DNA from: Sphingomonas sp. M1-B02
GTDB lineage: Bacteria > Pseudomonadota > Alphaproteobacteria > Sphingomonadales > Sphingomonadaceae
Length of the DNA: 64,000 nucleotides
Direction: 5' to 3'
Assembly: GCF_026167525.1 (NCBI RefSeq)
Contig: NZ_CP110679.1
Location: 2,157,501-2,221,500, forward strand
Below are positions 1 through 64,000 of the stretch, one piece after another (within the stretch, counting starts at the first letter, position 1; each line of letters opens with the position of its first letter). Position numbers and translations under genes: made by a program. The notes beneath the pieces were generated by a model that saw only the letters and a program-made list of their open reading frames with translations, did no database searches and was not told the DNA's origin.

Positions 1-938
1 TCGAACTCGGGCCGCGCCTTCAGCACCGCGGGGAGCCGATAGAATGGCACTGCGCTGCTGAGGTGGTGGATATGGTGCATGCCGATATTGGCGGTGAACC
101 AGTTCAGCACGGGCGGCAGCACGTAATAAGAGCTGCCATAGAGCGCCGCGTCGTGAAACTTCCAGCCATCGGCCTCGCTCCAATAGGTATCCTCGAACTG
201 ATGCTGGACGTAGAACAGCCAGACCCCGATCGAGGCGGCGATCAGCGTGATCGGCAGCTGAATCATCAGAAAAGGGCCGAGCCCCACGAGCAAGATCAGC
301 CCGGTCCACAGCAAGGCGATACCCGCATTGGTGCCCATCGTGCTGATCCAGGGCTGCCAGCCGGCGCGCATCAGCCCGATCGGCAGCCGATGCTGCAGGA
401 AGAAGACGAACGCCGGCCCAAGCCCGAACAGCACCAGCGGGTTGCGATAGAGGCGATAGCGCAGCCGGCCGAATGCGGTGAGGCCGGCATATTCACGCAC
501 CGTAAGCGTCTCGACATCGCCGACGCCGCGGCGGTCAAGGTTGCCCGTCCCGGCATGGTGCATCGAATGGGTGCGGCGCCAATAACCATAGGGCGTGAGC
601 GTCAGCACCCCCAGAAAGCGCCCTACCCAATCATTGGCGCGCCGCCCCTTGAAGAAGGCGCCGTGCCCGCAATCATGCTGGATCAGGAACAGCCTGAGCA
701 GAAAGCCGGCGGCGGGCACCGCCAGCAGCAAGGTCAGCGCATAATGGACGTCGAGCGCGAGCCACATCAGCCCCCACAGCAGCAGCAGCGGCATAGCGCT
801 CGCGGCAAGCTCCAGCCATGCCCGAACATTGTCGGTCGCGCGAAAGGCGGCGACGCCGCGCGCCATCTCCTTCAGGTCAAGTGATCCGACCGGGCCGCTC
901 GCGGGTGAAGCGCTCGGGGAAAATGCACCGATAAACAT
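1..938 (-). CDS. Fatty acid desaturase, 3' end beyond window edge
   Basis: Membrane-bound di-iron fatty acid desaturase. The reading frame runs from an ATG at 938 off the left edge, giving about 312 visible residues. Three histidine clusters of the family are visible: HDCGH, HSMHH and HHIHH, which hold the two irons. Hydrophobic stretches flank the first and second boxes, as expected for an integral inner-membrane enzyme that introduces a double bond into acyl chains. The C-terminal box is followed by a short tail (SSAVPFYRLP) typical of the family, so little of the protein should be missing. It stands alone here, with no same-strand partner within 170 bp. Substrate position specificity (delta-9, delta-12 or sphingolipid-type) cannot be told from the sequence. 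Confidence 0.85.
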   Translation of the reverse strand, partial: MFIGAFSPSASPASGPVGSLDLKEMARGVAAFRATDNVRAWLELAASAMPLLLLWGLMWLALDVHYALTLLLAVPAAGFLLRLFLIQHDCGHGAFFKGRRANDWVGRFLGVLTLTPYGYWRRTHSMHHAGTGNLDRRGVGDVETLTVREYAGLTAFGRLRYRLYRNPLVLFGLGPAFVFFLQHRLPIGLMRAGWQPWISTMGTNAGIALLWTGLILLVGLGPFLMIQLPITLIAASIGVWLFYVQHQFEDTYWSEADGWKFHDAALYGSSYYVLPPVLNWFTANIGMHHIHHLSSAVPFYRLPAVLKARPEF

Positions 939-1110
939 GAATTTGGGAAGCCCGGCCTTATCGAAAGGAAAATCGTCCGGGCGATGACCTCGCGGCCTGC
1001 CCGGCATGGAAGAACAGCTTCTAAACGATCGCCATGTCCAAAAAGTGCCTTCGCGGTCCTAACCCTCCCCGCCTAGCTTCGAATTGCGGCGCTGAAAAGC
1101 CCGGCTCGGT

Positions 1111-2040
1111 TCATCCCCGCCGTGGCAGGCGGAGCCATCGGCGGTCGGCAGGGTCCGGCCGGTTGTCGTCGAGGCATTGGGCGATGATCTCGGCCGATTC
1201 GACCAACCGGGGCCCCGGCCGGTTGAAGAAATGATGCCCGTCCGCCACGAAAACGCGGCCCTGGCGCACCGCCGAGAGATCGCGCCAGCCGGGCCGGTCG
1301 ACCAGCGGCGCAAGGTCGCCCAGCGTCTGCGGGATCCGGTATCCACACGGCATCATCACGATCACGTCGGGATCGGCGGCGATCAGCGTATCCCATTCCA
1401 GCCAGGGCGAATGCTGCCCCGCCACGGCGAACAGCGGCTCGCCCCCGGCCAGTTCGATCAGCTCGGGGACCCAGTTTCCGGCCACCATCAGCGGATCGAT
1501 CCATTCGATCGCGGCGACCGTGGGCCGCAGTCCACGCCCAGCCGTGCGCGCCTGCAGCGCATCGAGCCGCGCCCGAAGCCGCTCTACGGCGCGCTCGGCT
1601 TCCTCCTCAGCGCCCACCGCCTCGCCGACACGCGCAAAGTCTCCCCACACGTCGCCCAGATCGTCCGGCGCCAGCGACACCAGGGTCGGCGCGGTTCCCA
1701 CCCAGGCGGCGAGCGAGTCCTCGAGATCGGCCGGCGTCACCGCACAGACCGCGCATTGCGACTGGGTAAGGATGACGTCGGGGCGCAGCGCGCGCAGCTG
1801 CTCCGAATCGACCGCATAGACCGAGAGCCCTTGCTGGACGATCTCTTGCACGCGCCGGTCGATCTGCAGCGAGGTCAGCCCCTTTTCCAGCTTGGTCGAG
1901 GTCAGCACCGGGAGGGCCGCGACGAAGGGCGGGAAATCGCATTCGTGCGAACGGCCGAGCAATTGCTCGCCGAGCCCCACCGCCACGGCAATTTCGGTTG
2001 CGCTCGGCAGCAGCGACACCACCCGGGGGAGCGCGGCCAT
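1111..2040 (-). CDS. BtuF-like cobalamin-binding protein, no signal peptide
   Basis: 309-residue protein of the periplasmic-binding-protein family that binds cobalamin or siderophores (PF01497 type). The N-terminus reads RVVSLLPSATEI and then GRSHECDFP, the signature of the BtuF-like subgroup. I place the start at the ATG at 2040, which overlaps the stop of the upstream membrane-protein gene by one base (TGATG). A longer in-frame start at 2130 would lie inside that gene and adds an Ala/Arg-rich extension. From 2040 there is no signal peptide, unlike classical BtuF, so the protein may be cytoplasmic. No BtuC or BtuD genes are nearby. Translational coupling and the upstream cobalamin riboswitch tie it to vitamin B12 uptake or handling. 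Confidence 0.8.
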   Translation of the reverse strand: MAALPRVVSLLPSATEIAVAVGLGEQLLGRSHECDFPPFVAALPVLTSTKLEKGLTSLQIDRRVQEIVQQGLSVYAVDSEQLRALRPDVILTQSQCAVCAVTPADLEDSLAAWVGTAPTLVSLAPDDLGDVWGDFARVGEAVGAEEEAERAVERLRARLDALQARTAGRGLRPTVAAIEWIDPLMVAGNWVPELIELAGGEPLFAVAGQHSPWLEWDTLIAADPDVIVMMPCGYRIPQTLGDLAPLVDRPGWRDLSAVRQGRVFVADGHHFFNRPGPRLVESAEIIAQCLDDNRPDPADRRWLRLPRRG

Positions 2041-2582
2041 CAGCGCAGCCGCGGCGCGAGCGCAGGCCCGAACAGCCGCGGCGCGGCCCGCGCGAGGAGC
2101 GTGTAGAATGCCACCAGTCCGCTCAACCACAGCGCATCGTTGGCGAGGATCTGCAGCACGATCGAGGGCGCGAAGGTGCCGGTGCCGCCGGCAAGAAGCG
2201 AGAAGAGGAACAGGAACCCCTCATAGGCAGCGAAGGCGAATGCGAACACCGCCACCAGTCGCGAGGAAAGCGCCGCAGCATCACCGATCGTGCGGCGCGC
2301 GACCAGCATGGCGACCACGCTCGCCGCGCCCAGCGCCAGCCCCCAGACCATTGCATAGGCGGTGAACGGATAGCCGAGCATCGCGAAGCCGAGCAGCTGG
2401 TTGACGGCCCACACCCCGGCCACGGTCACCAATGCCTGGGCACGCGGCATCGTCGCCCCGGCAAGCGTCGCGACGGCGACGAAGGGCATCATACAGGCGG
2501 TGGCGAGCGTGCCGAGGATCGCCGCAAAGGCAAGCGCAAGCGGCCAGGCGATGCCGACAGAGTCGGATGGTTTGACAGTCAT
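2040..2582 (-). CDS. Small polytopic membrane protein under a B12 riboswitch, candidate cobalamin transporter
   Basis: 180-residue protein with about five or six predicted transmembrane helices and a single cysteine (Cys30, within TACMMPF) at the end of the first helix. It is the first gene downstream of the cobalamin riboswitch at 2764-2993 and is translationally coupled to the BtuF-like gene. I do not recognise the family with certainty. Size and context resemble solitary B12 transporters such as BtuM, a Gram-negative ECF-type S component that also uses one cysteine, but I see no motif that proves this. Alternatives are another B12-regulated permease or an accessory protein of a TonB-dependent receptor encoded elsewhere. 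Functional assignment rests on regulation and neighbourhood only. Confidence 0.75.
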   Translation of the reverse strand: MTVKPSDSVGIAWPLALAFAAILGTLATACMMPFVAVATLAGATMPRAQALVTVAGVWAVNQLLGFAMLGYPFTAYAMVWGLALGAASVVAMLVARRTIGDAAALSSRLVAVFAFAFAAYEGFLFLFSLLAGGTGTFAPSIVLQILANDALWLSGLVAFYTLLARAAPRLFGPALAPRLR

Positions 2583-2763
2583 AGAAATGATTCCCGGCGT
2601 CGAGCGACCAGACCGGGGCGTCCGCGCGAACGGTCGGCCGGTGCCGACAATCGGACGCGTGAGCGACCGCCGACCTCAGCCGATGCGGCCCCAGCCGCAC
2701 GTTCGTCGCTCAGACGAAACCGTTTCGCGCCTGGCCAATCCCATGGACCCGGCAAGAGCGACA

Positions 2764-2993
2764 CGCGCCGGTCGGTCTCCTGGCTCGCGGGTCGTCACGG
2801 GATAGGCGCCTTCCCAGCGGATCGACTCCGTCGACCCATCCAGTGGCTGCGGACCGTCGCCGATCCGCGTGCACATCCTGCTCGCCGCTTACAGTTGCAG
2901 GGTCAGCCGCAGAATTGCCCGGCATTGCCCGAGCGCACTGCGTTCCCGTTACCGGTGCGATCTGCCGCCCGCCGAATCGGACGACACCGATCG
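2764..2993 (-). promoter_or_regulatory. Cobalamin (AdoCbl) riboswitch
   Basis: Read on the minus strand, this stretch contains the B12-box elements in the right order: CGGTGTCGTC near the 5' side, GGGAACGCAGTGC, CTGCAACTGTAAGCGG, CCACTGG, GGGAAGGCG and finally GCGAGCCAGGAGACC. These match the conserved core of the cobalamin riboswitch. It lies about 180 bp upstream of the membrane-protein gene at 2582 and should lower expression of that gene and the coupled BtuF-like gene when adenosylcobalamin is abundant. The intervening leader can encode a 61-residue peptide from a GTG at 2764 whose stop overlaps the downstream ATG; whether it is translated is unknown. I see no clear intrinsic terminator, which suggests translational rather than transcriptional control. 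Confidence 0.92.
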
Positions 2994-3044
2994 GCTAGCA
3001 AGAGAGAACCGATTCTGCAATCGCCGCGCATGCGTCCCGGCGGG

Positions 3045-4646
3045 TCAGCGCGCTCTCCGCCCCCCGGCTGACGGAAGCGGGGCGAGCGTGAAGCTGTCCA
3101 CGTCGAGATAGCCTGCGCCGGGCGCTGGATTGTAACAGGACAAAGCAAATTGCACGCCCTGGAAAGTGCCGGTTTGCCAGTCGAACGCCAGCGGGAAGTT
3201 ACCGCCGACCTCGTGCCAGCGCTGCCCGTCCAGGCTGTAGCCCAGCCGGCCGATGTTCCGCACGAAATCGGTATCGGTCCGCAGCCACAGCCGCGCGCCG
3301 CTGATCGGAACCGCGGCCTCGCGTACGGTGATTTCGGGCCCGTTCACCGTCGAATCGGTGACTCGCATCGTCAGGGCATGGGCGCGCCCGGCCTGCCCGA
3401 GGACCGAAAGCTGCGCGCTGATCTTGCCGAAGGTGCCGAAGCCGCAGACGTCGCCCGGGCGAATGCCGGCCAGATCGAGCTTCACGACCGCGCGCGACGC
3501 CGGCCCCTGTGCCTTCTGCGTCAGCGTGTTGCGGGCCAGCCAGATATTGTCCGCCGCCGTGGCATGGAGCCGCAGCCATCCCGGACGCGCGGTGAGCGAC
3601 CACCGGGCGTCGTCCGGATTGTGGTTCCAGCGCCATTGCAGGCCGAGCGCAGCCGAGGAGAAGACGTCGGACGTGGCGGGTTCGGCAAAGGGCTGCCCGG
3701 CGATCGGCTTGGCGGCGCGATCGGGCACTCGCCCGGGCGCTTGCGGCGTGCCCCAGACCGGCCAGTCGTCGACCCAATGGACCGGGCTGAGATTGGTCAT
3801 CCGCCCGATCGGCCCTGCGTCGTACATCACGAAACCGAACCAGCGACCGTCGGCAAGGTCCACCAGTGCGCCCTGGTGCCCGCCGGTGCGGTCGCGCGTG
3901 CTGATCGAGGGGCGGGTCTCCCACGGGCCGGTCAGGCTGCGCGCGCGCGAGACCGTCATCGACAGCCGGCGCGGGATTGCGTTGAACAGATAATAATAGC
4001 CCGCCCGCTTGATCAGGTGCGATCCCTCCGCACCCTCATTGTAATGAACGACTTGGGCGGCCTTCACGGCGCTGTAATCATCGGTCAGGGTCAGCAACGT
4101 CACCGTGCCGTCGGAGCCCTCGGCGGTGACGATATAGCCCGTGCCGTCATCGTCGAAGAACAGGCCCGGATCGAATGCCTCGCGGTCGAGGACCGAATAG
4201 GTCCATGGGCCGCTGATCTGCTCGGCGCGATAAAGTCGCGTCTTTTGTCCGACAGGGGTTATCGCCAGATAGAATTTGCTGCGATGGTGACGCAGGCTGG
4301 CGGCATAGAAGCCGCGGCGATAGTCGCCCCCCTCCTTCAGGTCATAGCGCGGGTTGCCGTCCAGCCGCGGCTGGACATGCGTCGCCAGCCGCCAGTTCAC
4401 CAGATCGCGCGAATGGAGGATCACCACGCCGGGGGCGTTCACGAAAGTGGTGGAGACGAAGTAGAAATCCTCGCCCACCCGGATGATGTCGGGATCGGGA
4501 TAATCGGCGAACAGGACCGGATTGCGATAGGTGCCGTCGCCCTGGTCCGATTGCCAGACCTGCGCCGTCGCAGGTGAGACCCCCGTCAACAAGAGCGCCA
4601 CCGCCGCCGTCGCCGCGCTACCCCGCCGCATTCCCACTCCCTTCAC
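3045..4646 (-). CDS. Glycoside hydrolase family 43 (beta-xylosidase / arabinofuranosidase type), secreted
   Basis: 533 residues. An N-terminal signal peptide (hydrophobic AATAAVALLLTGV ending near ATAQ) precedes a five-bladed GH43 propeller. NPVLFADYPDPDIIRV carries the catalytic base aspartate (about residue 51), FDPGLFFDDDGTGYI fits the pKa-modulating aspartate region, and EGAEGSHL carries the general acid glutamate. The last 200 residues form a beta-sandwich like the C-terminal domain of GH43 beta-xylosidases. It would cleave xylosyl or arabinosyl units from plant oligosaccharides in the periplasm or outside the cell. It is a single gene here, with no sugar transporter or TonB receptor beside it. 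A second ATG five codons in is an equally possible start. Confidence 0.88.
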   Translation of the reverse strand: MKGVGMRRGSAATAAVALLLTGVSPATAQVWQSDQGDGTYRNPVLFADYPDPDIIRVGEDFYFVSTTFVNAPGVVILHSRDLVNWRLATHVQPRLDGNPRYDLKEGGDYRRGFYAASLRHHRSKFYLAITPVGQKTRLYRAEQISGPWTYSVLDREAFDPGLFFDDDGTGYIVTAEGSDGTVTLLTLTDDYSAVKAAQVVHYNEGAEGSHLIKRAGYYYLFNAIPRRLSMTVSRARSLTGPWETRPSISTRDRTGGHQGALVDLADGRWFGFVMYDAGPIGRMTNLSPVHWVDDWPVWGTPQAPGRVPDRAAKPIAGQPFAEPATSDVFSSAALGLQWRWNHNPDDARWSLTARPGWLRLHATAADNIWLARNTLTQKAQGPASRAVVKLDLAGIRPGDVCGFGTFGKISAQLSVLGQAGRAHALTMRVTDSTVNGPEITVREAAVPISGARLWLRTDTDFVRNIGRLGYSLDGQRWHEVGGNFPLAFDWQTGTFQGVQFALSCYNPAPGAGYLDVDSFTLAPLPSAGGRRAR

Positions 4647-4864
4647 CGTTCACGGCAGCCGCAAAACCATGCCGCGCCACCCCGCTTTGGCTCAGCTTAG
4701 ACATGGAACGGACCGGGGTGCCCATATATTTCGCCCGATCGACGAACAGCGATCATGATGCATTGTTTCGCGGGACGGGCGATGCGCGAAGAGTGCCGCA
4801 AAGCGAAGAAGCAGCGCGCGCCGCAACCCCGATGGGCCCAAGAGTTTGAAATATATGCCAAAAT

Positions 4865-4957
4865 TGGCGGAGACGGAGGGATTCGAACCCTCGGTACCAG
4901 TAATCCCAGTACGGCGGTTTAGCAAACCGCTGGTTTCAGCCACTCACCCACGTCTCC
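4865..4957 (-). tRNA. tRNA-Ser (GCT)
   Basis: Minus-strand cloverleaf with a GGAGACG/CGTCTCC acceptor stem, an anticodon arm GGTTTGCTAAACC giving anticodon GCT, a long variable arm as in serine tRNAs, a T-arm GGTTCGAATCC and an encoded CCA at 4865-4867. It reads AGC/AGT codons. Confidence 0.96.
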
Positions 4958-5110
4958 GGGAACGCCCGAAGTGGTGCGCTATAGCGACGGTCTTTCGCGG
5001 TATCAACGCAAGAACCGCCCCAACGCAAAATCGACTCGAGTCGTCGCCCGTTCATTGCGTGGTCATACCGGCAGGGATAGCCTTCGCGGCTGGTTCATGG
5101 GGGTGTTGCG

Positions 5111-5860
5111 ATGCGCGTGCGAAGCTGGATGCTATGGGCTGCTGCCGCCGCCCTGGGCCTCGGCGCGGTGCCGGCTTCGGCACAGGTGACCACGATCGAT
5201 CCGAACAGCGCGATCGATTCGGATCTGCAGACCCCGCCCCCCGTCGACCGCGCGCCGCCGCCGCGCGACGAAGGCGCCTATCAGGAGTCCCCGATCGCCG
5301 CGCCCCCCCGCGAGACGCTGCCTCCCGCACCCGATGCGGCCCCCAACACCAACAGCAACATGCGCGCGCAGGCCACCGACACGTTTGAGCGCGACGATCT
5401 GATCGGCGCCGCCGAGGGCGTGTTCGGTCGGGGCGCCTCGGGCCTCGCCGGGATCATCGAGGATATCCTGAAGGAACAGGGCAAGCCCAACGCCTACATC
5501 GCCGGACGCGAGGGTTCGGGCGCGGTCGGCGTCGGGTTGCGCTACGGCGCGGGCCAGCTGTTCCACAAGATCGAAGGCGAGCGGCAGGTCTTCTGGACCG
5601 GCCCCTCGATCGGCTTCGATCTGGGCGGCGACGCCAACAATGTCTTCGTCCTGGTCTATAATCTCTACGACACCCAGGATCTCTACAAGCGCTTCCCGGC
5701 GGGCGAGGGTCGCGTCTATTTCGTCGGCGGCTTCTCGGCGAGCTATATGCGCCGTGGCGACGTGGTTCTCATCCCGGTCCGGCTCGGCGTCGGCTGGCGG
5801 CTGGGGATCAACGCCGGCTATATGCGCTTCAGCGAAAAGCGGCACTGGCTGCCCTTCTGA
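5111..5860 (+). CDS. DUF1134 envelope protein, EipA-like
   Basis: 249 residues: a signal peptide (hydrophobic core AAAAALGLG, cleavage near ASA/QV), a proline-rich low-complexity linker (about residues 40-80), then a compact DUF1134 domain ending in RLGINAGYMRFSEKRHWLPF. The domain is the alphaproteobacterial family represented by Brucella EipA, a periplasmic protein needed for cell-envelope integrity. A small beta-barrel fold is known for the family; its biochemical role is not. The downstream DUF1294 gene starts 30 bp later on the same strand and may be co-transcribed. The assignment is from recognisable blocks such as GREGSGAVGVGLRYGAG and the conserved C-terminus. Confidence 0.85.
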   Translation: MRVRSWMLWAAAAALGLGAVPASAQVTTIDPNSAIDSDLQTPPPVDRAPPPRDEGAYQESPIAAPPRETLPPAPDAAPNTNSNMRAQATDTFERDDLIGAAEGVFGRGASGLAGIIEDILKEQGKPNAYIAGREGSGAVGVGLRYGAGQLFHKIEGERQVFWTGPSIGFDLGGDANNVFVLVYNLYDTQDLYKRFPAGEGRVYFVGGFSASYMRRGDVVLIPVRLGVGWRLGINAGYMRFSEKRHWLPF

Positions 5861-5889
5861 CGATGGCGCGCTTCGGCTAGGCCGGCGAC

Positions 5890-6165
5890 ATGCTGCTGTA
5901 TGCCGTCCCGGTCCTGCTGCTGGTCAATCTGCTGACCTTTCTTCGCTTCCGCGACGACAAGCGGCGCGCAATCGCGGGCGCGCGCCGCATTCCGGAAGCC
6001 GATCTGCTCGGGTTGGCGCTCATCGGCGGCACGCCCGCCGCCTTCCTCGCCCGCGCGCGCTTTCGTCACAAGACCCGCAAGCAGCCCTTTTCGACCTTCC
6101 TCTATTTGATCGCTGCCATCCAGGTCGGCGCGGCGATCGGGCTCCTCGTCCCGACGCCGGGCTAA
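5890..6165 (+). CDS. DUF1294 membrane protein
   Basis: 91-residue protein with two or three transmembrane helices and the DUF1294 signature: RFRDDKRRA near the N-terminus, a GGTPAAFLARARFRHKTRK block and a final hydrophobic helix. The family is widespread, sometimes fused to a cold-shock domain, and has no established function. It follows the EipA-like gene by 30 bp. Its stop overlaps the stop of the convergent tonB gene (CTAA shared). Confidence 0.85.
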   Translation: MLLYAVPVLLLVNLLTFLRFRDDKRRAIAGARRIPEADLLGLALIGGTPAAFLARARFRHKTRKQPFSTFLYLIAAIQVGAAIGLLVPTPG

Positions 6166-6944
6166 AGACCGAAAAGCCCCCGCCTGCGCCTGGGCGGCGG
6201 CGGCGGATCGGCGGGCTCGCGCTGGATCGCCCAGCTATGATTCTCGACGATTACCGCCGGCACCGCGCGCCCCCGCGCATCGCGCGACGGTCGAAAGCGG
6301 AAGCGCTCGCGGATCAGCCGGCAGGTCGTCGCATCCAGTTCGCGGCTGCCGCTCGATTGGGTGACCTCACAGTCGACGACTCGCCCGTCGGTCCACACCG
6401 TGTAGCGCACGCTGACCGTCCCGCTGATCCCCGAGTCGGCCGCCCCCTCGGGATAGTCCGAATCGCGCAGGTTCCCGCGCACCCAGCGCGGCGCCGTCTC
6501 CGAACCACCGTCGCCCGAGCCATCGCCCCGACCGCCACTCCCTCGACCATCGCCCTCGCCGCCGCTGCCCGTGCCGGGCCCGATCACCTCCGCGCTCCCC
6601 GCCGTCGCGGCGCTGCCCACTCCCGCGATCGGCGCGGCGGCGATCGGCGGAGGGGGCGGCAGGACGAGCGGCGGTGGCGCGACAATCTCGGTCGGCTCGG
6701 CGCGCAGATTGGGCGGCGCTGCGGCGCCTTCGGGTTTGCTGCTGCGCACCCGGTGCGGCTTTATCCGCTCAACCGGCGGGGGCGGCTCCAGGCCGATCTC
6801 GAATAGCTGTAGGTCGTCGGCAGGTGCCTGCCCGCCGCGTAGCGCGAGCCCCGCGATCAGCGCATAGCCCAACATAACGGTAAGCGCGGCCGCGCCCAGG
6901 GCAGCCCGGCCTCGTTCGAACGGCGTGGATCGGCGATAGGTCAT
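6162..6944 (-). CDS. TonB-family energy transducer
   Basis: 260 residues: one N-terminal transmembrane helix (about residues 15-38), a proline-rich periplasmic spacer with a PPPP stretch, a Gly/Ser-rich low-complexity hinge of about 40 residues, and a C-terminal TonB domain (from SDYPEGAADSGISGTV through WTDGRVVDCEVTQSSGS to FRFRPSRD). It should couple the proton motive force via ExbBD to outer-membrane receptors. No exbB/exbD or receptor gene is adjacent, so it is probably one of several TonB paralogues. The tail after the domain is a short Pro/Arg-rich stretch (PPPPPRRRRG), unusual but not unique. Confidence 0.85.
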   Translation of the reverse strand: MTYRRSTPFERGRAALGAAALTVMLGYALIAGLALRGGQAPADDLQLFEIGLEPPPPVERIKPHRVRSSKPEGAAAPPNLRAEPTEIVAPPPLVLPPPPPIAAAPIAGVGSAATAGSAEVIGPGTGSGGEGDGRGSGGRGDGSGDGGSETAPRWVRGNLRDSDYPEGAADSGISGTVSVRYTVWTDGRVVDCEVTQSSGSRELDATTCRLIRERFRFRPSRDARGRAVPAVIVENHSWAIQREPADPPPPPRRRRGLFGL

Positions 6945-7001
6945 GTGTCGGCTCTCAAGCCATCCAACGCATGAACGATCGATTGCGCCGCTCCGATGCG
7001 C

Positions 7002-7466
7002 TCAGCCGTTCGCCTCGACGAAGCAGGCAAGATTGGCGAGCGAGGATTTGAGGCCAGCCACATGGTCCTGCTTGCGGATCCCGGCGGGGACGTTGTCGCA
7101 GGCGATCGCGACCCGCGTCGCGTCGCCGGCGGCTTCGAACGTCCAGCTCATCACCATCGTGCCCGCGAAGGCCGGATCTTCGGCTTCGAACTCCGCCGAC
7201 TGGATGATCTTCACGTTCGGGACCAGCGCCAGGTAGCGCACCTCCACCACGTCGCCATCGTCCGAGGTCTTGCCGGGCGCATGCGCCTCGTCCTGATAGG
7301 TCAGCGCCATCCGATAGCTGCCCCCCGGGCCGGCATCGAAGTCGAGCATCTCGCCCGTCATCCCCTCCGGCGGCAGCCAGCGCACCAGCGCCGCGGGATC
7401 GACGAACGCCGCATAGACCCTTGCCAGCGGCGCCCGGATCAGCCGCGATGCACGATCGGTCCTCAA
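7002..7466 (-). CDS. SRPBCC / AHSA1-family protein
   Basis: 154 residues when started at the TTG at 7466, whose bases overlap the stop of the dihydroorotase gene (TTGA). The reading frame continues further upstream but only inside that gene. The fold is the START-like helix-grip of AHSA1 proteins: ASRLIRAPLARVYAAFVDP, then WLPPEGMTGEMLDFD, and a C-terminal helix GLKSSLANLACFVE. Family members bind small hydrophobic ligands or act as Hsp90-activator-like proteins; the ligand here is unknown. It is probably translated by coupling from pyrC. No pathway link to pyrimidine synthesis is evident. Confidence 0.78.
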   Translation of the reverse strand: MRTDRASRLIRAPLARVYAAFVDPAALVRWLPPEGMTGEMLDFDAGPGGSYRMALTYQDEAHAPGKTSDDGDVVEVRYLALVPNVKIIQSAEFEAEDPAFAGTMVMSWTFEAAGDATRVAIACDNVPAGIRKQDHVAGLKSSLANLACFVEANG

Positions 7467-8788
7467 GGGTATTCGACGCTCTCGAAGCGGATCGGCGCGC
7501 CCGTCGCCGCCTCGGCAAGCGCGCCGTCCCACATCACCCGGCGGCCGCGCACGAAGGTGCCGATCGGCTTGCCGGTAATCGCCATGCCGGTGAAGGGCGA
7601 CCAGCCGCAGCGCGAGGCGAGCCAGCTCTGCTCGATCGTCCAGCGCGCCTTCAGGTCGACGATTGTGAAATCGGCGTCATAGCCCGCCACGATCCGTCCC
7701 TTGCCGACAATCCCGAAGATGCGCTGCGCCCCGGCGCTGGTCAGCTCGATCAGCCGCTGCAGCGTCATCCGCCCTTCCGCCACATGATTGAGCAGCAGCG
7801 GCAGCAGCGTCTGCACGCCGGGCATCCCGCTCGGGCTCGCCGGATATTCCTGCGCTTTCTCTTCCAGCGTGTGCGGGGCATGGTCCGATCCGATCACGTC
7901 GGGTACGCCCTGGTTCAGCCAGTGCCAAAGCCCGTCGCGATGCGCGCCCGAACGGATCGGCGGGTTCATCTGCGCGAGCGTGCCGAGCCGCGGATAGGCC
8001 TCTTCGCCCGCCAGCGTCAGATGCTGCGGCGTCACTTCGCAGGTCGCGATGTCCTTGTTCTGCCCCAGCAGCTCGAGCTCGGCCGGTGTCGTCACATGCA
8101 GCACGTGGATCCGCCGCCGGGCCTCGCGCGCCAGCCGCAGGATGCGCCGCGTCGCCAGGATCGCGCTTTCGTCGTCGCGCCACACCGGATGCGACGAGGG
8201 GTCGCCCGTGATCCGTTCCCCCAGCCGCTCCTGCATCCGGAACTCGTCCTCGGCATGGATCGCCACGCGGCGATGCCCCGCGGCGAGCACTCGCGCCAGA
8301 TTGGCGTCGTCGGAGACCAGCAGGTCGCCGGTCGAGGCGCCCATGAAGATTTTGACCCCCGCGGTCCCCGGCATCCGCTCGAGCTCGGCCAGGCTCGCGG
8401 CATTATGGTTGGTCGCGCCGACATAGAAGGCATGGTCGCACCACATGCGATCCTTGGCGCGCGCGAGCTTGTCGGCGATCGCCTCGGCGCTGTCGGTATT
8501 GGGCTTGGTGTTGGGCATTTCGAACACCGCGGTCACCCCGCCCAGCACCGCCGCCCGGCTGCCGGTCTCGAGGTCCTCTTTCGCCACGAGTCCGGGCTCG
8601 CGGAAATGGACCTGCGTGTCGATGACGCCCGGCAGGATGTCGAGCCCGGTGCAGTCCACCGTCTCGCCCGCATCGCCGACCTGGCCGATCGCGACGATCC
8701 GCCCGTCCCGGACGCCCACATCGACGTCGGCCGGGCCACCGGGCAGATGCACGCGTCCGCCGCTGAGCTTCAAATCCACGTTCGTCAT
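7463..8788 (-). CDS. pyrC: Dihydroorotase (class I)
   Basis: 441 residues from the ATG at 8788, preceded by AGAGG; an upstream in-frame codon at 8851 would overlap the divergent ygfZ gene. The zinc-binding HFREPG motif (in DTQVHFREPGLV), the carboxylatable lysine region VKIFMGAST, the later metal ligands in IHAEDE and HVLHVTT, and the catalytic SDHAPHT are all present. It catalyses cyclisation of carbamoyl-aspartate to dihydroorotate in pyrimidine synthesis. It is a free-standing type, without the carbamoyltransferase, and the SRPBCC gene follows with overlapping codons. Confidence 0.93.
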   Translation of the reverse strand: MTNVDLKLSGGRVHLPGGPADVDVGVRDGRIVAIGQVGDAGETVDCTGLDILPGVIDTQVHFREPGLVAKEDLETGSRAAVLGGVTAVFEMPNTKPNTDSAEAIADKLARAKDRMWCDHAFYVGATNHNAASLAELERMPGTAGVKIFMGASTGDLLVSDDANLARVLAAGHRRVAIHAEDEFRMQERLGERITGDPSSHPVWRDDESAILATRRILRLAREARRRIHVLHVTTPAELELLGQNKDIATCEVTPQHLTLAGEEAYPRLGTLAQMNPPIRSGAHRDGLWHWLNQGVPDVIGSDHAPHTLEEKAQEYPASPSGMPGVQTLLPLLLNHVAEGRMTLQRLIELTSAGAQRIFGIVGKGRIVAGYDADFTIVDLKARWTIEQSWLASRCGWSPFTGMAITGKPIGTFVRGRRVMWDGALAEAATGAPIRFESVEYP

Positions 8789-8832
8789 GCCCGCCTCTTC
8801 CGTCCAGCCTCGCGGCCTCCTACCTCTTAGCC

Positions 8833-9591
8833 ATGCCCGAGACCACCCCAAGCGAAGCCGCCACCCGCCTCCCCGACCGGGCGTTGCTGCGCATCTCGGG
8901 CGAGGATGTCCGCGGCTTCCTCCAGGGACTGGTGACGCAGGATCTCGCGTCGGTGACCCCCGAGACCCCGCAATATGCCGGGCTGCTGACTCCGCAGGGC
9001 AAGGCGCTGTTCGACTTCATCTTATGGGCGGATGGGGAAGCAATCCTGATCGATTGCGAGACCGGGCAGCGCGATGCGCTCGCCCGCCGCCTGTCGATCT
9101 ACCGCCTGCGCCGCCCGGTCGCGATCGAGCCGATCGACGGCGGCGTCCACTGGTCTACCGGCGGCACGCGCGGCGTCCCCGACCCCCGCCTCGCGGCGCT
9201 AGGCCGGCGCTGGCTCGGTCCAGCGGAAGGCGCGCCGGCAACCGGCTGGCTCAAGCACCGCTTGTCGCTCGGCGTCACCGAAGGCGCGGCCGAGCTGGGC
9301 CAGGACAAGACTCTCTGGCTCGAATCCAACGCCGCCGAGCTGAACGGCGTCAGCTTCACCAAGGGCTGCTATGTCGGCCAGGAAAACACCGCCCGCATGC
9401 ACTACCGCGCCAAGGTCAACCGCCGACTGATGGTCGCGCCGCTGGGCGAGCCCGGTGAACGGACTCGCGCGGTCTATCCCGAGCTGGACCTGATGGTCGA
9501 GCTGCGCCGGGTGGAGGCGCTGGCAGATGCGCTGGTGCCGGACTGGTTGGGGCGCGCGCTGGCGACCGGCGGCGTTGACCCGGCCGCCTGA
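8833..9591 (+). CDS. ygfZ: YgfZ/GcvT-type folate-binding protein
   Basis: 252 residues. It contains the YgfZ signature KGCYVGQE at about residue 177, preceded by the N-terminal folate-binding blocks RISGEDVRGFLQGLVTQD and LTPQGKALFDFI. YgfZ is a folate-dependent accessory protein for iron-sulfur cluster assembly and repair, acting in the cytoplasm on enzymes such as radical-SAM proteins. The gene is divergent from pyrC, with only about 44 bp between start codons, so both promoters must share that space. Confidence 0.9.
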   Translation: MPETTPSEAATRLPDRALLRISGEDVRGFLQGLVTQDLASVTPETPQYAGLLTPQGKALFDFILWADGEAILIDCETGQRDALARRLSIYRLRRPVAIEPIDGGVHWSTGGTRGVPDPRLAALGRRWLGPAEGAPATGWLKHRLSLGVTEGAAELGQDKTLWLESNAAELNGVSFTKGCYVGQENTARMHYRAKVNRRLMVAPLGEPGERTRAVYPELDLMVELRRVEALADALVPDWLGRALATGGVDPAA

Positions 9592-9609
9592 CGGCCGAGT
9601 CCTTGTACT

Positions 9610-10497
9610 TCAGCCCGCGGGCCCGCCGGTTGGACAGTCCAGGTCAGCGGCATACACGCGCCATCCGGCCACGGTTGCCTGCCGCTCGCGCTCCGATCCG
9701 CCATTGTGGATGGCGCCGAACGACCTGCCGGTGATCTGGTTGAGAATGGCCTCGAGCCCATCCACGACCAAGGCTGGCCCATAGTGACGCATGCCCTCAA
9801 AAGCGTCTGCGGCGCGATTTACAAGGCTGATGTGCGGATCATTCAGTGGACGACGATCGTCCATCACGGCGATGATCGCGGGAACCGCGGGAGTGCCGAG
9901 CTTCTCGAGCCTTTGGAAGATGAGGCGCTGCTCGACACGATCCGCGCGGCCTAGCCGCGAGACCAGCTCGACCACCTCGTCGAAGTGCGGCCGTCGCGGG
10001 TCCGGGCGCCACGTCGATAGGATTCGTTCTTGGCGCGCTACCTCGGCCCGAACCGCCGCAAGCGCGATCTCGCTGGTGGGACGAAATGCGTCGGGCGTGG
10101 ATCCCGCAAAGAAGAGCTGTGGCCCTGCCTCATCGACTTGCACGAGGAAGGAAAGCGAAAGGGACCCGGAGCTATCGGCGAGCTGCTTTAAGGACGGGCT
10201 GTAAGTACGATCCTCAGAATAATGCCGCACGGTCAGGATGGAAGGGGCGCTACCTTTTATGATGTGTTCGACTTCAAGCGGGATTGAAATGTAGGACTGG
10301 CTCGGCGCAGCCATAATCGGGCCGCGCGCTCCAATTGGAATCGAACCGGCCACAATCAGGTGCGAGCTTGCGACAAGCCGAGCAAGGTCGAAGCTTGCGG
10401 GGCAGCCCACCGTTTCCATCTGCGGATGCGTCCAGCCGGCCGGACTCGCAAGGCCCAGCAACCAGCCAGCAAGCCAGCCCAACATGCCTTGGATCAT
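9610..10497 (-). CDS. Secreted protein of unknown function with HEAT-like C-terminus
   Basis: 295 residues from the ATG at 10497 (preceded by AAGGAA). A hydrophobic N-terminus (MLGWLAGWLLGLASPAGW) looks like a signal peptide, followed by a single cysteine region (GCPASFDLARLV). The middle has a beta-rich section in which ligand-type motifs are not recognisable, and the C-terminal third (RLEKLGTPAVPAIIAVMDDR) resembles one HEAT-type helical repeat. I do not recognise the family. It lies just downstream of the OmpA-porin terminator on the same strand, so it probably has its own promoter between 10498 and 10550. Confidence 0.6.
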   Translation of the reverse strand: MIQGMLGWLAGWLLGLASPAGWTHPQMETVGCPASFDLARLVASSHLIVAGSIPIGARGPIMAAPSQSYISIPLEVEHIIKGSAPSILTVRHYSEDRTYSPSLKQLADSSGSLSLSFLVQVDEAGPQLFFAGSTPDAFRPTSEIALAAVRAEVARQERILSTWRPDPRRPHFDEVVELVSRLGRADRVEQRLIFQRLEKLGTPAVPAIIAVMDDRRPLNDPHISLVNRAADAFEGMRHYGPALVVDGLEAILNQITGRSFGAIHNGGSERERQATVAGWRVYAADLDCPTGGPAG

Positions 10498-10550
10498 GGA
10501 ATTTCCTTCGTCTGCTGCAGAGTCAGCCAGAAGCCGCTGCCCGATTATCA

Positions 10551-10583
10551 AAGAAAAAGGGAGGCCGGTTTCCCGACCTCCCT
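10551..10583 (-). terminator. Intrinsic terminator of the porin gene
   Basis: On the minus strand a GGGAGGTCGG / CCGGCCTCCC hairpin with a short GAAA loop is followed by TTTTTCTTT, 33 bp after the stop codon of the OmpA-type porin. It is the clearest rho-independent terminator in the window. Confidence 0.9.
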
Positions 10584-10615
10584 CAATCTTGTCAGTCCTG
10601 ACGGACCGGCGGGGC

Positions 10616-11743
10616 TTAGTTGCCCGAACCGGGACCGTACATGACTTCCACGCGGCGGTTCTGCAGCTCGCGAACACCGTCGGCGGTCTCGACGCGCGGG
10701 CGGCTTTCGCCGAACGCTTCGGTCGAGATAACCGTCTCGGGGATCGTGCGCGTCAGATATGCCTTAACGGCATCTGCGCGGCGCTGCGACAGACCGACGT
10801 TGTAGCTTGCCGAACCCGAGCGATCGGCGTGACCTGCCAGCATGACCTGCGCGTTACCGCAGTTCTGGTAGTTGCTGATCGCATTGTCGAGGATGCTTGC
10901 TGCTTCCGGCGTGATGTCCGACTTATCCCAGTCGAAGAACACGATATACGGTCCGGGAGTGCACTGCACGGCCTGGGGCACGGGTGCCGGCTCCGGCGGC
11001 GGCGTGTAAGCCGGGGCAGGGGCGGGCTCGGGCGGAAGCGGAGCGGGCTCCGGCGCGCCGAAGTTGAACACCAGGCCACCCATGATGCTGTGCGACCGAT
11101 AACGGCCGTACCAGGGACGACCGGCTGCATCGACCAGCTCAACGCCGGGTGCGTTGAAGAAGCGATACTTCAGCGACACGTCGATATTGTCGTTGATCGG
11201 AGCGCGAACGCCCGCAATCGCCTGCCATGCAACGACCGTATCCGAATCGTCGATGAAGTCGCTGCGCGTGTTCAGACCCAGGCGGGTCTTGACGCGAGCA
11301 ACACCGAGGCCGGGGCCAACGAAGCCCTGAACGCCGTCATCGTCACCGAAGTCCCAGAGCGCATTGACCATGAAGCTGAGCGCCGAGCTGGTGCCGCCTG
11401 CATAGTCATACGCACGAGGAACGGCCGCGACGTTGGCGCCAGCCGCGTTTACGATCGGGAGCGGAACCCCCGAACGAACTCCGGTCACGTTCGCCGAACG
11501 ATAGCCGACTTCGGCTTCGAGGCGGACGGGGCCCAGGTCATAACCCACAGTGCCGGCAACGTCATAGCCGGCGCGATGATCGACGCTCACGGTGTCCTTG
11601 ACACCCGAAACGTCCCAATCGATATCTTCGACCAGCATCGCGCCGCCTTCGACACCCACATACCACGCATCGTCGCGGGCGAGGGCGGGCGTGCTCAGCG
11701 CGGTCGTCGCAAGTGCCAGTGTAAAGGCAAGCTTCCGCATCAT
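10616..11743 (-). CDS. OmpA-type outer-membrane protein (beta-barrel plus peptidoglycan-binding domain)
   Basis: 375 residues. A signal peptide (KLAFTLALATTALSTPALA) is followed by an N-terminal eight-stranded barrel of the opacity/OmpA type (residues about 25-215), a proline-rich linker of PAPAP repeats (about 218-245), and a C-terminal OmpA domain with FFDWDKSDITPEA and GHADRSGSASYN; the last contacts diaminopimelate in peptidoglycan. A codon-level clue to high expression is the lower GC and more uniform codon use than in neighbours. A strong Shine-Dalgarno run (AAAGGGGATT) precedes the tandem ATGs, and a strong terminator follows. It is probably a major structural porin linking outer membrane and cell wall. 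Confidence 0.9.
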   Translation of the reverse strand: MMRKLAFTLALATTALSTPALARDDAWYVGVEGGAMLVEDIDWDVSGVKDTVSVDHRAGYDVAGTVGYDLGPVRLEAEVGYRSANVTGVRSGVPLPIVNAAGANVAAVPRAYDYAGGTSSALSFMVNALWDFGDDDGVQGFVGPGLGVARVKTRLGLNTRSDFIDDSDTVVAWQAIAGVRAPINDNIDVSLKYRFFNAPGVELVDAAGRPWYGRYRSHSIMGGLVFNFGAPEPAPLPPEPAPAPAYTPPPEPAPVPQAVQCTPGPYIVFFDWDKSDITPEAASILDNAISNYQNCGNAQVMLAGHADRSGSASYNVGLSQRRADAVKAYLTRTIPETVISTEAFGESRPRVETADGVRELQNRRVEVMYGPGSGN

Positions 11744-11848
11744 AATCCCCTTTCTTAGTTGTCACTACGGACAGCGACAAACTCACTACCGAAACGAGGG
11801 TTTCCGCGCAAGCGCACAAATCCGAGGGTGTTGCATGTGGGCCACAGG

Positions 11849-13258
11849 TTAGTCGACTCCGACCAGACCATGCACACGCAAAGCACCCAGGACTGCGGTA
11901 ATCGCAGCCCTCGCTTCGGCATCAACCACCATCCCCCCTTCGGGTTCCACCACAGGTGCCGCTCGTGGCCCAACCACTTGCAGACCCTCGACAAATTGTT
12001 TTCCATGAAGCTCCGCGAGCCGCCATTCGCCCGTGGAAAAGACCGCGAAGCCACCCGCCGCGCCCCTCCAGACCCGCATTCCCTCGCGAGGAGCAAGGAA
12101 TCGCCAGCCGCCTTCGCCCCATCCCGCAAGCGAATCGGCATTGCCGGCCCAGGCGCCGGTCGGCGCGTTGCCGACGATCCAGCAATCGCCGGGCGCGGGA
12201 TCGTCGGGCGGTGCGTCGAGCGGCCCGCTTATCACCGCACCTTGCACGGCGATATCGAGCAGCGCCGTCGCGTAGAAATGCACGAACGGCTTGTTCGAAT
12301 AGGGATCGCGCAAAATCTGCGTCTCCCCCCGCTCGGCGATCAGATAGCCGGCCCGGAAATTGCCGAATGCGATCGACAGCGAGTTCGCCGCCACGTCGGG
12401 CATGTCCTCGGCCTCGACCACCGGATAGCCAAGCAAGGTCGCCGGCTGCCCGGCGGCAAGCGAAGGCGCCCACAAAAACGCCCCGTCGCTCGTCTTGAAC
12501 TTGCGGATCCGCGCCAAAGTCGCCGAATTCATCACCCAGCTCGCCCCCTGGCGATACGGCGTGCGCAGCGACTGGACGAGGTCGATCAACTTCTCCTCGG
12601 GGTTCGCCGAGAAGGCCCCCGCCGCCCCGCTCGCCAGATATTGCAGCGTCCCGAACGCGCGCACCCCGTCGCCGGTCGCCGCGGTCGGCGCGGCCAGGAA
12701 GCCCTTCGGCTTGTTGGTCCCGTTGCCGCCCACGAACGCCGCGCCCTCCGCCGCCGCGAACTCGCGCGCTACTTCGCCCGCCAGCCACTGCTCGACGTCG
12801 AACGCCACGTCGTCGAGCATCGCCTGGCTCGCCGCCGGATTGGCGTAGAGATCGCCCATCGGCGGCGCGATCTCGTTGAACACCGGCGTATCGGTCTCGT
12901 CGCGCGCCGCGGTCTCCGCCGCCCAGCCGCTCTCGAAACCGCCGCTCGTCACCAGCTTGCGGTAGCCGCTCGACCCGACCTTCACGACATTGGCGATCGC
13001 CCGAATGGGCGAGATCGCCTACAGCGTCGCATCGATCGTCGCGTCGATCTCCTGCGGCACCGCATAGCCGCCAGCGGCATCGCTCGCGCCGCTCAGCGCC
13101 TTCATCTCGAGCGCACCCGCCCCGGCGCGCAAATAGCCCTCGAACGCCGCACTCCCCACCGGCCGTCCCCCCGCCAGCATCGGCCGAACCGGCGGCAGCC
13201 CCGCCTGCTCCACCGCGTCGAAGCTCGCCTCGATCGCATCCGCCTTCACCTCGATCAT
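11849..13258 (-). pseudogene. HK97-type major capsid gene with internal amber, fused to a DUF2793 remnant
   Basis: From the ATG at 13258 the frame encodes 79 residues of a GTA/HK97-type capsid protein (start MIEVKADAIEASFDAVEQ), then a TAG at 13019-13021, then continues in the same frame with capsid sequence (ISPIRAIANVVKVGSSGY; later NPAASQAMLDDVAFDVEQWL, GFLAAPTA, ILRDPYSNKPFVHFYAT). At about 12263-12271 capsid sequence ends abruptly and joins in frame to ALLDIAVQGAVI, PGDCWIVG, WRFLAPREGMRVW and VVDAEARAAITAVLGALRVHGL, which is the body of a DUF2793 phage/GTA protein lacking its first 25 or so residues. In related clusters these two genes lie at opposite ends, with all tail genes between them. 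I infer an in-frame deletion. The product cannot be a functional capsid without stop suppression. Confidence 0.85.
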
Positions 13259-13284
13259 GTCCTTCTCCCGCTCACACCAAAAAA

Positions 13285-13350
13285 CTCCTCCCCGAGCTCG
13301 CTCGGGGAGGGGGACCGCCCGCAAAGCGGGTGGTGGAGGGGCCCCGCCGC
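13285..13350 (+). repeat. Dispersed palindromic repeat, family 1, copy E
   Basis: Two consecutive hairpins, CTCCCCGAGCTCGCTCGGGGAG and ACCGCCCGC/GCGGGTGGT, followed by GGAGGGGCC. Same layout as the copies at 40674, 41068, 46211 and 46293. It lies between the stop of the helical-repeat gene and the start of the capsid gene, inside the GTA-like operon. Confidence 0.8.
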
Positions 13351-13401
13351 AGGCGATTCCCCCGATTGATAGATCTAATCGCTGTGCTCGACAGGGCACG
13401 G

Positions 13402-13911
13402 CTAGCCGAGCATGCGCCACTCCGGCGGCACACCGCTCGAACAGCACTCCAACGCCTCCCGCAATGTCGCGTCGAACGCGTCATCCCGGTCTGCACCGAG
13501 CTCGGCGACGATCGCTTCCAGCGCCGGCATTAGCGAGGCATCGGCCACGATAGCCGCAGCCTCCAGCACCATCGAGGAGATCCATTCACCCTCGAGCAGC
13601 GCCGCGACCCGCGGCAGTGCCGTCACCCGGTCGCGCACTGCCACGCCAATCAGCGCTTCTAAACTCGCCTCATGATGTGGATCGTCCATGCCTGCCACGA
13701 GCGCGGCGCGCACCTCCGGCGTGTCGAGGCTCGACTGCTGCAACAGGCACAATGCCCAGTCGCGATTGGCCGCGTCGGCATCTCGCGTCAGGGAGATCAG
13801 CTTCGCCGCCCGCCAATCCTCCGTTGGCCCGCCCGACAGCGGCAGTTCGCGACGGATCAAGTCGCGCAAGAACGCAGACGGGGGTCGATAGCCTTCCTTA
13901 TTGTCGCTCAT
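13402..13911 (-). CDS. Alpha-helical (HEAT-like) protein within the GTA block
   Basis: 169 residues from the ATG at 13911, overlapping the end of the protease gene by 14 bp. Sequence such as RDWALCLLQQSSLDTPEVRAAL and HHEASLEALIGVAV looks like helical repeats of the HEAT type. I do not know a GTA or prophage structural protein like it, and it stands where capsid normally follows protease directly. Alternatives are a passenger (moron) gene or a host gene trapped during decay of the cluster. Codon use and GC match the surrounding genome. Confidence 0.65.
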   Translation of the reverse strand: MSDNKEGYRPPSAFLRDLIRRELPLSGGPTEDWRAAKLISLTRDADAANRDWALCLLQQSSLDTPEVRAALVAGMDDPHHEASLEALIGVAVRDRVTALPRVAALLEGEWISSMVLEAAAIVADASLMPALEAIVAELGADRDDAFDATLREALECCSSGVPPEWRMLG

Positions 13912-14311
13912 CCCGCATTGTCGCAATTTCCTTTGGCAAATCGCAAGCCACCGCATGCACCCGCGCCAGCGGCTGCATCGGGCTCGCCACCAGGCTCACC
14001 TCCAGCAGCTGCAGCTCGGATATCTCGCGCAGCCGCCCGCGCGTCGCCTGGCGAACGCGGTAGCCGAATGACAGCCCGTTCACCGCGCCCTTCGCGACCA
14101 GCGCGGCCAGCGCCGGCGCCTCGACGCGCCCGATCACCCGCAGACCGCGGCTATCCTCCTCGAGCCCCTCGATCGCCCCCACCGGCTCCCCGCGATGCTG
14201 CCAAAGCAACGGCACCGTCCCAGACAGCCGGAACGCCCCCCGCCGCACCACGTCGCCCCCGCGATCCGGAGCATCGAACACCGCCGCATATCCCGCGAAC
14301 CGCACGCTCAC
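13898..14311 (-). CDS. HK97-family prohead protease (GTA g4-like)
   Basis: 137 residues starting at a GTG (14311) that overlaps the stop of the preceding small gene (GTGA). The S78-type protease features are present: FAGYAAVFDAPDRGGDVVRRGAF at the N-terminus, LLWQHRGEPVGAIEGLEED with the candidate catalytic histidine, and the serine-bearing VNGLSFGYRV. In HK97-type particles it trims the scaffold arm of the capsid protein during maturation. It lies in the expected place between portal and capsid. The length is short but typical for GTA-type proteases. Confidence 0.85.
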   Translation of the reverse strand: MSVRFAGYAAVFDAPDRGGDVVRRGAFRLSGTVPLLWQHRGEPVGAIEGLEEDSRGLRVIGRVEAPALAALVAKGAVNGLSFGYRVRQATRGRLREISELQLLEVSLVASPMQPLARVHAVACDLPKEIATMRDERQ

Positions 14312-14616
14312 TTCAGCCAGCCCGGAAACCCCAGCTTCACCGCCAGCCCGACCAGCAGCAGCGCCGCGCCCATCCGCCCGACCCAGGCGAAGGCCGCCTT
14401 GAACGCAGACTTCTTGGCATCGCGCCACGATCCCAGCAGTTCGCGCAGCTCGGCCATGTCCTTCGCCGCGCCCAGATCGGCGAGCCCCAGCCGCGCCAGC
14501 GCCCGCTCCGCGCCCAGCTCGCCGGCTTCCTCGGCGATCGCGCGCAGCGTCGCCAGATCGGCGCCGTCCTCCTTCGCCTGGCGCATAAGCTGCGCCAGCA
14601 CACCCGTCTCGCTCAT
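14308..14616 (-). CDS. Small membrane protein between portal and protease (GTA g3.5 position)
   Basis: 102 residues from the ATG at 14616, overlapping the portal stop (ATGA). The first 70 residues are charged and helical (LAQLMRQAKEDGADLATLRA, AKDMAELRELLGSW); the end is one hydrophobic helix (WVGRMGAALLLVGLAVKLGF). Position and size match the small gene found between portal and protease in RcGTA-like clusters, whose role is not well defined. Translational coupling on both sides shows it belongs to the head operon. Confidence 0.75.
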   Translation of the reverse strand: MSETGVLAQLMRQAKEDGADLATLRAIAEEAGELGAERALARLGLADLGAAKDMAELRELLGSWRDAKKSAFKAAFAWVGRMGAALLLVGLAVKLGFPGWLK

Positions 14617-15716
14617 AGCCCCAATAGCTCCCTTCGCTCCGCGTCGGTCAGGAAACCTGCCGCGCTCACCTGCCGCCACAGCCGTTCGCGGTCCTCCGCC
14701 AGCGCGGTCACTCGATTCAGGTCCGGCCGCAGCCAGGCATCGGCGAACCAGCCGCCCAGCGCCTGCCCCAGCCCGCTCAAGATCGTGTCGGCCACCGGCA
14801 AAATTGCCAGCCGCCACAAGGCGCGGTTGGCCTCGCGATAATTGGCATAGGCATTGTCCCCCGGCAGCCCGAGCAGCATCGGCGGCACCCCGAAGGCCAG
14901 CGCGATCTCGCGCGCCGCCGCGGCCTTGAGCCCGACGAAATCCATGTCCGCGGGGCTCAGGCTCATCGCCTGCCATTTGAGCCCGCCCTCGAGCAGCATC
15001 GGCCGGCCGGCATTGCTCGCCCCGGCAAACCCCGCCTCCATCTCGCGCTTGAGCCGCTCATATTGGTCGGGCGACAGCACCGCGCCGTCGCCGCCGTCAT
15101 AGACCAACGCCCCCGAGGGCCGCGCGGCGTTGTCGAGCAACGCCTTGTTCCAGCGCGTCGCGGCATTGTGGATCGCCACCGCGCCCGCCGCCGCGCCCAA
15201 ACAACCGAGCCCATAATGGTCGTCGACCGGCGAAAAGGCCTTGATATGCACCACCGCCGGCCGCCCGCTCGGATCCTCCGCGACCAGCCGGCTGACATGC
15301 TCGCCAACCCGGTAGCGATAGGCCAGCGGCCAGCCCCCCGCATCGGCCTCCACCGTCACCCGCTCGGGCCGCAGCGCGAACAGTTCGGCCACCCGCCCCT
15401 CGCCGTCGGCCAGGATCTGGAGATAGGCATTGCCGTGCAGCAACAAATGCGCCGCGACGCTCTCGATCAAAACCTGCCCGCCCGATCGCGCCTGCGCCAG
15501 CGCCACCAGCGCCGGATCGCTCGCGAGCAATGGCATCCCGCCGATGCCCTCGCTCACCAGCTTCACCGCGCGCTGCACCACGGGATTGTGACAATAGCCC
15601 TCGCGCACCTGCGCCTCATAGCTGCGCGGCCATTCGCCGAACGCCGCGGTCATTCCCCCACGCGCCAAAGGCGGCCGAGCGCCCTCACGCCCGGCCTTGC
15701 GTCCGAACCATTTCAT
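14613..15716 (-). CDS. Phage/GTA portal protein (HK97 family)
   Basis: 367 residues from the ATG at 15716 (MKWFGRKAGREG). Family blocks include GYCHNPVVQRAVKLVSEGIG, LLLHGNAYLQILADGEGRV, LRPERVTVEADAGGWPLAY, and FGVPPMLLGLPGDNAYANYR. The portal forms the dodecameric ring at one capsid vertex through which DNA is packaged and to which the neck attaches. The gene follows the terminase genes after a spermidine-synthase-like gene and an inverted-repeat element, and precedes the g3.5-like gene with an ATGA overlap. It looks intact. Confidence 0.9.
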   Translation of the reverse strand: MKWFGRKAGREGARPPLARGGMTAAFGEWPRSYEAQVREGYCHNPVVQRAVKLVSEGIGGMPLLASDPALVALAQARSGGQVLIESVAAHLLLHGNAYLQILADGEGRVAELFALRPERVTVEADAGGWPLAYRYRVGEHVSRLVAEDPSGRPAVVHIKAFSPVDDHYGLGCLGAAAGAVAIHNAATRWNKALLDNAARPSGALVYDGGDGAVLSPDQYERLKREMEAGFAGASNAGRPMLLEGGLKWQAMSLSPADMDFVGLKAAAAREIALAFGVPPMLLGLPGDNAYANYREANRALWRLAILPVADTILSGLGQALGGWFADAWLRPDLNRVTALAEDRERLWRQVSAAGFLTDAERRELLGL

Positions 15717-15761
15717 GGCTGTCTCCCGATTTCGAAAGGCTCGCGCGAGCCGCAAGCCACC

Positions 15762-15870
15762 CGTCACCCCCGCGAAGGCGGGGGCCCATCTCCCGGACGA
15801 TCAACAAAATACAGCTGCGCTACTTCGCGGCAAAGGCACGAGATGGGCCCCGGCCTTCGCCGGGGTGACG
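15762..15870. repeat. 109-bp inverted-repeat element, family 2
   Basis: Two 31-bp arms (15762-15792 and 15840-15870) are inverted copies of each other at 29 of 31 positions; each contains a CCCCGCGAAGGCGGGG-type hairpin ending in GTGACG. Between them lie 47 bp of unrelated sequence. It sits between the portal start and the spermidine-synthase-like stop. Related half-elements occur near 23672 and 62300. Confidence 0.85.
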
Positions 15871-15884
15871 ATCGGCTGTTCAGC

Positions 15885-16553
15885 CTATCGCTTCTGGCCG
15901 AACCAGATCACATGCCGCGGCCCCTTGCCGTTGGACCGAGCCCGCACCGCAACCTCATCCACCAGGAAATCCGCATCGCGCATCCGCTGCTTGAACTTCG
16001 CGTCGGGCGCCGCCGACCATACCGCCAATATCCCCCCCGGCTTCAGCGCCGCCCGCGCCGCCGCCAGTCCCCGGTCCGAATAGAGCCCGTCATTCCCTCG
16101 CCGCGTCAGCCCTTCCGGGCCATTGTCGACATCCAGCAGGATCGCGTCATAGGTCCCCCGCGCATCGCGGATCATCGCCCCGACATCGTCGAACACCACA
16201 TGGACGCGCTTGTCGTCCAGACAGTCGCCGGTCAGGGCCACCATCGGCCCGCGCGCCCATTCGATGATCTTGGGCACCAGCTCGCTCACCGTCACCCGCG
16301 CATTCTTGCCGAGCATCGCCAGCGCCGCGCGCAGCGTGAAGCCCATCCCATATCCGCCGATCAGCAGATGCGCGTCGCGCCGCCCCAGCCGCTCGAGCGT
16401 CATCTCGGCCAGCGCCTCCTCCGAACCGCTCATCCGGCTGTTCATCAGCTCGTTGCGCTCGAGTACGATCATGTGGTCGTCGCCGCGCCGGAACAGCCGC
16501 AGCGGCTCGCCGCCGGGAACCTCGGTCTCGTCGATCAGGATGCGTGGTATCAT
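15885..16553 (-). CDS. Spermidine-synthase-like methyltransferase-fold protein
   Basis: 222 residues from the ATG at 16553 (a GTG two codons earlier is possible). It has the spermidine synthase core without the N-terminal domain of the full enzyme: LLIGGYGMGFTLRAAL is the nucleotide-binding glycine loop, VTVSELVPKIIEWA the acidic end of strand 2, and YDAILLDVDNGPEG the catalytic-pocket aspartates. True aminopropyltransferases are about 280 residues or longer, so this may be a methyltransferase or a degenerate relative. It sits between terL and portal, where RcGTA has no gene; a similar gene beside prophage-like clusters of sphingomonads would not surprise me, but I cannot check. Confidence 0.75.
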   Translation of the reverse strand: MIPRILIDETEVPGGEPLRLFRRGDDHMIVLERNELMNSRMSGSEEALAEMTLERLGRRDAHLLIGGYGMGFTLRAALAMLGKNARVTVSELVPKIIEWARGPMVALTGDCLDDKRVHVVFDDVGAMIRDARGTYDAILLDVDNGPEGLTRRGNDGLYSDRGLAAARAALKPGGILAVWSAAPDAKFKQRMRDADFLVDEVAVRARSNGKGPRHVIWFGQKR

Positions 16554-16562
16554 CCCCACCCC

Positions 16563-17915
16563 CTACACAATCCGGACCCGCGCCACACCCCGCTTGCCCA
16601 GCATCAATTCGTGCAGCGCCCATACCAAAGCATCGGCCCGATCCGGCGAGCGCCCCGGCCCCTCATAGCCCCCGCCCGACTGCATCCCGCAAAGCTCGTC
16701 CTCCAGTTCGGCAAAGCCCCCGACATGGCGCACCTCCCCCCGCTCATAGAGCAAGGACACCGGCTCGGCCCGTGCGCTCTTGCTCCGCGTCGCATGCACC
16801 GACGTCACCGGCAGCCCCAGATCCGCCGCCTTCAGCACGCTGCGCACCATGTCGCCGCCCTGGTTGACCTCGACCACAACCCGGTCGGCCTTGTGCCGCG
16901 CCGCGCATGCCGCCACGGCGCGCGCCCAGCCCTCGGGCGTCGCGCCGCGCAGGCTCGCATCCTCGATCACATAGGCCTTCTTGTCCGTCCCCAGCCCCAC
17001 CGCGACGATCCCGCAGGCATCGCCCTCGGCACTCGCCGGCGGATCGACGCCGATCACCACCCGCACCAGCGCGGGATGCGCGCGCACTCGCCCGCGCTCG
17101 ATCGTCGCCCGGCTCCACAGCGCGCCCTCGACATCCTCGAGCAACTCGCCATCCAGCTCCTGCCGCCCCAGCCGCGTGCCGGCATAAAGCGCCAGCATCG
17201 CCTCGAGGAAGCTCTCGGGCAAATGCGGATTGTCCGCGGTGCGCCCGTGCATCATCGTATTCGCAGCGACCGCCATCGCCTTCACCCGCCGCATCAGCGG
17301 AGTCCCGCTCGGCGTCGTCGTCACCAGCACGCGCGGAAAGCGCCCTCGCCGCAGCCCCAGCATCATGTTGTTCCACGCCACATCGCCCGTGCGCGGCCGC
17401 CACTTGCCCAGCTCGTCGCACCAGGCGGCATGATGCTCGGGGCCGCGCAGCGCCTCGGCCGCTTCGGACGAATAGACATAGGCCAGTGCCCCCGACGAGA
17501 ACCGCAGCTCGCCTTTCTCGCGATGCCAGACCAGCGCCTCCCCGGTCCGCGCGACGTTCAGCAGCCCGCTCGGCCCCTCCACCATCACCCGCCGGACATC
17601 CTCGGCAGTCGCGCCCACCAGCGCGAACAGCCCCTCGGGAGTCCGCCGCGCCATCTCGCTCAGCCACTCCGATCCTGCCCGCGTCTTGCCGAAGCCGCGC
17701 CCCGCGAGGATCAGCCAGACCAGCGGATCGCCCCCCGGCTCGATCTGGCCTTCATGCGCCCACATCGGCCAGCGCTCCTGCAGTTCGCGGCTCTGCGGAT
17801 CCTTCAGCGTCGCGATCGCGCGTATCTGCTCCGCGCGGGGCAAGGCGACGAGCGCGCGCAGGATCGCCCGGTCCTGGCGCGCCTGGGTCTCGCGCGCATC
17901 AGCCTCAGTCGCCAT
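16563..17915 (-). CDS. terL: Terminase large subunit (GTA-type TerL)
   Basis: 450 residues from the ATG at 17915, overlapping terS by 11 bp. The ATPase domain shows a Walker A (ILAGRGFGKTRAG), an adenine-binding and Walker B region (HHAAWCDELGKW) and a coupling motif (VLVTTTPSGTPL). The C-terminal nuclease domain carries VIGVDPPASAEGDACGI with the first metal-binding aspartate, VVVEVNQGGDMV, and the closing DRADALVWAL. It drives DNA packaging into the prohead and cuts the DNA. The frame is intact. Homology in style to RcGTA g2 is inferred from gene order. Confidence 0.92.
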   Translation of the reverse strand: MATEADARETQARQDRAILRALVALPRAEQIRAIATLKDPQSRELQERWPMWAHEGQIEPGGDPLVWLILAGRGFGKTRAGSEWLSEMARRTPEGLFALVGATAEDVRRVMVEGPSGLLNVARTGEALVWHREKGELRFSSGALAYVYSSEAAEALRGPEHHAAWCDELGKWRPRTGDVAWNNMMLGLRRGRFPRVLVTTTPSGTPLMRRVKAMAVAANTMMHGRTADNPHLPESFLEAMLALYAGTRLGRQELDGELLEDVEGALWSRATIERGRVRAHPALVRVVIGVDPPASAEGDACGIVAVGLGTDKKAYVIEDASLRGATPEGWARAVAACAARHKADRVVVEVNQGGDMVRSVLKAADLGLPVTSVHATRSKSARAEPVSLLYERGEVRHVGGFAELEDELCGMQSGGGYEGPGRSPDRADALVWALHELMLGKRGVARVRIV

Positions 17916-18432
17916 CGCCACGCGCCGCCTCGCCCTCGATCCTGGCCAGCCGCTTGTGCGCCGCCGCCAGCGCCTTGAGCAGGGCCGCGTTGGTTTCCTC
18001 GCGGGTGGCATTGCGCCGCGGCGGGCCGCCGTGCGCCTTGGGGCGACCCTGGCGAGTCGCGCGATACTGGCGCAGCACCGCCAGCGCGCGATCGAAGTCG
18101 AACGGCGGCGGCGCCATCTCCGCTTCGGCGCGCATCGGATCGCCCGGCTCCAGCGGCTGCCCCGCGCCGCCATGCTCCAGCACCAGCGCCTCGAGCCGGT
18201 CATATCCCGTTTCCAGCGCCTCTCGCCACTGGACGATGAACTGCGGATCCCGGGCACGGTGCCGATAGGGCGCCGTGCAGCTGACTCCGGCATGGCTTGC
18301 CGCCATGCTGACGTTGCAGGTCAGCGCCAGCGCATCGAGAAACTTCTGGCGCTTGGCGGGCGTGAACATGTTCGCCCTGGGTTTGCGCTTCTGGCGCAGC
18401 CCCGCATGCCGGCTGATCACCTGCTCGGCCAT
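17905..18432 (-). CDS. terS: Terminase small subunit-like DNA-binding protein
   Basis: 175 residues from the ATG at 18432, preceded by a strong GGGGGACGG ribosome site. An N-terminal helix-turn-helix (FLDALALTCNVSMAASHAGVS with YRHRARDPQFIVQWREAL) is like that of small terminase subunits and of RcGTA g1. The C-terminal half is a charged helix suited to oligomer formation. It should recognise DNA for packaging and recruit TerL, whose gene overlaps by 11 bp. The mobile element inserted about 90 bp upstream probably separated it from its native promoter. Confidence 0.82.
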   Translation of the reverse strand: MAEQVISRHAGLRQKRKPRANMFTPAKRQKFLDALALTCNVSMAASHAGVSCTAPYRHRARDPQFIVQWREALETGYDRLEALVLEHGGAGQPLEPGDPMRAEAEMAPPPFDFDRALAVLRQYRATRQGRPKAHGGPPRRNATREETNAALLKALAAAHKRLARIEGEAARGDGD

Positions 18433-18458
18433 TCCGTCCCCCAACTTGTCACGGATGC

Positions 18459-18490
18459 AAAAAGGCCGGCGCACCTCTCGATGCCCGGCC
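18459..18490 (-). terminator. Terminator-like hairpin in the terS leader
   Basis: On the minus strand GGCCGG and CCGGCC pair around a 15-base loop and are followed by TTTTTGC. The structure ends 27 bp before the terS start codon, so any transcript entering the GTA block from upstream must pass it. It may be the terminator of a former upstream gene or an attenuator. Confidence 0.65.
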
Positions 18491-18523
18491 CGACTCGCAA
18501 TTCTTCAGCGTGCCTGTGGTGTG

Positions 18524-18547
18524 GCGTATATGTAGTTTACACACCCA
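18524..18547 (+). repeat. Left terminal inverted repeat of the IS1595-type element
   Basis: Reads GCGTATATGTAGTTTAC then ACACCCA; the reverse complement of the right end differs at three of 24 positions. Flanked on the outside by TGTGGTGTG. Confidence 0.8.
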
Positions 18548-18571
18548 AGGAATCCCGCATATGATGCCGAC

Positions 18572-19225
18572 ATGGATTCCGGGGGCATGCCTAAGACACA
18601 ACTTGATTGGCTCGGGGTTACAGCCCTGTGGGTCGGGGCGATGGTCGAGGCAGTCAAGGCTGGCGGTCTACCGCTCATGACAGGCGCCCCAGCGTGGCTG
18701 GCGAGCAATATCTGGGGATATGTCCCGGCGATCTTGGTTTCATTCTACATCGTGGTGGCGCTCTATCGCTTGTGGCGCCCCAATAAAGCCGGAACATACG
18801 ACTCCGTATACCCGGTGCAGCAGCCAGTTTACCCGGGAAAGCAGCCCGTCAAGCCAGATCCGGAGCCACAACTCAGAGAGGCCGATACAAAAGGCCGTAC
18901 GTTTTTGTCGTCTAACATGACACCTCAAGATCTCATGGATATGTGCGCAAACAAAACTGACGCGCACGCGGAAAGGATAGTGGCGCCTTATATCGGAAAA
19001 TGGTATCGTTACTCCGGTTTAGTGCATAACGTGATTGTATTTGGTAGGTATGTGCAGGTACGCTTTGAAGTGCCCGACCTTCGAGTGATCAAAGCTAACA
19101 TCCCAGGCAACTTAGACTTGGCGGATGTCCTGCATAAAGGCGACAAGTTAGAGGTGGCTGGCCGTATTTCCGAGATAGACTCGGTGACTTTTGCACTGGC
19201 CGATGCCGAGGTGATTGCCCGCTAG
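18572..19225 (+). CDS. Passenger gene: membrane-anchored OB-fold protein
   Basis: 217 residues. Two N-terminal hydrophobic segments (WLGVTALWVGAMVEAVKAG and IWGYVPAILVSFYIVVALY) anchor the protein; a proline/lysine-rich linker follows (about residues 70-100). The C-terminal part (GKWYRYSGLVHNVI, LHKGDKLEVAGRISEIDS) matches the tRNA_anti-like OB fold, a beta-barrel that may bind nucleic acid or another ligand. The start could be the ATG at 18572 or the one five codons on. GC is near 52 percent, well below the host, indicating transfer with the element. Function unknown; a role in sensing or defence would be speculation. Confidence 0.75.
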   Translation: MDSGGMPKTQLDWLGVTALWVGAMVEAVKAGGLPLMTGAPAWLASNIWGYVPAILVSFYIVVALYRLWRPNKAGTYDSVYPVQQPVYPGKQPVKPDPEPQLREADTKGRTFLSSNMTPQDLMDMCANKTDAHAERIVAPYIGKWYRYSGLVHNVIVFGRYVQVRFEVPDLRVIKANIPGNLDLADVLHKGDKLEVAGRISEIDSVTFALADAEVIAR

Positions 19226-19322
19226 TCTGCCTACGCTTTTTCATACGGCGCAATCCGGCAGCATGCCGATTCCTCTAGCACGAGCGTTACGCTGTGTCAA
19301 GAGAAATAACCGATTTGGTTCG

Positions 19323-19544
19323 CTAGTCGTCTTCACTGTGGAGGCTTCGCCCCCGGCCTACAGAGTGCTCTATCAGGTTAAGCAGGGTCTCTTGGCGGGC
19401 CTGCAGCTGCTCGATCTTCCATCGCTGCTCATAGAGCATGGCGCGCTGTCCAGCCGCCTTTCGCGCTAGGTCCTGGACGATCGCTAGCGCCCACGCCGTG
19501 CAACCCGCGATCACCACGCATATGGCGATCGTGTCACTTGTCAC
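19323..19544 (-). CDS. Passenger gene: small single-pass coiled protein
   Basis: 73 residues from a GTG at 19544 that overlaps the stop of the preceding 50-residue gene (GTGA). One N-terminal transmembrane helix (IAICVVIAGCTAWALAIV) is followed by an amphipathic helix (YEQRWKIEQLQARQETLLNL) that could form a coiled coil. No family recognised. Translational coupling with the upstream small gene suggests the two act together or ride along as a phage-like pair. Confidence 0.55.
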   Translation of the reverse strand: MTSDTIAICVVIAGCTAWALAIVQDLARKAAGQRAMLYEQRWKIEQLQARQETLLNLIEHSVGRGRSLHSEDD

Positions 19545-19693
19545 TCCGACTTCTCCGGCACCGGCTTATGCTTCACCAGCTTCCCCACGCGCTCCTTGAA
19601 GCGCTCGGGGTCGTCGTCCGTCTCTAGCTCGCGCGCGGCTTGCTTGAACTTGTCGAGTTGACTCTGGGCGCTGTTGTCAGATGTTGCGGTCAT
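19541..19693 (-). CDS. Passenger gene: 50-residue charged small protein
   Basis: 50 residues starting at the ATG 19693-19691 and ending at 19541. It contains KFKQAARELETDDDPERFKE and then RVGKLVKHKPVPEK, a pattern seen in small hypothetical proteins of proteobacterial prophages and islands (the DD-E-F block is characteristic in my memory, but no function is known). The start codon overlaps the start codon of the divergent DUF3800 gene (CATG shared). The next gene begins inside its stop codon. Confidence 0.6.
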   Translation of the reverse strand: MTATSDNSAQSQLDKFKQAARELETDDDPERFKERVGKLVKHKPVPEKSE

Positions 19694-20411
19694 GTGGTTC
19701 GCCTACATTGATGAGTCGAAAGACAATGGGAAATTCTACATATACACCGCCCTCATCATAAAGGGCGATGGGTGGGCCGACACCTTTGCCAAGGTGAAGG
19801 ATTTTCGCCGCCTTCTCCGTGATGAGCACGGTATCTATATGGCCCAAGAGCTTCACGCTTGGAAGTTTGTGGCTGGCAAAGGTCAGATTGCTGACCATCC
19901 TATTCTGAAGCCTGAAAGGGCTGAGATTTTTCGCAAGGTTCTACGCTTCATAGCAGGCAGCAACCGATTCAATGTCATGAGTAGCTGCAACGTCAACGAG
20001 CAGTACGCCTTCGAGCGTCTCATGAATCGCATAAACCGCACAGCGCAGGCCAAGAAGCAAAACGTGCTGCTGTTTTTCGATCAAGGTGAAGAGGCGGAAA
20101 TGACGCGACGCATCAGACGAATGCGCGTGCACAACCCGATCCCAAGCCGCTTTGGAAGCTGGCTAGGCACCGATAAGGCCACGAAAAGCATTCCTTTATC
20201 GAACTGCGTCGAAGATCCAATATTCAAAGACTCGAAGGCTTCGTATTTTATCCAGTTAGCCGACTTCTGCGCCTATGCTCTTCTCAGGATGGAGCGGCCC
20301 CTAGCGAGCAAAACGGCGCTCGGGTATGATACAATGTATGAAGAGTTGAAGCCGTGTAGCCGTCGCGTCACTAATGCTTCTGATCCGCGAGGGATGGGCA
20401 TCATTAGATAA
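19692..20411 (+). CDS. Passenger gene: DUF3800 protein
   Basis: 239 residues from the ATG at 19692; a TTG at 19674 is an alternative. The N-terminus WFAYIDESKDNGKFYIYTALI carries the DUF3800 YIDES motif, and the later blocks LLFFDQGEEAEM and SYFIQLADFCAYALLR fit the same family, which has an RNase H-like fold with acidic residues in the YIDES and FFDQ blocks and in QLADF. DUF3800 genes are often found in mobile and defence islands; the biochemical activity is not settled. GC content is about 51 percent, foreign to this genome. The start overlaps the divergent 50-residue gene by three bases. Confidence 0.82.
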   Translation: MWFAYIDESKDNGKFYIYTALIIKGDGWADTFAKVKDFRRLLRDEHGIYMAQELHAWKFVAGKGQIADHPILKPERAEIFRKVLRFIAGSNRFNVMSSCNVNEQYAFERLMNRINRTAQAKKQNVLLFFDQGEEAEMTRRIRRMRVHNPIPSRFGSWLGTDKATKSIPLSNCVEDPIFKDSKASYFIQLADFCAYALLRMERPLASKTALGYDTMYEELKPCSRRVTNASDPRGMGIIR

Positions 20412-20416
20412 AAAAG

Positions 20417-20460
20417 GTGCCAGACCTACCCCGGCCTTCACCGGATCAGACTGGCACTTT
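20417..20460. terminator. Hairpin between DUF3800 and transposase genes
   Basis: GTGCCAG (20417-20423) pairs with CTGGCAC (20451-20457). On the plus strand it is followed by TTTAC, on the minus strand by CTTTTTTAT, so it could end both the DUF3800 transcript and the convergent transposase transcript. The loop is long (27 bases). Confidence 0.5.
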
Positions 20461-20576
20461 ACATATACTCTACGCGGCGCAAAAATCAATAGAATCAGCG
20501 CCTTGCTAAGCCATTGATCCGATTCAGATTTCGCATAAACGCGAATTGAAGCTGCCCTCGCAACAACAAGGGTTGT

Positions 20577-21545
20577 TCATGCTTCGATATCAGGTGTTTT
20601 GTAGGTGAGGCGCTTGCCGACGATGCCCGCAACCGCGTTGCGCGACCGCTGGCGATCATCAATGCCGTTGGCGATGCGGTTGTTATAGCGGAACTCGAAC
20701 TCGGCCAAATAGCGGTGAAGGTGCTGCTCGCCGCAATGCTGATACACGCCCTTCATGCCGCGCTTGAAGATCGAGAACGCGCCTTCAACAGTGTTGGTGT
20801 GGATGGTGCGGTCCTTAAGATCGACGTACTGGCGAGCGCCGTGGAGCGTGGTGCCATGCTCAGCGAACTCACGGCCGATTTTCTTGTACATCTTGGCTTC
20901 GTCCGTCATCAGGCGGGCTTCGCGGCTGATGTTCGCCAGCACGATCGGGTGGACCGTCTCGGCGCGGAAGCGGTCAAAGGTGAAGGTGCGCATGGTGCCG
21001 CTTTCGCGGTCTACCAGCGCCAGAACGCCGAACTTGTGAGCATGGCCGCCACCGCGATTGTGCGGGACGTCGCGCTTCTGGCCGAAATAGGTCTCATCCA
21101 CCTCGACCGCGCCACCGTTCGAACCGAACGGGGTGAGGTCGCCAGAGCGCATGGCTTCGCGGATGCGGTGGGCAAGGAACCACGCCGACTTATACTGCAC
21201 CTCTAGGACGCGGGCGAGCTGGTGCGAGCTGATACCCTTCTTGCTGGAAACCATCAGGTGGACGGCCTGGAGCATCTTGTGGAGCGGCATGCGGGCATGC
21301 TCGAACACGGTGCCCACCTTTACGGTGAACTGCTTGCGGCACTCGCCACACTTCTTGAGGCCGTGACGCACGACGCCTTCGGGGTTCTTGACGCTCGGCT
21401 TGGAGCGGACACCGGCAAGGTCATAGACGCGCGAACCGATCACGCCGCAGTGCGGACATACGACCCCATCAGCCCACACGATGCTCTCAAGGAACGCGAA
21501 GGCCTTGGCTTCATCGTGGAAGTGCGGGGAAGAGAGAACCGACAT
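20577..21545 (-). CDS. IS1595-family transposase (ISXO2-like, DDE type)
   Basis: 322 residues. An N-terminal zinc ribbon (CPHC at about residue 31 and CGEC at about 66) is followed by a helical region and a DDE catalytic domain with VEVDETYFGQKR (first D), RLMTDEAKMYKKIG (second D) and HTNTVEGAFSIFKRG (E, or N in some subgroups). The C-terminus has the RYNNR motif typical of the family. It is intact and should mobilise the element bounded by the 24-bp ends. It lies with its 5' end toward the right terminal repeat, 42 bp away, as expected when the promoter is in or near the IR. Confidence 0.92.
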   Translation of the reverse strand: MSVLSSPHFHDEAKAFAFLESIVWADGVVCPHCGVIGSRVYDLAGVRSKPSVKNPEGVVRHGLKKCGECRKQFTVKVGTVFEHARMPLHKMLQAVHLMVSSKKGISSHQLARVLEVQYKSAWFLAHRIREAMRSGDLTPFGSNGGAVEVDETYFGQKRDVPHNRGGGHAHKFGVLALVDRESGTMRTFTFDRFRAETVHPIVLANISREARLMTDEAKMYKKIGREFAEHGTTLHGARQYVDLKDRTIHTNTVEGAFSIFKRGMKGVYQHCGEQHLHRYLAEFEFRYNNRIANGIDDRQRSRNAVAGIVGKRLTYKTPDIEA

Positions 21546-21587
21546 GGTGATGTGCTCCGTTGATACGAAGCTTATGCATCATTCGCG

Positions 21588-21611
21588 TGGGTTTGTAAAC
21601 TACATAATCGC
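21588..21611 (-). repeat. Right terminal inverted repeat of the IS1595-type element
   Basis: TGGGTTTGTAAACTAC then ATAATCGC, matching the left end inverted at 21 of 24 positions. TGTGGTGTG follows one base outside. Confidence 0.8.
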
Positions 21612-21784
21612 GTGTGGTGTGCCATATAAGCGTGACGATGTCAAGTGCAATGTGCCTATTTGGTTATTAAGCCATGCTAGTGGGAGCCGCGTGTGGGTAC
21701 GCGACCGTAACAACCCCTACTTCACGGTTAGGCCTTTCTTAAACCGTCCCGCCTAGCTCGCAGAACCGAATTGCGAGTGATATC

Positions 21785-23644
21785 ATGCCTGTGCTGCTAT
21801 CTTCTCTCTCCTACCGCGTCGGCTTGCTGGGAGTGTTCCTCGCATGCTCGCTGCTGGCGCTCGTTGCCCTGTTGCTGAGCAACGGTGCGCAGATGCGCTC
21901 CGATTTCGCCGAAGTCGATCATACCCAGCAAGTCATCCAGGCGCTCGACGACGCGCGGACCGATCTCAGCGAAGCCGAATCCGGGCTGCGCGGCTTCCTG
22001 CTTACCCGGAACCCAGCGTATGCGGGCGCGCTCGATTCGAACATTTCCGGCGCCGGCGCCAGGCTTGACCAGCTGGCCGAGCTCACCGCTGACAATCCCG
22101 GCCAGAACGTCCGTGCCGTGCGCCTGCGCGAGGCCTTCACCCAGCGCGTCGAGACGCTGCGGGCGCCGCTCGAACTGGCACGGCAGAAGCGCTTCGACGA
22201 TGCGAACGCGCTCGTCGCGCGCGGCCACGGGCTTCGCCTGACCCAGGACTTCCGCCGGAGGGCCGCCGAGATCAAGCAGGAGGAGCGTCGCTTGCTCGAG
22301 CTTCGGCTCGCTGCCGCCAATGGCCAGGCGACGAAGCAGCGCCTGCTGGTCTCCGCCGGCGGCGCCATCATCATCGGCATCCTGATCCTTTGCATCACCT
22401 TGCTGATCCGCAGCGTCCACCGCCCGATCGCCTCGATGCTGGCGTCGATGACTGCATTCGGAGAGGGCGATCGCACCGCGCGCGTCGATCCCAGAACCGG
22501 CACGCAGGAATTCGACCGGCTGGCGGTCGCCTATAACGACATGGCAGATCTGGTGGTGAACGCCGCCAGCCTGCGCGAGGGCGTGAGCGACGCCGAGCTG
22601 CACCGCGCCAACGAGGATCTGCGCCAGCAGGGCGAAGTCCTGCGCGCGCGCGGCGAAGTCATCGAGCTGCTCGGCGGGATGGCGCACCGCATGCAGGCGG
22701 CGCGGACCGACGAAGAACTTGCCGCGGTGATCCACTGCTTCGTGCCGCGCGTCCTCCCTGGCGTCCCCGGCGCGCTCTACGCGCACAACAATTCGCGCAA
22801 CCTGCTCGTCCGGCTGGCGAACTGGGGCGCGATCGGCGAGACGCCGGAAACCTTCGCGCCGGATCAATGCTGGGGCCTGCGCCGCGGACAGAGCCATTTC
22901 ATCGATGCTCCGGGCACCGACGTCGTCTGCGCCCATGTCGGCGATCCCGCCGCAACCTATCATTGCGAGCCGCTGCTCGCCGGCGGCGAAGTCATCGGCG
23001 TGCTCCATCTCGGCGGCGTGATCGAGCCCGAGAGCCGCTTCCGCCTCACCGTGCTGACCGAGAATATCGCCTCGGCCTTGCTCAACCACAGCCTACAGCG
23101 CGGCCTGCGCGAGCAGACGATTCGCGATCCGCTCACCGCCCTGTTCAACCGTCGCTATATGGAAGAGACGCTCGATCTCGAGATCGCCCGCGCCTCGCGC
23201 GGCGGCACCCCGCTCAGCCTGGTGATGTGCGACGTCGATCACTTCAAGCGGTTCAACGATCAGTTCGGCCACGATGCCGGCGACGCGGTGCTGCGCTCGG
23301 TCGCCGCCGTGATGCGCAATCATTTCCGCGACGGCGACGTCGTCTGCCGGTTCGGCGGCGAGGAGTTCACGATCATCGCCCCCGGCGCCGAGCCCGAGAT
23401 GGTCGCCGAACGCGTCGAGCTGCTGCGCGAGGCGATCTGCGCGATCTCGGCGCGGCATGGCGGCCAGTCGCTCGGCCCGATCAGCATGTCGTTCGGCATC
23501 GCCGCCTGGTCGAACGCGATGCGCGACGGTTCGGCGCTGGTCCAGCTTGCCGACGCGGCGCTCTACCAAGCCAAGAATAACGGCCGCAACCAGGTCCGGA
23601 TCGCCGACCAGCCCGGCGCCCATCTCGCGATCGCCGCCGAATAG
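21785..23644 (+). CDS. Membrane diguanylate cyclase (CHASE3-HAMP-GAF-GGDEF)
   Basis: 619 residues. N-terminal helix (VGLLGVFLACSLLALVALLL), periplasmic four-helix CHASE3-type sensor (about 35-185, with LSEAESGLRGFLLTRNPAY), second helix (AGGAIIIGILILCITLLI), HAMP, a GAF-like segment (about 300-430) and a C-terminal GGDEF domain. The catalytic loop is GGEEF near residue 522, and RDGD five residues before it is an RxxD inhibitory site, so the enzyme should make cyclic di-GMP and be product-inhibited. There is no EAL domain. It stands outside the mobile element; the ribosome site is weak. The PilZ protein at 33.0 kb is a possible effector, though not linked by operon. Confidence 0.92.
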   Translation: MPVLLSSLSYRVGLLGVFLACSLLALVALLLSNGAQMRSDFAEVDHTQQVIQALDDARTDLSEAESGLRGFLLTRNPAYAGALDSNISGAGARLDQLAELTADNPGQNVRAVRLREAFTQRVETLRAPLELARQKRFDDANALVARGHGLRLTQDFRRRAAEIKQEERRLLELRLAAANGQATKQRLLVSAGGAIIIGILILCITLLIRSVHRPIASMLASMTAFGEGDRTARVDPRTGTQEFDRLAVAYNDMADLVVNAASLREGVSDAELHRANEDLRQQGEVLRARGEVIELLGGMAHRMQAARTDEELAAVIHCFVPRVLPGVPGALYAHNNSRNLLVRLANWGAIGETPETFAPDQCWGLRRGQSHFIDAPGTDVVCAHVGDPAATYHCEPLLAGGEVIGVLHLGGVIEPESRFRLTVLTENIASALLNHSLQRGLREQTIRDPLTALFNRRYMEETLDLEIARASRGGTPLSLVMCDVDHFKRFNDQFGHDAGDAVLRSVAAVMRNHFRDGDVVCRFGGEEFTIIAPGAEPEMVAERVELLREAICAISARHGGQSLGPISMSFGIAAWSNAMRDGSALVQLADAALYQAKNNGRNQVRIADQPGAHLAIAAE

Positions 23645-23810
23645 CCGCGGCAACTGGCACGCCGCAAGGACCAGCCGTCATCCCGGCGAAGGCAGCAGCC
23701 CCCCCGCCGCGAACCGCAAAAATAATCGAATCACCCTGTCGATTCGCGACACGCTCGCTCGTCGTCCCGATGCGATGCTATGGTGGCATCCGCAAACCGG
23801 GAGACAGACG

Positions 23811-24239
23811 ATGCGGGTCATGGTGTTCGGCATGATGGACGAGAGCAAGGCAGGCGCGATGGAGCCCACGCCTGAAATGCTCGAAGGGTTCGCAGCGATG
23901 GATCGCTTCACCGAGGAACTGGTGGAGGCCGGCGTCTTCATCGCCGCCGCCGGATTGAAGCCCAGCGCCGAATCCAAGCGGATCGTCACCGATGGGGTCA
24001 GCCGCACCGTCATCGACGGTCCGTTCGCCGAAGCGCGCGAGCTGGTCGTCGGCTTCTCGATCTGGGAAGTGAAGGATATGGACGAGGCGATGGCCTGGGC
24101 GCAGCGCAGCCCGCTGATGGGGCCGGGCGTGATGGAAATCAGGCCCTTCTACGAGGCGGCCGACCTGGCCGACTATGTCACGCCCGAGGATCTGGCCGCG
24201 CCGCGCGACGGCGAACGCGGCAGGCTCGGCGTCGCCTGA
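23811..24239 (+). CDS. DGPF / YCII-related protein partner of ECF sigma factor
   Basis: 142 residues from the ATG at 23811 (GGGAGACAG upstream). It is a YCII-type dimeric alpha-beta barrel protein containing the diagnostic DGPF motif in VIDGPFAEARELV. Proteins of this type are encoded beside ECF42 sigma factors across bacteria; the biochemical role is unknown (possible sensor or enzyme). The sigma gene begins 13 bp after its stop. The pairing strongly supports the sigma-factor group assignment. Confidence 0.88.
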   Translation: MRVMVFGMMDESKAGAMEPTPEMLEGFAAMDRFTEELVEAGVFIAAAGLKPSAESKRIVTDGVSRTVIDGPFAEARELVVGFSIWEVKDMDEAMAWAQRSPLMGPGVMEIRPFYEAADLADYVTPEDLAAPRDGERGRLGVA

Positions 24240-24252
24240 GCCGAACAGCGGT

Positions 24253-25512
24253 GTGACCGCAGGCGAGACGCATCGGGCGATCGCGGCCGCCTTCCGCATC
24301 GAGCGCGCGCGGCTCGTCGCGGGCCTCGCCCGCTTGATGCGCGACATCGACCGTGCCGAGGAGCTGGCGCAGGACGCGTTGCTCGTCGCCTTGGCCGAAT
24401 GGCCGCGCACCGGCATTCCGGCCAATCCGGGCGCCTGGCTGATGGCCGTCGCCAAGCGGCGCGGCTTCGACTTGCTGCGGCACGACCGGATGCGCGCACG
24501 CAAGCATGCGGAGATCGCGCAGGCCCCGCAAGCCGTGCGCGACGTCGAGGGCGAGGTGATCGCGGCGATGGAAGACGATCTCGGCGACGAACTGCTCGGC
24601 CTCCTCTTCACCGCGTGCCACCCGATGCTCGCGCGCGAGGCCCGCGCTGCGCTCACGCTGCGCGTGGTCGGCGGCCTCACCACCGACGAGATCGCCCGCG
24701 CCTTCCTGTCGAGCGAGGCCACGATCGCCCAGCGGATCGTCCGCGCGAAAAAGGCAATCGCGAGAGCGGCCCTGACCTTCGAAACCCCGCGCGGGTCCGA
24801 GCGGGCGGCGCGGCTGCCCGCAGTGCTGGAGGTCGTCTATCTGATCTTCAACGAAGGCTATGCCGCCACTGCCGGCGACGATCTGATCCGCGCCGATCTG
24901 TGCCGGGAGGCGCAACGGCTGGGTCGCGTGCTGGCCGGGCTGATGCCCCGCGATCCCGAAGTGCTCGGCCTGCTCGCGCTGATGGAAATCCAGGCGTCGC
25001 GCCTCGCCGCGCGCACCGCGCCGGACGGCGCGCTCGTCCCGCTCGACCGGCAGGATCGTGCGCGCTGGGATAGGCTGCTGATCCGCCGTGGCCTCGATGC
25101 GCTGGCCCGGGCCGAAGCGCTGGCCGGTGCCTCGGCCGGCCCCTATCTGCTGCAGGCCGCGCTCGCCGCCTGCCACGCCCGCGCGCGCCGCGCCGCCGAT
25201 ACCGATTGGCCGCGCATCGCCGCGCTCTATGATCGGCTGCGCGCCGTGACGCCCTCGCCGGTGGTCGATCTCAATCGCGCGATCGCTTGGGGCATGGCGT
25301 TCGGGCCCGATGCCGGCCTGCGCCTGCTGGACGACCTCGCCGATGCTCCCGCGCTGCGTCACTATGCCCCGCTGCCGGCGGCACGCGCCGACCTGCTGTT
25401 CCGAACCGGACGGTGCGGCGAGGCTCGTCCCCATTTCCAGGCCGCAGCCGCGCTGGCCCGCAATCGCCAGGAGCGCGCCTATCTGCTCGCCCGCGCCTTG
25501 GCCTGCGGCTGA
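24253..25512 (+). CDS. ECF-type RNA polymerase sigma factor with C-terminal extension (ECF42-like)
   Basis: 419 residues from a GTG at 24253. Region 2 (ARLMRDIDRAEELAQDALLVAL) and region 4 (LTLRVVGGLTTDEIARAFL) are followed by a long helical C-terminal part (about 190-419, DUF6596 plus TPR-like repeats, with FNEGYAAT). This architecture together with the adjacent DGPF gene identifies the ECF42 group. Known members act without an anti-sigma factor; the C-terminal repeats are needed for activity. The target promoter probably lies before the DGPF gene (23645-23810). Its end overlaps the convergent hybrid-kinase gene by 34 bp. Confidence 0.9.
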   Translation: MTAGETHRAIAAAFRIERARLVAGLARLMRDIDRAEELAQDALLVALAEWPRTGIPANPGAWLMAVAKRRGFDLLRHDRMRARKHAEIAQAPQAVRDVEGEVIAAMEDDLGDELLGLLFTACHPMLAREARAALTLRVVGGLTTDEIARAFLSSEATIAQRIVRAKKAIARAALTFETPRGSERAARLPAVLEVVYLIFNEGYAATAGDDLIRADLCREAQRLGRVLAGLMPRDPEVLGLLALMEIQASRLAARTAPDGALVPLDRQDRARWDRLLIRRGLDALARAEALAGASAGPYLLQAALAACHARARRAADTDWPRIAALYDRLRAVTPSPVVDLNRAIAWGMAFGPDAGLRLLDDLADAPALRHYAPLPAARADLLFRTGRCGEARPHFQAAAALARNRQERAYLLARALACG

Positions 25513-27176
25513 TCCACGCCGCCCGCCGCCGATTCGATCGCCTGCGCCAGTTCCTCGATCCCGAACGGTTTCCGCAAGACCTGCGCAATCACATTTGCCC
25601 GCGCCGCCGCGTCGGTGTCGGCATAGCCCGTCGCCAGCACGATCGGCATGTCGGGCGCCATCGCACGTGCCTCCAGCGCCACCTCGACGCCGTTGCGCCC
25701 GGGCATCGCATAGTCGACGATCAGCAGGTCCGGCATCTCCCGCCGCATCAGCGCCAGCCCATCCTCCCCGTTCGAAGCCTCCACCGTCGCATAGCCAAAA
25801 AGCGCTAGAGATTCGACCATGAACCTGCGAACTCCGTCATCATCGTCGATCACCAGCACGCGGCGATGCACGTCCGCCGGCGCCGCTTCGCCAGCCGACT
25901 CGTCCCTGCCGTCGGCTGCCGGTGGCTCGGTTCGCGGCAGCCAGATGCTCACCGTCGTGCCCACGCCTTCCTCGCTCTCGATCTGCGCGAGCCCGCCCGA
26001 TTGCTGGGCAATGCCGAACACCTGGCTGAGCCCCAGCCCGGTGCCCTTGCCCAGCGGCTTGGTGGTGAAAAAGGGGTCGAACACGCGCGTAAGCAACTCC
26101 GGCGAAATCCCGCTGCCGGTATCGCGCACCCGGATCACGCCATATCGGCCCGGCGCAAGTCCGGCGGGCGGCACGGCGTCGGCATCCGTCTCGATCGTCA
26201 GCACGCCCCCCTCGGGCATCGCGTCGCGCGCGTTGATCGCCAGGTTGAGTACAGCGAGTTCGAGCTGTTGGAAATCGGCGCTCACCCACGGGGTCTGTGG
26301 GTCGGTCACCCGGCGCGTCTCGATCTGCGGCCCTATGGTGCGGTGGAGCAGATCGTCCATCCCCGCGATCAGCGCATTGATGTCGATCGGCGTCAACGCC
26401 AGCTGCTGCGTGCGCGAGAATGCAAGCAATTGCTGGGTCAGCTTCGCCGCGCGCTCGGACGCGCTGCTCGCGAAGCGCGCATAGCGCGCGATCCGGGAAT
26501 CCTTGGCCAGGCGCCCGATCAGCTCGAGATTGCCCGAGACGACCGTCAGCAGATTGTTGAAATCATGCGCGATCCCGCCGGTCAGCTGGCCGACCGCCTC
26601 CATCTTCTGCGATTGGACCAATGCCGCCTGCGCCCGCTCGCGCTCGGCGACTTCGCGCATCAATTCGTTGTTGGCGCGCGAAAGTTCGGCGGTACGCTCG
26701 GCAATCCGCGTCTCCAGCGTCGCATTGAGCTGGGTCAGCCGGTCCTCGGCGGCCTGCAACTCCTGCAGCTGCGCACGCGCCTCATATTGCCGCCGCCGCA
26801 CGCGCAGCGCTGAAGTCACGGCGCTGGTCAGCGTGTCCGAGTGGATCGGCCGCTCCAGCACCACGACGTTGCCGAGCCGCTGCAGCAGCCGCATCGCCTC
26901 GCGCGGTCGGCTGCCGGCGCGCTTGGTGGCGAGCAGGATGAACGGAAAGTCGGACCAAGGCGCCTGCGCGTCGAGCCACGCCTCGATCTCCGATGAATCG
27001 GCGCCGACGAAGGATTCCTCGGTCACCACTGCGGTCCCCGCCCCCTCGGCCAGCCCGTGCGCCAGCGCCGCGGGGTTGGCGCATGCAATCGATCGGTGCC
27101 CCTGCTTCGCCAGCAACTGCTCGATCACGATCGCGTCGCGTCCGCGCAACGCGAACAGGAGGATGCGGTCCTGCAC
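25479..27176 (-). CDS. Hybrid sensor histidine kinase with C-terminal receiver
   Basis: 565 residues, starting at a GTG directly after the stop of the KaiC-like gene (TGAGTG). An N-terminal receiver-like domain (about 1-125) is degenerate. A coiled coil (about 130-185) precedes the HisKA helix with GGIAHDFNNLL (phospho-histidine) and an HATPase domain with NLAINARDAM, DTGSGI and GKGTGLGLSQVFG. The C-terminal receiver has the acidic pair IDDDDG, the phospho-acceptor LIVDYAMPGRNG and LRKPFG. No transmembrane segment, so it acts in the cytoplasm. Co-translation with the KaiC-like ATPase suggests that protein feeds signals into it. The output partner is not in the window. Confidence 0.9.
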   Translation of the reverse strand: MQDRILLFALRGRDAIVIEQLLAKQGHRSIACANPAALAHGLAEGAGTAVVTEESFVGADSSEIEAWLDAQAPWSDFPFILLATKRAGSRPREAMRLLQRLGNVVVLERPIHSDTLTSAVTSALRVRRRQYEARAQLQELQAAEDRLTQLNATLETRIAERTAELSRANNELMREVAERERAQAALVQSQKMEAVGQLTGGIAHDFNNLLTVVSGNLELIGRLAKDSRIARYARFASSASERAAKLTQQLLAFSRTQQLALTPIDINALIAGMDDLLHRTIGPQIETRRVTDPQTPWVSADFQQLELAVLNLAINARDAMPEGGVLTIETDADAVPPAGLAPGRYGVIRVRDTGSGISPELLTRVFDPFFTTKPLGKGTGLGLSQVFGIAQQSGGLAQIESEEGVGTTVSIWLPRTEPPAADGRDESAGEAAPADVHRRVLVIDDDDGVRRFMVESLALFGYATVEASNGEDGLALMRREMPDLLIVDYAMPGRNGVEVALEARAMAPDMPIVLATGYADTDAAARANVIAQVLRKPFGIEELAQAIESAAGGVDQPQAKARASR

Positions 27177-28688
27177 TCAGCGCTCGGCGACGGCAGGTTC
27201 CGCGCCCAGCAGCGCGGTTTCGCCGCGATAGGTCGGCAGGCCGCTCAGCACGCCCTCGAAATCCTTGAGCGGCACACCGATCGTCAGCCCGGTGCGCCCC
27301 AGTCGGAACTCGCGGATCGTCGACTCATGCGCAGTCGTCCGGCTTTTCGCCACAGAGATCGCCTTCAGCATCTCGCCGCTCGATTCGAAATAGCGGAAGA
27401 TCACGATCGTGTCGGACAGATAGCTCAGATCGACTTCGGAACGAACGTCGCCGATCGTGCCATGCTGGCCCAAGATTAGCAGCGTGATCACGCCCTGCTG
27501 GTTCAGATAGCTCAGCATCTCATGCATCTGCAGGATCAGATATTTCTCGCCCGGCATTGCCTGAAGGAAGGCGTTGAGGCTGTCGATCACCAGGAAGTCG
27601 ATACCTTCCTTCTCAACCGCGTCGCGAACCCAGCTGGCAAATTCGCCCGGGGTCAGCTCGGCGGGATCGATCTGCACCACCTTCAGCGCACCGCTCTCCA
27701 GATGCGGCGCCAGGTCCATCCCCAGCGCCTTCGCGCGGGTGAGCAAGGTCGCGCGGCCCTCGTCGAACAGATAATAGGCCACCTTCTGGCCGTGCCCGAT
27801 CGCCGCGATTGCGCATTGCACCGCGGTACTGGTCTTGCCGACGCCGGAAGGCCCGTTGAACAGCGCGTTGGTGCCCGTCGCCAGCCCGCCGCCCAGCATC
27901 TGGTCGAGGCGCTCGACACCGGTGGAGACCAGATGCTCGGTGAAATTGGTGTGATGCTCGGCCGCAATCAGCCGTGGAAAGACCGCGACCCCGCCGGTCT
28001 CGATCGTGAAATCGTGGAATCCGCCCCGATATTTCACGCCGCGCATCTTGACCACGCGCAGCCGCCGCCGTTCGGTGCCATATTCCTGCGTGCTCTGCTC
28101 CAGGGTTATCACGCCATGCGCGATGCTGTGCAGTTGCAGGTCGCCGGGGTCCGAGCTGCGATCGTCGAGCATCAGCACGGTGCAGCCGCGCAGCGAGAAA
28201 TATTGCTTCAGCGCCAGGATCTGGCGGCGGTAGCGCAGCGAATTCTGCGCGAGCAGCCGCATCTCGGACAGGCTGTCGAACACCACGCGTTGCGGCCGAA
28301 GCCGATCGACGCACTCGATCACCCCCTGGATCGTCTCGCCCAGTTCGACTTCGTTGGGCTCCAGAATCGATTGCTCGGCTTCGGGATCGAGCCCGTCGCG
28401 GCTGACCAGCTCGAACAATTCGATGCCCGACAAGTCCCAGTCATGGCTACGCGCCACTTCACGCAGCTCGGCCGCCGTCTCGGACAAGGTGATATAGAGC
28501 CCGCGGTCGCCGCGGCGCGCGCCTTCCAGCAGAAATTGCAGCGCAATCGTCGTCTTGCCGCTACCGGGTGTGCCTTCGAGCAGGTACGCGCGATTGCCGG
28601 TCAGCCCGCCGCCCAAGATATTGTCGAGATCGGGAATGCCGATGGAAACAGGCTCGGCCTTGGTCGACACGTCTGCGCTGCTACTCAT
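27177..28688 (-). CDS. KaiC-like double-domain ATPase
   Basis: 503 residues with two RecA-like KaiC domains. Domain 1 has the Walker A LEGTPGSGKTTIALQF and Walker B VVFDSLSEMRLLAQNS; domain 2 has GPSGVGKTSTAVQC and DFLVIDSLNAFLQAM. Both contain a paired glutamate region near the nucleotide (LSETAAEL in domain 1; domain 2 has FDEGRATLL). Outside cyanobacteria such proteins do not run a clock on their own; several are coupled to histidine kinases and affect stress or light responses. Here the gene is joined directly to a hybrid kinase. No kaiA or kaiB is present. Confidence 0.9.
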   Translation of the reverse strand: MSSSADVSTKAEPVSIGIPDLDNILGGGLTGNRAYLLEGTPGSGKTTIALQFLLEGARRGDRGLYITLSETAAELREVARSHDWDLSGIELFELVSRDGLDPEAEQSILEPNEVELGETIQGVIECVDRLRPQRVVFDSLSEMRLLAQNSLRYRRQILALKQYFSLRGCTVLMLDDRSSDPGDLQLHSIAHGVITLEQSTQEYGTERRRLRVVKMRGVKYRGGFHDFTIETGGVAVFPRLIAAEHHTNFTEHLVSTGVERLDQMLGGGLATGTNALFNGPSGVGKTSTAVQCAIAAIGHGQKVAYYLFDEGRATLLTRAKALGMDLAPHLESGALKVVQIDPAELTPGEFASWVRDAVEKEGIDFLVIDSLNAFLQAMPGEKYLILQMHEMLSYLNQQGVITLLILGQHGTIGDVRSEVDLSYLSDTIVIFRYFESSGEMLKAISVAKSRTTAHESTIREFRLGRTGLTIGVPLKDFEGVLSGLPTYRGETALLGAEPAVAER

Positions 28689-28764
28689 CCAATCCTCATA
28701 GCCGGTGACCCGAAAGCCGCTGTCCTTACACTAACGTACCGAACCGGATTTGGGTGCATCCGCC

Positions 28765-29688
28765 TCAAACGGACGGCATGGAAAGCGTCGCTTCGGCCCA
28801 GGCCTCGGCCTCCTCGTCGCGCCGAGACACCACCCGCGCGTCGCGCGCGGTCGCCGCAACGGGATCGACCTCCACCGTCGCGTCATAGAGGAAGGTGGCG
28901 TTGCCGCTGATCGTCACGAAATGGTCGGCGGTGGCACGTCCGCGCACGAGCCCGCCCTCGTTATAGACGAGCATTTCGGCCCCGAACGGCACCCGCTCGG
29001 TCAGCGCCGCGGCCAGCACCGACGAAGCCATCGCGCTCCCGCAACTGTCGGTAAGCCCGACTCCGCGTTCATAGGTCCGCACGAACAGATCTTCCCCCCG
29101 CGTCTCGACGAAGGAGACATTGGCCCGCTCGGGCACCAGCGCGGGCGCGGCTTCGCAATATTCGCCCAGCGCCACCAGTTCGGCCTCATCCACCTGCGCG
29201 ACGAAGGTCAACAGATGCGGATTGGGCATCGCCACCGCGATAAATTCCCGCATGCTCGGCAATGCCGATGTCGGTCCGGTCATTCCGATTGCATTGGCCC
29301 CTGTCGCCGCCGGCCCCACCGTCGTGCGCACCGTCGCCACACCCGGCGCCAGCGCGGCCACCCGCGCCACCTCGGCGCTGCTGGTCCGCAATTTCACCCG
29401 CGCCGCATCGATCCCCAGCGCCTCGAACCCCGCCCGCGCGACGCATCGCAACCCGTTGAGGCAAGTCTCCGCCTCGGACCCATCCGCGTTGAACATCCGC
29501 ATCCCGAACGGATGCTCGGCATCCCCCTCGACTAGCAGCAACATCCCGTCGCCCCCCACCGGCCCGTCGCGGTCCGCTAGCGCCCGCGCCACACCGGCCC
29601 ATTCCGCGTCGCTCAGGGAAAGCGCGCGCGCGTCGATCAGTGGGAAGTCATTTCCCGATCCGTGGCACTTGGTCAACGCAATCCGCAT
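28765..29688 (-). CDS. dapF: Diaminopimelate epimerase-family protein (DapF-like, variant active-site motif)
   Basis: 307 residues from the ATG at 29688. DapF blocks are clear: TKCHGSGNDFPLID, MRMFNADGSEAETC, and GVGLTDSCGSAMAS. The two candidate catalytic cysteines are at about 76 and 216. The first normally sits in CGNG or CGNATRC; here it is CLNGLRC. The enzyme interconverts LL- and meso-diaminopimelate for lysine and peptidoglycan synthesis. A second dapF elsewhere would make this a paralogue with altered substrate, and I cannot exclude that. DapB is encoded at 60.4 kb. The gene is single, with the GST gene following 30 bp downstream on the opposite side of its promoter. Confidence 0.8.
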   Translation of the reverse strand: MRIALTKCHGSGNDFPLIDARALSLSDAEWAGVARALADRDGPVGGDGMLLLVEGDAEHPFGMRMFNADGSEAETCLNGLRCVARAGFEALGIDAARVKLRTSSAEVARVAALAPGVATVRTTVGPAATGANAIGMTGPTSALPSMREFIAVAMPNPHLLTFVAQVDEAELVALGEYCEAAPALVPERANVSFVETRGEDLFVRTYERGVGLTDSCGSAMASSVLAAALTERVPFGAEMLVYNEGGLVRGRATADHFVTISGNATFLYDATVEVDPVAATARDARVVSRRDEEAEAWAEATLSMPSV

Positions 29689-29720
29689 ACACCCCATTTA
29701 GGGGGATGCGGGCCTCTTGG

Positions 29721-30389
29721 CTACTCGACGGCCGCGAGCACCGGCCCGCCCATCGCGTGCACCATCCCTTGGTCGCGCGCGATGCAGTCGGCAAAGCTTG
29801 GCCGAGCGTGGAGCGCCGCCACATAAGCGGCCGTGCGCGGATAGGAAGCAGGATCGATCCTCACGCCAATGCAGCCCAGCGTGGCGAACGGGCCGGCGAC
29901 GGCGATGTCGGCCAGCGTCAGCCGATCCTCGACAAGGAAATTGGACGTGGGGATCACGCCCTCCAGATAGGCCAGGATCGGCGGCAGCAGATCGCGCTCG
30001 GCGGCGTCGGCCGCCGCATGATCGCATTCCTGCTTCAGGACGCGCGGGCGCACGAAGCGATTGCCGAAGATCGCGCTGCTCGCCGTCATGACCAGCGTGT
30101 CCGCCAGTTCGTCGAACCAGATCGTCCGGGCCCGCGCGCGCGGCTCGGCCGGGATCAGGTTCGGCTCGGGATATTGCGCCTCCAGATAAGTCACGATCGC
30201 GCTGGAGTCGGAGATCGTGAAGTCGCCGTCGCGAAATCCCGGCATCTTGCCGAACGGACTGGTCACGCGGAACTCTTCGCCACCCTGCCCCATACCCGCA
30301 GGCTTGAGCTCGATCTCGAGCCCCTTCTCCGCCCCGAACACCATGCATTTGCGCACATAAGGCGACAGCGTCGAGCCATAGACGATCAC
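29721..30389 (-). CDS. Glutathione S-transferase
   Basis: 222 residues from a GTG at 30389 preceded by GGGAGG. The thioredoxin-like N-domain has YGSTLSPYVRKCMV (catalytic Ser/Tyr region), FGKMPGFRDGDF with the cis-proline, and ISDSSAIVTYLEAQYP with the glutathione-binding Asp-Ser. The C-domain is all-helical (LTLADIAVAGPF is the usual N-capping motif). It conjugates or reduces with glutathione; the substrate is unknown. The longer open frame upstream has no coding character and overlaps the divergent DUF2339 gene. Confidence 0.88.
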   Translation of the reverse strand: MIVYGSTLSPYVRKCMVFGAEKGLEIELKPAGMGQGGEEFRVTSPFGKMPGFRDGDFTISDSSAIVTYLEAQYPEPNLIPAEPRARARTIWFDELADTLVMTASSAIFGNRFVRPRVLKQECDHAAADAAERDLLPPILAYLEGVIPTSNFLVEDRLTLADIAVAGPFATLGCIGVRIDPASYPRTAAYVAALHARPSFADCIARDQGMVHAMGGPVLAAVE

Positions 30390-30510
30390 GGCATCCTCCC
30401 GATTTCGGGAGTGATCGTACCAGCACCGCGCATGCCTGCAAAGCCGCGCAAATCGCGCAAGGCCGTGCTTTATCGCGACAGGCTGGGCGAGCTGTGTCAG
30501 AGAGCCGCCC

Positions 30511-33003
30511 GTGGAAGCCCTGATCCTCCTGCTCATCCTCGGCGGCGCCGTGGCCTTCCAGCGGGTCCTGCGGCGGATCGGCTTGCTGGAGGCTGAGCTG
30601 CGCCGTCTCGAAAGCCGGCTCGAACGCAGCGATGCGCGCGCATCAAGCGAGGCGCCGGAGCGCGATACCGCAGCCGCCACCGCGCGGATCGTGGCACGCG
30701 CCGTGATCACCGCGGAGGAGGACACCGCCGCCGCTCCGACAGAGAAGGCCATCGCACCTCCGCCACCCCCAATTCCCTCCCAGCCCGAGCCGCGCCTCAA
30801 CCTCGAATCGCTGATCGGCGGTCGATTGCCGATCTGGATCGGCGGCGCGGCGCTCGTTCTCGCCGGCATCTTCCTCGTCCGCTACTCGATCGAGAGCGGT
30901 CTGCTCGGACCCGGCACCCGCACCGTCTTGGCCGCCCTGTTCGGCGTCGCGCTGGTCGCCGCCAGCGAAGCCGCGCGCCGCTTCCCCGCCACCGCGGAGG
31001 ATCCCCGCGTCGCCCAGGTCCTCGCCGGTGCCGGAATCGCCAGCCTCTACGGCACGCTCTACATGGCCGCCGCGCTCTACGATCTCGTCACGCCGCTTCC
31101 CGCCTTCATGCTCGTGCTGCTCGTCACCGGCGCCGCGATGGCGCTGGCGCTGCGCCACGGCCCGCCCACCGCGGTGATGGCGCTGGTCGGCGGCTTCGCG
31201 GCCCCGCTCGTCGCCGGCTTCGACGCGGCCGGGATCGGTCCCCTGCTCGTCTATCTTGCGCTGTTCATCACGGCCCTGTTCGGGCTCGCAGTGCATCGCG
31301 GCTGGGGCTGGCTGGCGCTCGCCGCAAGCGTCGCCGGTTTCGGCTGGATCAATTTCCTCGTCGCCTCACTCGACGGGCGCCCGCAGGACCTGTCGGCGGT
31401 CGGCGCCTTCACGATGCTGCTCGCCGCCTGCGCCAGCGTCGCGCTCCCCGCCACCGGCACGCGCAACCCGTGGCTGCGGCTAGCCCCTTTGGTCGCCGGC
31501 TTCGTCCAGCTCGTGGCGCTCGCCCCCGCGCTCGAATTCGGCGCGCTCGCCTGGAGCTTCTACCTGGTCCTCGCCGCCGCAGCTTTGTTCCTCGCGTGGC
31601 GCGATAACCTCTATCTCCCCGCCGCACTCGCCGCGCTCGGCTTCCTGCTGCTGCTCGAAGCGCTCGCGCTGATCCAGCCCGAACGCAGCGCCACCCCGAT
31701 CGCCGCCATCCTCGCCACGCTGCTTTTCGCCGTCCCCGGCCAGCTTTTCGCGCCCCGCGATCGCCGCTGGTCGATCCTGGCGCTGGGCGGCAGCGCCGGG
31801 CCGCTGCTCGTGGCGCATGCCTGCGCGCCGTCCTTGCTCGATCCGCTCGCCTGGGGCCTGCTCGAACTGATCGCCGCCGCCGCCTGCGCACGGCTCGCTT
31901 GGCTGGATCGTGCGCGCACCGATGCCGCACCGGCCCCCGCCAGCGCCGCCGCCGCTCTGCTCGCCACCGTCGGCCTCGCCCAGTTCCTCCCCGGCGCCTG
32001 GATCGCCGTCCCGCTCAGCCTCGCGATCGTCGCGCTCGCCGCCTGGGCGCGCAGCGCAGCCAGCCCCCGCCTCTTCTTGCTGCCGGCCTTTCCCTATCTG
32101 GCGGCATTGGTCGCAGCCGCGCTGCCGCTGGTGACGCTCGGCGATCTCATCCTCGCTTCGACCACCGGCGATCGCCTTCCCTATCTGCGCCTGCCCGCGC
32201 TCGGCGACTTCTTCCGCGGGCTCGCTTTGCCCACCGCCGCGTTGCTCTTCATCCTGCTCGATCCCCGCATGCTCGCCGGGGCGCGGCGGCTGGTCGGCGG
32301 CATCGGCATCGGCATCGCCATCCTCTTGCTCTACGCGCTCGCCAAGCAGCCGCTCGCCATCGCCGATCTCCCGCGGTTCGGCGAATGGGGCTTCGTCGAG
32401 CGTGCCTTGCTCACCCAGGCCTGCCTGGCCGCAGGCTGGCTGATGCTCCGCCGAGGCCTGCTGCCGACCTTTGCCGGAATCCTGCTGACGCTGGGACTGG
32501 CGCGGCTCGTCTGGTTCGATCTGCTGATCCTGTCGCCGGTGCTGGTCCCCCAGGCGGTCGGCAGCCTCCCGCTGCTCAACGCCTTCGTGCTCCATCTGGC
32601 GCTCGCCGCCTTCTGGCTGTGGGCGCTCGGTCCCGCCCGCCCGATCCGCGCCGGCGCCGCCTTGCTGACGATCGCCGCCGCGCTCGCCTTCGTCCGCCAG
32701 GCCGCGCATGGCAGCATCGTGACCGGCCCGGTCGGCACCGGCGAGAATGGCGGCTATTCGGCGATCCTGCTCGGCGTGGCCTTGTTCTGGCTATGGCGCG
32801 GCATCAGCGCCGCGAGACATGATCTGCGCGTTGCCGGCCTGGTCCTGCTGACGCTCGTCACCTTCAAGGTCTTCCTGATCGACGCCGCCGCGCTCGACGG
32901 AATCCTGCGGATCCTGTCCTTCCTAGGGCTGGGCGTCGCGCTGATCGGCATCGGCTGGGCCTATAACCGCTTCCTCGGCAAGACGGCGACCCCTGCGCGC
33001 TGA
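30511..33003 (+). CDS. DUF2339 large polytopic membrane protein
   Basis: 830 residues from a GTG at 30511. A short N-terminal helix and coiled coil (LLEAELRRLESRLERS) and a Pro/Glu linker are followed by 20 or more transmembrane helices. The DUF2339 signature LIGGRLPIWIGGAALVLAGIFLVRYSIE stands at the start of the membrane part, and KVFLIDAAALDGILRILSF near the C-terminus. The family is common in Gram-negative bacteria, with no established function. The gene is divergent from GST, with about 120 bp between starts. Confidence 0.85.
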   Translation: MEALILLLILGGAVAFQRVLRRIGLLEAELRRLESRLERSDARASSEAPERDTAAATARIVARAVITAEEDTAAAPTEKAIAPPPPPIPSQPEPRLNLESLIGGRLPIWIGGAALVLAGIFLVRYSIESGLLGPGTRTVLAALFGVALVAASEAARRFPATAEDPRVAQVLAGAGIASLYGTLYMAAALYDLVTPLPAFMLVLLVTGAAMALALRHGPPTAVMALVGGFAAPLVAGFDAAGIGPLLVYLALFITALFGLAVHRGWGWLALAASVAGFGWINFLVASLDGRPQDLSAVGAFTMLLAACASVALPATGTRNPWLRLAPLVAGFVQLVALAPALEFGALAWSFYLVLAAAALFLAWRDNLYLPAALAALGFLLLLEALALIQPERSATPIAAILATLLFAVPGQLFAPRDRRWSILALGGSAGPLLVAHACAPSLLDPLAWGLLELIAAAACARLAWLDRARTDAAPAPASAAAALLATVGLAQFLPGAWIAVPLSLAIVALAAWARSAASPRLFLLPAFPYLAALVAAALPLVTLGDLILASTTGDRLPYLRLPALGDFFRGLALPTAALLFILLDPRMLAGARRLVGGIGIGIAILLLYALAKQPLAIADLPRFGEWGFVERALLTQACLAAGWLMLRRGLLPTFAGILLTLGLARLVWFDLLILSPVLVPQAVGSLPLLNAFVLHLALAAFWLWALGPARPIRAGAALLTIAAALAFVRQAAHGSIVTGPVGTGENGGYSAILLGVALFWLWRGISAARHDLRVAGLVLLTLVTFKVFLIDAAALDGILRILSFLGLGVALIGIGWAYNRFLGKTATPAR

Positions 33004-33009
33004 CGAGGG

Positions 33010-33354
33010 CTAGCTCGCGAGCCCCAGCCGACGCGTGGCGTTCGCGATCACCTCGGCTTGCTCGCGCAGCAGCGCCTCGATCTGGGCAGGCGGGATCGGC
33101 GCATCGAAATGCAGTCCGAAGCGCTGTCCGCTCGCCCAGGCCACCCGCGCCGCGCCCAGCACCGCCCCGCACGCCAGTTCGACGGCATCGCCGGGCGCCG
33201 GCGCGCGCTGCGCATAAGCAAGCGCACCGCTGGTCGACAGGTTGAGCAGGTGCACCCGCTCGCGTTCCCCCGATCCGCACACCATTTCGGCCGGCTGGAA
33301 CAGTTTGATTCTCGGCGCACGGCGGCGCTCGTCCGTTTTGATTTGGTTCAACAT
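33010..33354 (-). CDS. PilZ-domain protein
   Basis: 114 residues from the ATG at 33354 (GGGGGTC upstream); an in-frame start at 33420 is possible. It is a stand-alone PilZ domain: DERRRAPRIKLFQPAEM carries the RxxxR cyclic-di-GMP motif and NLSTSGALAYA the D/N-x-S-xx-G motif. It probably binds cyclic di-GMP and controls motility or polysaccharide. The gene is convergent with DUF2339 (7 bp between stops). Confidence 0.85.
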   Translation of the reverse strand: MLNQIKTDERRRAPRIKLFQPAEMVCGSGERERVHLLNLSTSGALAYAQRAPAPGDAVELACGAVLGAARVAWASGQRFGLHFDAPIPPAQIEALLREQAEVIANATRRLGLAS

Positions 33355-33466
33355 GATGACCCCCGACAGCCTGTGGCCGCACATATCGCACGAGTGCCGC
33401 CGCCCGTTCCCCACTTTCATCCCTAGCGCTTTGTTAAACCTGATATTTAAGACGAACCGAGTCGCG

Positions 33467-33943
33467 TCAGGGCAAGCGGTAGTGATCCGCCAGCCGATCC
33501 AGCGCGAGCCCGAGCACCACTTTGCCCGCCCGCATCGGCCAGCCGAGTGCCTTCTCGGCGCCGGCCAGCCCTTCGCCCGCGCACACCACCCGCCATAATA
33601 TGTCGCAAAGGCCGGGGCCTGCCGCGCCTACCGCCGCGTCGAACCGCCGCTTGGCCGCGATCTGCGCCAGCGTCGGGTCGAGCGCCTCGCTCGCCCCGCG
33701 CCGCCCCGCCGCCCGCGGCGCGCCGTCCCAGCGCATCGTCACCCGCGCGCCCAGCGACGCGGTCTCATAATCGGCCCGCAATCGCTCGCCCGCCTCATAT
33801 TGCCGTGCATCGACATGCCCGCGCGCGCGAAGCCAGGACAGCGGCGATTCGCCCAGATTGACGGTAACGCTCCGCCCCCCGCGGCCGCCCTGGACCACGT
33901 TCCGACCCGCACCATCCACGCCCCTATCCACCAGCTCGCGCAT
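33467..33943 (-). CDS. DUF6456-domain protein (helix-turn-helix-like)
   Basis: 158 residues from the second of two tandem ATGs (33943), seven bases behind AAAAGGAG. The C-terminal half (SEALDPTLAQIAAKRRFDAAV, VVCAGEGLAGAEKALGWP, KVVLGLALDRLADHYRL) matches the DUF6456 domain found mainly in alphaproteobacteria. The motif looks like a helix-turn-helix used by regulators; I cannot say what it regulates. It is divergent from the XRE-family gene at 34034 and shares the intergenic region with it. Confidence 0.8.
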   Translation of the reverse strand: MRELVDRGVDGAGRNVVQGGRGGRSVTVNLGESPLSWLRARGHVDARQYEAGERLRADYETASLGARVTMRWDGAPRAAGRRGASEALDPTLAQIAAKRRFDAAVGAAGPGLCDILWRVVCAGEGLAGAEKALGWPMRAGKVVLGLALDRLADHYRLP

Positions 33944-34033
33944 CATGATCTCCTTTTGTTCCGATTCGCACCTCTTGCCATGAAGGCTCATGTGTAGGAA
34001 AGAGAAAAACCAGATCGGTTAGGAGATTTCTCG

Positions 34034-34597
34034 ATGATCACGGCAATCCGCGAAGTTCGCCGGGCAAAGGGCCTGACGCTCGAAGACGTGGCGCTGCGTT
34101 GCGATCCACCGACCACCGCACAGACCGTGGGCCGGCTCGAGACCGGCACCCGCACCGTCTCGGTCGGCTGGCTCAACCGCATCGCCGCCGCGCTCGAGGT
34201 CGACGCCGCCGATCTCGTCCGGCTGCCCGATCGGCCCGAAATACCGGTCGCCGCGTTGCTCGATGCCTCGGGCGCGCAGGCACCGCGCCGCCCCTCCAAT
34301 GTGGTCCCGCCGCGCGCCGAGCCGGGCATGACCGCGGTCACCGTCACCGGCGGGATCGGCGACTATCGCGCCGGCGACGAAATCTGGTGCGCGATGCTCG
34401 CCCCCGAAGCCTTTGCCCGCGCGTTGAACCGCGACGTGCTGGTCCCGCGCCCCGCGGGCCGCTTCCTGTTCGGTCGGCTGATCGGCCGCGAAGAGGGCAA
34501 GCTCCATCTGCTCCCGCTCGGCGCCGGCACCCGCCAGCAGGTCGTCGCCAATCCGCCCTGGATCGCTTATGCCGTCCGCCTGGTCCGCGGACTGTAG
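34034..34597 (+). CDS. XRE-family transcriptional regulator
   Basis: 187 residues, ATG at 34034 behind AGGAGATT. The N-terminal HTH (IREVRRAKGLTLEDVALRC, GRLETGTRTVSVGWLNRIA) is followed by a beta-rich C-terminal part (IGDYRAGDEIWCAML, RFLFGRLIGREEGKLHLLP) that resembles a LexA/S24-like or sensor fold without visible Ser-Lys protease residues. It is divergent from the DUF6456 gene. The L,D-transpeptidase gene follows on the same strand. Confidence 0.82.
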   Translation: MITAIREVRRAKGLTLEDVALRCDPPTTAQTVGRLETGTRTVSVGWLNRIAAALEVDAADLVRLPDRPEIPVAALLDASGAQAPRRPSNVVPPRAEPGMTAVTVTGGIGDYRAGDEIWCAMLAPEAFARALNRDVLVPRPAGRFLFGRLIGREEGKLHLLPLGAGTRQQVVANPPWIAYAVRLVRGL

Positions 34598-34685
34598 CGT
34601 CCGGAACTATGCGGCTGACATCCCGTTCGTTAAAGATGGGCCGATGCTGCGCCGACCGAGCGCCGGCGGCCCGTTGAAAGTCCCT

Positions 34686-36161
34686 ATGCCGAACGCCCGA
34701 CCCCAGCGAACCAAAAAGCCCACAGCGCATCGCGCAATCCTCCTCTCGCTCCTCGCCACCCTGGCCGCGTCGACGTCCGCCTTGCCCCAAGCCGCGCTCG
34801 CCGCCGGCGTGCAGCAGGAAGCGGGTGCGTGGGATGATGCGTCGCGGCTGGCGCTGATATCGGCGCTCGCCGATCGCGCCCGGCACGGGCTCGACCATGT
34901 CATCTTCCTCAAAGTGGCGGACGGCACGTCGGGCGAAGCGCTCAAAGCCGCGGCGCTTCGCTATGCCCGGGCGCTCGCGCACGGGCTGGTCGATCCGACC
35001 ACCCAGCACGATCCCTTCACCCTAGCCCGCGCCCGCCTCGATCCCGAACCGGCACTGGCAAAGGCCCTCGCCGAGGGAAGGTTGCGCGAATGGCTTGCGA
35101 GCCTGGCGCCGCAGGACGACGAATATACCCGGCTGTCCCAGGCCTATCTCGATCTTCGCGCCAAATCGCAGGATGCCGCCGAGCCGGAGATCGGCGGCGG
35201 CAATCTGCTCAAGGTCGGCGATGTCGATCCGCGCATCGCCGCGATCGCCGAGCAATTGATCACCGCGGAATATTTGCCGCCCACATCGTCGGCTACTCCT
35301 GCGGCCGGTCCTCCCGTCTATACCCAGCGCATCGCCGAAGCGGTCAAGGCGCTCCAGCGCGATTACGGCATTGCCGCCGACGGCGTGATCGGCCCCGATA
35401 CGCTGGGCGTGCTGAACCTGGGCGCCGGCGATCGTGCGCGCGCGATCGCGGTCGCGCTGGAGCGGCGGCGCTGGCTCGATCGCACCCCGCCGGCGACCCG
35501 GATCGACGTCAACACCGCCGCCACCCAGCTCCAATATTATCGCGACGGCGTCCTGGTGGACACGCGGCGCGTCGTCGTCGGCAAGCCCGGCACCGAGACG
35601 CCTCCGCTGCAATCGCCCATCTATCGGCTGGTCGCCAATCCCACCTGGACCGTCCCCAAGTCGATCCAGAATGGCGAGCTCGCCAATGTCGGCGCCGACT
35701 ATCTGCAGCGCAACAATATGGTGCTCCGCGATGGCTGGATCGTCCAGGGATCGGGGCCCGAAAACGCCCTCGGCATGGTCAAGTTCGATATGCACAACCA
35801 GCATGCAATCTATCTGCACGATACGTCTGCGCCCGAACTGTTCGATCGCAGCCAGCGGCATCGCAGCCACGGTTGCGTCCGCGTCGAGGATGCGCTGGGC
35901 TTCGCGCAACTGCTTGCCGAGGATCAGGGCATCGGCGAGGCATGGCTCGCGGCGCAGATGGGCGGCGAGCAGCAATTCGTCCCGCTCAGAAAGCCCATTC
36001 CCGTCCGGCTGATCTATCGCAACGTCTTCGTCGACGAGACCGGCAAGGTGGCGCTGCGAGCCGATCCCTATGGGTGGAACGCGCCGATCGCGAGCGCGCT
36101 GGGTTTCGCAGACAATGCCAAGGCGCGATTGCGCAGCGACGCCGCCGATATCGGCCCATGA
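34686..36161 (+). CDS. L,D-transpeptidase, YcbB/LdtD type
   Basis: 491 residues from the ATG at 34686, which gives a basic N-terminus then a signal helix (AILLSLLATLAAST). Starts at 34644 or further up are possible. An N-terminal scaffold domain (about 60-190) leads to a peptidoglycan-binding domain (AVKALQRDYGIAADGVIG) and a YkuD catalytic domain (about 270-430) with the cysteine in HRSHGCVRVEDA. It makes 3-3 cross-links in peptidoglycan or attaches proteins to it in the periplasm, and resists most beta-lactams. The next gene overlaps its stop by ATGA, so the two form an operon. Confidence 0.9.
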   Translation: MPNARPQRTKKPTAHRAILLSLLATLAASTSALPQAALAAGVQQEAGAWDDASRLALISALADRARHGLDHVIFLKVADGTSGEALKAAALRYARALAHGLVDPTTQHDPFTLARARLDPEPALAKALAEGRLREWLASLAPQDDEYTRLSQAYLDLRAKSQDAAEPEIGGGNLLKVGDVDPRIAAIAEQLITAEYLPPTSSATPAAGPPVYTQRIAEAVKALQRDYGIAADGVIGPDTLGVLNLGAGDRARAIAVALERRRWLDRTPPATRIDVNTAATQLQYYRDGVLVDTRRVVVGKPGTETPPLQSPIYRLVANPTWTVPKSIQNGELANVGADYLQRNNMVLRDGWIVQGSGPENALGMVKFDMHNQHAIYLHDTSAPELFDRSQRHRSHGCVRVEDALGFAQLLAEDQGIGEAWLAAQMGGEQQFVPLRKPIPVRLIYRNVFVDETGKVALRADPYGWNAPIASALGFADNAKARLRSDAADIGP

Positions 36162-37510
36162 GCGGAGCGGCGCACCGCGTCCGGGGCATGAGCTCACGCT
36201 GGAAATGGGTGGTCAGCCTGCTGTTTCGCCGGATCTGGTTCCGGGCGGCATATTTTTCGCTGGCTTCGGTCGGTCTCGCGCTGCTCGCCGCGTTCGTCGC
36301 GCCCTATATCCCCGACGATATCGGCGCCAAGATCGGCTCGGACGCGGTCGACAATATCCTCGGCATCCTTGCCTCGTCGATGTTGGCGGTGACGACCTTC
36401 TCGCTCACTGCAATGGTGTCGGCCTTCTCGGCCGCCGCAAACAGCATCACTCCGCGCGCGACCCAGTTGCTGGTCGAGGATACGACCGCGCAGAACGCGC
36501 TTTCCACCTTCATCGGCGCCTTCCTCTTCTCGATCGTCGGCATCTGCGCGCTCTCGACCGGACTCTATGGCAAATCGGGCCGCTTCATCCTGTTCATCGG
36601 CACGATCCTGGTCATCGCGATCATCGTCGTCACTTTGCTGCGCTGGATCGAGCATCTGTCGAACTTCGGGCGGGTCGGCGACACGATCGACCGGGTCGAG
36701 AAGGTGACGACCGGCGCGATCGATCGATCCGGCTATGCCGTGCGCGTCGTGCCGGCGGGAGCCAACGCGACCAACGGCCGCCGCGCATTGTTTGCCGACA
36801 AGACGGGCTACATCGCCCATATCGATCTGACCGCGCTCGACGAGATCGCCGCGCGCCTCGACTGCATCATCCACGTACAGGTGATGCCCGGCGCGTTCGT
36901 CAGCCCGAGCCGCGCGATCGCCCGGCTGGATGGAGGCGACGAGGCAAGCGATGGCCAAATCTGCAGTGCCTTCACCTTCGATCATCATCGCCAGTTCGAC
37001 CATGATCCGCGGCTCGGCCTGGTCGTGCTCTCTGAAATCGCCAGCCGGGCATTGTCGCCCGCAGTCAACGATCCCGGAACGGCGATCGCGGTGCTGGGAT
37101 CCGGCGTGCGCGTGATGATCTCGATGCTCGACGAAGCCAGGCCGGGCAAACCGGCAAGCGAGCGCGTCCGGCTGCCCGATCTGCACATCGGCGATCTGCT
37201 CGACGATCTCTTCCGACCGATCGCCCGCGATGGTGCAGCCAATGTCGAAGTCGCGATCAAGCTTCAACGCTCGCTTGCCGAAATCGCCGCGATTGCGCCC
37301 GCTGCCCATGGCATGCTCGCGCTGTGCGCGGCGGACGCGCTCGCCCGCAACGAAACCGTGATGTCGCACCCCCGCGATCTCGAAGCGGTGCGCCAGGTCT
37401 ATCGCGCGCACTGGACCGATCGGGGAATCCTCGCGCACGCCGCATCAACGGCATCGGCGGAGGAAATGGTGGGCGCTGACGGGCTCGAACCGCCGACCCT
37501 CTCGGTGTAA
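36158..37510 (+). CDS. DUF2254 membrane protein, 3' end antisense to tRNA-Val
   Basis: 450 residues from the ATG at 36158 (ATGA overlap with the transpeptidase stop); a second ATG at 36188 is possible. Four transmembrane helices (FRAAYFSLASVGLALLAAF; NILGILASSMLAVTTFSL; LSTFIGAFLFSIVGICAL; FILFIGTILVIAIIVVTLL) precede a cytoplasmic domain with the DUF2254 block EIASRALSPAVNDPGTA. Function unknown; ion-channel-like proposals are untested. The last 14 or so codons (GADGLEPPTLSV) lie opposite the tRNA-Val gene, so the natural C-terminus includes sequence fixed by that tRNA. Confidence 0.87.
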   Translation: MSGAAHRVRGMSSRWKWVVSLLFRRIWFRAAYFSLASVGLALLAAFVAPYIPDDIGAKIGSDAVDNILGILASSMLAVTTFSLTAMVSAFSAAANSITPRATQLLVEDTTAQNALSTFIGAFLFSIVGICALSTGLYGKSGRFILFIGTILVIAIIVVTLLRWIEHLSNFGRVGDTIDRVEKVTTGAIDRSGYAVRVVPAGANATNGRRALFADKTGYIAHIDLTALDEIAARLDCIIHVQVMPGAFVSPSRAIARLDGGDEASDGQICSAFTFDHHRQFDHDPRLGLVVLSEIASRALSPAVNDPGTAIAVLGSGVRVMISMLDEARPGKPASERVRLPDLHIGDLLDDLFRPIARDGAANVEVAIKLQRSLAEIAAIAPAAHGMLALCAADALARNETVMSHPRDLEAVRQVYRAHWTDRGILAHAASTASAEEMVGADGLEPPTLSV

Positions 37511-37542
37511 ACGAGATGCTCTACCAACTGAGCTAAGCGCCC
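37467..37542 (-). tRNA. tRNA-Val (TAC)
   Basis: Minus-strand cloverleaf: acceptor GGGCGCT/AGCGCCC, anticodon arm CTCGTTTACACCGAG with anticodon TAC, T-arm GGTTCGAGCCC, and encoded CCA at 37467-37469. The stop codon of the DUF2254 gene lies within it on the other strand. Confidence 0.96.
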
Positions 37543-37584
37543 TCGCCGACCGCGATGCCAAAAGCCGTCGCGCAGGGCAAGGGG

Positions 37585-38502
37585 TCACACCATTTGTAGC
37601 CCGGCCCGCTTCACCGCGCTCGCATAGCTGCGCATCCCGTCGAGCCCCTTCGCGCTCAGCCCGATATAGGCCCGGCGCCGATCGCTCGGATCCGCCTGTC
37701 GCTCGAACAGCCCGGCATCGTGCAGCGTCCCGATCCAGCGCAGCGCGGTCGTCGGCGGCACCGCCGCGGCGATGCACAGGCTCGAGACCGAGACCTGCCG
37801 CCGCTCGAGGGCCGACGCGAACAGATCGAGCAACATGTCCCATGCCGGATCGGCGAACAGATCGCCCTGGAAAAACTGCCCCCGCATCCGCCGCGATCGG
37901 ATCGTCGCGCGCACCTCTTGCGGGCTGATCTCGATCGGCGCGCCGTCGTCGGGGCCGCGATAGTCGTTGTCGGGCGCCCGCACGCTCCTGCGCCTCTCGC
38001 CATCTTCCCCCCGCGTCAGTCGCGCGAGCGTGTCGGCGATCCGCGCAATCTCTTCGTTGAGCCGCTGCAGCCGCACCGATTCGGCCTCGCGGGTGACATC
38101 GTTCACCACGCCCCGCGCCAGCCAGCGCGCAGCGGCGATCGCGGCAATCCGTTCGGCCTGGCTCGGCTCGCACAGCAATTGCGTGCGCGGCCCCAGCAGA
38201 TGCGCTGCCGCGACGTCGATCTGTTGCAGCGTGATCGCCGCGACTATCCCCAGCGAACGCTCACGCGCCATCGTGTCGGCCCGCGCAAGCACCAGGTCGA
38301 AAAGATCGTCCGGCGCGCCCGCTCCCTCGATCAATATCATGTCGAGCCCGTCATAATTGCTGAGGTCGCGCGCGACCGCGGCGAAGCCCACCGGTGCCGG
38401 CGTCGCATAGCCGGCATGCCGCAGCGCCGCCACGGCATCGCCACCATCGCCCTCGGCAATCACCAGCGCTTTCGCCATCGTCGCATAGCTTGGATCGAGC
38501 AT
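37585..38502 (-). CDS. Winged-helix (MarR-type) regulator with N-terminal effector-like region
   Basis: 305 residues from the ATG at 38502; an ATG at 38529 is the alternative. The C-terminal third is a winged helix (VSVSSLCIAAAVPPTTALRWIGTLHDAGLFER, then ADPSDRRRAYIGLSAKG), with the basic wing typical of MarR proteins. The first 190 residues have a REC-like alpha-beta pattern (LDMILIEGAGAPDD) with no clear phospho-aspartate, so they may be a pseudo-receiver. This arrangement is typical of sphingomonads in my memory. Three CCRTTTCGGA sites just upstream may be its own operators. Confidence 0.78.
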   Translation of the reverse strand: MLDPSYATMAKALVIAEGDGGDAVAALRHAGYATPAPVGFAAVARDLSNYDGLDMILIEGAGAPDDLFDLVLARADTMARERSLGIVAAITLQQIDVAAAHLLGPRTQLLCEPSQAERIAAIAAARWLARGVVNDVTREAESVRLQRLNEEIARIADTLARLTRGEDGERRRSVRAPDNDYRGPDDGAPIEISPQEVRATIRSRRMRGQFFQGDLFADPAWDMLLDLFASALERRQVSVSSLCIAAAVPPTTALRWIGTLHDAGLFERQADPSDRRRAYIGLSAKGLDGMRSYASAVKRAGLQMV

Positions 38503-38555
38503 GGCCAGGTCCTGCCTCCTCGAGTTCATCTTCTGTTCCGGATGTGCCGCAAGGC

Positions 38556-38643
38556 TCCGAAACGGGTGAGTCCGATTTCCTCCGTTTCGGAGGTTATGAG
38601 GCGACCCGCGGACGGGGCAGGCGATCATTTCCTCCATTTCGGA
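38556..38643. promoter_or_regulatory. Three CCRTTTCGGA sites upstream of the winged-helix regulator
   Basis: CCGTTTCGGA occurs inverted at 38556-38565 and directly at 38582-38591, and CCATTTCGGA at 38634-38643. The middle copy lies in a perfect palindrome CCTCCGTTTCGGAGG. The two direct copies are 52 bp apart, near five helical turns. They fill the gap between pntB and the regulator gene, a natural place for autoregulation. Confidence 0.55.
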
Positions 38644-38664
38644 AGAAATTGGTACAAATTCGAA

Positions 38665-40143
38665 CTAATCGAGCGACTTGACGATCTCTTCGACCATCTT
38701 CTTCGCGTCCGCCAGCAGCATCATCGTATTATCGGCATAGAATACGTCATTGTCCACGCCTGCATAGCCCACCCCGCCCATCGATCGCTTGATGAACAAG
38801 ACGGTCTTGGCCTTGCCCACGTCGAACACCGGCATGCCATAGATTGGCGAGCCCTTGTCGGTCTTGGCCGCCGGATTGACGACGTCGTTGGCGCCGATGA
38901 TGAAGGCGACATCGGTCTGCGCGAATTCGGAGTTGATGTCCTCCAGCTCGAACACTTCGTCATAGGGCACGTTCGCCTCGGCGAGCAGCACGTTCATATG
39001 CCCCGGCATCCGCCCCGCGACCGGGTGGATCGCATATTTCACCCGCACGCCATGTTCCTTGAGCTTGTCGCCCATTTCGCGCAGCGCATGCTGCGCCTGC
39101 GCGACCGCCATGCCATAACCGGGGACGATGATGACCTGCTCGGCCTGGCTCATCAGGAAGGCGGCATCCTCGGCCGATCCGCGCTTCCACGGACGATCGG
39201 TCGCCGCCGCCGCGCTGCTCCCGCCGCTGTCGCCGCCGAATCCGCCCGCGATCACGCTGATGAAGCTGCGGTTCATCGCCCGGCACATGATATAGCTCAG
39301 GATCGCGCCCGACGAGCCCACCAGCGCCCCGGTGATGATCATCGCGCTATTGTGCAGCGTGAACCCCATCGCCGCCGCCGCCCAGCCCGAATAGCTGTTG
39401 AGCATCGACACCACCACCGGCATGTCCGCCCCGCCGATCGGCACGATCAGCAGGAAGCCGATCGCGAACGCCAGGATCGTGATCGTCCAGAAGATCCAGG
39501 GCGACTGGTCCTGCGTGAAATAAGCGATCAGCCCGAGGATAGCGGCCAGCACCGCCAGGTTGATGACGTGCCGCCCCGGCAACAGGATCGGCTTGCCGCC
39601 CATATTGCCGTTGAGCTTCAGGAAGGCGATCACCGACCCCGAGAAGGTGATCGCGCCGATCGCAATGCCGAGGCCCATCTCGACTCGGCTGACCGGCAGG
39701 ATCGAGCCCGCCGCATCGACGATGCCGAACGCTTCGGGGTTAAGGAACGCCGCCGCTGCCACGAGCACGGCGGCCATGCCGACCAACGAGTGGAACGCCG
39801 CCACCAGCTGCGGCATCGCGGTCATCGCGATGCGACGTGCGGTGACCAGGCCGATCACGGCGCCGATGCCGATCGCCACCAAAATCTGGACAAGAGTCAG
39901 CGTGTCCAACTCGAACGTGCCGAAATTCTCGCAAATCGCGGCGGGCGGGCAGGCAGGCATGATGCGCGGCACATGCGTCACCAAAGTCGTCACCACCGCA
40001 ATCGCCATGCCGATCATGCCGAGCCGGTTGCCGCGCTGGCTGGTGACCGGGCTCGAAAGCCCGCGCAGCGCCAGGATGAAACAGACACCCGCGACCAGAT
40101 AGGCCAGCGAAACCCAGGGGCTTACGGAGACGGCATGTTCCAT
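38665..40143 (-). CDS. pntB: NAD(P) transhydrogenase subunit beta
   Basis: 492 residues: about nine transmembrane helices (N-terminal 300 residues) and a C-terminal NADP(H)-binding domain III with VPGYGMAVAQAQHAL (the GYGMAVAQAQ loop), VAGRMPGHMNVLLAEANVPYD and FIIGANDVVNPAA. It is the membrane and NADP-binding part of the proton-translocating transhydrogenase, which uses the proton gradient to make NADPH from NADH. It follows pntA part 2 by one base. It is the last gene of the operon. Confidence 0.95.
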   Translation of the reverse strand: MEHAVSVSPWVSLAYLVAGVCFILALRGLSSPVTSQRGNRLGMIGMAIAVVTTLVTHVPRIMPACPPAAICENFGTFELDTLTLVQILVAIGIGAVIGLVTARRIAMTAMPQLVAAFHSLVGMAAVLVAAAAFLNPEAFGIVDAAGSILPVSRVEMGLGIAIGAITFSGSVIAFLKLNGNMGGKPILLPGRHVINLAVLAAILGLIAYFTQDQSPWIFWTITILAFAIGFLLIVPIGGADMPVVVSMLNSYSGWAAAAMGFTLHNSAMIITGALVGSSGAILSYIMCRAMNRSFISVIAGGFGGDSGGSSAAAATDRPWKRGSAEDAAFLMSQAEQVIIVPGYGMAVAQAQHALREMGDKLKEHGVRVKYAIHPVAGRMPGHMNVLLAEANVPYDEVFELEDINSEFAQTDVAFIIGANDVVNPAAKTDKGSPIYGMPVFDVGKAKTVLFIKRSMGGVGYAGVDNDVFYADNTMMLLADAKKMVEEIVKSLD

Positions 40144-40144
40144 C

Positions 40145-40438
40145 TCAGCGCACCTTCTTCTTGTACATCGCCAGCATCCGCGCCGTCACCGCGAACCCGC
40201 CGAAGATGTTCACCGAGGCGAGCACCACCGCGAGCAACCCGAGCCATTTCGAAACCGCCCCGCCCTCGCCGATCCCGGCCGCCGCCGCCGCGATCAGCGC
40301 GCCGACGATGATCACGCTCGAGATCGCATTGGTCACCGCCATCAGCGGCGTATGCAGCGCCGGCGTCACCGACCAGACGACGAAATAGCCGACGAAACAG
40401 GCCAGCACGAAGATCGACAGGATCGAGATGAAGTCCAT
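40145..40438 (-). CDS. pntAB: NAD(P) transhydrogenase alpha subunit, membrane part (PntAB / alpha 2)
   Basis: 97 residues from the ATG at 40438 with a good AAGGAGCAAC site. Three transmembrane helices ([53 protein letters not shown]) with the conserved [13 protein letters not shown]. This is the split-PntA arrangement (alpha 1 plus alpha 2) found in alphaproteobacteria. Unusually, it is separated from alpha 1 by 700 bp containing a DUF559 and a HicB-like gene. Confidence 0.93.
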
Positions 40439-40448
40439 ATGTTGCTCC

Positions 40449-40670
40449 TTATGCCGCCCGGCGCTGCGGCGCAGGCACGGTGCGCCCGAGTTCCTGCGCC
40501 GCCTCGATCCAGCAGGCAATCGCGTCATAGCCGTTGCGAAGCGCTTCCTCGGGGGTTTCGCCGTCGGATCGGCACCCCGGCAACTCCGGCGCGATCGCCG
40601 CAAAGCCCCCGCCGTCCGCTTCGGAAAGCGGAACGATATCCAGCTCGAAATCCTGCGGTGTCGTGATCAA
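40449..40670 (-). CDS. HicB-like antitoxin, orphan
   Basis: 73 residues from a TTG at 40670, overlapping the stop of the DUF559 gene (TTGA); it ends 11 bp before the pntAB start. The HicB fold is shown by [20 protein letters not shown] (the HicB YxAxxPxLPGC motif), [17 protein letters not shown] and WIEAA. No hicA toxin gene lies on either side, and there is no C-terminal DNA-binding ribbon-helix-helix, so it is a truncated or minimal HicB. It may be a relict, a decoy antitoxin, or a partner for the neighbouring DUF559 protein. Confidence 0.75.
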
Positions 40671-41140
40671 ACTTGATCCTCCCCGGAACGGGGAGGGGGA
40701 CCAGCCGAAGGCTGGTGGAGGGGGCGCGCCACAAGCGCACCGATTGAAGCGGCAACACCATCCGCGTCTTTCAAAACATCCGCACCGTTGACGTGAACGA
40801 CCTTATGCCCGTTCTCAACCAGGAAGCGCTCACGGGTCTCGTCGTGTGAGATCGCATCGGGTTGGGCATGGATCTCACCATCGACTTCGATCGCCAGACG
40901 GGCAGCCGCGCAATAGAAATCGACGATGTAGGGCCCGATCGGATGCTGCTTGCGGAACCGCGCGCCAGCCGTCTTGCGCCGAAGGCGCTGCCATAGCAGC
41001 ACTTCGGGATAGGTCATTTCGCGACGTAGCTTGCGGGCCTTTGTCACCTCCGGCTTCACCGCTCGTGGCGAGCCCCCTCCACCATGCTTCGCATGGTCCC
41101 CCTCCCCGTTCCGGGGAGGATAAGGGGCCGCCCCGCTCAC
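40667..41140 (-). CDS. DUF559 PD-(D/E)XK nuclease-like protein whose ends are encoded by repeats
   Basis: Up to 157 residues from a GTG at 41140 (overlapping the pntAA stop); an internal GTG at about 41061 (VKPEVTKARKLRRE) is a more natural start. The core ARKLRREMTYPEVLLWQRL, HPIGPYIVDFYC and RLAIEVDGEIHAQPD matches DUF559, a Vsr-like endonuclease fold with catalytic acids in VDF and EVDG. The N-terminal 25 residues (PPRNGEGDHAKHGGGGSP) and the last 20 ([15 protein letters not shown]) are translations of two inverted copies of a palindromic repeat. It seems to have been inserted as a cassette between pntAA and pntAB. Confidence 0.85.
   Translation of the reverse strand: MSGAAPYPPRNGEGDHAKHGGGGSPRAVKPEVTKARKLRREMTYPEVLLWQRLRRKTAGARFRKQHPIGPYIVDFYCAAARLAIEVDGEIHAQPDAISHDETRERFLVENGHKVVHVNGADVLKDADGVAASIGALVARPLHQPSAGPPPRSGEDQV
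40674..40730 (+). repeat. Dispersed palindromic repeat, family 1, copy A
   Basis: CTCCCCGGAACGGGGAG then ACCAGCC/GGCTGGT hairpin, ending in GGAGGGGGCGCGCC. Encodes the C-terminus of the DUF559 protein on the opposite strand. Inverted relative to copy B. Confidence 0.85.
41068..41122 (-). repeat. Dispersed palindromic repeat, family 1, copy B
   Basis: On the minus strand: CTCCCCGGAACGGGGAG, then ACCATGC/GCATGGT hairpin and GGAGGGGGCTCGCC. It differs from copy A mainly in the variable second hairpin. Encodes the optional N-terminus of the DUF559 protein. Confidence 0.85.
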
Positions 41141-42261
41141 GCGCCGAGCAGCCTCTCATGCACCACCTTGCCACCCTGCGTCACCCGGATCGCGCTGCCA
41201 ATCTCCTCATCGAGCACCGGTCTGCCCGCTTCCTTGTCCCAAAAGGCGCTCAGAAAGTTGAACAGGTTCCGCGCAAACAGCGCAGACGCATCCGCCGCCA
41301 GCCGCGACGGTACGTTGCGATGCCCGACGATCCGCACGCCGTGCACCGTCACCACGTCGCCCGCCACCGATCCCTCGACATTGCCCCCGGCCTCCACCGC
41401 CAGATCGACGATCACGCTGCCAGGCTTCATACTGGCGATCTGCGCATCGCTGATCAGCCGCGGCGCCGGCCGCCCCGGGATCAAGGCAGTGGTGATGACG
41501 ATGTCCTGCTTGGCGATATGGCTCGACACCAGTTCGGCCTGCGCCGCCTTATATTCGTCGGACATTTCGGTGGCATAGCCGCCGCTGCCCTCGCCCTCGA
41601 TGCCTGCGACATTCTCGACGAAGATCGGCTTGGCGCCCAGCGACTGGATCTGCTCCTTGGTCGCCGCGCGCACGTCGGTAGCGGAAACCTGGGCGCCCAA
41701 CCGCCGCGCCGTCGCGATCGCCTGGAGCCCGGCCACGCCGACCCCCATCACGAAGACCTTGGCCGCCGAAATCGTCCCCGCCGCGGTCATCATCATCGGA
41801 AAGGCACGGTCATATTCGGCGGCGGCGTCGAGCACGGCCTTGTAGCCGGCAAGGTTCGACTGCGACGATAGGATATCCATCGATTGCGCGCGGGTGATTC
41901 GCGGCATCCATTCCATCGCCAGCGCCTCGGCGCCGAGCGCCGCATAGCGATCCACGCGCGCGCGATCGCCGAAAGGATTCAGCCCGGCAACGATCCAGGC
42001 TCCCGGCTTCAGCCCCGGCAGCGCATCGGGGTCGGGGCCCTGCACCCCCAGAACGATATCGGCGCCCGCCAATATCTCGGCGCGCGAGCCGATCGCCGCG
42101 CCGGCATCGGCATAGCCCAGATCGGCAAAGGACGCCGCGTCACCGGCGCCCGCTTCCACCGCCACGTCGGCGCCCAGCGCGATGAACTTCTTGACCGTCT
42201 CGGCCGTCGCGGAGACACGCCGCTCGCCGGCGGCGGTCTCCTTGAGCACCGCGATCTTCAC
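41137..42261 (-). CDS. pntAA: NAD(P) transhydrogenase alpha subunit, NAD-binding part (PntAA / alpha 1)
   Basis: 374 residues from a GTG at 42261. Domain I of the transhydrogenase, related to alanine dehydrogenase: MKIAVLKETAAGERRVSA at the start, NAD-binding VFVMGVGVAGLQAIATARRLGA and the mobile loop region YATEMSDEYKAAQ. It binds NAD(H) and passes hydride to domain III of PntB. Its stop overlaps the optional start of DUF559. It follows the small oxidase subunit IV gene by two bases. Confidence 0.95.
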   Translation of the reverse strand: MKIAVLKETAAGERRVSATAETVKKFIALGADVAVEAGAGDAASFADLGYADAGAAIGSRAEILAGADIVLGVQGPDPDALPGLKPGAWIVAGLNPFGDRARVDRYAALGAEALAMEWMPRITRAQSMDILSSQSNLAGYKAVLDAAAEYDRAFPMMMTAAGTISAAKVFVMGVGVAGLQAIATARRLGAQVSATDVRAATKEQIQSLGAKPIFVENVAGIEGEGSGGYATEMSDEYKAAQAELVSSHIAKQDIVITTALIPGRPAPRLISDAQIASMKPGSVIVDLAVEAGGNVEGSVAGDVVTVHGVRIVGHRNVPSRLAADASALFARNLFNFLSAFWDKEAGRPVLDEEIGSAIRVTQGGKVVHERLLGA

Positions 42262-42262
42262 C

Positions 42263-42400
42263 CTAGCTGGCGAGCAGGAAGACGACGAAGGCCGCGACCA
42301 GCGCCGTCGCCACGGTTCCCCATTTCATCATCGCGGTGAAGCCCGCCCAGGTCTGCTCATGCGCCTGCAGGTTGGCATTATCCTCGCCCAGATCGGCCAT
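42263..42400 (-). CDS. aa3-type cytochrome c oxidase subunit IV-like small protein
   Basis: 45 residues from the ATG at 42400. HEQTWAGFTAMMKWGTVAT followed by one transmembrane helix (ALVAAFVVFLLAS) matches the bacterial aa3 oxidase subunit IV family. It is encoded just upstream of pntAA, an arrangement seen in other alphaproteobacteria. No other oxidase gene is near. The gene is easily missed by size filters. Confidence 0.82.
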   Translation of the reverse strand: MADLGEDNANLQAHEQTWAGFTAMMKWGTVATALVAAFVVFLLAS

Positions 42401-42561
42401 GCGTCTCATTTCCCTCGTCACGGTGTCGGCAGACCTTAACCGCGCTGTTGCATCCTCTCAAGCCCGGCGTCCCGTGCAGGGCGTCGAATAGGCTTAAGCC
42501 CGCCTTTACCCCTCATCGCTAAGACAAGCGACCTGAAACGGGACACCGGGGACAAAGTGCA

Positions 42562-43989
42562 ATGACGCGCAACGGGCAGCGCCTTATGATGCTGATCGAC
42601 GACGAGCCGGCCCAGCGCCGCCTCGTCGCGGCGATCGCATCGCGCCGCGGCTGGCGGACCGTCTTCGCGAGCGATTTCGAAATGGCGATCGCCACGCTCG
42701 GCACGCCGGACGGGATGGCACTCGACGCGGTGATCCTCGATCATGCGTCCTCGGACGCCGAAGCATCGGCGCTGATCGGCGAGCTTCGCACCCGCCGTCC
42801 GCAATTGCCGATCCTCGTCCTCACCGCCAATGGCTCGGTCTCCGCCGCAGTAAGCGCGATGCGCGCGGGCGCCACCGATTTCCTCGTCAAGCCGATCGCC
42901 TCCGAACGGCTGCTCGCCGCGCTCGAAGTCGTGGTCGGCGGCGAAACCTCGGGCGAGCTGCGCCCGCTCACCGAAAAGCTCACTGCATTGCTCGCCTTCG
43001 ACGAGATCGTCGGCTCGGCGCCCCAGTTCCGCGCCGCGCTCGCCATCGCCGCGAAAGCGGCACGCGCCCGCGTTCCCGTCCTCATCGAGGGCGAAAGCGG
43101 GGTCGGCAAGGAAGTCGTTGCCGAGGCGATCCACGCCGCATCCCCGCGCAACAAGAAGCCGATGATCACGGTCAATTGCGGCGCCATCCCCGCCAATCTC
43201 GTCGAATCCGAACTGTTCGGGCATGAAAAGGGCGCCTTCACCGGCGCGTTCGAACGCAAGATCGGTCGGTTCGCCGATGCCGATGGCGGCACCCTGTTCC
43301 TCGACGAAGTCGGCGAGATGCCGCTCGAGGCGCAGATCAAGCTGCTTCACTTGCTTCAGTCGGGCGAGATCCAGCCGGTCGGCGCGCGCCATGCCCGCGA
43401 GGTCGATGTCCGAGTAATCGCCGCGACCAACAAGACGCTCGCCGTCGAAGTCGAGGAAGGCCGCTTCCGCGAGGATCTCTATTATCGGCTCAACGTCGTC
43501 CAGGTAACGATCCCGCCGCTACGCGAACGCGCCGGCGACATTCCCGCGCTCGCCCGCCACTTGCTCGGCCGCATCGCCGATCAGCCCGGCCTGCGCCAGC
43601 TCGGCATTACCGACGACGCCATCGCCTTGCTGCGCAGCTACGATTGGCCCGGAAACGTCCGCCAGCTCCAGAACGCCCTGTTCCGCGCCGCCGTGCTTTG
43701 CGACAGCGACGGGCTCACCCACGCCGATTTTCCCAAGATCGCCCAGCTCGCCGCCGGCCGCCCGTCGAGCAACGGCGTCGCGAACCAGAATGCCGGCAAT
43801 GCCGGCGTCACCCTGTTCCGCCCCGACGGCAATCTGCGCGCGCTTGAAGAGATCGAGGCCGACGTCATCCGCCTCGCGATCGGCCATTATCGCGGTCGCA
43901 TGACCGAAGTCGCGCGCCGCCTCGGGATCGGCCGCTCGACGCTGTACCGCAAGCTCGGCGAGCTAGGAATAGATCAGAGCGCCGCCTGA
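42562..43989 (+). CDS. Sigma-54-dependent response regulator (NtrC family)
   Basis: 475 residues. Receiver (about 8-120) with the acid pair in IDDEP, phospho-acceptor in AVILDHAS, and LTANGS and FLVKPI; AAA+ domain (about 145-385) with Walker A GESGVGKE, the sigma-54 contact loop GAFTGA, Walker [13 protein letters not shown] and the arginine finger region EDLYYRLNV; a Fis-type HTH at the C-terminus ([23 protein letters not shown]). It activates sigma-54 promoters on phosphorylation. No cognate kinase is adjacent. A hairpin follows the stop. Confidence 0.93.
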
Positions 43990-43997
43990 CCGAAAGG

Positions 43998-44023
43998 CTG
44001 CCGGCGCCCGAGAGCGCCGGCAG
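43998..44023. terminator. Bidirectional hairpin between convergent genes
   Basis: CTGCCGGCGC and GCGCCGGCAG form a perfect ten-base stem with a CCGAGA loop, midway between the stops of the sigma-54 regulator and the catalase. There is no U-run, so termination may be Rho-assisted. Confidence 0.65.
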
Positions 44024-44029
44024 GTATAC

Positions 44030-44995
44030 TTACTTCTTGGCAGGCTTGGTCATCGCTTCCGCCATCGCAACGGCATCCGCGATGTCGGCCGCGCCGCCCA
44101 GATCGCCTTCGCTCGTGCGACCCGCACCGGGACCTGCGCCCATGTCGGCGCCCGTCGTCGGATCGGAGGTGGGATCGGACATCGTCCGCGCAGCGAGCTG
44201 GGTGAACGCCTTCTTGTCGTCGCTACCCATACCGACGCTTGCAGTGCCGTCGCCGCCGTCCGCGGGCATCACCTGCTCGAGATCGTCGACCCGATCCCAC
44301 TGGTCGCCCGAATTCCACGGACCGTCCATGTCGCCTTCGCCCTGCGACGTGTTGACGTACATGCTGGCATATTTCTCGACCGCCGGCAGCTTGCCCGAGG
44401 GGAAGTTGTTCTCGATCGCATACAGCGCCTTCTCGAACGACTTCTGGTGCGCCACTTCGCGCGTCATCAGGAAGCCGAGCGCTTCCTTGATGCCGGGATC
44501 GTCGGTGACGTTGATCAGCCGCTCATAGACGATCTTCGCGCGCGCCTCGGCGGCAATGTTCGAACGCAGGTCGGCGGTCGGCTCCCCGCGCGAGTCGACA
44601 TAGGCCGCGGTCCAGGGAACCCCCGCCGAATCTATCAGCGCAGGCCCGCCGCCGAACAGCAAAGATTCCTTCGCGCTCGTGCCGCTCGCACCGATCATCT
44701 GGTACAATTCGGCCTCATTCTTCGACGCTTCCGAAAGCTGCACCTTCACGCCCTGGTTGAGCATCGCGATGATCGATCCGATCACTTCGAGATGGCTCAG
44801 CTCCTCGGTGGCGATGTCGAGCAACAGGTCCTTGCGGCCCGCATCGGCTTCGCCAAGTCCTTGGGTAAAATAGCGCATGGCGGCGGCAAGTTCGCCGTCA
44901 GCACCACCAAATTGCTCGAGCATGAGGCAGGCAAGCCGCGGATTGGGCTCGGCGACGCGGACAGTATATTGCAGCCGCTTATTGTGCATGAACAT
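44030..44995 (-). CDS. Manganese catalase
   Basis: 321 residues from the ATG at 44995 (GAGGAG nine bases upstream). The di-manganese four-helix bundle is seen in RKDLLLDIATEELSHLEVIGSI (E and H ligands) and FLMTREVAHQKSFEKAL (E and H ligands). The C-terminal 90 residues are low-complexity (Asp/Gly/Thr-rich) beyond the catalytic core. It breaks down hydrogen peroxide without haem in the cytoplasm. It is transcribed away from the sigma-54 regulator. Confidence 0.92.
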   Translation of the reverse strand: MFMHNKRLQYTVRVAEPNPRLACLMLEQFGGADGELAAAMRYFTQGLGEADAGRKDLLLDIATEELSHLEVIGSIIAMLNQGVKVQLSEASKNEAELYQMIGASGTSAKESLLFGGGPALIDSAGVPWTAAYVDSRGEPTADLRSNIAAEARAKIVYERLINVTDDPGIKEALGFLMTREVAHQKSFEKALYAIENNFPSGKLPAVEKYASMYVNTSQGEGDMDGPWNSGDQWDRVDDLEQVMPADGGDGTASVGMGSDDKKAFTQLAARTMSDPTSDPTTGADMGAGPGAGRTSEGDLGGAADIADAVAMAEAMTKPAKK

Positions 44996-45110
44996 GGGAA
45001 GACGCTCCTCGTTGAGTCGCCTCATTAACCGGCAAGCCCGCCGTTCCGTTGCGTGCAGGCTGCTATTTTCCCCAATAAGCTCAATTATTTACATGGATCA
45101 ATGATCTGAT

Positions 45111-46196
45111 TTAGTCGCGCCGTGGCACCAGCGCCATATCCTTCATCCCGCGCCACACGCGCAGCGCCTGCGCAGTCTCATAGACGTCGTGCACCCGCAG
45201 CAATTGCGCGCCGTGCTCCGCTCCCTTGAGCGCGAGGGCAAGCGACCCGCCGAGCCGCTTATCCGCCGGCGCCTCGTTCGAAAGCGCGCCGATCATCCGT
45301 TTGCGGCTCGCCCCCAGCACGAGCCCGCAGCCGATCCCGTGGAACAGCGCGAGGCCATTGAGCAGCGCCAGATTGTCCTGCAGCGACTTGCCGAAGCCGA
45401 TGCCGGGATCGATCAATATCCGGCTCCGATCCACCCCCGCCGCCGCGACCGCATCGACTCGCGCCGCCAGCCAATCATAGACGTCCAGCAGCACGTCGCC
45501 ATAGCCGCTGCCGCCATGCGGTCCCTTGGCGGGCTCGGGCGAATGCATCAGCACCACCGGGCAGCCCGCCTTCGCCACCACCTCCAGCGCGCGCGGGTCG
45601 AACAGCAAGGCCGCGACATCGTTGACGACCTGCGCCCCCGCCGCCAGCGCCGCCTCCATCACCCCTGCCTTGCGCGTGTCGATCGAGACCGCCGCCCCGC
45701 TGTGCGCCAGCCGCTCGATCACCGGCACGGTCCGCGCGATCTCGTCGCCTTCCCAAACCGGATCGGCCCCCGGCCGAGTCGATTCGCCGCCGACATCGAC
45801 GATCGCGGCGCCGGCGATCCCCATATCGACCCCCGCCTGCGCTGCCGCCGCGGGATCGTCGCCCCGGCTGCCCCCGTCGGAAAAACTGTCGGGTGTCACG
45901 TTGAGGATGCCCATCACCAGCGGCTGGTCGAGCCGCAACACCCGCTCGCCCAGGTGCAGGGCCGCACGCGGCGCGCTGATCCGCTCGGCCAGCGCGTGGA
46001 GGCGCTCGTCCTGCGGCAAATCCGAAACCGCCACCGAATGCCGCGCGGTCCTGCCGTCCGTCACCACGATCAGCTCATAAGCGGCAAACCAGCTCAGCCC
46101 CCCGGCAAGCCGCGCGACTTCGCCATCGCGCCCCACCGGAGTTTCGACGAATTGGGTGGGGCGGAGGTAGAGGCGGGCGGCCGAGGGAAGTTGCAT
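45111..46196 (-). CDS. folP: Dihydropteroate synthase
   Basis: 361 residues. The TIM barrel begins near residue 90 with PLVMGILNVTPDSFSDGG, then GAAIVDVGGESTRPGA, SIDTRKAGVMEAAL, VNDVAALL, ILIDPGIGFGKSLQDNLALL and LGASRKRMIG, covering the pterin-binding sites. An N-terminal extension of about 85 residues is not part of the classical enzyme. It joins hydroxymethyl-dihydropterin diphosphate with p-aminobenzoate in folate synthesis and is the target of sulfonamides. Repeats C and D separate it from ccrM. Confidence 0.93.
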   Translation of the reverse strand: MQLPSAARLYLRPTQFVETPVGRDGEVARLAGGLSWFAAYELIVVTDGRTARHSVAVSDLPQDERLHALAERISAPRAALHLGERVLRLDQPLVMGILNVTPDSFSDGGSRGDDPAAAAQAGVDMGIAGAAIVDVGGESTRPGADPVWEGDEIARTVPVIERLAHSGAAVSIDTRKAGVMEAALAAGAQVVNDVAALLFDPRALEVVAKAGCPVVLMHSPEPAKGPHGGSGYGDVLLDVYDWLAARVDAVAAAGVDRSRILIDPGIGFGKSLQDNLALLNGLALFHGIGCGLVLGASRKRMIGALSNEAPADKRLGGSLALALKGAEHGAQLLRVHDVYETAQALRVWRGMKDMALVPRRD

Positions 46197-46210
46197 AAGT
46201 GTGCCCTACC

Positions 46211-46271
46211 TTATCCTCCCCGGCACGGGGAGGGGGACCGCCGCCGAAGGCGGTGGTGGAGGGGGCGCGCC
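46211..46271 (+). repeat. Dispersed palindromic repeat, family 1, copy C
   Basis: CTCCCCGGCACGGGGAG, then ACCGCC/GGCGGT hairpin and GGAGGGGGCGCGCC. Starts 15 bp from the folP start codon. Faces copy D with about 20 bp between them, the same inverted arrangement as copies A and B but without a gene inside. Confidence 0.85.
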
Positions 46272-46292
46272 GCAAAGGACGCCGCCCGTGGA

Positions 46293-46343
46293 GAGCCCCC
46301 TCCACCAGCTTCGCTGGTCCCCCTCCCCGTGCCGGGGAGGATA
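46293..46343 (-). repeat. Dispersed palindromic repeat, family 1, copy D
   Basis: On the minus strand: CTCCCCGGCACGGGGAG, then ACCAGC/GCTGGT hairpin and GGAGGGGGCTC. Ends one base before the ccrM stop codon. Paired with copy C. Confidence 0.85.
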
Positions 46344-46344
46344 T

Positions 46345-47763
<1,419 letters not shown>

Positions 47764-47826
47764 TCACAGCCGGTTCAACCGCCCACCGCTAAAACCGCTC
47801 CACTGGCGGGGGCTGGAGACCGAATC

Positions 47827-48600
47827 ATGACGCATAGAATCAAGTTGCTCGCCGCCGCCTCCGCCGCTCTCCTCTGCGGCACCGTCCCCGCACTCGCGCA
47901 GAGCGACTGGGATTATGGCGGCGGCCGCCAGGGCGATCGCGACTATCGTCTCGTCGGCGCGGGCGTGCCCCTACTCGCCCCCGAATTGCGCCGCACCAAT
48001 CGCGGCCGCGCCTTCGTGATGCGCAATTTCGACGCCAATCGCGACGGCCGCGTCAGCCCGCGCGAAGCCGAGCGCGCCAATCGCGCCTTCTTCGAAATCG
48101 CCGGCCCGCGCCGCGACCGCTTCGACTGGGATTCGCGCGATTCGCTCCGCCCCGCGCCCGACATGCGCGGCGGCGACTGGGATCGCCGCGCGATGCGCGA
48201 CTATCGCTTCCGCCAGACCCCGCAAGGCGCGACGATGACGATGCAGGAGGATGTCCTGTTCGCCACCGACAGCGCCGTCCTGCGCCCCGGCGCGATCGAA
48301 AAGCTCCGCCCGCTTGGCCTCTATCTGCGCGCCAATCCCGGCGTCCGCGTCGCGATCGTCGGCCACACCGATGCGCGCGGCACCGATGCGCACAATCAGA
48401 GCCTCTCCGAACGCCGCGCCGAAAGCGTCCGCACCGCCTTCGACACGATGGGCGTCACCCGCGCCCGCTTCCAGGTCGAAGGCCGCGGCGAAAGCGCGCC
48501 GGTCGCCAGCAACGCCACTGCCGAAGGCATGCGCCTCAACCGCCGCGTCGAAGTGACCCTGCTCGGCCAACGCGCCGATCGCTTCGACCGGGAGGATTGA
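47827..48600 (+). CDS. OmpA-family protein with EF-hand-like segment
   Basis: 257 residues from the ATG at 47827. A signal peptide (IKLLAAASAALLCGTVPALA) is followed by a 150-residue region with one EF-hand-like segment (NFDANRDGRVSPREAERAN) and a C-terminal OmpA domain (VLFATDSAVLRPGAIEKL, VGHTDARGTDAHNQSLSERR). It is probably periplasmic or outer-membrane associated and binds peptidoglycan; no barrel is seen. The EF-hand loop D-A-N-R-D-G-R may bind calcium. It lies divergently from ccrM. Confidence 0.88.
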   Translation: MTHRIKLLAAASAALLCGTVPALAQSDWDYGGGRQGDRDYRLVGAGVPLLAPELRRTNRGRAFVMRNFDANRDGRVSPREAERANRAFFEIAGPRRDRFDWDSRDSLRPAPDMRGGDWDRRAMRDYRFRQTPQGATMTMQEDVLFATDSAVLRPGAIEKLRPLGLYLRANPGVRVAIVGHTDARGTDAHNQSLSERRAESVRTAFDTMGVTRARFQVEGRGESAPVASNATAEGMRLNRRVEVTLLGQRADRFDRED

Positions 48601-48605
48601 TCAAA

Positions 48606-48631
48606 GCTCGGACCCGGCACTGCCGGGTCCG
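48606..48631 (+). terminator. Hairpin after the OmpA gene
   Basis: CGGACCCGGCA and TGCCGGGTCCG pair with a small loop six bases after the stop codon. No U-run follows, so it is a weaker terminator candidate. Confidence 0.5.
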
Positions 48632-48696
48632 ATTGCGATCAGTCGTGAAGAGCCGGTCCGTGTATGGCCGCACTTGGTGGGAAGCGGTCGTAGAGC

Positions 48697-48969
48697 TCAG
48701 CGCTTTGATCGCCGCATTTCACGAACTTGGCGTCGCCCAGCGACAAATAAACGCCATCCCCAAACGCCGAACAGAAGGGCAACCGCAACTGAAGCAATGC
48801 CGACAATCCAGTAGCGGATGGTTGCTGGCGGATCAAAATACCAAAGGGGCGGCAGGATCAAAACATATGGTACGACCGGCAAGATTGCGGAGAGTGAGTT
48901 TACGCTCGGCCAGCCTCGCTCACCGATGTCTCGATTGATCCAAGCAAGAAATCGCCGCCATCGCGTCAT
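48697..48969 (-). CDS. Small two-helix membrane protein
   Basis: 90 residues from the ATG at 48969, nine bases after GGGGAG. Two hydrophobic helices (SAILPVVPYVLILPPLWYF and YWIVGIASVAVALLFGVWGW) and a basic C-terminus (RRQVREMRRSKR). No family recognised. GC content is lower than average. It lies convergently with the OmpA gene. Ribosome site and topology make it a likely real gene. Confidence 0.6.
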   Translation of the reverse strand: MTRWRRFLAWINRDIGERGWPSVNSLSAILPVVPYVLILPPLWYFDPPATIRYWIVGIASVAVALLFGVWGWRLFVAGRRQVREMRRSKR

Positions 48970-49268
48970 TGATTTTTTCTCCCCAACCACTGTTAACGCG
49001 AAACGATACGGTGCGCGAGGTTATGTCTCCCGGTGGTCGTCATTGGTCATAGCGTACGCCTTTCACGGAACGGATCGCCGCTCGAAGACACCAGGGTGGG
49101 CAACACCCTTGCAAAATAGGATTTCGCCTGCTTGCCTGTCGCGCCGGGCAACCGGTCGCTCTTTGCCATCGTCAGAATACCCGCTGGCTCCGCAGCAACA
49201 AAATTGCGGCCGCGCGCAACGAAGTTAGTCAAAACACGCGAAAAGTGGGAAGCTAAAGCGGTGAAAGC

Positions 49269-49901
49269 CTATTCCGCCGCCTGCGCCGCCGGCCCGAAAT
49301 CGAGCTCGGCCTGCGCGACTCGCCAGAAGCTGCGGCGGTGGTGCGGCGTCGGCCCCAGCGTGCGCAGCGCTTCCTGGTGGACCTTGGCCGAATAGCCCTT
49401 GTTGCTCGCCCAGCCATAGCCGGGGAAAGCTTCGTCGAGTTCGAGCATCATGCAATCGCGCTGGTGCTTGGCGACGATCGAGGCCGCGGCGATCGAAAGG
49501 CACAGCGCGTCGCCGCCAATTACCCACTGGCTGGTATGCGGCCATTTGGGGCAGCGATTGCCGTCGACCAGCACCATCGCCGGCACGATGCCCAGCGCGT
49601 CCACCGCGCGGTGCATCGCCAGCATCGTCGCCCACAAGATGTTGAGCGAATCGATCTCCTCGACGCTGGCAACGCCGACGCCCACCTTCGCGCAATCGAG
49701 CAACGCCGCGCACAATTCGGCGCGTTTCGCCGCGGTCAGCACCTTCGAATCGTCGATGCCCTCGGGAATGCATTTAGGATCGAGCACCACCGCGGCGGCC
49801 ACCACCGGCCCCGCCAGCGGCCCGCGCCCGGCCTCGTCCACGCCCGCCACGGGCCCCTTGTGGAGGCGCTTGTAGCGCCGCTCGAATTTGAGGTCAGGCA
49901 T
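49269..49901 (-). CDS. rnhB: Ribonuclease HII
   Basis: 210 residues from the ATG at 49901, which overlaps the end of the thiD-VOC gene by 8 bp. The motifs [20 protein letters not shown] (first catalytic D-E), VLVDGN and [15 protein letters not shown] (later acids) are complete. It removes ribonucleotides from DNA-RNA hybrids. In many alphaproteobacteria it is paired with ccrM; here they are 1.8 kb apart. Confidence 0.94.
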
Positions 49902-51084
49902 CTGCCAGCCGCCATGGCGGAAAGCGCCGCATCTCGCCAGCCTGATAGAGGCAGACCGCATTGCCCGCGGGATCGCGCAGCCGCGCCTCGCGCCAGCCCC
50001 AGTCGCGGTCGCGCGGCTCCTGCTCGAACGCGACGCCCTGCTGCTGCAGATAGGCGACCGTCACGTCGAGATCGCCGCATTCGAAATAGACGACCGGCCC
50101 GGTATAGGCCTCGTCGGTCGCGATCGAGAAGGTCGCCCCGCCCTCGGTCTCGAAACGGGCATAGCGAGGGCTGGCGCGGACGATCTGGCGCAGCCCGAGC
50201 AGCCGATAGAAGCGCTCGCTCGCCGCCAGGTCCTGCGCCGGCACCGTCACCTGGTTCAGCATCGGCTCGAAGAAGCTCATGTTGAGATCGAGCCGCACCG
50301 CCTGCTGCCCCATCGGCCCATGCCCGCGCCCCAGATCGGGCGCCTCGCGCATCGCGATCCGCACGAAGCGCCGCGCCCGCGCCACCGCCTCGGGCAAGTC
50401 CCATTCCGCCGCCAGCCCGCAGGCGATCGCCGACGAAAGCGTGCAGCCGGTGCCGTGGGTCGACTCGCTGTCGATGCGCGGATCGCTCCATTCGATCTCG
50501 GGCGGATCGCCGGGATCGACCGAGAACAGCCGGTCGCAAAGCTGCGGCCCGGAAGCGTGCCCGCCCTTCACCAGCAAGGCGCAGCCATGTTCGGCGACCA
50601 GCGCCTTCGCCGCCTGCCGCTGTTCGGCATCCCCCTCCACCGGCCGCCCCGCCAGCGCCGCCAGCTCGGGCAGGTTGGGCGTCGCCACCGTCGCGTGTCG
50701 CATCAGCCGCTCGAACGCCGCGATCGTCGCATCGTCGGCCAGCGTCGCGCCGCTGGTCGCCACCATCACCGGATCGAACACCACCGGCACCCCGGGCAAT
50801 TCCTCGAGCTTGGCCGCCACCGCCAGCGCCGTCCGCGCCGATCCGATCATCCCGATCTTGATCGCGTCGACGCCCAGATCGCGCACCACGGCATCGATCT
50901 GCGCGATCACCATGTCGGTCGGGATGGGATGCACCGCGTCGACGCCGAGCGTGTTCTGCGCGGTGATCGCGGTGATCGCGGTCATCGCATGCCCGCCGAG
51001 CATCGTAACGGTCTTGATATCGGCCTGGATGCCCGCGCCGCCGCCCGAATCCGAGCCCGCGATGATCAGGATGCGCGGCGTCAT
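49894..51084 (-). CDS. thiD: ThiD (HMP-phosphate kinase) fused to a VOC/glyoxalase domain
   Basis: 396 residues from the ATG at 51084 (ATGA overlap with DUF1272). Residues 1-265 are Thi[36 protein letters not shown], and the anion hole [15 protein letters not shown], which phosphorylates hydroxymethylpyrimidine phosphate in thiamine synthesis. The last 125 residues ([23 protein letters not shown]; then [14 protein letters not shown] and [13 protein letters not shown]) form a glyoxalase/VOC domain. No stop codon separates them; an internal ATG (at about 50280) could allow separate translation. The VOC substrate is unknown. Confidence 0.9.
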
Positions 51085-51305
51085 CCTTCGAACTTTCGCT
51101 CGTTGCTCGCCGGATAGCGCTTGAGCGAAGCGCCGGTCCGCGTCGGCCGATCCATCAATTCGCCCCCGCAATTGGGGCAGCGCTCGTCGAGCGCCTCGGC
51201 GCAAAGCGCGCAGAAGCTGCATTCGAACGAACAGATGAACGCGCCGGGATGATCGGCCGGAAGATCGGTCCCGCAGCGTTCGCAATCGGGGCGCATTTCA
51301 AGCAT
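51081..51305 (-). CDS. DUF1272 zinc-binding protein
   Basis: 74 residues with CERCGTDLP, ICSFECSFCALCAEAL and CPNCGGEL, a set of cysteine pairs suited to two zinc sites. The family DUF1272 is of unknown function. It is the first gene of the thiD-VOC-rnhB unit and overlaps thiD by four bases. Confidence 0.87.
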   Translation of the reverse strand: MLEMRPDCERCGTDLPADHPGAFICSFECSFCALCAEALDERCPNCGGELMDRPTRTGASLKRYPASNERKFEG

Positions 51306-51314
51306 TTGCGTCTC

Positions 51315-52655
51315 CTAACCCGCCGCCACCCGCACCGCGTCGCAAACCCGGTCCACCACCGCTTCCACCTGCCCGCGGTCATCGCCTTCGGCCATCACCC
51401 GGATCACCGGCTCGGTGCCCGATGCGCGGATCACCAGCCGCCCCTTGCCGTCCAGCTCCGCCTCGGCGCCCGCAATCGCATCCTTCACCGCATTGTCTTC
51501 GAGCGGCCTCCCGCCCTTGAACCGCACATTCTTGAGGATCTGCGGCAGCGGATCGAAGCGATGCAGCACTTCGCTCGCCGGTGCGCCCGCGCGCACCAGT
51601 TCGGCCAGCACCTGCAGCGCCGCGACCAGCCCGTCGCCGGTCGTCGCATAATCGGAAAGGATGATATGCCCGCTCTGCTCGCCGCCGACATTGTAACCCG
51701 AGCCGCGCATCTTCTCGAGCACGTAACGGTCGCCGACATTGGTCCGCACCATCCCAAGCCCCTGCGCCGCGAGATGCCGCTCGAGCCCGAGGTTCGACAT
51801 CACCGTCGTTACCAGCCCCCCGCCCGCCAGCCGCCCTTGCCGCGCCCAGCCGCCGGCGATCAGCGCCATCAACTGGTCGCCATCGATCACCCGCCCGGTC
51901 TCGTCGACCACGATCAACCGGTCGGCATCGCCGTCCAGCGCGATCCCGATCGCCGCGCCCGATGCGACCACCGTCTCGCACAGCGTCTCCGGCGCGGTCG
52001 ATCCGACCCCGGCATTGATATTCTTGCCGTTGGGCTCGACGCCGATCGCGATGACGTCGGCACCCAATTCCCACAGCGCCGAGGGGGCGACCTGATAGGC
52101 CGCGCCATTGGCGCAATCGACGACGATCTTGAGCCCGTCGAGCGTCAGGTCGACGGGAAAGGTCGATTTGGCGAAGTGGATATAGCGCCCGCGCGCATCC
52201 TCCACGCGCCGTGCCCGGCCGATCTCGGCGGCGGGCGCCAGCGCGACGTCGCCGTCGATCAGCGCCTCGATCGCATGCTCGTCCTCGTCCGAAAGCTTGT
52301 AGCCGTCGGGGCCGAACAGCTTGATGCCATTGTCGTAGAAGGGATTGTGGCTGGCGGAGATCATCACCCCCATGTCGGCGCGCATCGACTGGGTCAGCAT
52401 CGCCACTGCCGGGGTCGGCATCGGCCCGACCAGGACGACATCCATGCCCACGCTGGTGAAGCCCGCCACCATCGCGTTCTCGAGCATATAGCCCGAAAGC
52501 CGCGTATCCTTACCGATCACCACGCGATGCTTGTGGTCGCCGCGCAGGAAATGCGCACCCGCCGCCATGCCGACCTTCATCGCCATCGCCGCAGTCATCG
52601 GCGCGATGTTCGTGAGGCCACGAATCCCGTCGGTTCCGAAATATTTCCTTGCCAT
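51315..52655 (-). CDS. glmM: Phosphoglucosamine mutase
   Basis: 446 residues. [12 protein letters not shown] at the N-terminus, active-site serine in [15 protein letters not shown] (about residue 103), metal-binding [11 protein letters not shown] and sugar-binding GGEQSGHI, with the phosphate-binding [13 protein letters not shown] near the C-terminus. It converts glucosamine-6-phosphate to glucosamine-1-phosphate for UDP-GlcNAc synthesis, in the cytoplasm. It ends nine bases before DUF1272. Confidence 0.95.
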
Positions 52656-52726
52656 TCCTAGCCTTCTTGCGACGTTGCGCCCAACGGATCGCGCGGTAAT
52701 AGCGCCGCGAACAACAAAGGGCGAGC

Positions 52727-53995
52727 ATGTCGCAACCTACCCGCATTCTGCTCTCGCTCGTCGCGGGCCTGATCGTCGGCGCGCTATTCGCCGCCTATGC
52801 ACCGGAGACCGGGCTCTCGGTCGCCAATTGGGCGCAGCCGGTGGGCCAAGCATGGCTGAACGGGCTGCAGATGACGATCGTGCCGCTGGTCTTCGCCTTG
52901 CTGATCACCGGCGTGACTGCCACCGCAGAGGCGGCGCGGGCGGGACGGCTCGCCGGGCGCGCGATCGCGCTCTATGTCACCGTGCTGTTCCTCTCGGCAG
53001 CCTTGGCGGGGGTGCTGACCCCCTTGCTCCTCGAAATCTGGCCTTTGCCGCAGGAATCGGCGGCGAACCTGCGCGCGGCATTGGTCGGCGCCGAACAGAT
53101 CGGCCCGGTGCCGCCGCTCGGCGAATTCTTCGCGGCGATCATTCCCGCCAACATCGTCAAGGCGGCGGTCGACAATGCCTTCCTCTCGCTCATCATCTTC
53201 TCGCTGCTCTTCGCCTTCGCGATCACCCGGATCGGCGAGGAGCAACGCAAGCTGCTCGTCGGTTTCTTCGCCGCGATCCGCGACGCGATGCTGGTGGTAA
53301 TCGACTGGGTGCTGTGGATCGCCCCCATCGGGGTCTTCGCGCTGGCGCTGGTCGTCGGCGCCAAGGCGGGGACCGGCGCGTTCGGCGCGCTGCTCCATTA
53401 TATATTGATCGTCGCCGGGGTCGGCTTCGTCGTCGCACTGTTCGCTTATCCAGTGGCGGTGTTCGGGGGCCGGGTGCGCTTCGCGCGCTATGTGCAAGCG
53501 GCGCTCCCCAGCCAGGCAGTGGCGCTCAGCACCCAATCCTCGCTCGCCACCCTGCCGGTGATGATCGAGGGCGCGAGCGATCTCGACGTGCCCGTCGCGG
53601 TCTCGGGCGTGACGCTCCCGCTCGCGGTCGCGATCTTCCGCGCGACGGGCCCGGCGATGAACTTCGCGGTGGCGATCTATGTCGCGACCTGGTTCGACGT
53701 GCCGCTCAGCCCCGCCACGCTCGCGGTCGGCGCCGTCGTCGCCGCGCTCACCTCGCTAGGCTCGGTCAGCCTGCCCGGCACGGTCAGCTATGTCAGCGCG
53801 ATCGCGCCCGTGGCGGCAACGATCGGCGCGCCGGTGGCGCCGCTCGGGCTGCTCGTCGCGGTCGAGACGCTGCCCGACATCATGCGCACCGTCGGCAACG
53901 TCACCTGGGATCTCGCCGCCACCACCTGGCTATCGCGCCGCGCCGACAAGGTCCCGCTCGACGAGGCCGACGCGATCGTGCGGCACGACAGCTAA
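52727..53995 (+). CDS. Dicarboxylate/amino-acid:cation symporter (DAACS family)
   Basis: 422 residues with eight or so transmembrane helices and two re-entrant loops. [20 protein letters not shown] is the serine-rich first hairpin and [17 protein letters not shown] the second; [22 protein letters not shown] is the conserved unwound helix 7 region, with the usual NMDGT partly changed. It imports glutamate, aspartate or C4-dicarboxylates with sodium or protons. It is divergent from glmM. Confidence 0.88.
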
Positions 53996-54004
53996 GGTAC
54001 AGCT

Positions 54005-55348
54005 TTATTTGAGCAGCACCAGTTCCTCAGCCATGCTCGGGTGCAGCGCCACGGTCTGGTCGAAGGCATCCTTGGTCAGACCTGCCTTCACCGCCACCGC
54101 CGCCGCCTGCAGGATCTCCGGCGCGTCCGGCCCGATCATGTGCAGTCCCACCACGCGCCCGGTGATCCCGTCGCAGATCATCTTGTACAGGGCCCGCTCG
54201 TGGCGCCCCGCGAGCACATTCTTCATTGCCCGGAAATCGGACGTATAGACCTTCACCGAGCCGAGCTTGTTGCGCGCCTCGCCCTCGGTCATCCCGACCC
54301 CCGCCATCGGCGGATGGCTGAACACCGCGCTCGGGATGCAGCTATAATCGACCGTGTGCGGCTTATCGCCGAAGATCGTGTCGGCGAATGCCTGCCCCTC
54401 GCGGATCGCCACCGGGGTCAGCTGGACGCGATTGGTCACGTCGCCGACCGCATAGATGCTGTCCACGGTCGAGCGATTGTCGTCGCCCACCTTCACCGCG
54501 CCCTGCGCGTCCAGCTCGACGCCGACCGCTTCGAGCCCCAGCCCCATCGTGTTGGGAACCCGGCCGGTGGCGAACAGCACCACATCGACATCCATCGGAT
54601 CCTGCCCCGACAGATGCACGCGCACTCCGTCGTCCAGCTTCTCGATCTTTTCGAATTCGGCGTGGAAGCGGAAATCAATCCCCTTGGTGAGCGAGATCTG
54701 CAGCAGCCGGTCGCGGATCGACTGGTCATAGCCGCGCAGGATGACGTCGCTGCGGTTGACGAGAGTCACCCGCGATCCAAACTCGTTGAAGATTCCGGCG
54801 AACTCGTTGGCGATATAGCCGCCCCCGGCGATCACGATCCGCTTGGGCAATTTGTCGAGATGGAAGACCTCGTTCGAGGTGATGCCCAAATCGCTGCCCG
54901 GAAAGTCGGGCACATGCGGATGCGCGCCCGTCGCGACCAAAATATACTTCGCCGTAACCGTACGCCCGCTCGCCAGCGTCACTTCATGCGGCCCGGTCAC
55001 GGTGGCGCGCTCGAGGATGATCTCGGCGCCGGCATTTTCCAGGCCCTGCGTGTAGAGCCCGTTGAGCCGATCGACGTCGCCCATCACATTGTCGCGCAGC
55101 ACCGCCCAGTCGAAGCTGCAGTCGGGCACGTTCCAGCCGAAGCGGCGTGCGTCCTTCAGATCCTCGGCGAAATGCGCGCCGTAGACGAGCAGCTTCTTGG
55201 GCACGCAACCGCGGATCACGCAGGTCCCGCCGACCCGATACTCCTCCGCCACCGCCACCTTCGCGCCATAGGCGGCAGAGACGCGCGAGGCGCGCACCCC
55301 GCCCGAGCCCGCGCCGATGACGAAGAGGTCGTAGTCGTAATCGCTCAT
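54005..55348 (-). CDS. gor: Glutathione-disulfide reductase
   Basis: 447 residues. FAD-binding LFVIGAGSGGVRASRVSA, redox-active disulfide GGTCVIRGCVPKK, NADPH-binding IVIAGGGYIANEFAG and the dimer-interface catalytic histidine in ALHPSMAEELVLL at the very C-terminus. It keeps glutathione reduced in the cytoplasm. It is transcribed in the same direction as pgi, 39 bp downstream of it in order of transcription. No Shine-Dalgarno weakness seen. Confidence 0.94.
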   Translation of the reverse strand: MSDYDYDLFVIGAGSGGVRASRVSAAYGAKVAVAEEYRVGGTCVIRGCVPKKLLVYGAHFAEDLKDARRFGWNVPDCSFDWAVLRDNVMGDVDRLNGLYTQGLENAGAEIILERATVTGPHEVTLASGRTVTAKYILVATGAHPHVPDFPGSDLGITSNEVFHLDKLPKRIVIAGGGYIANEFAGIFNEFGSRVTLVNRSDVILRGYDQSIRDRLLQISLTKGIDFRFHAEFEKIEKLDDGVRVHLSGQDPMDVDVVLFATGRVPNTMGLGLEAVGVELDAQGAVKVGDDNRSTVDSIYAVGDVTNRVQLTPVAIREGQAFADTIFGDKPHTVDYSCIPSAVFSHPPMAGVGMTEGEARNKLGSVKVYTSDFRAMKNVLAGRHERALYKMICDGITGRVVGLHMIGPDAPEILQAAAVAVKAGLTKDAFDQTVALHPSMAEELVLLK

Positions 55349-55387
55349 TCTGATTCCTTGTTCGTACCGGGGCCTTTGCCGGGATGA

Positions 55388-56881
55388 CTATGGGAAAGCC
55401 CTGCGGATCAAATCGGTAGTCGAGGGGTCGAATTCCAGCCCGCCCGATTCCGCCGCGCGCGCCATTTCCTTGCCCAGCTCCACGCCGAACTGGTCGAACG
55501 GATTGATCCCCAGCAGCACCGCATTCACGAACGTCCGCTGCTCGTAGAAGGCCAACAGCGCCCCCAGCGTCCGCGCATCCAGCCGATCGAGCAGCAGCGT
55601 CGAGCTCGGCCGATCGCCCGGATAGGCGCGCGCGGGATCGTCCTGCCCCTTGCCCGCCATCAGCGCTGCGCCCTGTGCGAGCAGGTTGAGCAGCAACTGG
55701 CGATGATGCGCCTCGGCGAGGCTGTCGCCCGCCTCGATCACCCCGACGAATTCGACCGGCACCAGATGCGTCCCCTGGTGCAGCAGCTGGAACACCGCAT
55801 GCTGCGCGTCGGTGCCGACCCCGCCCCAGGTGATCGGCGCGGTCGGCCAGGTCACCGGCTCGCCGTCGCTGGTCACGCTTTTGCCGTTCGATTCCATCTC
55901 GAGCTGCTGCAGATAGGAGGGGAGCAGCCGCAGCCGCTCGTCATAGGCGAAGGTCGCACGCGTCTCGCATCCCCGCGCCTGGGTGTAATAAAGATCCGCA
56001 AATGCCGCCAGCACCGGCGCATTCTGGCTCGCCTCCATCAGGCGAAAGTGCCGGTCCATCTCGGCGGCGCCCTCCAGCAATTCCTCGAACGCATCCCAGC
56101 CCAGTGCGAGCGCTGCCGGGAAGCCGATCGACGACCAGAGCGAGTAACGCCCGCCCACGCTTTCGGCGAAGGGGAGAACCCGCGTTTCGTCCACGCCCCA
56201 CTCCACCGCCTTGTCGGGCGCCGCAGTCAGCGCGATCACCTGGCCATAAGGATCGCCAACCCCCGCCTCCGACATCCAGGCCAGCGCGCTCTCGGCATTC
56301 AGGATCGTCTCGGTCGTGGTGAAGGTCTTGGAGGCGATCACCAGCAGAGTTGCCGCCGGATCGAAGCGATCCATCGCCGCTTCCAGCGCCAGCCCGTCGA
56401 CGTTCGAAACCACTGCCACTTCATAGCGGTCGGCATAGCGCCCCAGCGCGTCGACCAGCAGGTCCGGGCCCAGCGCCGATCCGCCGATGCCGATATGCAG
56501 CACGTGCCGGATCGGCCCCAGCGCCTCGGCCTCGATCGCGTCGATCAGCGCGCGCATCCGCGCCTGGAAGCCGCGCGCCCGTGCCACGCTCTCGGGCGCC
56601 CCTTCGCCGCGCTCGGCGCTATGCTCGGCCGGGCGGCTCTCAGTGACGTTGATTGCCTGCCCGCCGAACAGCGCATCGCGCTTCGCCGCCAGCCCCATCG
56701 CCTCGGCAATGCTGGAGAAGGCCGCGACGGCGTCCGCAGTCAAATGGGTCTTCGACCAGTCGAAATGGATGCCCGCCACGTCGGCCGAAAGCGCGTCGAC
56801 ACGCCCCGCATCCGCCTCGAACAGGCTTTTCAGCGTCTGGGGCGCAAGTGCGTGGATCGGCGACCAGTCGGGCAATGCCAT
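55388..56881 (-). CDS. pgi: Glucose-6-phosphate isomerase
   Basis: 497 residues from the second ATG (56881), which is properly spaced behind AGGAG; the first ATG is too close. Family blocks are HIGIGGSALGPDLLVDAL, VVSNVDGLALEAAM, IASKTFTTTETILNA, GGRYSLWSSIGFPAAL, and the C-terminal NPFDQFGVELGKEMA. It interconverts glucose-6-phosphate and fructose-6-phosphate and thereby feeds glmM's pathway. It is encoded divergently from lepB with 115 bp between starts. Confidence 0.94.
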   Translation of the reverse strand: MALPDWSPIHALAPQTLKSLFEADAGRVDALSADVAGIHFDWSKTHLTADAVAAFSSIAEAMGLAAKRDALFGGQAINVTESRPAEHSAERGEGAPESVARARGFQARMRALIDAIEAEALGPIRHVLHIGIGGSALGPDLLVDALGRYADRYEVAVVSNVDGLALEAAMDRFDPAATLLVIASKTFTTTETILNAESALAWMSEAGVGDPYGQVIALTAAPDKAVEWGVDETRVLPFAESVGGRYSLWSSIGFPAALALGWDAFEELLEGAAEMDRHFRLMEASQNAPVLAAFADLYYTQARGCETRATFAYDERLRLLPSYLQQLEMESNGKSVTSDGEPVTWPTAPITWGGVGTDAQHAVFQLLHQGTHLVPVEFVGVIEAGDSLAEAHHRQLLLNLLAQGAALMAGKGQDDPARAYPGDRPSSTLLLDRLDARTLGALLAFYEQRTFVNAVLLGINPFDQFGVELGKEMARAAESGGLEFDPSTTDLIRRAFP

Positions 56882-56996
56882 GTTCATCTCCTGTTGGGCA
56901 GCGTAAACGCTGGTCAGCCCCTATCGTCCCGCGGTGGCGGCTGCCACCCGGATTCATCGTCTTGACGCCACCGCACAGCCCAAGCAGAGCAGCTTC

Positions 56997-57860
56997 ATGG
57001 AAAATGCGCCCCCCGCCGAAGCCGAAAAGCCGGCAACCGACGCCCCCAAGCCCTATTCGGTGGGGACCGCGACGGAAAAGCCCAAGTCCGAATGGCGCGA
57101 TCTGGGCACCTTCCTGCTCAAGCTGGCGATCATCGTCTTCATCGTGCGCAGCTTCATCTTCTCGCCTTTCTCGATTCCCAGCGAGTCGATGCTGCCGCGG
57201 CTGCTGATCGGCGACTATCTGTTCATCACCAAATGGAACTATGGCTATTCGAAACACTCGCTGCCGTTCAGCCTGCCGCTGATCCCGGGGCGCATCTTCC
57301 CCGGCACACCCGAGCGCGGCGACGTCGTCGTGTTCAAGGCGCCTCCGGCCGACAATACCGATTGGATCAAGCGCGTGATCGGCCTCCCCGGCGACACCGT
57401 CCAGATGGTCGCCGGCCAGCTTGTCCTCAACGGCAAGCCCGTCCCCAAGCAGCGCGTCGCCCAGTTCATCCTGCCGATCACCCCCAATTTCGAACGCTGC
57501 GATCCGCAGTTCCTCTCTGCCGACGCGCAGGGCAAACCGGTCTGCAGCATCCCCCGCTTCCGCGAGACGCTGCCCAACGGCAAGACCTATGACGTGCTCG
57601 ATCAGCGCATGCTGCCCAAGGACAATACCGGCGTATATACCGTCCCCGCCGGCCACGTCTTTCTGATGGGCGACAATCGCGACAATTCGACCGACAGCCG
57701 ATTCAGCCATGACGAGGGCGGGATCGAGTTCGTGCCGCTGGAGAATATCCAGGGCAAGGCGGTGGTCAGCTTCTGGTCGACCGACGGCAGCGCCAACTGG
57801 CTGCTCCCTTGGACTTGGTTCACCGCGGCGCGCTGGGAACGGCTTGGAGAAGGCTTCTGA
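56997..57860 (+). CDS. lepB: Signal peptidase I
   Basis: 287 residues from the ATG at 56997. One transmembrane helix (FLLKLAIIVFIVRSFIF) precedes the catalytic serine in IPSESMLPRLLIGDYLF; the lysine is in DWIKRVIGLPGD, and the closing box is GHVFLMGDNRDNSTDSR. It removes signal peptides from exported proteins on the periplasmic face. It heads the lepB-rnc-era cluster typical of proteobacteria. The last four bases overlap rnc. Confidence 0.94.
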   Translation: MENAPPAEAEKPATDAPKPYSVGTATEKPKSEWRDLGTFLLKLAIIVFIVRSFIFSPFSIPSESMLPRLLIGDYLFITKWNYGYSKHSLPFSLPLIPGRIFPGTPERGDVVVFKAPPADNTDWIKRVIGLPGDTVQMVAGQLVLNGKPVPKQRVAQFILPITPNFERCDPQFLSADAQGKPVCSIPRFRETLPNGKTYDVLDQRMLPKDNTGVYTVPAGHVFLMGDNRDNSTDSRFSHDEGGIEFVPLENIQGKAVVSFWSTDGSANWLLPWTWFTAARWERLGEGF

Positions 57861-58555
57861 CCGCCCCGTCGCTGGGAGAGTGGATCGCCAAGACCTTCGG
57901 CCGGACGCCTGCCAATCTCTCCGCTTATGAGCGCGCGCTGACGCATGGCAGCCAGGCCGCAGCCAATTACGAGCGGCTCGAATTTCTCGGCGACCGCGTG
58001 CTTGGCCTCGTCATCGCCGAATGGCTGTTCCAGCATTTCCCCGGCGAGCCCGAAGGCGCGCTTTCGCGCCGCCTGAACGCACTGGTGACCGGTCCGGTCT
58101 GCGCGGACGTCGCCCGCCGGCTGGGCGTGGTCCCGCACCTGCGCCTGGGCAAGCAAGCGCGCGAGGACGGCGCCGCTGACAGCGACAATGTTCTCGGCGA
58201 CGTGATGGAGGCGTTGATCGGCGCTTATTATCTCGAATATGGCCTGGAGGCCGCGCGCACTTTCGTCCGCTCGGCGTGGGAGCCTCTGATCGACGTCCAC
58301 AGCCAGGCGCCCAAGCATCCCAAGTCCGAGCTGCAGGAATGGGCCGCCGCCCACAACCGCCGCCCCCCCGAATATGCGATCCTCGACCGCTCCGGCCCCA
58401 ACCACGCGCCGCGCTTCAAGGTGAAGGTCAGCATCGGCAAGCTCGCGGAGGCCAGCGCAGAGGGCACGAGCAAGCAGGAAGCGGAAACCGCGGCCGCGGC
58501 AGCGCTGCTGGCGAAGCTGGCGAAGCTGGCGAAGCTGGCGAAGCTGGCGAAATAG
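57857..58555 (+). CDS. rnc: Ribonuclease III, with Leu-Ala-Lys repeat tail
   Basis: 232 residues if started at the CTG 57857, which overlaps the lepB stop (CTGA) and stands behind GGAGAAGG. TTG codons at 57809 and 57815 are the alternatives, but lie deeper inside lepB. The nuclease domain has ERLEFLGDRVLGLVIAEWLF and DVMEALIGAYYLEYG; the double-stranded RNA-binding domain runs from PKSELQEWAAAHNRRPPEY to TSKQEAETAAAAALLAKL. The protein ends in five copies of a Leu-Ala-Lys triplet encoded by a nine-base tandem repeat. It processes rRNA and mRNA. Confidence 0.9.
   Translation: MTAPSLGEWIAKTFGRTPANLSAYERALTHGSQAAANYERLEFLGDRVLGLVIAEWLFQHFPGEPEGALSRRLNALVTGPVCADVARRLGVVPHLRLGKQAREDGAADSDNVLGDVMEALIGAYYLEYGLEAARTFVRSAWEPLIDVHSQAPKHPKSELQEWAAAHNRRPPEYAILDRSGPNHAPRFKVKVSIGKLAEASAEGTSKQEAETAAAAALLAKLAKLAKLAKLAK
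58508..58551 (+). repeat. Nine-base tandem repeat in the 3' end of rnc
   Basis: CTGGCGAAG is repeated five times with no mismatch, encoding Leu-Ala-Lys. Slippage would add or remove three residues without shifting frame. Confidence 0.92.
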
Positions 58556-58684
58556 GGGGCCGCCCCCGCCCTCAAAAGCCTAGGTCTATCGAAAGCGCTG
58601 GGCCAGTGGAGTAAGGAAAGAGCCAAACCACAGTATCTTTCGCCCTTAGCCTATCGAAGGGTGCCCAACCGTATCGCGAGACAA

Positions 58685-59596
58685 ATGACCGAAACCCCGA
58701 CCCCCAACCAACATTGCGGCCTCGTCGCCATCGTCGGTGCCCCCAATGCCGGCAAGTCCACCCTCGTCAACGCGCTCGTCGGCCAGAAGGTGGCGATCGT
58801 CAGCCCCAAGGCGCAGACCACCCGCGCCCGGCTGATGGGCCTCGCGATCGAGGACCGGACCCAGCTCCTGCTGGTCGACACACCAGGCATCTTCACCCCG
58901 GCCCGCCGGCTCGATCGGGCGATGGTCGCCGCCGCCTGGGAAGGCGCGGAGGGCGCCGACGTCATTGCGCTGGTGGTTGACGGCAAGGCCGGGACAGGTG
59001 CGAAGGTCCGCGCGATCCTCGAAAGCCTCGCCAAGCGCCCCGAGCCCAAGATCCTCGTCCTCAACAAGGTCGACATCGCCGACAAACCGCGTCTGCTCGG
59101 CCACGCCGCCAAACTCAACGAGGCGCTCGCCTTCGACGAAACCTATTTCGTCAGCGCCGCCACCGGCGACGGGGTGCCCGAGTTCAAGGCCGCGATCGCC
59201 GCGCGCATGCCCGAGGGTCCCTGGCACTTCCCCGAGGACCAGGTCTCCGATGCCACCGAGCGGATGATCGCCGCCGAAGTGACGCGGGAACAGCTCTACC
59301 TCCAGCTCCACGCCGAGTTGCCGTACGCGAGCGCCGTCGAAACCGAGAAATATAGCGAGCGCCCCGACGGATCGGTCGAAATCCACCAGCAGATCCTGGT
59401 CGAGCGCAATACCCAGCGCGCGATCGTGCTCGGCAAGGGCGGCACCCGCCTCAAGGAAATAGGCAGTCGCGCCCGCGCCGAACTCAGCCGCATCACCGGC
59501 GTGCCCGTGCACCTCTATCTGCACGTCAAGGTGAACCCCAAATGGGAGGACGATCGCTCGCTCTATCGCGAGATCGGTCTCGATTGGGTCGAATAA
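58685..59596 (+). CDS. era: GTPase Era
   Basis: 303 residues from the ATG at 58685; a GTG at 58661 is possible. G1 VAIVGAPNAGKSTLVNALVG, G3 LLLVDTPGIF, G4 LVLNKVDIAD, G5 SAATGDG, and a C-terminal KH domain (QRAIVLGKGGTRLKEIGSRARAEL). It binds 16S rRNA and assists 30S ribosome assembly. Third gene of the lepB-rnc-era cluster. Confidence 0.95.
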   Translation: MTETPTPNQHCGLVAIVGAPNAGKSTLVNALVGQKVAIVSPKAQTTRARLMGLAIEDRTQLLLVDTPGIFTPARRLDRAMVAAAWEGAEGADVIALVVDGKAGTGAKVRAILESLAKRPEPKILVLNKVDIADKPRLLGHAAKLNEALAFDETYFVSAATGDGVPEFKAAIAARMPEGPWHFPEDQVSDATERMIAAEVTREQLYLQLHAELPYASAVETEKYSERPDGSVEIHQQILVERNTQRAIVLGKGGTRLKEIGSRARAELSRITGVPVHLYLHVKVNPKWEDDRSLYREIGLDWVE

Positions 59597-59612
59597 GGAA
59601 ACCGACGCCAGC

Positions 59613-60311
59613 CTAGCCCAGCAGCTCGTCTACCCAGGCCGGCACCAGCGTCCCCGCCGGCCCCATTCGGCTTTCGGCGAACCACAGGCTGCCCTCGGAA
59701 GGGTCGAGGTTGAGCTCCAGTGTCGCGGCACCGTGGTAGCGCGCGGTCTGGACGAATCCTGCGGCCGGGTAGACCGCCCCGGACGTCCCGATCGAGACGA
59801 ACAGGTCGGCCTTCGCGAGCGCCTGCTCGATCACGTCCATCCGGTACGGCATCTCGCCGAAGAAGACGATGTCCGGCCGTAGCGCCGACGCCCCACATGC
59901 CGGGCAGATGTGCCCCGGCGGCAGCGCGGCCTCCCAGGGCTGGCGCGCCTCGCACCGTGCGCAAAGCGCCGACTTCAACTCGCCATGCATGTGCAGCAGC
60001 CGCTTCGAACCCGCGCGTTCGTGGAGATCGTCGACATTCTGCGTCACCAGCAACAAGTCGCCCGCCCATTCTGCGTCGAGCCGGGCCAGCGCCCGATGCG
60101 CCGCATTGGGCTCCACCGCAGCCAGTTGCTCGCGCCGCGCGTCATAGAAGCGGTGCACCTGTGCACGATCTCGCTCCAGTGCTTCAGGAGTGCAGACATC
60201 CTCGACGCGGTGCCCTTCCCACAGCCCGCCCGGCCCGCGAAAGGTCGCCACGCCGCTTTCCGCCGATATGCCGGCGCCGGTGAGGATCAGGATATTGTGG
60301 ATATCGCGCAT
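59613..60311 (-). CDS. cobB: NAD-dependent protein deacylase (sirtuin, CobB type)
   Basis: 232 residues from the ATG at 60311. ILILTGAGISAESGVATFRG binds NAD; TQNVDDLHERAGS and the catalytic histidine of LHMHGELKSALC follow; two Cys pairs (ALCARC and HICPAC) hold zinc. A YxxR pair (FYDARREQL, about residue 60) is the signature of class III sirtuins that remove succinyl groups as well as acetyl groups. It is divergent from dapB with about 115 bp between. Confidence 0.93.
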   Translation of the reverse strand: MRDIHNILILTGAGISAESGVATFRGPGGLWEGHRVEDVCTPEALERDRAQVHRFYDARREQLAAVEPNAAHRALARLDAEWAGDLLLVTQNVDDLHERAGSKRLLHMHGELKSALCARCEARQPWEAALPPGHICPACGASALRPDIVFFGEMPYRMDVIEQALAKADLFVSIGTSGAVYPAAGFVQTARYHGAATLELNLDPSEGSLWFAESRMGPAGTLVPAWVDELLG

Positions 60312-60426
60312 CGGGCGCTTGTATCGCTGCTGGAGCCCTTGTCGCAAATCGGATGCGACAACATCGCTCCGGCGGCTGTAAATTCCCCCTGTCGCCCGGC
60401 CCCCTGCTTGTGCCACAGCTTGGCGC

Positions 60427-61155
60427 ATGACCAGCATCGGAATCTTCGGCAGCATGGGCCGGATGGGACAGGCCATCGTCGCCGTCGCCCCGCAACTCGG
60501 CGCGCAGATTGCCGGGGGTTGCGATCAGGGCGACGACACTGCCGAGCTGGCGCGCAAGGCCGATGTTCTCGTCGACTTCTCGGCCCCAGCGGCGCTCGAG
60601 GCGCATCTCGCCGCCGCACGCGCCGCGTGGACCCCGATCATGATCGGCACCACCGGGCTCAGCGAAAGGCACCACGCGCTGATCACCCAGGCCGCGGGCG
60701 AAATTCCCGTCCTCCAGACCGGCAATACCTCGATGGGCATCGCGTTGCTCGCTCGCCTCGTGCGCGAGGCCGCCGCCCGGCTCGGCCCCGATTGGGATAT
60801 CGAGATTGTCGAGATGCACCATCGCAACAAGGCCGACGCGCCTTCGGGCACTGCCCTGATGTTAGGCGAAGCTGCCGCGCACGGCATCGGCACCACGCTG
60901 TCCGCCGCCGCCGTCACCGATCGTGCGGGGCTCACCGGGCCGCGCGCCGACGGCACGATCGGCATGGCCAGCCTGCGCGGCGGCTCGGTCGTCGGCGATC
61001 ACAGCGTGGTGTTCGCCACCGCGGGCGAGCGGATCGAACTCATCCACCGCGCCGACGATCGCGCGATCTTCGCGCGCGGCGCGGTTCGGGGCGCGCTCTG
61101 GCTCAAGGATCAGCAGCCCGGTCGCTACACGATGGACCAGGTCCTCGGCATGTGA
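60427..61155 (+). CDS. dapB: 4-hydroxy-tetrahydrodipicolinate reductase
   Basis: 242 residues. SIGIFGSMGRMGQAIV is the nucleotide-binding loop, IMIGTTGLSERH and QTGNTSMGIALLARL follow, and the catalytic EMHHRNKADAPSGTALML is complete. It makes tetrahydrodipicolinate for diaminopimelate and lysine synthesis. The next gene, nth, starts in its stop codon (GTGA). A second gene of the pathway, the dapF-like one, lies at 28.8 kb. Confidence 0.94.
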   Translation: MTSIGIFGSMGRMGQAIVAVAPQLGAQIAGGCDQGDDTAELARKADVLVDFSAPAALEAHLAAARAAWTPIMIGTTGLSERHHALITQAAGEIPVLQTGNTSMGIALLARLVREAAARLGPDWDIEIVEMHHRNKADAPSGTALMLGEAAAHGIGTTLSAAAVTDRAGLTGPRADGTIGMASLRGGSVVGDHSVVFATAGERIELIHRADDRAIFARGAVRGALWLKDQQPGRYTMDQVLGM

Positions 61156-61799
61156 AGAAGGCCGCCATAATCGAATTCTTCGCCCGCCTGGCCGCGGACA
61201 ATCCCCACCCCGAGACCGAACTCGAATCGGTCAACGATTACACCCTGCTCGTCGCCGTCGTCCTTTCGGCCCAGGCGACCGACGCCGGCGTCAACAAGGC
61301 CACCCGCCGACTGTTCGCCGAGGTCGACACCCCCGAAAAGATGGTCGCGCTGGGCGAAGAAGGGCTCAAGCGGCACATCAGGACGATCGGCCTGTTCAAC
61401 ACCAAGGCAAAGAATGTCATCGGCCTGTCCGAAGCGCTGATCCGCGATCATGGCGGCAAGGTGCCCGCCAACCGCGACGCTCTCGAAAAGCTGCCCGGCG
61501 TCGGCCGCAAGACCGCCAATGTCGTGATGAATGTCGCTTTCGGCGCCGAGACCTTCGCAGTCGACACCCATATTTTCCGCATCGGCAACCGCACCCGGCT
61601 CGCTCCCGGCAAGACCCCGCTTGCGGTCGAACTGAAGCTCGAGAAGGCCGTCCCCCGGCCCTTCCGGCTGCACGCGCACCATTGGCTGATCCTGCACGGC
61701 CGCTATGTCTGCAAGGCACGCACCCCCGAATGTTGGCGCTGCATCGTCGCCGACCTCTGCCCCTATCAACCCAAGACCCCGCCGCCCTCCGCCCGCTAA
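61152..61799 (+). CDS. nth: Endonuclease III
   Basis: 215 residues from a GTG at 61152, overlapping the dapB stop. The helix-hairpin-helix with catalytic lysine and aspartate is seen in [20 protein letters not shown] and [13 protein letters not shown], and the 4Fe-4S cluster motif C-x6-C-x2-C-x5-C at the C-terminus ([17 protein letters not shown]). It removes oxidised pyrimidines from DNA and nicks the abasic site. Confidence 0.94.
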
Positions 61800-61849
61800 G
61801 CTGAATCGGCTGGCGCCCCCGTCGCGGCTTTGCTAGGCGGCATCCCCAG

Positions 61850-61926
<77 letters not shown>

Positions 61927-62094
61927 GATCCTTTGCCTGTCCTCCAGCTCGCGGCCGTCCGAATTTGGGGCAGCGGGGCGATCTCTGTACGATATGCAAA
62001 AGCTGCCTCGGACACGTCGCGGTGCAATAACGACGAGCGAAGGATGCGTTCATTCGCATCTGCGCGGATAAAGCGCTTTGGGGGGAGGTACCCT

Positions 62095-62433
62095 ATGGGC
62101 GTGGACGAAATACATAGCTTCTACGATGTCGCCGAAGCCGCGATCCGCCGCGGCAAAGTGGCGATCGGGCATCATCGCATAGCCTGGACCGTTACGAGCG
62201 GGCGCGGGATGGGCGGATCGTTTTCAGTCCGAAGCGGTGCGCTATTGGCGATTGGATCATCGTGCTCGCCCGGCATTGAGGTGGAACTAATCTTCATTCA
62301 GTCCTCCCGGCGGGAGGCCGGGAACCAGAGCCAAGGGGCGGGTTCGATTGTGACCCTGGGTCCCCGCCTCGGGGATGACAATGGGGATGGACGGGGCGCC
62401 GGAGGCATTGCCCGATTGCCGCCACAGGCGTAG
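62095..62433 (+). CDS. Possible small protein, unassigned
   Basis: 112 residues from an ATG at 62095 preceded by an excellent GGGGGGAGG site. The first 80 residues (MGVDEIHSFYDVAEAAIRRG and later HRIAWTVTSGRGMGGSFSV) have protein-like composition. The last 40 run into a family-2 repeat (62300-62385) and look non-coding, so the natural C-terminus may have been replaced by repeat insertion. No family recognised. The rest of 61927-62094 holds nothing I can assign. Confidence 0.35.
   Translation: MGVDEIHSFYDVAEAAIRRGKVAIGHHRIAWTVTSGRGMGGSFSVRSGALLAIGSSCSPGIEVELIFIQSSRREAGNQSQGAGSIVTLGPRLGDDNGDGRGAGGIARLPPQA
62300..62385. repeat. Family-2 hairpin repeat
   Basis: CTCCCGGCGGGAGG (GGGAGG arms) near the left end, and GGTCCCCGCCTCGGGGATGAC at the right end; the latter matches the arms of the element at 15762-15870 in its CCCCG-C-GGGGATGAC core. 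Probably a degenerate copy of the same intergenic repeat. Confidence 0.5.
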
Positions 62434-62443
62434 CGGGACCCGC

Positions 62444-63826
62444 ATGACCCAATTCTCTGCCCCGCTCACCTATGCAGAAGCCCATATTGACGACAGTCTC
62501 GACCGGCTGTTCGCGCTGATGCGCGTGCCTTCGATCTCGACTGACCCGGCCTATGCCCAGCATTGCCAGCACGCCGCTCAGCTTCTCAGTGACGAACTCA
62601 CCGCGCTGGGCTTCACCGCCCGCGTCGCGTCCACGCCGGGCCACCCGATGGTCGTCGCGCATCATGAGGGCGAAGGACCGCACGTCCTCTTTTACGGCCA
62701 TTACGACGTGCAGCCGGTCGACCCGCTCGAGCTCTGGAAACGCGATCCGTTCGATCCGGTGCTGGAAACCCGCGCGGACGGCAGCAAGGCGATCGTCGGC
62801 CGCGGCGCATCCGACGACAAGGGCCAGCTGCGCACCTTCATCGAGGCGTGTCGCGCCTGGAAGGAGGCAGAAGGCAGGCTTCCGGTACGCGTCACCATAC
62901 TGTTTGAAGGCGAGGAGGAATCGGGCTCCGACAGCCTCGAGCCCTTTCTTCATGCGCATGTGGAGGAACTCAAGGCCGATTTCGCACTCATCTGCGACAC
63001 GTCGATGTGGGACCGAGAGACGCCTGGCCTGACGATCGGCCTGCGCGGCATGGCCGGTGGTCAGGTCACGATCCATGGCCCCTCGCGCGATCTCCACTCG
63101 GGCCTGTATGGCGGGCCGGCGCGCAATCCGATCCAGCTGCTGACGCAGATTCTAGGCGATCTGAAGGACGATCAGGGCCGAGTCACCCTGCCCGGTTTCT
63201 ATGACGGCGTCGCGCCGATCGACGCCGAGGTGCAGGCCTCGTGGGATGCCCTCGGCTTCGATTCCAAGGCGTTCCTCGCCGATGTCGGCCTAAGCGTTTC
63301 CGCAGGCGAAGCCGGCTTCGGCGTGCTCGAACAGAGCTGGGCCAGGCCGACCGCCGAGATCAATGGCATCTGGGGCGGCTATACCGGCGAGGGGTTCAAG
63401 ACCGTGATCCCGGCCCAGGCACATGCCAAAATCAGCTTCCGTCTCGTCGGCGATCAGGATCCCGATCAGGTCTGGGCCGCATTCGAAGAGCATGTCCGCG
63501 CGCATTTGCCCGCCGATTGCACCGCAGAGTTTAAGCCCCGCGCCGGGTCGCGCGCGATCAGCCTCGCGAGCGACAGCCCGCCGCTCGCCGCTACGCGCCG
63601 CGCGCTCGAGGCCGAATGGGGCAAGTCGGCCTTGCTCGCGAGCGGCGGATCGATCCCGGTGGTCAATTCGATCCGCTCGATCCTGGAAATGGACAGCGTG
63701 ATGGTCGGCTTCGCGCTCAACGACGACAATATTCACTCGCCCAACGAGAAATATGATCTCAACAGCTTCCACAAAGGCATCCGCTCCTGGGTGCGGATCC
63801 TCGGTCAGCTAGGCGAGCTGCGGTGA
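62444..63826 (+). CDS. M20-family metallopeptidase (dipeptidase)
   Basis: 460 residues from the ATG at 62444. Metal ligands are in VLFYGHYDVQPVDP (first His and Asp region), GRGASDDKGQL (bridging Asp) and TILFEGEEESGS (catalytic Glu pair); the lid domain with LRGMAGGQVTIHGPSRDLHSG is the usual dimerisation domain insert. It hydrolyses dipeptides or acylated amino acids in the cytoplasm; the exact substrate is not evident. A short gap of 40 bp leads to pdeM. Confidence 0.92.
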   Translation: MTQFSAPLTYAEAHIDDSLDRLFALMRVPSISTDPAYAQHCQHAAQLLSDELTALGFTARVASTPGHPMVVAHHEGEGPHVLFYGHYDVQPVDPLELWKRDPFDPVLETRADGSKAIVGRGASDDKGQLRTFIEACRAWKEAEGRLPVRVTILFEGEEESGSDSLEPFLHAHVEELKADFALICDTSMWDRETPGLTIGLRGMAGGQVTIHGPSRDLHSGLYGGPARNPIQLLTQILGDLKDDQGRVTLPGFYDGVAPIDAEVQASWDALGFDSKAFLADVGLSVSAGEAGFGVLEQSWARPTAEINGIWGGYTGEGFKTVIPAQAHAKISFRLVGDQDPDQVWAAFEEHVRAHLPADCTAEFKPRAGSRAISLASDSPPLAATRRALEAEWGKSALLASGGSIPVVNSIRSILEMDSVMVGFALNDDNIHSPNEKYDLNSFHKGIRSWVRILGQLGELR

Positions 63827-63865
63827 CCGATTGACGCCGGCGCCCTGAGCACCGATAGCGGCTTT

Positions 63866-64000
63866 ATGGTTCCCCTTTCGTTCGCAGGCCACGAATTTGC
63901 CGCCTTGGTGCAGGGTGCGCTCTATTGGCCCGCGCGTCGCGCCCTGTTGGTGGCGGATCTGCACTTCGAGAAGGGCAGCTGGTTCGCCAGCAAGGGCCAG
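63866..64000 (+). CDS. pdeM: PdeM-like metallophosphoesterase, 5' part only
   Basis: First 45 residues of a calcineurin-type phosphoesterase: after a short beta-rich lead (FAGHEFAALVQGALYWPARR) comes LLVADLHFEKGSWF with the first metal ligands D-x-H. This start is like the ligase-associated DNA damage response protein PdeM, which is normally encoded with a helicase and an ATP-dependent ligase; those genes would lie beyond the right edge. Confidence 0.7.
   Translation, partial: MVPLSFAGHEFAALVQGALYWPARRALLVADLHFEKGSWFASKGQ

Follow-up and report, generated by a model that had tools for sequence, protein, structure and literature searches.

The window, by which we mean the whole stretch of 64,000 nucleotides analysed here from the 3.6 Mb genome of Sphingomonas sp. 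M1-B02 (G000), carries on its minus strand an open reading frame of 157 aa (40667..41140) that matches the family DUF559 (PF04480; E 1.1e-26, residues 33-134, 93.3 bits against a cut-off of 20.6), with a conserved Vsr-fold domain at about 40739-41044. Inverted-repeat search and folding placed arm A on its 3' side (40674..40730, plus strand) and arm B, a two-hairpin repeat of the family that we call F1, on its 5' side (41068..41122, minus strand). The two arms form an inverted repeat of 62 nt (40676-40737 versus 41060-41121; 90% complementary, 322 nt between) and each folds as two short hairpins (z -3.5 and -4.7), which bears out the first-pass annotation of the window, where A and B had been described as inverted two-hairpin repeats bounding the DUF559 gene. 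The annotation had further proposed that the arms encode both ends of the open frame. Both arms do lie inside it, but their translation is putative, since candidate start codons (28, 32 and 42) are internal to the frame and the predicted model leaves the tails coded by the arms without structure and at low confidence; at the level of the model, the same tails rule out that the protein requires the arms for its fold.

A further inverted pair, copies C and D, lies at 46211..46343, flanked by a gene for a pterin-binding protein (folP-like) and one for a DNA methylase; it encloses no gene and folds as one long hairpin (46212-46259 versus 46296-46343; 48 nt, 81% complementary, 36 nt between; z -10.7). 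It had been taken for a derivative of the DUF559 element; the gene-less inverted pair itself was confirmed, but a standard unit of the REPIN type, about 130 bp long, is a better reading of it than a DUF559 element that has lost its gene. Copy E (13287..13341, plus strand) is a single F1 arm, as annotated, and a hairpin CCCTCTCCCATCGGGAGAGGG at 47670..47690 belongs to another family (CCCTCTCCC type) of the same superfamily.

With up to three mismatches, the core pattern occurred 10 times in the window versus a mean of 1.65 in shuffles, a count in which near-palindromes score on both strands and two of the ten are weak singles. Chance as the origin of the arrangement is ruled out by these shuffles together with the small-ORF and shifted-position controls described below. 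At up to two mismatches the window genome held 77 forward and 81 reverse matches, near-palindromes again registering on both strands, versus 3 and 1 for the reversed control; the full F1 arm pattern gave 56 matches (reversed control 0). At least 18 zero-mismatch inverted pairs, 101-111 bp apart, were found genome-wide, so that C/D is one among many such pairs, and the whole C/D unit (46213-46342) was matched at no fewer than four other places in the genome and, among the matches listed, at many in relatives. Judged by these pattern matches, the paired gene-less repeat is dispersed in the genome, and with the search extended to relatives its association with DUF559 proved far more general than could be seen from the window. 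The genome has four DUF559 genes, with F1, F2a, F2b and F4 arms.

Some neighbouring features may be recorded here. An ORF for a HicB-like antitoxin (PF15919, E 4.9e-9; 40449-40670, minus strand) lies between the DUF559 gene and pntAA2, and an ORF end resembling it was seen by eye at the same place in two other genomes (L064, L076). The methylase adjoining the C/D pair (46345-47763, minus strand; N6_N4_Mtase and RAMA domains) is of the CcrM type; nucleases of the Vsr type often go together with methylases, but nothing found here connects this one with DUF559. Rfam gave a weak match, MIR1858, which is under its cut-off and which we attribute to the hairpin, and PADLOC returned weak partial matches only.

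Inverted repeats bracket DUF559 genes across the genus

A PF04480 search of the window genome and 60 relatives found DUF559 in 45 of the 61 genomes. As a measure of bracketing, the best inverted repeat joining the 250 bp upstream with the 250 bp downstream of each gene was scored; for the controls, the position was moved by 1.2-2.2 kb within each locus. All same-genus matches were taken except eight weak ones in long ORFs (at least 363 aa); the fragments L187_1 and L190_1 were excluded from the tallies, the fragment L134_1 was retained, and L180, at a contig end, stands outside the 125 records reported below. In the first set of loci, 99 of 106 DUF559 genes reached a score of 18, versus 1 of 537 shifted positions and 99 of 520 combinations in which arms were swapped between loci. 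After 20 loci had been added, 112 of 125 records from 36 genomes were bracketed at this score versus 1 of 634 shifted positions; at a score of 16 the figures were 116 and 4, and of the nine records then left unbracketed three are truncated or contain a stop. DUF559 genes of relatives lacking any association with the repeat, named by the first-pass annotation as evidence that would speak against it, are thus the exception. Other small ORFs were bracketed in 1 of 101 cases (80 loci), and the sole ORF over the threshold lies between repeat copies and looks spurious. The DUF559 element spans a median of 454 bp.

At the pnt junction DUF559 was present in 20 of 53 loci, a sample enriched for filled sites, and 18 of the 20 have two intact hairpin cores. 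Among the 33 junctions without the gene, nine measure 14-46 bp, and L198, L089 and L084 retain a single hairpin or a remnant. A filled pnt operon site also occurs in Sphingomonas parapaucimobilis, where DUF559 genes lie within the pnt row, within the sufB-sufC row and between a yqeY-like gene and dnaG. The three records concerned (L351, L357 and L358) are labelled as plasmids; as they carry pnt, suf and dnaG housekeeping genes with DUF559 among them, they may be pieces of a chromosome.

The folP-methylase junction, which harbours C/D in the window, was readable in 29 loci. Three of them have 0-2 bp between the genes and were read by eye as empty orthologous sites; the others hold F4, F5, F6 or hybrid pairs or single hairpins, and some are without such a repeat (by eye). 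The comparison of empty sites that the annotation had suggested therefore succeeded in so far as such sites were found in three relatives, but no target site duplication was seen by eye in a small sample, namely six pairs with their flanks and the folP junction, a difference from insertion sequences and MITEs. The junction (46197-46344; L322-L350) looks like a hot spot for different families across relatives, and one of its hybrids combines an F5 with an F1 arm (by eye).

Repeat families follow protein clades

About ten arm families occur in the genus. The arms vary from gene to gene but follow one plan: first a hairpin, C-rich on its 5' and G-rich on its 3' side, then, in some families, another hairpin, and last a third G-rich tract; the families were sorted with patterns written by eye, and seven records fit none of them or are without arms. 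Inspection by eye found the plan of a triplex motif, a hairpin plus a third purine-rich tract, in the arms of F3, F4, F6 and F7; in F1, F2 and F5 the second hairpin precedes the third tract. The inner hairpins keep their pairing while their sequence varies: at least three outer pairs form in 92% of 53 F1 sequences versus 6% of shuffled ones, and pairing is kept in 96% of 24 F5 sequences, again versus 6%. GTAG or CGTC end tags are not a feature of the 232 arms checked, with GTAG near 8 outer and 13 inner ends and CTAC near 16 and 6, about the level of chance.

When the arm-family labels are mapped on a tree of 106 DUF559 rows, 13 changes are needed, compared with a minimum of 9 and a mean of 67.6 for shuffled labels. 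As common descent has left many genes at shared sites (45 sites for 126 records, the largest with 16, 15, 13 and 12), the pairing test was rerun with one armed row per site. For these 44 rows 10 changes are needed (minimum 8, shuffled mean 28.8), and none of 200 shuffles was as low; family F4 alone occupies 12 different sites in 13 rows. By this measure, every clade of DUF559 proteins comes with a repeat family of its own.

Purifying selection acts on the protein itself, with a median dN/dS of 0.14 over 33 pairs. An alignment of 46 YcjD relatives with the window protein (seven of 80 relatives, which contain a stop or a broken frame, were excluded, leaving 73) has 13 invariant columns in its 47 rows, among them E46, D74, E85, D87 and H91. 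YcjD has been assigned to the PD-(D/E)XK group (PMC1189080). In the predicted model the core is confident and its fold matches the Vsr type; the best structural matches are 3hrl, an endonuclease-like protein of Neisseria, and then the homing endonuclease I-Bth0305I, with Vsr also among them. The DUF559 protein is hence predicted to have a Vsr/homing-endonuclease fold.

Loci outside the genus and ycjD of Escherichia coli

Outside the genus we scored 35 loci, five from the search of relatives and the 30 that ranked highest in the search of the phylum, among which two belong to the family of the window genome. At a score of 16, 21 of the 35 were bracketed versus 2 of 139 controls, with 14 under the threshold; at 18, 18 were bracketed versus 1 of 139. 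Among named YcjD relatives, 38 of 80 reached 16 (controls 1 of 296), in two groups that we set apart: 37 of 48 non-enterobacterial loci, including bins of Gastranaerophilales, Marinimicrobia and Methylomirabilota, versus 1 of 32 enterobacterial-type ycjD loci, a group in which one record is labelled Chryseobacterium and some loci are cut by contig ends. Of the 32 enterobacterial-type loci, 26 do have a TM-type hairpin 3' of the gene and 2 have one 5' of it, at a distance of up to 300 bp. In plasmid-labelled records of named organisms, six of eight loci reached 16 (eight of 15 among the matches listed, from 40 records that matched); the two under it were a Synechocystis locus (12.5) and one from Sphingomonas (14) with visible arms.

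In E. coli K-12, ycjD (b1289) is a DUF559 gene (E 1.4e-49) between fabI and sapF. A hairpin near it, at 1351217-1351239 (L238:2718-2740), is part of repeat no. 9 of the TM_ECO series, which Table 1 of the original report places at 1351204-1351239 (PMC4666352), and a second, inverted and imperfect copy (25 nt, 80% complementary) overlaps the 3' end of ycjD; the 5' side was searched and such a repeat was not seen there. Of 5426 E. coli genomes, 3333 contain at least 80% of the ycjD region, and seven enterobacterial genomes with ycjD hold 18 to 150 TM copies each (control 0). The ycjD-free site of strain SMS-3-5 was rejected as a clean empty site, as TetR and RND efflux genes lie there; eefRABCD has been described at this position (PMC12817139).

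Repeat copy number and presence of DUF559

For five families, copies were counted as pattern matches in 37 same-genus genomes including that of the window (reversed control pattern 0), two arms per matching gene were subtracted, and a few unarmed genes were given a family by their position in the tree. Copy number follows the matching DUF559 type in four of the five: with versus without a matching gene, median copies were 14 versus 0 for F4 (p 3.5e-5), 7.5 versus 0 for F6 (p 3.3e-5), 32.5 versus 1 for F5 (p 5e-5) and 11 versus 2 for F1 (p 0.0053). After correction for own arms, F2a copies do not track the F2a-type gene (1 versus 0, p 0.14). Independent pairs on a pntAA1 tree of 35 genomes gave 6:0 for F4, 3:0 for F6, 3:0 for F5, 4:1 for F1 and 2:2 for F2a (rounded means) in tests that are small, rest on a single-gene tree and reach 0.05 for F4 alone. 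Copies also occur where the matching gene is absent: G018 has 136 F4 copies, no F4-type DUF559 and a gene of the neighbouring type F8, and F5 copies number 50 in G025 and 34 in G008, both without an F5-type gene.

The association extends to the phylum. Among 398 Pseudomonadota genomes, at least three CCCTCTCCC hairpins (pattern CCCTCTCCCN{2,8}GGGAGAGGG) were found in 70 of 110 with DUF559, defined by an E-value up to 1e-12, versus 15 of 288 others (OR 32). With the window's own family left out the counts were 58 of 91 versus 15 of 288, and within 18 families the Mantel-Haenszel OR was 17.5 (p 4e-10). The others include 35 genomes with weak DUF559 matches, and when these are removed the comparison becomes 70 of 110 versus 11 of 253. 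Fewer than three copies, this one motif being counted, were found in 40 of the 110 strict DUF559 genomes. Repeats where DUF559 is missing, which the annotation had named as contrary evidence, are therefore rare but not absent; the richest of the others hold 142 (G423), 107 (G263), 105 (G284), 57 (G177) and 32 copies (G322), G423 and G284 having a weak DUF559 match each.

Discussion

The likeliest reading of these results, to which we give a probability of about 0.6, is that hairpin repeats and DUF559 form one selfish or semi-domesticated system that resembles REPIN-RAYT and employs an unrelated enzyme. The partnership of DUF559 and repeat is strongly supported by sequence comparison, as is the REP/RAYT-like relation with a Vsr-like nuclease that the first-pass annotation had drawn, and this suggests that the nuclease may be the missing partner that spreads or services the repeat. 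The annotation went further and proposed that DUF559 drives the spread. The association it relied on holds; that DUF559 does the spreading, and that the repeats move at all, is what we infer from it at the level of sequence, and repeat-rich genomes without a matching DUF559 exist.

How might such a system work? The nuclease would recognise hairpins that have folded and belong to its own family, which it probably meets in single-stranded or cruciform DNA at the replication fork, and would nick at the hairpin base, after which the released or copied pair would be put elsewhere by host replication and repair. We assign this insertion to the host because the Vsr-type fold cuts but, to our knowledge, has no joining activity. 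Movement of the gene itself is rare; for the most part it is inherited at sites that stay the same, sometimes inside operons.

Other readings have to be weighed against this one. DUF559 might cleave or repair hairpin or triplex structures, so that many copies are tolerated only in its presence, the repeats themselves spreading by another route. This would account for the co-occurrence at genome level and fits the predicted Vsr-like fold, the reported link of triplex repeats to instability (PMC4666352) and the Caulobacter DUF559 protein VsrA, for which a link to DNA damage and to predicted mismatch repair has been reported (PMC12907096). We nevertheless consider it unlikely, as it explains neither the position of the gene, with an inverted copy on either side (112 of 125), nor the match of protein clade and arm family across separate sites. 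Less probable still is homing, in which DUF559 would cut element-free sites, repair would copy element and gene into them, and gene-less pairs would be by-products of deletion: gene-less copies occur at many places and far outnumber gene-bearing ones (in the window genome, four DUF559 genes, one of them F1, versus 56 F1 arm matches), although the nearest solved relative after 3hrl is a homing endonuclease and relatives filled and empty at the pnt operon are known (20 of 53, in the enriched sample). Were DUF559 simply cargo between repeats that RAYT or another transposase moves, the same protein family would not be needed across Pseudomonadota, cyanobacterial and other records, nor would repeat family have to match protein clade, yet the match is seen; we regard this as very unlikely, even though repeat-rich genomes without a matching DUF559 would suit it. 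That the repeats are ordinary terminators or regulators chancing to bracket DUF559 is scarcely credible: same-sequence repeats were presumed to be terminators in Enterobacter sp. 638 (PMC2869309) and the GGAGG end could serve a downstream gene as a ribosome site (by eye), but simple bracketing is ruled out by the 1 of 101 other small ORFs, and families are clade-specific and copy numbers lineage-specific.

We thus return to the reading of repeats and DUF559 as one system and compare it with known ones. In REPIN-RAYT, too, the dispersed unit consists of inverted repeat pairs forming hairpins, a distinctive gene adjoins the same repeat (here bracketed in most records), several gene types per genome each have their own repeat family, and the gene is mostly inherited, not multiplied (PMC3116915). 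The gene-less inverted pairs described here share its fixed short spacing (101-111 bp apart; unit of 130 bp). In contrast, RAYT is a tyrosine transposase of the HUH Y1 type, in whose place stands DUF559 with a predicted Vsr fold, and the GTAG tag of REPs is absent from our repeats; the likeness would therefore be one of function and not of descent. More tentatively, and at slightly less than even odds, we propose that DUF559 including YcjD is a second, independent class of REPIN mobilisers, Vsr-fold nucleases that would spread the intrastrand-triplex hairpin superfamily in bacterial genomes by cutting and copying, without transposase chemistry.

The TM_ECO repeats of E. coli also go by the name of PIT elements. 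In their sequence plan, our repeats match this published 'intrastrand triplex motif' of K-12, which reads CCCTCNCCC-loop-GGGNGAGGG-NNN-GGGNGAGGG and occurs in many copies and in inverted pairs, copy no. 9 being located at ycjD (PMC4666352). Such hairpin/triplex repeats are known from E. coli and over 260 genomes, and in the accessible part of that report the authors found no mobility gene adjoining them in E. coli or elsewhere; here, in contrast, we propose that a nuclease family is dedicated to such repeats, and we extend the superfamily, which in a single genus now comprises some ten families. The fold is shared with Vsr and with VsrA of Caulobacter, which has a DUF559 domain (PMC12907096), but in E. 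coli the gene associated with vsr encodes a methylase, and the DUF559 gene here lies between repeats. The description of I-Bth0305I (PDB 3r3p) is that of a protein from a mobile intron, whereas the gene studied here sits between hairpin repeats of which gene-less copies exist too. CGTC-tagged REPs are paired palindromes of alphaproteobacteria that, in the accessible text, were also reported without a dedicated transposase, and they differ from our repeats in stem length and tag (PMC3733652).

In the literature searched, which mostly lies outside subscription journals, no report of a link between DUF559 and hairpin repeats was found. The link gives a testable role to both partners, the hairpin repeats and DUF559 (YcjD), a family without an assigned purpose, and it does so in E. 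coli K-12 as well. If the proposal is true, small DNA repeats would have a nuclease-based route of spread in addition to those known.

A minor observation concerns the two members of a dispersed pair, which are often unlike, with a short and a long inner hairpin in F1 (G003) and CC versus TT linkers in F4 (G018). The contrast resembles that of types A and B in E. coli (PMC4666352) and hints at distinct left and right ends; the F1 arms of the DUF559 elements themselves are often alike.
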